Part shown: positions 1 through 34,058 of the stretch, piece after piece | How positions within the stretch are numbered: the stretch's first letter is position 1 | How the letters are laid out: each line of letters opens with the position of its first letter | Assembly: GCF_000003605.2 (NCBI RefSeq) | Contig: NW_003132361.1 | Coordinates: 67,286 to 101,343 of the forward strand | Origin: Saccoglossus kowalevskii | Taxonomy: Eukaryota > Hemichordata > Enteropneusta > Harrimaniidae | DNA length: 34,058 nucleotides | Direction: 5' to 3' | Position numbers and translations under genes: made by a program | The notes under the pieces: model-generated | What the model was told of the DNA's origin: nothing | The model's database searches: none | The model's input: only the letters and a program-made list of their open reading frames with translations

Positions 1-251
1 CATGCCTATAATACAAACAAAGAATGTGTCATTCACAATGACTTGTTGTCTATAAACTCAGATCTCTGATTACTGTATTTTACAACAGTGCATCAATCAT
101 CAGATGTTAGCAGAATACATCCCATTGTGTCTTCATTTTTATCTTAACTTTATTTGCTGTCATAAACACTTTGTGCATTAAATAAATTACTGTTGTACAA
201 GCAAAAGTATTTGACTATCGCTAAATAATCAGTGTCTTTGTTGCTTTACAG
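1..251 (+). other. 3' part of the last intron of the RGG-tail gene
   Basis: The sequence is AT-rich and ends in a pyrimidine-rich tract and a CAG acceptor (AG at 250-251), directly before the open frame of the glycine-rich exon. No coding signal is visible inside it. The upstream exons of this gene lie outside the window. Confidence 0.6.
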
Positions 252-556
252 GTTGGTTGTCAGTAGGACCACAATTAACTAACAGTAACTATAATAGCGA
301 AAGTTACAAACAGAACTTCAATAAAACTAATGTAACAGGATGTTCAGAAGAAATTGAACGACTCAGACCTAAATCACCACCACCCAAAAATAAAGGAGGT
401 GGTCCTCCTGGACCTGGTGGTAGAGGAGGAGGTGGTCGAGGTGGTCAGGGGCAGCAAGGACCATGGATGGGGGGTAGAGGTGGTGGACCAGGTGGGCGTG
501 GTGGCTTTGGAGGAAGAGGTAGAGGCATGCATCGAGGGGGATTTGTCCAAAGATGA
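252..556 (+). CDS. Terminal exon of an RGG/GAR-tail protein (partial, unidentified)
   Basis: This is the last coding exon of a + strand gene; the earlier exons are outside the window. It starts after the CAG acceptor at 249-251. One base of the first codon comes from the previous exon, so the frame reads x|GT then W-L-S-V-G-P-Q, and it ends with TGA at 554-556. The first 45 or so residues are polar (N, S, T, K) and end in a basic-proline linker, [12 protein letters not shown]. The rest is a Gly/Arg tail with repeated GGRGG, GRGRG and GRGG units and the end RGGFVQR. Such RGG/GAR tails usually bind RNA and are substrates of protein arginine methyltransferases, and the proteins are usually nuclear, nucleolar or granule-associated. 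I compared it mentally with the FAM98, G3BP, FMR1, LSM14, GAR1 and EWS/FUS tails and found no convincing match, so no name is given. Any internal start would be artificial, since the exon enters in frame from upstream. Confidence 0.7.
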
Positions 557-1305
557 TAACGGTCAAATTATAACTATAAAACCATCTTATCTAAAACTAT
601 TTAACCAACTAGACACATGTTTCAGACACATGTTTTATGGGCGTCAATAGTGTCAGCTGACCTTACTTGAATATTCAGTGTTACTACGTTTCATATTAGT
701 ATATTTAGGCTTTCAAATATAGTGTTCTTGTCAAACAAATATTTTATAATATGTGTGTTCACACAAGTTTCCAGTCACTCAGGCATGAATGAAAAACACT
801 TTGTATATAAGCTACAATTGGACTGCCATTTAGATTTGATGCCTACTGATTGTAACGTGACTGAGGTAGGTTTGCTTTCGTCCAGAAATCATGCTATCTA
901 AGTTTTTAGTCAATGTACACTTCAATAATACCTGTGGATGTAATCACTACAGACAATTCATTCTAAACGTGTTATTCAGTACCTTTGCTATGCACTCTAT
1001 TGGAATAGTCTGTGTATGTAAATAGCTAGGTTTATTGTTGGATCCTAGATTCTTGGATATGGATTTGATGAATCATTGTGCAAGTAGTAATTATTGCCAT
1101 CTTATCTTACAGTAATACTTAGAACTATGCACCCATCCTGTCTATGTGAACAGGATAAAATTATGTATGTCTTAAACAACAAAGTATGGAAATTGATGTT
1201 TTATGGATATGATTATAATAGAGGTATTTTTTTTATTTTGCAAGGCGACTGACTGTTTTGTTTTCTTATTTCTTATGAACAATTAAAATAGAATGTGTAT
1301 GCAAT
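557..1305 (+). other. Probable 3' UTR of the RGG-tail gene
   Basis: AT-rich, CpG-poor sequence without a convincing open frame follows the stop codon. It runs to an ATTAAA hexamer at 1282-1287 with a GU-rich stretch at about 1311-1322, a plausible cleavage and polyadenylation layout. The end at about 1305 is inferred from that spacing. A longer transcript is possible, because CpG-poor sequence continues to about 2.4 kb. Confidence 0.45.
1282..1287 (+). terminator. Candidate poly(A) signal ATTAAA
   Basis: ATTAAA is the commonest variant of AATAAA. It is followed about 25 nt later by TTGTGTTGTGTT, which resembles a downstream GU-rich element. This is a candidate based only on motif and spacing. 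Confidence 0.4.
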
Positions 1306-1654
1306 GGCCATTGTGTTGTGTTTAATTGAAGGTATGCAGAACAGATTTGGATTAGTTTGTGGTAGCTCTGTTATACCAGGGAGTATATGATATAACAATT
1401 TGAATTGTCTTCTCAGTACGTATTGACTTGGTGCTGAGATAATGGCCATTAAGTGTTGTCTTTTCTGACCAAATAATGCCAGATAAATCAGACACTTGCA
1501 AACCATCTGTTCAATCTATTGTCAGAGCTGCCCATATACTTGTTAGTAAGACGCCCACCTTACCTTTCTAATCCATCCATTGTTCATTTTCTGATGTTAC
1601 AGTAAAATACCAGAATGCCCTTATGTGGTAGGATTGGGAAATGTGGTTTCAGAG

Positions 1655-1998
1655 CCACTTGCCCCAGACATTACTCATATTTTTTTAGTTTTTTTTAAGT
1701 TTTATATCAAAGGTGTAATTCTCCATCTTCTTGGATTTGTACTCTCAAAATCCATTAAGCGGTTCTTTAGATATCAGTGGAGCAGTCATGGAACAGCTAC
1801 ATTTGGTGAATTATCATGCATATTAATGTAATTATTATGCACAGATAATAACCAAAAACGAATCAAATTTGCGCATTTGCCCAGAACATCTATGTATAAA
1901 GTTTCATCAAAATCCAATAAGTGGTTCTTTAGATATCAGTGAAACAGACACACACCCACAAAGACTCACATTGTGTGCTTTGCACATGGGAGTCAAAA
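1655..1998 (+). repeat. Dispersed Helitron-like (HINE-type) repeat, copy 1
   Basis: This segment shares long similar stretches with 21.8-22.6 kb: GGTTCTTTAGATATCAGTG, a 'CCCAGAGCATCTATGTA...AAGTTTCATTGAAATCC'-like block, a CA-rich stretch, and a terminal hairpin followed by GAGTCAAAA. The end hairpin at 1963-1994 pairs GACTC...GTGC with GCAC...GAGTC around a TTT loop. Two partly decayed internal units are visible. It lies just downstream of the RGG gene. Confidence 0.6.
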
Positions 1999-2546
1999 AC
2001 CGCAGTAAAGTGAGACCAACAACGGAGTCTCGATATGGGTGCATGTACTTGAGTGTAGAATATATAGATATTGATTCAAAACATCTGAGGTATCGAATTT
2101 AGTGCGAGTAGGCTAAGGTGAGGATATAATGTGATGTAATCATAGTCATTAGACTCCTTGGAACTACAATGAACGAATTAATTCTTTAAAATGAAGAGAA
2201 AAATGATTCACTGTGCTATTCTTCGTCAAATTATCCCCTGGAAAAATATATATACATGTATATTACTTCAATACAACGTCTTTTCAATATATCACAAGTA
2301 ATAATTTAATCTTGACATGTGTCTCTGGGACATGCAATGCGTTGCCCACCCCCACTATCACCCACCCACCCCTTATGGGGTACCTATCAAGTATACTTTA
2401 GGTCAGGCCCCAAATCTTGTTATGTGAATGTCATGTAATGTGTAGGTGTCAATAGCGCCCTCATGCACTACGTTAGTTGCGTGGTTGGTACAGCGCCGCG
2501 TCTAAACTTCTTTAGGACGCTTTCTTCTCGAACAATGACACATAGT

Positions 2547-2556
2547 GGGGGGGGGG
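2547..2556 (+). repeat. Homopolymer G10
   Basis: A run of ten G. It is length-variable in most genomes and error-prone in sequencing. Confidence 0.9.
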
Positions 2557-5500
2557 CCTCAATTAGATTAAGACTATTCGTATAAACCATAGAATATCTT
2601 GTCTTTCGCTAACACTAATGAGGGCGTCATTGTCTCTGCTAACAGGGTTATGCTGCGTCATTGTTTGCTTACGAGGTAGTAGTTAGTTGATTACACATGA
2701 CTACAAGCTAGGCAAACAAAGATGTGTACTCTTGTAGCTAACGAGTATCCGTAGTTTCTTGTAACACTAGTAATAATCATGGGATATACAATACCATCGG
2801 CAGCTACAATAAACAGTTTTTAAAACAATGACAACTGCATTACACAATTTGCGTGGGTGGATAAATTACGAAATATGAAAATAATGTATTGATAGCGGGT
2901 CAATACTGTGCCGGTAATGTGCCTATGTGGGACGATCAACAGTAGATTATCCAATATGGCCATTCATTTTAGCTTCAAGAGATCAAATATTTAAAGTCCA
3001 GTAGGTGGTTTTAAGAGCTATCTTAAAACAGATGGGATTATAACCCAACTTACATTAGCCACCGGGCAGTTAGATTTGTCCCAGATTAATATTTAACAAG
3101 AAGTAACAACGCCCTCATGTGTTTAAGAAGCGCAACAGAAATTTTTGTTATGAAACGTTGTGTTTCAAAAGTATGTTGAGTTCTGTGAGCGTCCTTTGCT
3201 TTGTTCCGTTCGCAATGCCACCGTTTAACCACCGGCGTCCGACGACCATATAGTGTGTTACACGTACTTATCATAAAATAAAAAAAAGTTCATTTAGACT
3301 GAAAGATCTAAATGCGTTTAATAATTGGCATTGATAATATTAGTTGTATATTTCACCAACAGCACGTCAATTATGATATTTCGAAATTACATTATTATGG
3401 AAACGATTAGGAACATGGTGCAAGCTTTGTAATCAATATAACCCCAGTCACCGGAGTTATGTCACGCGATATTGGACAATTTACATGATAATTATAAATA
3501 CCTTGTAGGCAATTGGGACAACTTTGAAATATTCATGATGAAAGCAACATCGATCAAAACCGACTGTTGAAAACTGTCATTACTGTCCTTTGTCGTATTG
3601 TGATATCAACATTTCAGTTAGAACACAAACATCTAGGAGTAGAATATAAAATGTATTTTTCTGATAAATTTGCTAAATAATGTATGCATTATGGGTGCGT
3701 TTTCCGTCACGACAAATGACAGAATCAAAGTAAAAAAATGCAGGGATGAAATTGAAGAACAAGTAAACGAAATAAATAACCGCTAGCCTCCGCTTCGTGA
3801 TATATGCATATTTATGATGTGTATACACGAGTGTACCTATTAGTGCGTTTAGTGTGAGTGCGCATTGTGGTTGCGTATGCACGTGTGTGCTATTTACATA
3901 TATCGCTTACTTGATAGCATGTACTGAGCATGAATATCAGAATGAGTGAGTGCGTGCGTTCGTGCACATGCGTACATGTGAGAGTACTACGTGCTCATGG
4001 ACATAAATGTGTTATATATGTACGATATGAAGTAATAAATGTGCGTATTTGCACGTGTGCATGATTGCAGTATAGTGCATGCGAGTGCACGCTGCGTGAT
4101 TATTAATATGTTCTTTACGTTTGACATCGTTTTCTGCAGAGAAAATGACCAATTTATGCCTTGACAAATCAACTGAACATGATTTTTACCAAATAACAGT
4201 GCACTAAATAAACCAAAACGTTATCCTTTTTATTGGGTGGATAATTGTTTTCCAATCATGTGAGTTTCGCACCATCGGCCGGTAGTCTCACCAAGCTTGT
4301 AGTGATTCTCTTTTCAGTAATATCGGAGTGTAACCCAAGATGTGACGACAACCAAAGCAAAAAATGACATATATTTAAGATAATATATTGTATTAAAACC
4401 CCGTTAATCTTACACCAATAACATGTGAGCATCATGATTTTAAAAAGGGCGACGACTACCGTGAGATTCATACACCATACACAATCGCAGAGCAAGTGTT
4501 CAATAAAATCAATCTTGTTACGTTGTAAAAATTACCCTAAAACGAACAAATCTTCATTTAAGCGGTACGTTCGTTTAACCATAGTTAACGAGATCGCCCA
4601 AGAAAAAAAAATCATTTACATTTTTTTCTTCAGATGGCGTGATGCGTGGTGGTAAATTTCTTACCTTACCTTGCGCATGCTAATTGTATGCAAGAGTTTG
4701 AATTCATTACATATTCATATAGGCAGATCGGAGTGGCTGAATGTCCTCGACCCGCTTTTAATGAGCTGTCTGAGTGTTGTCCATTTCTATTGTAATAGAA
4801 AGTCTGCGTCATCCACTCAGAATCGTGTTTCCATCACCCCTATAATGGTATATATTATTATGATACCATAACGAATAGATAAATAAATAATAACATAGCG
4901 TTTTCTTTATTTAGATCAATGTACGTGAGTGTATTGCTGCCGTATTGACGGGCGGAGTACAATTCTGCATCAACAAAGAATACGAGCACGATGTCGGCAG
5001 GTGGGGCAGGCAGGCGTGCTTTCATCAAATGCCAGGTGTAAGACTGAGAATCCGATTTGAAAATTGGGACTCAATCACGCCACTCGTCAAATTGGTCGAC
5101 GGTGTTACACATAACTTTTCAATTTCAAAACTTGATGGATGGTCATTATGACGCAAATGTTTATGCACAGGAGTATTAACGTGCTGGAATTATGTTTCGC
5201 ATACTTTCCTAGTGATATTAATGAGATGTGTGCAGGGCATTGTCGTGTCAGGGTCGTTCTTTATATTTGGCCAGTTACCACGGCCACGATTGAATTTACG
5301 GATATCGGGAATTCTGTAACTTTCAGAGTAGTATAAACTTTTACAGCGTTTGTATATGCTCGCACCTGGAATGTAGGCATTTGTCGCTGTCGCTACTCAT
5401 TAGTGATAGGTCTCATTAACCGCAAATTAGTGTGGAATAAAGTACGTGCTTTGATAAACGTGGTGACTTTATGCATATACTTTTATTATTTAGTGTTTAT

Positions 5501-6204
5501 GATTAAGAAATTATCTACATTTTGTTGTCCAGTTTGATTTATTGTTTGTGTTTCAAGGGTGTATTTATCCGTTGTGCAAACTCTCCGCACCAGGGACAGT
5601 AATCTTCCAGTGACTCGTTACACATCATTTTAGATTCAGTAAATTGGACAAGTAATTTTTTTGGTTAAAATATTTCGATTTCTCTAGGGGTGAGTGAAAG
5701 TCGGTGCTTTCTATAATTTGACGTGCAAGTAATTTGTTGACCCGATGATTCACTGATGTGGTGTGCGAAAATCACTTGCTGTTGACCACATGGAAATGTT
5801 GCAGGATTTTTTTAGGGAATAAAGGAGGACGCATTGCCCGAAGATAACAGGGCAAATAATAAACGTGTAGTGGTAACTTGAAGATATCGTGATAGAACGT
5901 AGAACATTTACGGGAAAACGACGTACGAAAAAATGCTTTCTATATGGAAATAATCATCATTTCTTATCGTGGAAAAATTACGTCATGGTTGGTTTATTGT
6001 CCGATACGTGCAAAATGAGGAAATATTAAATATTGCTGAGTCGGATGTTCACACATTGACCTCAAACACGGCCCAGTTTAATCGTCTGATAACAGGCGGC
6101 GCTGATCAACCAATAAGAACGCAGCGTTTCTTAATGGCAGCGCGCGGTATTATAATGCATGTACATGTAAATGGCTGTCGTTTGGCTGAGCATGATTTGT
6201 TTAT

Positions 6205-6600
6205 GGGGGGGGGGGGACTTTAAAATCGCCAGACTAAGTTAATGATTTTTTTATATTATACAAAAACAAAGTGAATAATTTTTCAGCGGGGGGGGGAGGG
6301 GGCTGTATACGCCACTGCTCAGTGTTTTGAATTCAGAGGCGGCGGCACGAAATTTGACAGGAGGGGCAAGATCTGCTCACCATCCCTCTTTACTAGGGGG
6401 TCCGGGGGAATGCCTCCCTTAATAATTTTGAAATCTAGACCCTCCAAAACGCTATTTCCTGCATTTCGAGGGGCAAATTTTGCTGACACAAAGGGTTTCA
6501 GCTTGATTGGGGGGCAACGGTCCCAACATTTTTTTCGAGGGCGACCGCCCCTTTGCCCCACTGGAGTAAATGATGTTCAGTCACCTTTGGCTCAATGAGA
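6205..6600. repeat. G-rich, probably repeat-derived segment
   Basis: The block contains G12 at 6205-6216, G9 followed by AGGGGG at 6288-6302, and then a G-run/pyrimidine-run mosaic including GGGGGTCCGGGGG. Both strands carry short overlapping frames, which is typical of skewed composition rather than coding. The style resembles a decayed dispersed repeat, but no termini or second copy are visible in this window. Confidence 0.35.
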
Positions 6601-6782
6601 GTTTGGGATTAGTACCGGTAATATTCACCTAGACATCAGTGGTGACCTAGACTTTTGTGTCGTTACATTAATCGTAGGTGACCCACTAGTGCCATATAGT
6701 TCAAGTTGGATAATACATGCAGGTTTTATGTCAGATGATCAGATTTATTTGAATTTTACAATATACATTTTATTTTTTGCTG

Positions 6783-6905
6783 TTTACAAATTAGCCTGAC
6801 ATTTAGGCGTGAGTGGCGCCCTCGCCGCCCGAACGGCATCAGACCCTACTACTGGTTTGGAGTATCGCGGAGGGCGCCACTCATTTAATTTAGGCTATTT
6901 ACAAA
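6783..6905. repeat. Small inverted-repeat element (MITE-like or fold-back)
   Basis: The two arms run toward each other. GAGTGGCGCCCTC at 6811-6823 is the perfect reverse complement of 6870-6882. Outward from these, 'TTTACAAATTAGCCT' on the left and 'AGGCTATTTACAAA' on the right extend the symmetry imperfectly. The loop is about 46 nt and GC-rich. No clear target-site duplication can be assigned. Confidence 0.5.
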
Positions 6906-7689
6906 TGTGGTCACCGAATTACAAAACATGGGTCTGGTGACATGAGAGCGCAGCGAATAAACTCCCCCGATGTTCTGCTTTAATTTAATTTAAAGTTCTG
7001 AGAAAGGTCAACATAATTTTCCAACCAACAAATCATTGTCTAATTTCCAACACCTGTTGACACTGACGTGGGGGGAAATTATGGCCAGTAACACGATGGC
7101 TTGCTTCTCATTTATGCAGGAAATCACCAGCTTCTTTCTTCTTTTAAAAAAAATGTAACAAAATTGGATGCTTTCAATTCATTGTACTACTTAATTTACC
7201 TTATTAATTTGTTTATATTTATTGCTACATTGTGTTTATAGGGCGCAATAACATTATATTGTAGGTGGATTTTGATAAACTTCATTCTACCAGGCCGACA
7301 AGCAGACATTGACATGGTTGATTTACTCTGCGAATGCCTTCACAGTTTTCAGTTACGACGAACAGCAGTTATATAATTATGCTGAACCGTAACAACTGAC
7401 GGACGAATTTCCGATTCACTCGAAAGACCGTCAGTGACCGTGCTCGATGACATGTGGAAATACCATTAAAACCCACTTTGTGTTTTTCGGCCAATGAGAA
7501 AGCCCCACTACCAGACTTCATTTCACTAAATGTCCTGTTTCCGAGACTTACTCGTTATCTCAATTCTCTTTTTTTCTCATAAACTGTCGTAAATGAAACA
7601 CTGACCAAGTTTGATACAAGTTTCGAGTTGAATCATCAATATTCATAATTTGGAATAATTTTCTATTATATTGTATTATTTGTCTTTTG

Positions 7690-7762
7690 TAATTATTTTT
7701 TACCTTACTAATCCCACAGATGGTTAAGTTGCGTAATAAAGTTATTATTATTATTATTATAT
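7690..7762 (+). repeat. Possible retroposon 3' tail with (TTA)n
   Basis: The sequence ends in AATAAAGTTATTATTATT followed by more TTA/ATT units (microsatellite at about 7742-7761). LINE- or SINE-type 3' ends in many invertebrates finish in this style. The body upstream has decayed too far to assign a family. Confidence 0.3.
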
Positions 7763-8891
7763 TGTATAGGGTCCACCTGCCACAATTTCAGTATGCAAAT
7801 TTCACGAGAACAATAACTACAATTCCCGGAGGGTCAGCGGTCATGCACACGCGTACTCCGTACTTTAATAGCATATTCCATTTGAAGGAAGGGACATGAT
7901 TCCCTTCCCGATTACGAATATCGTGCATAACTCTTGCCAATACTCACTAAATGCCTACGAAAGTATGATAATTTCCACAAAATATATATCTATTGATGAT
8001 TGTGGCTGTGAGTTTCAAGTCAGATAAAACCCTCATGTTGGGATTCTTCTGGGGTATAGTTTCAGACCCCAGATAAAATGTCGAAGCCTCGAAACGAGGG
8101 CGTTATCCTAAACGCAGTCTCTAGGACGCAATTATAGGTCGTTACAAGGACATTGACTCAATTGACCAAGTTTATCGCTGACACCATTTTCCACTGACTC
8201 TTTCTGGTTTGGCGCTATTCGTTTAATCGTGTTTACTTTGACTGACACTGAGTAACTAGCTGGATTGATGAGCTGGACGCTTTCCTGGAATGTACAGTCA
8301 CTAACGTTCGTGGCTGTTTCGTCTCCGTTTACTTTTCAAGCAATGAAACCCAACAACATAGCCACCGCTTCAATATCAAAAGGAAAAGTGAATCTCTTGA
8401 AAATATAAAGTAATCGTACGGTTTTATTCAACTATGATCACGATTCAATGTTCAAATATTTGTACATTGGTCTCTGTTAGAACAGCGTGCAGTGGTCCCG
8501 TTCTTACCACTTAACGTCCAATGGGAGAGAGCCGTAAAATCCACACAGAGATGCCGCTCATTGTACTGGTTGGCTTCAGTCTGATGGGTTTGGTTACCAT
8601 GGTGCCGGTGAGCTCTCTAGAGTAATAGATGACAACTACTCTAGTCATTACATACATTGTATCCATACTTAACCTCCTAACATCACATCGATCAATATGC
8701 ACAGACATGTATATTTGTGATCGACGTTTACAGGGAACCCCTCCCACCATCCTAGTTATTCTCTCGGACCTCTTTACGAACGGCACGGTACCGCTGATTA
8801 CACGGGGAAGAGTTCGCTGGCCGGCGGCCGGGTAGGAATTACCGCCTCCAAATACAAACAAAAATCTGTATTTTGAACAACATCTATCCGT

Positions 8892-8910
8892 GGCATGGCA
8901 TGGCATGGCA
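8892..8910 (+). repeat. Short tandem repeat (TGGCA)n
   Basis: Almost four copies of a pentamer, TGGCATGGCATGGCATGGCA-like. No function is apparent. Confidence 0.8.
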
Positions 8911-9952
8911 TTGTTACATTGTTAATAATAATAAGCACTAAAGAGACATTTAAATTAATTATTTCTGTTATTTTCTTCAAGATACATTTACTGGTATATC
9001 AACTTCACACATTCCCGGCTCACCTTCCTTAGTAAATAAAATAGTTACATACGGGGTTCTGTCTGTGAGTCCGGTATGTGAACTGTCAATTCAGCAGTAT
9101 GGTGTGTATATGATTATCCTCGTTTTTATGGGGCAATGTGATACGCTTGATCAACAGCGCCACTACCACATTACATCATCGGTGAATTAATCGCTCTAAT
9201 GGGATTTATTTCATGGGAATGGGGTGGGGAATACCCGGGGCAATACAAGGGGCTTTTACATTCAATTGACGGATGATAGCTTCAGTGGATTAGCGTCGTC
9301 GTAAAACCGCAGTTTCTTTGTGACGCTCGATGACCACAGCGACGACACTGACGGTGTGTGAAAGAGGCGACATATTTGGTACATAACGGAAAGTTGTAAC
9401 AATATGCAATTTTACTTGACTGTAATTGTGCATAGGAACGCCCAACTATGGCGTTTAATTTGAAACGTTACATCTCATATTGTGTACAGTCAGAAGCTGC
9501 GCAGATCCAACAGTTCTCTGTACACTTTATTAAAATGTTAATAATTTCATTTTAACCTATCTTCGAAAGGAGGCTATTTTGCAAGGTTGAAAAATGTTCA
9601 AATCGGTGTCATATCGGGAACAATTATGTCACCTAAAATATTGATATCAAAATAAATCAAGGTATATTGAACAGCAATTTGAAAACGCGTGTCACGTGTT
9701 ACGCAAGCTGGCGTGGTAATCCCATTATGTACGAGTACAATGGGAATGGATAAACTCAAAGTGAATTGTTACAAAGTAGTTGATATATCCCAGCTTATCA
9801 ATGAGTGGATCAACCACAGAAAACTAATTGCCCAAGAAGAAATGTAATTTCAACGACGGCAAATCAACTTATAAATACATCACATCGTTCGATGGTGACG
9901 TTAATTTTCAAAAGATGATTAATTTTTCATACGTGGTATAATCCTGAAGCGA

Positions 9953-9970
9953 AACTATATATATATAGTT
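9953..9970. repeat. 18-bp perfect palindrome with an AT core
   Basis: AACTATATATATATAGTT is its own reverse complement. It could extrude as a cruciform or simply be a short (TA)n tract with matching flanks. Confidence 0.7.
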
Positions 9971-10378
9971 GATAATGAACTTAGAACTTAGGCCAATTTC
10001 ATTCGATTTCAAAGAATTGTGAACTCAAACATTTAATGATAAAACAGCGGCTGCATTTGTTCAATAACTTTGACATTTGTTCCGTGTTTAAGTAGTTTCA
10101 ACAAATACCATAATAGGAATATTTTTTTTTCAATTTGCTCCGTCGTTTTATATGCCCCAACAATGATATTATGTATAATTGTTAAAATATGAGAATATTG
10201 ATCGCCTTTCAATAATTTGTGGCTATGATTTCAAAATATTTATCTTGTTGTAAAGTGTGAACATTCTAAAGTTATTAAAAGTATGAGAACTTATGAAATC
10301 AATGACTACTCTATGCATGACGTCAGAGCGTCCGCATTGGCGTATTGGTCAAGGGAGCACTACTATAATCATCCAAAC

Positions 10379-10406
10379 CTCAGACTAGAAATACAACTAG
10401 TCTGAG
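10379..10406. repeat. Hairpin, 10-bp perfect stem
   Basis: CTCAGACTAG (10379-10388) pairs with CTAGTCTGAG (10397-10406) around an 8-nt loop. No U-tract or gene end lies near it on either strand. Confidence 0.6.
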
Positions 10407-10510
10407 CCCAGAATAAATCAAGAAAACTAAACAAATTGACTCCAGTTATGAAGAACTAACGGTTGGCCCGAACGCATGGCACAGTTGGAGACGAAGAACG
10501 AATCACAAGA

Positions 10511-10572
10511 CTGGTTACGAACCAGTTGAGCAAGGCTAACCGAGTCGTAACCTCGATGTGGTTCGTAACCAG
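10511..10572. repeat. Hairpin, 14-bp perfect stem
   Basis: CTGGTTACGAACCA (10511-10524) and TGGTTCGTAACCAG (10559-10572) are perfect reverse complements around a 34-nt loop. With a 1-base mismatch the flanking AAG/CTT also pairs. It may be the relic of a small inverted-repeat transposon. Confidence 0.6.
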
Positions 10573-10916
10573 CCTTATGATTGGTTGTTGAGAAATTCTG
10601 AACAGGCCACGCAACTTGATTTATTCTGCAGATATCGGTAAAATATAGGTAAGGCTTAGGCGAAATTTGAAAGAGCAACTGATATTCTTCAACCTGGTAT
10701 TTTTTTTTATAGATTTTATTTTTCGTTCTTTCGTCCGTTTTTTTTTTCAGTTTAAAAAATATGAGCTCGCTGGAGCCTTCATCCTTTGTCTATTTTCTCA
10801 CACTAGATACCAGCCTATACCCCACCCCGCTCATAAGGAGTGCGTACAGTTGATTATAGTTCCTGGGCTCCCTGTGAATATACTAAAAAAGTTAAAATCT
10901 GATCGCTTGGTTTCCG

Positions 10917-11087
10917 TAGTCTTACCTCACGGAAGCCTGTGTCAATGGCCTTGTTCAATACTCGTCGTCTATACCGCTTCGTCCCAGGGGTAGATAGATC
11001 CGCGTGGTCGCACCTCACAGAAGCTTGCCACTGTCCCTGTTCTATACTCGTGGTCTACACCGCTTCGTCCCATGGGTAGATCCAAGC
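10917..11087 (+). repeat. Diverged tandem duplication, about 88-bp period
   Basis: ACCTCAC at 10924 and 11012 are 88 bp apart. Both units continue with 'GAAGC(C/T)TG', 'TTC(A/T)ATACTCGT(C/G)GTCTA' and 'ACCGCTTCGTCCCA.GGGTAGAT'. Two units are visible, with frequent substitutions. Confidence 0.65.
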
Positions 11088-11213
11088 GATAAACACAGCA
11101 CTGTACAACTTGAATATTAATGTGGTATTCCGAGATGCAATCTTTCATGACCAAACTGAACGGCCAAATACAGAGCGCCCGCTGCGTGTCTTTGGTTACT
11201 TATCAATTTGTAT

Positions 11214-11243
11214 AGATAAATAAATAAATAAATAAATAAATAA
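11214..11243 (+). repeat. Microsatellite (TAAA)n
   Basis: About seven uninterrupted copies of the tetranucleotide. Confidence 0.9.
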
Positions 11244-13461
11244 ACGAACTGCATTTAACTGTATTAAAAAACAAGTATTTTGAAATTCAAACGCTCTTTT
11301 GTACCATATTCTATAGGTCATTTCGAAATTCAAGTTGTTAAATTGATTATCATCATTATGATTGGCAGAACAGTTTTCAGCTGGCATTTTGAGTTTTTAA
11401 ATTTATAAATTAACCGTGAACAACATCCATGGAAAATCCGAAATAAGATCATCTCTATAATCTATTTATGCAAAAATATCCTCTGTCTGCGCGACGAATT
11501 TGTAGATAAAAAGTTTGGTTTATTGATAATTTGTAATTACAGTAGATCCCGTTACATATATCTATTTTTAACGTTTAGTTCCCCACTCTCCCGATATACT
11601 GATATTAAGTGCGTCTCATATTAAAGAAGAAACATCAACTTGTAGCGAGCTCCAGCGTCAATCTCTGTATACAAGTGAATGTGGAGATACTCATTCTTAT
11701 TAAGATCTTGTCGTCCCGGCTTGTCGGTAGTTGAGATGTCGATGTACAGTAAATATAACTTCTAAAACAGCCACGTACACAGAAGTATAATCGTAGCAGT
11801 TGAAAATAATGTATGATGTGCATATACAAACGCAGAAAACCCAGATTTAACCCACAGAGAACTGCAGATTTACATCGTAAAATCAAACGTGTTTGTTTTC
11901 AAGTTCTTGAGTATAGAGATCGAGTATTCGATTTTACTCAATGATGTAAATAGGTGAGTAAAACCCCGCCATGTTGACAATTATACCGGGCCTATGAATT
12001 TAGCGCAGAAATGCCCCGTTTGTTCCGCCACCTGAATACAAAACCAAGAATATATGCGACTTTTTCTAACATGGGAAACCATCCATGTCTTCTGACGTCC
12101 GTTTGGCATGTCTCCAGTGCAATATGACTCGAAAGCATCAAGTCTGTCGGGGTAAGCCGGCAAACTGACTCGGCGGGCAGCTGCAAATCAACGATTGGCA
12201 ATCTGCCAAAAGCATTTCACATCGTGCGGGTACAGAGGAAACCCAATGCCCCTTTTCTATTGAAATACGTATGGATTTTATCCGCGTTGTGCACGCCAAT
12301 TCTGACACTATTTACAGTTAACGCTACTGTTTAGTCATTCAGGAGTGCTGTTCCAATCAACTGGTAACAATAGTTAAACCGTGTTATTACCCGCCCGACT
12401 CCTCCCCTCAAATTACGCCCTCGTTGACTTAAAGGTACTTCACTATTATGATTTAAATCGCCTAATCGCGAAAGGTGACAAGATGAAAACTTTGTGTCAA
12501 TGAGTTACAATACAGAAAGATGTGTTGCTATTAAAACGGTCCCGTCTTTTGTGCACACGTAACAGTCCCTATGGTGTACAAAGAAGGTATTCGGGAATGC
12601 ACCGAGACAGCGAGTTAATAAAACGCCGCACGTTTTCGTTATTTGTAGCAGTAATAAAGTTTCTCATTTTTGAAACTTTAATTTCAACACGTCATTGAGA
12701 ATAAGGCGAATGTATATTCTTTCAGCAAGGAAGCCTTATTATTTGACATTTTAGCCACGATAGGCATTTGGGAAACTTTAACATTTTTGAAACTGTATTT
12801 CAAAACGCGGCATTTCAAAAATGAAAAATTCTGTATTCGTGCTTCTCTTTAAAAATACCACTCTTGCATTTCAAAAATGAAAAATATAAACTCCGAGTCG
12901 TTTTCTGTTAGCTATGGTTTGAAAATCGTTATCGTTTTGGCGGCACATATCACTTAACTTCCAATGCCATATTCAACAACGCCAAGAGCGGAATTTGAAA
13001 ACCGAACAAGCGGCATTTTTGTATAATTGTTTTTGAGATGGGCCTATAAACACGAAAACCCCATTTTATGGCTTGTTTGATATTTCATTCTGGCGAGTGG
13101 AAAGCGTAAAAAACTAATAAAATGGTCATAATGGACGTGATTTGTCGTAAATAATGTTGTACACTGAAGTGTATTAGAATAAAACTTCACCGTGGATCGC
13201 GTCAACTGATGGGAGCGTTGACACTAACTTATGCCGTGACCATCTTGTTCACTTTGGCTCATAAGTTATCCGGAACATTTTTCACAAAAGAAACATAGCT
13301 AAAATATGTACTGTTATTTGGCAAATCAGTTTTACGTATCAGTGGGTTCCTATTGACAACACCTATAACCGTGTCATAACACAGTATTTACAATTTGTGG
13401 TTTCAATTGTGGTGGAATTTGCCAACTCTCGCCCAACACGGAAACAACAATGGAGGATTAT

Positions 13462-13477
13462 CATTACCATGGTAATG
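13462..13477. repeat. 16-bp perfect palindrome
   Basis: CATTACCATGGTAATG is self-complementary. It lies at the edge of the CpG-rich region. No factor can be assigned with confidence. Confidence 0.6.
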
Positions 13478-14084
13478 GTAAAGAAACAATGGGCATTGGG
13501 CAATGATGAAATACTAGTACTCTTGTGCTCTCGCCTATGACAGATATTATACTAGATTCTACTATTATAGTATATATGGTCGGAATGAGACGCTGATGTT
13601 TGTCCAGTCTTACTCGTATTGCTTAAAATCGGAAAAGGGGTTTTCTGAAAAGGTGGGACTATCCTGACAGAAATTATGCTGAGCTTTGCGTTGACACAAA
13701 TGTTGGTGGGTTTTGACTTGGAAGAATGCCGGCTTAGACTTGGCTAAAAATATTAGACTCGGAAGCAAAGATTGCGAGGTTAGACTTGACACAATCTCAT
13801 ATGGTGAACTTAAGTTTGGCTGAAAGTTGTTGTGTGTAGGCAGAAAGAACAGTTAAGAGACAGAAATAAGCAATCTTTTTCTTCAATGGATACTGGGATT
13901 AGGGCACAACCCTGCGAAAATAGTGAACAAAAAATAATATAAATAATGAGTGTAAGAATAGCGAGTTAAATACCCTTATTTACAAATGTTGGGCTTCATG
14001 CTTTATGGAGACTGTGTACACTGCCAATTATTCTTAGATGACGTAAGATGGAATAAATAAACACACAAATGTTGACATGATAAT

Positions 14085-14090
14085 TTTATT
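14085..14090 (-). terminator. Candidate distal poly(A) signal AATAAA
   Basis: On the - strand AATAAA is followed about 15 nt later by the GU/U-rich stretch TTTGTGTGTTTATTTATT, the usual layout of a strong poly(A) site. Cleavage would fall near 14070. The step in CpG density close by gives independent but indirect support. Confidence 0.5.
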
Positions 14091-16463
14091 ACACTATAGA
14101 AACCTATATATATTATTACATCAAGATAATGATGAAAACTTGAAAACACAGTGATGCTGACAGTGAATTGTACCGACAACAGATCATGCTATACCTGGGG
14201 GTGGGTGGGGGTATAATGATGGTGATAGAGGGCTACTAAAACCTCAGAAATGTCCACAAGTCCATACCAGTGTATTGTTATCTGCACAGTATGCCAAGTC
14301 ATGCAGTTAAAACAATCCCATGTACCACCTGCCAACTAACTTGTTGAATAGAAGGGGCAAGGTGCAAGTAAATCATTCGGAATATGCACTCATCAGGAAT
14401 ACAATGATAACAGACAAGGATGTTGTTTTATGGAAGGGGACTAGTTATTTTTTCACTATCATAGTGAAAATAATCAAACCTTGCTCACAAACAATTCCTT
14501 CACATTATATTCCAGGAGAGAGGAGAGGGCACATGGTCATAAATATATGCACTTATTTGAACAATTTGGGGAAGCAAACCCTTCAATCATCACACCACTA
14601 CTTCCCCAGTCGGACAATTCCTGTTTTGAAAAGCTCTATACAATCAGCTTGGTATTCTGTACCAACTTTTCTTTAACTTGTCACATGACCTTTGGGAGGG
14701 GCAGGAAAAGTCAGTGAAAAATAAAAACATCACTCACATGTTTGTATTAAATTTTAAAATATATAAATATATTTACAGCACATTCTGAAATCAAACTTGT
14801 CAGGGTAACAAAACAGAGCAAAATAACTTTCCCAGCCCCCAAATATCCCAGTAATTATTATATTATAGCAAATGTGAAGAGAAATTCAACAATAATGGAA
14901 ATGTGACAGATACCAACAATGACTGTTCAATCTAATATACCACCCCTCCGGAAAATTGCAGATACCAAGAATGGCTCACCCCCATTGAAAATATTGCAAA
15001 TGCCAGTAACCTGGGCAGAATTCATGGAATGTTAGAAACTGCACATTTTGGCCTGTCAACTGGATGCAAGTTGGGACAAGTTAGTTTTTATAAATTATAG
15101 AAAATTATTTTACCATATTGAGCAGTCAACTAATTCTAGCTCAGTTATATATTTGTTTCTGCAACATTACTATTTTTCACTCTTCCTTGGCAGTATCTTG
15201 TTCTCAGTCTAAAGTATGTGAAAAAAATAAATTCAAATTCAAAGGCCATTTACAATTATTTGATTACATCCTAAGTATTATTAATATTTGGTCACGCAAA
15301 CAGGATACAATACTGCATAGTCAAAACTACGGCCTTTGTTACATCTAAGTACTGATTAAAAACTGTCCAGTGACAGTGACTGCATGCAGCAATGGTAAAG
15401 GTTAAGTCAATTTCATTGCCTCAGTTGCACAAATGTAAACTCCAATATAGTTTAATGTCATCTCTATTATAGTAATAAAAATATTGCCACTACTCTACCA
15501 TGAGAAATTTATTGGGTATTTGTGTTGGGATGAGTGGTTCATGCTTTAGTTTCTGAAAAACAAAACATGATCTTAACTGAAAATGAGGTATTTATCTTGT
15601 CTTACTGATCTGTTATGAGGGGGGTGGGTGGAGTTAACACCAATTCTTGGTGTACAAGTAAGTTTTGAAATACCAACCTGCAAAGGTAACTGTAAACTGC
15701 TGACATTTCAACACCAATCAATTTAATAATTTGAGGGCTTTCAGAATTCACTGCAACCACACTGAATGTAAATCATGCCAATTTGTAAAATTAAAGCATT
15801 TTACAGAAGGATTTTTTTATCTGGTGTTTTGTATTTGTGAGATCAAACAGGTTACAATGTAAGTATCTGTATTCCACAGCAGCACAAAGCTGCAAATACC
15901 CCTAAAATGCTGAAAAGTAGGCTAAAAAACTATCATAAGTAGGAGGCTGTACCAGTTCATGAGAACAACACATAGGAATAACTATTCATCAAAATTGAGG
16001 TGGGTTTCCTGGAATGCGTTAATGTTACTTTAAAATTTCATTTTAATTTCTTACAAGATTTGAAAATGTGCAATCTTATCTCTATATGTAACGTTATACA
16101 TAAATCCAGACAGTACCTGTACATTGTAAATAGGGTACGTGGTACAAAGGCAGTCTTCTGCTGTATCACAAAATACTGTTTGTTGTTTCACAAATAATTG
16201 AATGAATGCATTATTCAAATAGGTATTTGCAAATACAAGTTGACATCAAAATGATAAAGAATTTATTGTGGGGTTAATACGTTAAACATCAGTGGATAAA
16301 TGGCAGTGAGACTTGCATTCCAGGAAGACAGGCCCTTCAAAAATTCAAATGCCTACAACATTTCTTTCTTATTTAAAAAAAAAACTCTACTTAGAAAGAG
16401 AAATTGTTGTACTTGCTCTCCAAGGCACAAATGAACATACTACAAGATAATGAAAGACACATT

Positions 16464-16481
16464 GACTAGTAAATACTAGTC
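16464..16481. repeat. Short hairpin within the putative 3' UTR
   Basis: GACTAGT and ACTAGTC pair perfectly around a 4-nt AAAT loop. The stem of 7 bp is short, so this may be chance. Confidence 0.4.
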
Positions 16482-17413
16482 TGAAGAAAAACATATAATA
16501 AATTAGAAACACAATCATGAGGTACAATTTGGCAACCCTAAGGTCAATCACTTTCAATTAATGGAATAAGAAAAATAAAGTTCACATTCATTGACTGTGA
16601 TGTCATGATTCTCATTTGAATATGTTCATGGTCATGTTAATCAAACTGGGAAATTTTAAATGGTTAACTGTTGATGCAAATTTGCTCACGTATCTGTTCA
16701 TTGACTATGCTGACAAAGTAATCTAACATCTTGACTAAAACACAAAAAAAATTAAATACAATAAAAGTTTATTTTGAGAAGAGCAACTGGCAGTGAGAAA
16801 CGCGATTCAAAAAAAAGGGGGAATAAAGATTTATGGAGATGGTAAGCGACATACTTTACCAAATATGGGCATCCATGGACCTTTGTCAGATGTGATGTGA
16901 TGTGAGTGTACCCATAATCCTCTTTGATTGTAGAATCTGTTCATTTGATTCCAACAAACAAATATAATACATAGCTTTGTGAAAAATGAGAATAAAATGT
17001 CAAAAAAAAATACATCGGTAAAATAATGATTTCTCTTTTTCTTGTACGAAATACAGTATATTTTTACTTTTCTTTGTTAAAATACTTGTTTTGTTAAATG
17101 ACAAATAGACTATGAAATGTAGTGAAAGAATTGACAAAGAATACTGCGCCTGCTAGCATCATGTAAATATGGCTGTGTAAGATTGTGCTTAGTGCTAGAG
17201 ATCATCAGTGAAGTTCACAATTGCTAATTAATTAGTAAACCATTATGATTCAAAACATCAACAATAATTATATAAAATTTTTCAAGTCACTGAAAATATT
17301 CTGCACATACATATTTAAGCAAAGAAATCATTCCCCCTATTGCCAGACTTCCACTCCATGACCTGTTCAAATATTTTTACTCAACATTTGCCTTTTTAAA
17401 AAAAACAAAAACA

Positions 17414-17443
17414 TTTATTTCACAACAATATCAATCTTTTATT
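17414..17443 (-). terminator. Candidate proximal poly(A) cluster (two AATAAA)
   Basis: Two - strand AATAAA hexamers, at 17443-17438 and 17419-17414, are followed by TGTTTTTGTTTTTTTT. Use of this site would give a 3' UTR of about 0.6 kb, against about 3.9 kb for the distal site. Confidence 0.4.
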
Positions 17444-18030
17444 TTTTTTCTTCTTTTGTTTCATTAGAAAAATCTTTGGTCTCGTTGTCGCTGTGTTCAC
17501 CTGCATTATAGCACAGACATCAGAAGTGTCTCATCCACCATTAAGCGATCTCACAGGCTCACACAGCTTATGGAAGGCATTTACGCACGATATGAATGAA
17601 CAATGTCATCTTTAAAGTACCCGATTTATCAACACTTGTCCTTTTAAACTTTGTTATTAATATAATATTTTACGAGCAAGAAAGACGGGACAAAAACGGT
17701 GGAAGAATACAGACATACAATGCACGATGTAAATATTTGCAGAGGAACTTTCTACAGTGTAAAGATTTGACAAGGCTTTGTGAAAAAAAGAGAAAATTAT
17801 AGCCAACTACCGCATAGTTGACTGGCAGCATTTTTTTAATTCACAAGTAAATGTGTCCTCAGTGTTATGGCCTTGTAAATGAGTAAATCCATACTCAGTT
17901 TCTTGTTTCTTTTCTCCCCTAAAAGCACCAATCAGAATAACCGTCTCATACAGTACTGTACATTAGGCCCAACCAGTAGATCAGCTGACTGAGTAAATCC
18001 AATCTTATTGGCAAGTTTTCTTTCTCTTTA

Positions 18031-18141
18031 TCACACAGAGTTACCACGACTGAATGAAGCACGCCGGCGTATGGTGCCAACTATGCGCCAAAAGAAGTTC
18101 TCACCATCATCTGGTCTGTTAACCGAAGCGTAGCGAATAAC
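18031..18141 (-). CDS. bcl2l11-like: BIM/BMF-like gene, last coding exon
   Basis: It encodes residues 242-277 and a TGA stop at 18033-18031. The exon starts in phase 0 with VIRYASVNRPDD and ends NFFWRIVGTIRRRASFSRGN followed by two residues. It has no long hydrophobic membrane anchor. The aromatic-hydrophobic cluster FFWRIVGTI resembles the WWQILLFLHNL cluster of BMF more than the LLRYIVRLVW end of BIM. The polar end (RGN) also echoes BMF (EENRNG). The RRRAS sequence at 266-270 fits the PKA consensus RRxS; this is prediction only. The exon would anchor the protein weakly or through protein partners rather than by a transmembrane segment. Confidence 0.82.
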   Translation of the reverse strand, partial: VIRYASVNRPDDGENFFWRIVGTIRRRASFSRGNSV

Positions 18142-21100
18142 CTACAAAGGAAAAATATAAAATCAGTTGTAAACTTAAAAAAGAATCCCAAAATACCATT
18201 GTCACTCAAAAAACTTTGATATAAACTTTTTTATTAATTTTTCAATTTTTAACAAGGTTTATTGATTATTATGTGACCTCAGTGTGATGAGTAGATTATA
18301 TATAAAAATGTGTTTTTACCAGTGAAAATTTGAATAGTTTTTATAAAACTTACTCTTAAACACTCAAATTAGCAAACCCCTGACATAGAATAATTTGATT
18401 TTTGTATGACTTAACACAGAAAAGACATGTTGAGCATTACAGACTGAGTGTTAATCACTTTAATATATTGATGAAGTCAATTAATTCAGACAAAAAAATG
18501 AGTAAACAAAATCTAAAATAGCAACAGACATATTTATTGATAACTATTGTGGTGTTGAAATAATAAACTTTCCTGGGATTCACAACAAATTACTGAAAAG
18601 CCACAGAAAAGTAACCTAATAAGAGTTGAAAATGTCTTTATCACATTCAACACATTGGCCACATTTAATTTGTTTAATGCACTGTACCACAGTCTTTGAA
18701 TACATTAATTATTTTAAGTAAAATCACAAAATTGTCTCCAATGGCCAGCCAAGACCATTTTGGTACTTTAATTAAACACAGATTGTTTATTCCCCCATTT
18801 TGAGTTACACTAACCACACTAAATTTGACATATCAATACACTCAAGTGACATATACCATCATAACAAAAATAGGTATTCTAACGCATCAAATACAGTAGT
18901 CCCAACTGATATAGCTTTTGTTTTTGTTAGAAATTAGTTCATTACTAAAATTGATACAAGTGGCAGGGATTTTAGCATACATCAAATAAACACAAAATAA
19001 TCCTGTTTATTATTACATACAACATATTTTCCATCAAAAAGGCATCGACAGATTACACAGTTGGTAATGTGATGTAATAAACATGCATCCCACAGTTCGT
19101 AATGTGTTCGTAAACCTCTTAAAGTTATCGTTTTAAAAAGCAAAACTAAATAGTTTCTCCTGTTACTTTGAAAAATACCGAAAATTTCAATTGGTTGTTG
19201 AATAACTTTTAAACACTATATTGCAAGAGATATTGAATGATGTATTATTAATATTGACATTCTTGAAACATCTTTAATACATATTAATTCATTGAAAGAA
19301 GTATTTCTAGCTAGTATAACTTAGTTCTGCAACATGATAGAATATACAGCTAATAAATCAAGAGAAGTCATATAAAATATTAAAAAAGATAAAAAGCATT
19401 TCTGTTTTTAAAAAACATGTACAAATCATAAAAATTGAAAATTACGATTTACCCTGACCTGCTTTTCCGCTGCACCCATCATTCAATCAACTCAACTACC
19501 TTTATATTCCACTCATATCCTAGTTTATGTCAGGGTCCCTGCAGCATATTTTGTCTTGTTCAATGCAACACTCAAGAATAATAGTGATATACACGGACTA
19601 AAAGACACTCAAATTTGGGTGAAATCAATAATTTTTTTTTTATTCTGAGACAGGTCATTACTAAGTTGAATGGTTTTAATTTAACTGATTTAACAATTTT
19701 AAATGTAAAAGAAAATGACCATTGTTCAATCAGACACAAACTGTGGAAGATTTCACACTGACTGAATGATAGATGCAATATGGTAGAATAATATTATTGA
19801 AAATATACTTAAAATAGATATAGACAAGCAGTTGAGAATGGAAATCAAAATAATATACAGTTTAATTAAACTTTTCAGTCAGAATTTAATTAGATGAAAA
19901 TTTTAACAAAATATCATGTTTTTCTCGCTAGAACAATCCAGTAGACAAAATAGGATGCCCTGGATATCCAGGGACTTATATGACGTGCTTGTCTGTAATG
20001 ACCACACCCGCCTGCAAACCCAACCCAGTTTAAATATTTATTCTCATTTCCATTTGTTATTTGCCAACAATTCTTGACCTATATCATTATCATTATCAAT
20101 ATGCAGTTTATTTCATCTTATTAATACTATATTTAGTAATTGTATTTATTTTTATATCAATCCAACGTTGATGACATTGAAGACAACTATTTGAACTTGT
20201 CCAAATCATCAAAACAAAAACAAGATGTCAATGAATTGCAGTACAAAAAGTTCTTATTTCATAGAATTCTCCAGAAACCAGTCTACAGTTCAGTTCAACC
20301 AAAAAATAAATAAAATGATGTTACCTATGATACAACCTTCAAGGTGACCTTGGCAAATGTCAAAATATTAAAATCAATTCAAGACAGAAGTAGGAATACA
20401 TTATCACAGAGCTTGTCGAACAATTGTATTTTCTGTTCTTAAGAGATGGAAATTTTGATGTTACGGTAATCTATTTTCAAGTGCCATCTTATTACATTCA
20501 GAATGAGCCAGATGTCGGAAAAACATAATATCGTTTTTTAACTCTCCTTTTAAGTAGTAAACAACGAACCTCAAGAATATACAATATGGAAATATACAAA
20601 TTTGTTTTCTTTGAGATGGGAAAATATAAGTCCCTTATGTTTTAACCAAAAGAAATTGATGACAGAGCTGAAAATATGGCCCCATGCNNNNNNNNNNNNN
20701 NNNNNNNNNNNNNNNNNNNNNNNNNNNNNNNNNNNNNNNNNNNNNNNNNNNNNNNNNNNNNNNNNNNNNNNNNNNNNNNNNNNNNNNNNNNNNNNNNNNN
20801 NNNNNNNNNNNNNNNNNNNNNNNNNNNNNNNNNNNNNNNNNNNNNNNNNNNNNNNNNNNNNNNNNNNNNNNNNNNNNNNNNNNNNNNNNNNNNNNNNNNN
20901 NNNNNNNNNNNNNNNNNNNNNNNNNNNNNNNNNNNNNNNNNNNNNNNNNNNNNNNNNNNNNNNNNNNNNNNNNNNNNNNNNNNNNNNNNNNNNNNNNNNN
21001 NNNNNNNAAAGAAAGACAACAGACAGTTGAAATTTCAAATCAAATTTCAAATCAAATCAAATCAAATCACCATTTTCATTACATGAGTGCATTCATCTCA

Positions 21101-24100
21101 TCTTACAAGTTGTAAACTGAGCTGAGTGCTCTTAGATAAGTTAACTTGGACCAAGTTACATTAGAGAACCATTTTAAACATAATTACCCTGTGACATACA
21201 CATATCATTCAATAAAACAACAACACTTTCAAATTTGACAGTTTTTGGTCTAGAATTTCATACAATGTAAATATGTAAATTTTTGTATTTTTGAAAATTA
21301 ACAAATTTTTCACAGAAAAGCTATATATAGCATGTGCGGCTCAGGTGATTGCTTAATCTGAGCTCAGAAAAAGGTGTCTATTTCTCAATCTGCAATGCAA
21401 AGATGGTTGATTTTGCCTGAGAATTTAAAAATAGAAAATTTGATGACAAAAACATAGTGAACAGTGGCTGCAATACATACATACACAGAACTCAACATTA
21501 GTAAATCACATTCATTGTTTGATATATATTTTTAAAATCACCAAAATGTATCTGAAAAATGATATAGTTCAGTTGTGAGGGCAGTACATTTACAGGTACC
21601 TTTTAAAATCAAAGAAAGCTCAAAAAGAATTCCCATGTGCATATGTGCATCTAAAAATAAAAATTTTAAAATATAACTGCAAGCAATGATTAGGGTGGTT
21701 TCAAGTAGCTATGGTTTAACAATTATAAATATTTAATGAAATAATGACCATATATGATGACTTGATATTTTGGTCATACAACATTATAGCACCAGTTGCA
21801 TGTTATCTGCAGCAGTACTTAAGATATTACAGTTATTAAGTCATTAGTAAGCAAAAACAGGTCTATGCAATATTCCAAGACATCTATATACTCCATTTCA
21901 TTGAAATATATTGAATAATACATGAGAAACAAGTGAAAATGCTTCAAGTTGGCTAATTAATAAGCAAATTAGGTGATTAATATGCACAGGTTTTTACCCA
22001 AAACTAATCAGTTTTGTGCAAAGTCCTAGAGCATCTATGTACCACGTCATAATGAAACATAATGCTTAGTATCAGCGGGAAAGCAAAAAGCAAAAATTTT
22101 ATAATTATGCAAATTAGGTAATTAATATGTGAGGATATTACTCCAAAACTTATCAGCTCTGTACATTGTCCTATGACATCTATGTATCAAGCATCATTGT
22201 AATGTGATGATTAGTACTTGAGATATCAGTGAAAAAGCTGAAAATTAGCTAATCATTATGCAAATTAGGTAATTATTATGCATGGATTAAAACATAAACC
22301 ATTGTCCTAGAGCATTTATGTAGCAAGTTCCATTAAAATCCAATGAATGGTTCTTTAGATATCAGTAGAACAGTCATTGAACAGCTAAAAATTAGCTAAT
22401 TATCATGCAAATTAGGTAATTAATATGTATGGATTTAAACTAAAACCTAATGAAACATGCGATTTAGCCCAGAGCATCTGTACATCAAGTTTAAAAAAAA
22501 ACCAACATACGGTTCTTGAGAAATCAGTGGAACAGATGGACACACACAGACAGACTAACTGCAAAAACTCCCATTGTGTGCTTTGCACACACGAGTCAAA
22601 ATCTACAACACATGTTTTGACAGTATTCAGTGAAACTAATTGAGAAATTACAAAAAGGTAACAGATATAGCAACCCATCTCTCATATTATTGGTGGCAGG
22701 GACAGACACAAATTTTTTTTTACCTGGTTCGATTCTTAACAAAAAATAAAAATAAAAGAAAACTTAGAAAGAATTTCCGTTTGCTGAGAGTGTTTCATAA
22801 TATTGAAAATTAATTCAAAATTTAATATGGCTTGGCGATTAATATTGGTCTGCTATTAGAGATGAACAACATGAAAACAATGTGATCCACAGTATTAAAG
22901 TTTATAAGAATTTTTGAAATATAAAATATTGGTTAATAAAATTAGATAATCAATATACATCATTTTCTACATTAAACTAATCACGTCTGCGGGTTATCCT
23001 GGGCATCTGTACCAAATTCATTGAAATGCATATTATGTAAATTAGGTATGTGCTTTGCCCCAGGGCACCTATGTACTAAATTTCATTGAAATATAATTAG
23101 TAATTGAGATATCCATAGAAAGCCAACAATTAGCTGCCAGTCATCCATCTTGGATTGAATCAGTAAACCACTGCATGTGCATATGTCCCAGATAAAGTAC
23201 TAGGCACATGCAAAGAATAAACAGATTTGGTCCACAAGGTTCTGAAATATGACTCCGAAACCAACATGTCGTTTTTGAGATATCAGGGAATGGACAGACA
23301 GAAACACACACACATGCAGACAGACACACATGCAGACAGACTAACTGCAAAGACTCAAAAAGGATATCAAATTAGTGACCCCACAATATAAGATTTATTG
23401 AACTTGTGTAGCTATTTTCATTTGTTCTTCACCAACAACAAGTAAAAATACTACATTTGTTTAATAAATCTAATATTGCAGAGTAACTCATTAGATATCT
23501 TGTGTTTATTTTCACCCTACAAAATGATAAACATAAGTGGGTTATATTCCCAAAGTGGATAAACAGCACCCTTAATATACCCATAAAAATACCTGATAAG
23601 CATGGCAACCCCGAATCCTATATATATACAGTGATATGTGCTTTACTGTACGTAAATCAAGTATCATAAAACTGACCTCTTGACTATTTAATGTGTAATT
23701 AATCACTTGCAAATTGTAACATTAACAAGTGAAAGTGAACTCACCCTACATTCTTGATAAGAATGGTGAAATTCATCACTAATGCGACGCAATTCTCTGC
23801 CAACTTCAATCTCTGGTCTTGCAGCTTCTCCCTCAGAATGCGATCTATTCCGGAACTCTAGTAAATCAGGCAGTGGATAAACAGATCTTGATTCGGTGGA
23901 CATTGAGAATGATCTCCAACGGTCTCCTGAAAATCACAAACAAAATATGCTAGTCAATATCAATATAGTAAATGCAATTTTGAATTGTAAACTTTTAAAT
24001 CACAGTTGTACTGAGAGGAAATTAAGAGTTAATTACCTAGGTTAATAAGGTACATTAAAAAACAGAGTGAATTACATGGTTAATAATTTGCATTAAAAAA

Positions 24101-27100
24101 GTATAACTGTAAAATGTAAAATATCATACAAATAAAATACAAATACAAATTTGGAATTATAGGATTCCAAAGAAATAGTTAAAAAAAATAAAAATACAAC
24201 AACAATACTGTCAATTATGTCACCATGTGCAGATATCTACCAAGCGTAAGTTTAATATTTGACACTTGAAAGACAGCCAATTAAACCATTTAAAAATGAT
24301 TCCTAGGGCAGAAAAAATTACCATTATATCAAAATATTTCTTCAGGATTAATAAAATTAATAACATTTCACACAAAAGTGATTATAAGAAACATACTGTG
24401 TCATGCAAAGAATGTCAGACAACTACTGTCAACACCTCTGAAAACAAAAGTAGGTAGAAATCCCATTAGTTACATATCTCAATAATATTAATACAGCGTT
24501 ATACAGACCCCTACTGGGCACAAGCATTTAGTACCAACATGCTTGATATGACCTTCAGAATCATTTTACAGCAAGGGTGTTAAAACAATGAATTATAAAC
24601 AAAAATGATGTTTATCAATATGTAACGGGTTTAGCAATTGTGTTCAATCTTAGCTTTTTACCATCATACACTAGCTTATTTATCTGAAGATAAACTGTCA
24701 TTATTCATTATGGTATAATAAAGTTACCCTAGTTTTAAAACTCAGGGTTCAGCACTATTTTTTTAATTTCAAAAGACAGATACAGCCCCACAGGATACTT
24801 ATAAATGTCCAACCTTCATCAATAATTATTTGTTTTCAAATGATTGATTATTGTTTTGCTTGGTAAAAAGGAATGACCTTTGTTATTGTCATGGCAACTA
24901 GACTAAAGTTACAATATTATTATTGTGGAACTTTAAGATGTTCAAAAGCTTACTATTAAATGTACCGTTCAACCAGAATGAGTTAAAATAAAACAGCTCT
25001 AAAGTATTTATTGTTTTTTTCAACTGTGTAATCAATTGTGCTAGTATGAAGGCTGGTTATAATGGTTGGCTAGCTTCAATATATGAACATTGGTTTAAAA
25101 CTACTGTGGAGAAAATCTTATAAGTAGCTTATTTGTCAAGGTACTTTGAAAAGTGAACACAAAAAAGTCAGAGCCGTCAAAATAGACGTCATTGTTGCTA
25201 TTATGGAACACAAATATGACTGTGCATATGTTAATGAGAATATTGCCATGGTAACTGTGATGTCATTTGCACCTGCAACAGTTTGTAAGTCTGTCTGGCC
25301 AAATGAAATTTGACTTGCATTATTATGGTTATTAATATTTTATACTTAAACTGGTGGAAAAGTTATGCAATTCACTTTGTTTATCCTGAATCATTAATAC
25401 TCACTATTGTAAGATAATGTGTGTAACTCTTTTGTTATGTAATACTCTTACTCATTCATCTACATATCCAATCTCAAAGAAGACAGTCCCTCATCTCAAA
25501 GTATCATTCATTATAATGTCCTACTGTAAAATACTTTATTTTAGCTGCAATTAATTTTCGCTGAAGAAACTTTTTTATGGAATTTATTTTCACAAATTTT
25601 TCATGAGTTGAATGTAAAATATAAGAAAAAAGGTATATTTGCTGAATTTTATTTTCACTGAATCATTTCTTCAGCGAAAATAGCGAAAACTAATTCCAAG
25701 CAAAAATAAAGTATTTTACAGTATACAATTGGATAAAATCACCATACCACATAAATTTGCATATATTATCATATATTTACTTAAATTAACATGCATTTAT
25801 TTAACTTAAAAATATTCACATGAATTATCATAAATTTACATAAAATATACGTTTTGACAAAATTAACCTTGTCCTAGTTTCTCTGATAGCATGTGACCAA
25901 ACTAACAGTAATGTACTTTTAGATATTCAAACTAACCCACAATTATATTGGAAGCCAAGGAGGAAATTATCATATTGGCAATACAATGTTTTGTAGATGG
26001 AGGGTCTTTATTGGCAATGAGTTTACATTATGTTAGTAAAAATACTTTGATAATTTTTTTTATTGTGACAAATCACTCCATTTCAAGCTGTCTGAAACAC
26101 CGACAGGATAATAAAGGGCTTGGAAAAAGGGTCTAGAACACTTAGAATATAGGATGTATTACAGTCAAGAATTTAATTTCTTACTTCTGAGGATTGAAAA
26201 AAAGAATTGCTGAATGAGAAGGGATAGAGAGAGAGGGTAGAAGTTGGGAGGGTAAGCATTTATGACTTACTCATACTTAATAATAGTATAGAGATTCACT
26301 CAGGCTTAGTAATACCTTTAGTTTTATTGAATGAATCAGATAAACTATATAAAAGAAATATTGAGTAATCATTTTAAGATGCTAAATTCAAATGCAATGT
26401 CCTAAAATATATAACTAAATTAAAAAATTATATTTTCTGTAATCCACTTGTTTGAGAGAAATAACAGTTGTTACCATTCTGAGTATGTCTTTGTAGATAG
26501 TCTAGTTCAGTTTAATTTCATACACCGCCCAGTTTGTTACGAAGTAATAATTGGACTTTCACCACCTGGTAACAAGAGCCTTATGAAATAAATTTCAATT
26601 GAAAACAATTTCAGTGATTACTAAGTCTCAGTCTGGAAAATACACAGATTGAATTTGATATTCTGGTTTTCAAAATAACTGTCAACTTTATAGCTGGTGT
26701 AGCCAGGGTGATTTGTCTGAGTCCTTGAAAGGTTAGTCCTAAATATATTGACTTAAATATTGATGTCATTTGCAATCTTGTTACTTCCCAGTTATAATCC
26801 TAATATACAAAGAAAACAGCATGAAGATACCTTGCTACATTGCATGTTCTCATCAATTATTGAAAACATGTTCCCGAATCCTTGTACATTTTGACTCTAT
26901 GCAACAATAGATCATTTAATTTATATTTGAATGCAACAGTAAACTGTATTAATTTAAAATTCGAAAAAACATGTTAGTCAGAAAAAAACATGTAATTTTG
27001 TAGCAGTGAAAATTTGACAGGGAGTCACAGCTTCTATTATCATACATCAATAAAGAATAAATTTTAAAAACACTACATTTTTTTGACATTTTCCTGCATG

Positions 27101-29477
27101 GATGGTACCATAAAATAAATGACAAATAAAATAATAACAGCACTGTATTATTTCTTGTACTTAAAATAATACTATCCACAACATTTTTAAATTTAATTAT
27201 ACACAGATTATTATTACTTTAAAACAAAAATTGTCCAATGAGATATTGGCCACATATGATTTTTAATTAGGTAGGAGGCAATAATACAATTTAATAATAT
27301 TGTTTAAAAGTCGTGAGTTGTTTACACTTGATAACACATAGACTATTAACCTGTTCACTACTGGAACTTGACAGCCACAATTTGGTTCCACTTTTCAATT
27401 CATAGCGTAATTTTTGACAGAAAGTGTCAAAATTTTATGCTTCAAATATCCCAAAATAGAGTTTATGAGCAATGAACAAAAATGGCATGAAACAAGAGAA
27501 TTTTAGAATTTGACAATGATGATAACATCCTGCACCTTTTTATGCATTTTTGTACAATTTCTGCATCATTAGATCAGATGGACATAACTTGCTATCTGAT
27601 ACAGATCTTGATGTATGCGAGTCCCATAATTTCTCAAATCTCATAACTCACTAAAGCTGTAGTTGGTCAGTCACACTGATACTAACACTTTTTCATTGTT
27701 ATTTAATACCAGTGTGTATTTATAGGACTCAAACATTAGAAATCAAACACAAAGTGTATTATTGCCAGTTCTATATCCCAATGCGAACAAACCAGCAACC
27801 CAACCAGCAGTATTGCAGTAAAGCTCATGGGTTCAAATTTAACATTTTGTGATGGTAAGCTGATATCATTATTGCTATTTTGTTTTGTTTTGCAAAAAAC
27901 TGAGCTATATTGCTATACTTCTGGTTGGGTTGTTTTGTTTAAAGTAAATACTATGTAAATACTATCATTTTATCTGCCAAGAATTTAGTGCACATTTTAA
28001 TATATTGTTTTTGTAATATTTTGTAATTTCTCAAGGGGATGTTTACTTTATTTTTTTGTTTCCAGTAAAATGGACAAAAGTTGATTAAGTACTATCCATA
28101 ATCTTATTACTTGACTTGATACTGTACTATTTGGACACTGAATCATTTATTCCCAGTATCATGTTCAGTGATTATTTGATTATTACATGAATTCTCAATA
28201 CAGAACTGCACATTAATAAGCATATGGAAAACATGCATAATAAAAATACATTTTTTTCTCTGCATAAACTGTGTATTCCAGTCTCTGGGGACTCAAATAG
28301 AAGCTAAAGAATATAATAGCTCCAAGAAATCAGTACAATCATATCAAGAAACTATATTTTATTTTCATAGATAAAAGTACTCTAAACACAATAAATCACA
28401 CGAAACCAGTTTGATGAGTACCGGGGTATACCTTGAATTGTGCCAATTTGGTGAACCACATCAGGATTATTTGAATAGTCTAGTGACATTATTATACTTG
28501 CTAACAAATAAAAAATGAGTGACAGTCGATAGACTAAACCGTATTGATTCATGGTTGTCTAAAACATAACAGTCACAGAAAGCCTGCAGGGATTGAAGAG
28601 CTAAATCCAACACCACATATCGTGCTCATTCCAAGATATTGATTAAGTAATAAATAACACTAGAAGGGGTCGGAGGGTCATTTTTTTTTCAAGGATACTT
28701 TCTTCCTCAATGTCCACTACTGAATGATCCTGACTATATTTTACTGATTCCTCCTTTTTTTTGTTACTATGCATACGACACAATTTGTAATTATAATTAC
28801 CTGCATTAATTAATTAATTGATTAATTAATTATTTTACTGAACATTTCTTGCCAGCATGTGTTGTAAACTGTGTAAACTGACTCCTAATATTTTGGAGTT
28901 CTTCAACATTGCATTATTAAGCTTTGAATAAACAATTATTATATTATTACCAGTATATTATATTAAATTGCCTGTATATTAAAATAAATATACATGCCAT
29001 ATTAGGTAATTTTACTGATACAATTCCTCATACCATACCCATAGCAAATATTCAAATGAGAACTAATTAGAGTTAAACATATATTTACAAATACAACTTT
29101 ATATTCACAAATACAAATTTAGTCAAAGTTTAATTTTACAGTACACTTATACACTCTTTACACAATTACAGATTTAAGTACTCATGCTGAGTCCAACATA
29201 CACGCATAAACAGCCAATTAACAACAAACCACCAACATTTAATATTCACCTTTAATGGAAGGAAATTATGGAATATAAAACTGAGTTGTTGTATATCTCT
29301 GCTTACTGTGAAGAAGTATTGTTCAGAAAATATTATCAAAATATTTTCTAGTTTTTGTACCACTTTTTTGATGAAATACGAAAAATATAGTACATATTTC
29401 AATTCACAAAATGAGAAAACTAAACATTTGTGAAAACTAATACTATCTATACATACCTGGAACGTTAGGAAGTAAAA

Positions 29478-29514
<37 letters not shown>

Positions 29515-29997
29515 TTCACCGACGTCAAGGTCACAATCAAGATCTTCATCACTGTTGTTATCCCTATCATCAACATTAAGGTGACTATCTGCATGAGGTG
29601 TCTGTGTTGATACTGTGTGGCATGATATTGGACTTCTTTCACATTTGTAACACATACTGCTCAGTGATGGTGACGAGAAGCGCCGAATCATAAACGACCC
29701 CTGACTAAATGCTGGCGAGGCTGACATCCCATCGAATGTGCTGCAGTTTCGTGTAACAGGCGCTGGGATGGAGATGGGAGCTGAGGTAACGACAGGAACT
29801 GCCATATTGTCGGGAAATCTATTGGAATGTGTGCCGTCTTCAGGAATGCTGGCCATTTGCGGGTTACTTTCCTGCATGGTGGTGTACTTATACCGATTAT
29901 ATCCGACGCTACTTGCTTTGTCTTCACTCACACTAAGTAAATTACCAACTGCACTTGCTTGTTTGTTGTGTGTGACCTCCACTGAACTTTCGTTCAT
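18031..29997 (-). CDS. bcl2l11-like: BH3-only pro-apoptotic protein, BIM/BMF type (three-exon CDS span)
   Basis: Joining 29997-29457, 23926-23745 and 18141-18031 gives 834 nt, 277 residues plus TGA. Vertebrate BIM-EL and BMF are near 190 residues. In order: a polar N-terminus; a basic serine segment MIRRFSSPSLSS (103-114); RSP (121-123); STQTP (130-134), the dynein-light-chain-type motif of BIM and BMF; an acidic stretch with D12 (162-173); RPEIEVGRELRRISDEF (217-233), a BH3 helix with the core L226, I229, D231 and F233; and a short tail with FFWRIVG (257-263). The family binds the groove of BCL-2-type survival proteins, and activates BAX/BAK, at the mitochondrial outer membrane; the dynein-light-chain motif tethers BIM and BMF to motor complexes. 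The BH3 block matches vertebrate BIM at 11 of 16 aligned positions from memory. With a BMF-like tail, it may descend from the common ancestor of both. Expression is untested. Confidence 0.88.
20688..21007. other. Assembly gap (320 N)
   Basis: Unknown sequence lies in the last intron. Open frames spanning it are artefacts. The gap is followed directly by a (AATCA)n-like tract at 21031-21068, so a low-complexity repeat may have caused it. Confidence 0.99.
21031..21068 (+). repeat. Low-complexity (AATCA/CAAAT)n tract
   Basis: Imperfect pentanucleotide repetition next to the gap. Confidence 0.8.
21790..22601 (+). repeat. Helitron-like (HINE-type) repeat with about 147-bp tandem units, copy 2
   Basis: The anchor GCAAATTAGG occurs at 21964, 22109, 22260 and 22407, spacings of 145, 151 and 147. 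Each unit also carries an 'AGAGCATCTATGTA'-like block, an 'ATTGAAAT/AATCCAATGAA' block, a GATATCAGTG block and a 'AAAATTAGCTAAT' block. The array ends in a CA-rich stretch and a perfect hairpin, TGTGTGC-TTT-GCACACA (22575-22591), then GAGTCAAAA. Non-autonomous Helentron relatives in invertebrates commonly combine tandem core units with a terminal hairpin. That class is an inference from structure; no protein is encoded. Confidence 0.65.
22575..22591. repeat. Terminal hairpin of the tandem-unit repeat
   Basis: A 7-bp perfect stem around TTT, 10 nt from the inferred end. The matching hairpin in copy 1 has a longer imperfect stem (1963-1994). Its preservation in both copies suggests a functional end rather than chance. 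Confidence 0.6.
22990..23360 (+). repeat. Decayed copy 3 of the same repeat family
   Basis: It has the shared 'TTTGCCCCAGGGCACCTATGTA' and 'GAGATATC' blocks, a CA/GACA-rich stretch in which an 18-nt 'ACACACATGCAGACAGAC' unit is repeated, and an ACTAACTGCAAAGACTC end. The hairpin has been lost. Confidence 0.5.
23745..23926 (-). CDS. bcl2l11-like: BIM/BMF-like gene, BH3 exon
   Basis: It begins after TTTTCAG with GA, which completes the Gly codon split by the phase-1 intron, and ends AGG|GTGAGT in phase 0. It encodes residues 181-241. An N-terminal part has basic-serine sites (RWRSFS and a RNRSHS-type sequence). The BH3 helix follows at 217-233, and the exon ends at R241. The core agrees with the BH3 rule: L226, I229 and F233 on the hydrophobic face and D231 as the invariant acidic residue. 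The small residue before the Asp, Gly in BIM, is Ser230 here; Ser or Ala at this place is tolerated in other BH3 proteins. Vertebrate BIM also has its BH3 in a separate exon, ending in Arg before Val as here. Retention of the next intron would add 13 residues after R241 before a stop. Confidence 0.9.
24028..24105 (+). repeat. Diverged 39-bp tandem duplication
   Basis: GTTAATTACC...GGTTAATAAGGTACATTAAAAAA and GTGAATTACATGGTTAATAATTTGCATTAAAAAA are adjacent copies. The sequence is intronic. Confidence 0.55.
25522..25723. mobile_element. MITE, 202 bp, with perfect 21-bp terminal inverted repeats
   Basis: The left end TACTGTAAAATACTTTATTTT (25522-25542) is the exact reverse complement of 25703-25723. 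Further in, TTTTCGCTGAAGAAA (25555-25569) and its complement at 25666-25680 continue the symmetry, with a small duplication inside the right arm. Both ends begin and end with TA, in keeping with a TA target site as in Tc1/mariner-type elements. There is no coding capacity, so it is non-autonomous. It lies in an intron of the BH3-only gene. Confidence 0.8.
28785..28833 (+). repeat. AT-rich palindrome and (TAAT)n microsatellite
   Basis: GTAATTATAATTAC (a 14-bp palindrome) is followed by TTAATTAATTAATTGATTAATTAATT. ATTA cores match homeodomain sites, but such AT repeats match by composition alone. Confidence 0.7.
29457..29997 (-). CDS. bcl2l11-like: BIM/BMF-like gene, first coding exon
   Basis: It encodes residues 1-180 and the first base of codon 181. 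The ATG at 29997-29995 has A at -3, a favourable context. Only 9 nt upstream (AG at 30008-30007) is a strong acceptor preceded by a T-rich tract, so this looks like the first coding but not the first transcribed exon, as in vertebrate BIM. The exon ends CCAG|GTATGT, a good donor, in phase 1. It carries the regulatory half of the protein: the basic serine-rich segment, RSP, the STQTP motif and the acidic poly-Asp run. Vertebrate BIM has a comparable order (RRSS segment, RSP, KSTQTP), where kinases control stability and dynein light chain binds. If the following intron were retained, the frame would stop after GMYR, giving a product without BH3. Confidence 0.88.
29479..29514 (-). repeat. Coding microsatellite (GAT)n encoding D12
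   Basis: About twelve GAT codons in an unbroken run, close to the exon's donor site. It encodes a poly-aspartate stretch after a diffuse acidic region. Runs of a single codon are prone to length change, so alleles may differ in the number of Asp residues. Confidence 0.9.
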
Positions 29998-30006
29998 TCT
30001 ATTAAT
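29998..30006 (-). other. bcl2l11-like: 5' UTR part of the first coding exon
   Basis: Nine nucleotides separate the inferred acceptor from the ATG. The upstream exon, probably non-coding, is not identified and may lie in 30.0-34.06 kb or beyond the window. Confidence 0.5.
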
Positions 30007-33000
30007 CTGTTGTGAGACAAAAAAAGAATGGAAATTAATTATTAGTTAAGTTAAGCACAATATAATGTTTAGAAACCCTGCTGGCCATCCTTGACAGTTT
30101 ATAGCCTTGGGTACCACTCTGTGACAGCTATAATTGTTGTAAGGTGAGAAACACAAAAGGTGTTGCAAACACCATCCTGCAGGGTAAAGTACAACCATGG
30201 AACAAACAATTAAAATTATTAACTAGATGTACTTCGTCAACAAATGGAAAAAAACATTACAGCAAAGCAAAGTCAACAAACCAACAGACATACTGAATTC
30301 CAATCCATTTATTCACAAGTTTCACAAGAAGTCATGGTCATCATCGAAATGATTCAGCATTCTATTTAATACTAGATGACTAGACATGACATATCAGTCT
30401 ATGATGCAATCATTAATAATAATTATGTAAATTAATCTAGATGATATTATACCAATTATTGAAACATTTTCAGAGAATAAAAATAAGTGACACTGTCTAA
30501 TTCAATAGCAGACAAACGAATTTGCCTCGGCAAAACAAAAATGCTGCTGCAGCTGCGTTCAAGTAATAAATGAGACTCAACATCACCATGGAAACACTAA
30601 CATACATTTATTTCAAACTTGTCACGGTCTAGCATGTTGAGGAGATGTCAACAGTGCACCAGTACCAATATAATATTCATAGCAAATAATATGACTCAAT
30701 TTGGAGCAATAATTTCCAAAGGGATCATTTTTAAATAGCCGCAAGCACACCATTCGACAAGTATTAGAAGTGGATGAAATTTATAATTTATTTATTCAAT
30801 TGAGAAATGGAGAAAACATCACTAAATTTAAACTATTTTGAAACTGCCAAGTTAGGTTATATGTAATAATTACATATCCATGTTACAGGGCACAAAAGGT
30901 GATTAACATTAGTTTCAGTCAAATGTACATGGATAAATACATATTTATTATCGTTTTCATCGATAGAATGATTCTGATCAGTTTTATAGATTTTTTTACC
31001 ATTATTTTTATTTTAACAAATCACCTGCTGAAAGCTACATGGATATTCCAAATGAATGAACTGTCACTGACAGCAGGACAGCATGTGTTCAATTCATTTA
31101 GTCTGGTATTAATTATTTCATAAAATTTACATATTTTAATTATTATTTTATGCACACCTTATGGTGCAAATTTTATAAGCATTGTCTTTATTGAAAAAAA
31201 TGCAGTAATGTCTTAGGCTAGGTCATGCAGAGTACAAGGTTAGCCTGACCTTACATTTATAAATAAAGCCATTAGGTACATGTATATTAATAGGAATTTC
31301 AATGTTGCATACTGCACACAGTAAAAAGTAAACAGAGACATGCACCAAGTGACTGCCAGAGACATAAATAGAAACATCACATACATTCTGACTTATACCA
31401 AATCTTACTCAGAAAGACACACAGAAACAAAATTTACAATGACCTTTAAAATATGCCACTGATGCATGTTACAACATGATCTTAGTAATTATATGCGAGC
31501 CTGTATGAAAACAACTCGCCAGGGTGATCTGAAAGTGTTGCCTTGACAATTTAAAACTCATGAACAGGATTTCTATGTATATACAAGCTACCAATAAAAC
31601 AGCTGACTGACACACAGAATAAATCTGTTCACATATAAAAACAAACAATGACTTAGGGGGGGGGGGCAGTACTGAATGAACACTATGGTTTTTGAACAGC
31701 AGTCTTCATGCATCACAAACCACCATAGATAAACAAAAAAATATCTTGAAGACATGAAAACCACACTCTAACACTAAGTTAAGGTATAAATACCTGCAAA
31801 GTCCAGCATAATAGTTTGAGATTCTGATTACAAGTTAGTCACACAAATCAAAGAGAATGACTATACACACTGAGTACAGCCTGCCTAGACAAAGAATATG
31901 GAAATAGCTCAAATCTCATTGTGCTTTGGAAAAGCCCAAACATCAGGGTAAAAATAGGCATGACATCAGTGTTATTGACAGACACATACATGGACTTTCA
32001 GACCATGCCCACTTTTGACATGACCTCCCATCATACATTTCACCATTCCAGATTAAAACTGATAATGAATTTTCTTTTTCAAGCCCAGTCTACTGCCATC
32101 TAGAGGCTGCAAACTGAGTGATTCGACAATAACTATTCCATCACTCGTTGTCGTTGTCAGGTTGGAATAACTATTAATAGACACCTGAAGAGTTAGCATA
32201 AATCTCTAGCTTGAATGCTTAATGGAAGAGCCGACAAGCTCTTCTATCCACTGCATGCCTGTTAAACACGTCTTCAAAGAAAAAAAGTTTGAAAGCCATT
32301 TTTTGTTCATGTATACTAGCATAGATAGGAACTTCACACAGTATGGCAACAAGAAAAAGATCAGAGGTTTATTCCTCAATAATATAGAGGTTAAGTAGGC
32401 AATGATATGAACACTACTAGTAACATGTCCTAATAGAACTACAACAGGTTAGCTACCACTGCCAATAATTGTTAGTTTGCCCTCTAATAGGAAGAGGGTG
32501 ACTGGTTTTCTAAGAGTAACTCTCCTGAATGGTTTTAACAAACTATCCTCTTTCTTATTTACAACTGTGCTGCTTTCAATAGATCTCATGATAGCATCTG
32601 CCCCGTCGACCACTTTCTGTATTATTTCTTTAAATTGCTAGTGCAATATACATTTTAATTTTATAATTCCATTTCCCAAGTTCTTTTTTTAATTGCTATC
32701 CCCTAAATTATAGTATTACTGCTGTAAGGGAATAGTTAGCATTCTTTGTTTAATTATCAGTTGATATCCAAATTAACACAATTTTACTCACCAAAATATT
32801 GTGCAACATTTTGCATATTTTTATTAATTTTTATTTAATTTCTTTGTTAATTTTAAACCAAATGGACATTAATTGCTAGTACCTGCAAGTTTCAATCAAA
32901 ATGTTTAGAAAAATAAGGAAAATGGGTTTTGTTGCCACCTGTCTCATTATAATAACTTCTCAGACCTCCCAAACAAACATACAATCTTATCAAAGTTTTC

Positions 33001-34058
33001 TTGATATAGTATTAAAAACAATATTTATCATAACAAACAAGTAGAAAACATTCTCACATTTTCATTGCCAAACACACAATTATAGTTATTACCGTAATAA
33101 GAAAGTAGTGAAATACAAAATTATTACTTTCAATCAAACACTTAAATACACCACTGTATTAACAGCCAAGTGAGTGACAACAACATAACTAGACGATATA
33201 GATTATTGAATGGATCATTGATTCCAGATCAGGTAAATGTCTTTATTTTATGCTCTAAGTGAACCGTCTATCATCCATGAAATAAGGCCTCACAATTTAT
33301 CTTTTTAAATTGTTTACACGTCTATAAAACTTTTCACACTCTGCATCTTTTTTCACTTTTCCTCTATCAAAGATGGAATGAAATCCAAACAATTTTAGAA
33401 AACAAATGAGTGACATGTGTGGGTATCAGCAAAGCGATTTTGTTGGTATATGATAATATTAATCCTAAACTGCATCAGTAGTAAATGCTGCCTGGGTTTC
33501 TATGACAACTGGGAAAGTCGCCAAGAATGATCCATATTTGGTAGTTGTCTCGTGGCATGATGTCATCAAGTTGCTTTATTGTCTGGTCGACATGCAAATG
33601 TGATCTAATATATTGACAATGCCAATTACCTCTAAGTCGAACCAGAACGCCCTCTTTTTCAATCATCTGAATGGGACCACACCCATTATTTCTTCTTTCT
33701 ATTAATATTCATATACATTTTTCTAATTCATTTATTTCTGCCCAAATGAAACTATTTAATGGTGATTTTATTCTGTACCATACTTATCATAAATATTGAC
33801 AACTATGTTTTTAATATATCTACAACATAACCATCATTGTATGACCAATGTTATACAATCGCATGGAAATTGAGACATCCTTGAAAACATTAGTTTTCTG
33901 TAATCACCACATAAAAGAAGCACTATGATGTCAAAAAGTCTGAATATGCTGCCATAATCATAGTGTTTTTTTGTTTATTTTTTATTTCTTTCAAATATTG
34001 AAGGGTGATACTTATTCTCATGATGAAGGCATCTGTAATACCAATAGGATTAATTTTT
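30007..34058. other. AT-rich, CpG-poor sequence, probably the first intron or upstream region of the BH3-only gene
   Basis: No exon with good splice sites and coding character was found. A G11 run lies at 31656-31666. The CpG-poor style continues to the window edge, so transcription may start further right. A non-coding first exon cannot be recognised from sequence alone. Confidence 0.5.
33475..33666 (-). pseudogene. Possible relic of a LINE endonuclease domain
   Basis: The - strand frame contains LDDIMPRDNYQIWIILGDF. A hydrophobic stretch followed by GDF resembles the 'hxxGDFN' motif of the exonuclease-endonuclease-phosphatase domain of LINE retrotransposons. The Asn expected after GDF is Pro here and the frame stops soon after. 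The frame stays open a little upstream of the ATG. Other domains that could complete an element were not seen. It could also be an unrelated fragment. Confidence 0.3.

Follow-up and report, generated by a model that had tools for sequence, protein, structure and literature searches.

BH3-only proteins help determine cell death, and their origin is obscure because the motif that they conserve is short. Potential BH3-only proteins have been found in echinoderms, hemichordates and cephalochordates with human Bim, Bad and Bmf as seeds, and the accessible text of that 2022 paper describes candidates of 373 residues in S. purpuratus, 350 residues in A. planci and 118 residues in S. japonicus (PMC8998228). 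The acorn worm Saccoglossus kowalevskii is among the abbreviations in the legend of its BH3 figure. In molluscs, according to the accessible text of another paper, BH3-only members are yet to be identified (PMC8917759). Judging from these sources, the kind of gene that we describe here is already known, and the BH3 segment of the acorn-worm gene has probably been shown already (PMC8998228). The preliminary description of this DNA stressed how hard such genes are to find outside vertebrates, a rarity that was overstated in view of the 2022 candidates. Neither a gene-level description nor the composite of BIM and BAD features described below was met in our literature search, which covered sources mostly short of full text, and no paper on a shared origin of BIM and BAD was recognised in it.

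We analyzed a stretch of 34,058 nucleotides of the S. kowalevskii genome (hereafter the window; positions are those of the window). Its minus strand carries a gene model of three exons, which join into a single 277-residue frame with one stop, at the end. The features are as follows.

29997-29457, minus strand: exon 1 coding sequence, 541 nt, ATG at 29997, donor CAG/gtatgt; residues 1-180 and the first base of codon 181
29596-29610, minus strand: STQTP, LC8 (dynein light chain)-type motif, residues 130-134, in exon 1
29478-29518, minus strand: poly-Asp run of exon 1, a GAT trinucleotide repeat of period 3 and 13.7 copies
23927-29456, minus strand: intron 1, 5530 bases
23926-23745, minus strand: exon 2, 182 nt, acceptor ttttcag/GAGACC, donor AGG/gtgagt, phase 1 in and 0 out
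23835-23852, minus strand: RNRSHS (RxRxxS) with Ser211, 19 residues before Ser230 of the BH3
23769-23819, minus strand: BH3 block RPEIEVGRELRRISDEF, residues 217-233, in exon 2
18142-23744, minus strand: intron 2, 5603 bases, with 320 N at 20688-21007
18141-18031, minus strand: exon 3, 111 nt including the stop, with the hydrophobic-cationic tail FFWRIVGTIRRRASFSRG

Both introns are of the GT-AG type and the junction phases, 1 and then 0, match, so the exons, coordinates, phases and frame given in the preliminary description stand. Exon 1 lies within the longest N-free stop-to-stop reading frame of the window (200 aa); as a yardstick for this exon, 3893 stretches of 540 nt were drawn at random from the window, and none was open in the tested frame. 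The GC content of exons 1, 2 and 3 is 0.447, 0.434 and 0.495, and that of the two introns is 0.290 and 0.300. When codon usage was scored with a training set of 1501 codons from five reading frames of the same assembly, the true frame was the top-scoring one for exons 1 and 2, but not for exon 3. The region searched holds 13 phase-0 acceptor candidates with a pyrimidine tract, that of exon 3 among them; it belongs to the four of these 13 that open a tail of at least 20 residues, and of these four it has the best tract (14 of 17 pyrimidines). The GC content of this exon exceeds that of all 1013 stretches of equal length sampled in intron 2, and is reached by 230 of 6704 stretches across the whole window. 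Exon 3 is the least certain part of the gene model.

The gene had also been called complete, a claim that we do not retain since the 5' end is unproved. A splice acceptor ends at 30007, 9 bases upstream of the ATG, and is followed by the in-frame and stop-free ATT AAT AGA ATG, implying that a non-coding exon upstream is likely and a coding one possible. The poly-Asp run is a GAT microsatellite, and its length may differ among animals. By eye, intron 2 contains multiple copies of a motif like gcaaattaggtaattaatatg between 21900 and 22600, and a phrase near 22540 recurs near 23340, resembling an interspersed repeat.

Exon 2 carries kinase-type motifs and the BH3. The BH3 motif, that is L-x4-D with flanking hydrophobic residues, is present with Val222, Leu226, Ile229, Ser230, Asp231 and Phe233. 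In a Pfam search of the 277-residue product, the sole profile above its cut-off was PF08945 (Bclx_interact, the BIM-type BH3 family), which matched the BH3 exon at 39 bits, the cut-off being 25 (E 7.4e-10). The BAD profile (PF10514) followed with 18.2 bits, below its cut-off of 28.2, and after it came four unrelated families, every one below cut-off. Neither Bim_N (PF06773) nor the BMF profile (PF15185) matched the product at E up to 1; the BCL-2 fold (PF00452) was likewise not detected at E up to 1 in this product, whose 5' end is possibly longer. Because one profile each for BIM, BMF and BAD thus gave no match above its cut-off, we do not regard the product as BIM, BMF or BAD proper. Human BIM, BMF and BAD sequences served as yardsticks, and each was matched by its own Pfam family: human BIM gave 69.9 bits on PF06773, human BAD gave 15.5 bits on PF08945, and human BMF was not among the PF08945 matches.

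Alignment of exon 2 with the corresponding parts of the human proteins gave scores of 66 for BIM, 65 for BAD and 48 for BMF, each equalled in none of 1000 shuffles, and the alignment with human BAD ran without a gap over 35 residues. When 79 residues comprising the BH3 and the tail were searched against the PDB at E up to 10, the 24 matches consisted of 19 BIM, 3 BAD and 2 BMF sequences, with best bit scores of 22.1, 15.3 and 14.7, respectively. The full-length product, searched at E up to 1, matched 33 sequences (16 sigma factors, 16 BIM peptides and 1 other), and bacterial sigma factors filled the first 15 rows; they and the other protein matched through the acidic run. The preliminary wording was that the BH3 is very close to vertebrate BIM; the BH3 exon is just as close to human BAD (65 vs 66). 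The assignment to a BIM/BMF type is right in that this is an invertebrate gene of BH3-only type with BIM as its best PDB match, and needs correction in view of the lower BMF score (48) and of the unmatched Bim_N and BMF profiles. Profile searches had been expected to rank both the BH3 block and the STQTP motif with BIM/BMF; the block does rank with BIM, BAD and BMF, whereas STQTP is covered by no profile searched.

AlphaFold2, run on the single sequence, gave a mean pLDDT of 40.6 with no residue at 70 or above; the model has a single long helix, which lies at the BH3 (residues 218-234), besides a few short strands. Such a low-confidence model with a BH3 helix would fit a disordered protein, although it is not a proof of disorder. 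A disordered protein could carry a BH3-like helix by chance, or the model could be mis-spliced, and the gene would then not be BH3-only at all. The motifs are indeed short, the loose BH3 core (L...[GAS]DE[FIL]) arose in 246 of 100000 composition shuffles of the protein, and exon 3 is a weak call. Nevertheless, we regard this explanation as very improbable, given the profile E-value, the matching splice phases, the GC content of the exons and an LC8-type motif that precedes the BH3, an order also seen in human BIM and BMF. From its sequence features, the locus is with high probability a BH3-only gene that belongs with BIM, BMF and BAD, wherever inside that group it is to be placed.

The LC8-type motif STQTP, noted in the preliminary description and found here at residues 130-134, is predicted from the sequence only. 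TQT appeared in 1088 of 100000 composition shuffles of the protein, and the fuller pattern [SA]TQT[PL] in 20 of 100000. The 36 residues preceding TQTP aligned with human BIM to a degree that only 20 of 1000 shuffles matched, while with human BMF the corresponding count was 477 of 1000, which is the chance level. Over residues 1-146, shuffles did as well in 22 of 1000 cases against BIM, 818 against BMF and 923 against BAD; alignment against shuffles thus gave no likeness of this region to human BMF or BAD. The tail encoded by exon 3 was also compared with those of BIM, BMF and BAD, and shuffles did as well in 427, 408 and 621 of 1000 cases, respectively. The tail is hydrophobic-cationic in type, its similarity to the three tails is not significant, and homology with any of them is not supported; among 3000 open stretches drawn at random, 483 had a hydrophobic-cationic 12-mer. 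The similarities of the product outside the BH3 core are modest and not specific.

One-to-one orthology with BIM, or with BIM and BMF alone, along the lines of the preliminary BIM/BMF-type assignment, would explain several of these results, with the BAD-like residues arising by chance or by convergence in a constrained BH3. The BIM-type profile alone is above cut-off, BIM gave the best PDB match (22.1 bits vs 15.3 for BAD and 14.7 for BMF), RPEI and STQTP are common to the product and human BIM, and the stretch preceding TQTP aligns with BIM. On the other hand, the core GRELRRxSDEF, the RxRxxS at the BAD distance and the gap-free BAD alignment over 35 residues do not fit such an orthologue, and Bim_N is unmatched. 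We consider this possibility rather unlikely.

The resemblance to BAD lies in the BH3 core and the serines upstream of it. The core GRELRRISDEF is BAD-like, and Ser230 occupies the position of BAD Ser118. Kinase-type sites are predicted at Ser188, Ser211 (both RxRxxS) and Ser230 (RRxS), spaced by 23 and 19 residues, where human BAD Ser75, Ser99 and Ser118 are spaced by 24 and 19; the second spacing (Ser211-Ser230 vs Ser99-Ser118) is equal and the first differs by one. According to the accessible text of PMC6877530, these human serines correspond to mouse Ser112, Ser136 and Ser155, and phosphorylation of Ser118 by PKA hinders binding to BCL-xL. When the 36-residue flank was shuffled 200000 times, RxRxxS fell at the position of Ser211 in 658 cases. 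The product has RRx[ST] at three sites (108, 230 and 270) and human BIM has it once, and the proline at +2 of the 14-3-3 sites of BAD is missing in the product (RSHSEG).

Alignments of the flank preceding the BH3 gave a mixed picture. Between -28 and -12 from the conserved Leu, the numbers of equally good shuffles among 20000 were 323 for BAD, 1252 for BMF and 6117 for BIM; between -28 and -4 they were 273 for BIM, 400 for BMF and 1523 for BAD. Two longer flanks reached at best 1088 of 20000. Because 12 combinations were tried, these values are suggestive and not a proof.

An orthologue of BAD that gained an LC8-type motif would instead account for the GRELRRxSDEF core and for Ser211 and Ser230 being spaced as in BAD, and the BAD profile does find this locus as its single match in the assembly. 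That match, however, is below cut-off both in the product (18.2 bits against 28.2) and genome-wide (E 1.11), the BIM-type profile is far stronger, and human BAD has neither RPEI nor the TQT motif. We therefore give this explanation little credence. The BIM-orthologue and BAD-orthologue explanations both overlap with our main reading, because the confidence that we place in membership of the BIM/BMF/BAD group covers the whole group.

The arrangement of motifs suggests how such a protein might work. A mostly disordered protein would be parked through LC8 binding at STQTP, and phosphorylation at the RxRxxS/RRxS serines 188, 211 and 230, the last of them inside the BH3, would block binding. Stress or the loss of survival signals may free the protein; the freed BH3 would then form a helix and insert Val222, Leu226, Ile229, Phe233 and Asp231 into the groove of BCL-2-like proteins, where Asp231 would pair with the BH1 arginine. 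Binding to the groove would set off apoptosis, and the hydrophobic-cationic tail would aid membrane attachment.

The genome was searched for additional copies and for possible partners in the 572-Mb assembly of 4830 contigs; the searches were run exon by exon and the best candidates alone were scored. PF08945, PF10514 and exon 2, each used as the query, led to this locus and to no other in the assembly. The only match to the BAD profile was the BH3-only locus itself (E 1.11, below cut-off), and the BMF profile returned nothing at E up to 10. The gene is apparently single-copy. The BCL-2 family profile PF00452 matched at five places in the assembly, and the two best reading frames carry WGR in BH1 and GGW in BH2, which implies that a groove for the BH3 is probably present. 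The mitochondrial contig of the assembly (C4830, 17037 bases) has COX1 on the strand opposite to that of most genes, nd5 adjacent to cob and a tRNA-Lys with anticodon UUU; judged against vertebrate sequences, AAA stands at conserved lysines, ATA at conserved isoleucines and AGA at conserved serines. The same features (AUA as Ile, AAA as Lys, AGA as Ser, tRNA-Lys UUU, an inverted COX1 and nd5 beside cob) are described for S. kowalevskii (PMC2697986, PMC3121625).

The right end of the window is also the end of its contig (C2396). Pfam searches of the neighbours covered 7 of the 456 reading frames of at least 45 residues in the window and the remainder of the contig, and 2 of the 7 were without a match. 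The same contig carries a gene with SH2 and SOCS-box domains and pieces of WDHD1 (L007:6593-8071, minus; L008:82-396, plus; L010:4598-4831 and 7955-8137, both plus). The former is a gene that we take to be SOCS4/5-like; in human, WDHD1 and SOCS4 are adjacent on 14q22. A reading frame of 451 residues at L011:2710-4062 on the minus strand (about 42.7-44.1 kb of the contig) encodes a death effector domain followed by NACHT; this second gene of cell-death type stands about 41 kb away from the BH3-only locus. Within the window, 252-556 on the plus strand is a probable last exon of another gene; its acceptor cag ends at 251, and its RGG-rich C-terminus, which is without a Pfam match, ends in a stop. 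Elsewhere on the contig, L008:1500-4200 contains many overlapping reading frames and is G+C-rich and retroelement-like by eye, and a 524-residue reading frame at L010:8400-9971 on the minus strand opens with a short repeated unit (TLLNAAMHSM..), hence a tandem repeat in the DNA.

The BIM, BMF and BAD features found together in this gene led us to consider, tentatively, that the three vertebrate genes came from one gene through the early vertebrate genome duplications and that the acorn-worm gene keeps the undivided state. The ancestral protein would have combined an LC8 tether, which BIM and BMF retained, with a kinase-controlled BH3 and an AKT-type site upstream of it, which BAD retained, and the vertebrate daughters would have split the two controls between them. 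This reading is weakened by the BMF flank value (400 of 20000), which is near those of BIM and BAD, and by the occurrence of RRx[ST] at three sites. In human, BMF, BUB1B and PLCB2 lie at 15q15, BIM and BUB1 at 2q13, and BAD and PLCB3 at 11q13; BUB1 is thus close to BIM and its paralogue is close to BMF. In S. kowalevskii, BUB1 is absent from the contig of the window and sits on another contig (C568). According to the accessible text of PMC3560075, one paralogon is made up of parts of human chromosomes 14, 20 and, to a lesser extent, 11 and 19, and the CHRM1/3/5 paralogon, which has a chromosome 11 member, comprises 15 families including MERTK and PYG in that of PMC6298421; neither passage names BIM, BMF or BAD. 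An invertebrate gene with both BIM-type and BAD-type control would open a shared origin of the three human death regulators to testing, and would suggest that tethering and phospho-control were once joined in a single sensor.

Compared with vertebrate BIM (BCL2L11), the acorn-worm gene shares the BH3 block RPEI....ELRRI.DEF, the LC8-type motif STQTP on the N-terminal side of that block and a match to the BIM-type Pfam profile that exceeds the cut-off. Presumably the two also share an intron directly behind the BH3. It differs from BIM in the Ser within the BH3 and the RxRxxS upstream of it, both of which are BAD features, and in having no Bim_N match, a long acidic run and a tail that is not alignable. 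With vertebrate BAD it shares GRELRR(I/M)SDEF, the FRxRSxS upstream at equal distance and three predicted kinase-type serines (spacing 23/19 vs 24/19 in BAD), whereas the worm product stays below the BAD profile cut-off, is without the +2 proline at RSHS and carries STQTP and RPEI, both missing from human BAD. The likeness to vertebrate BMF consists of a TQT LC8-type motif ahead of the BH3 and the BH3 alignment score of 48, but the BMF profile has no match in the worm product, and none in the assembly at E up to 10. The echinoderm candidates of PMC8998228, compared here by their description in the accessible text, resemble the acorn-worm gene in having the BH3 on one exon and in being predicted as disordered, while the word dynein appears nowhere in the main text of that paper. 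Against these known systems, the composite of BIM and BAD features in an apparently single-copy gene is possibly the new element, and the gene is real, ordinary in kind and informative in detail.
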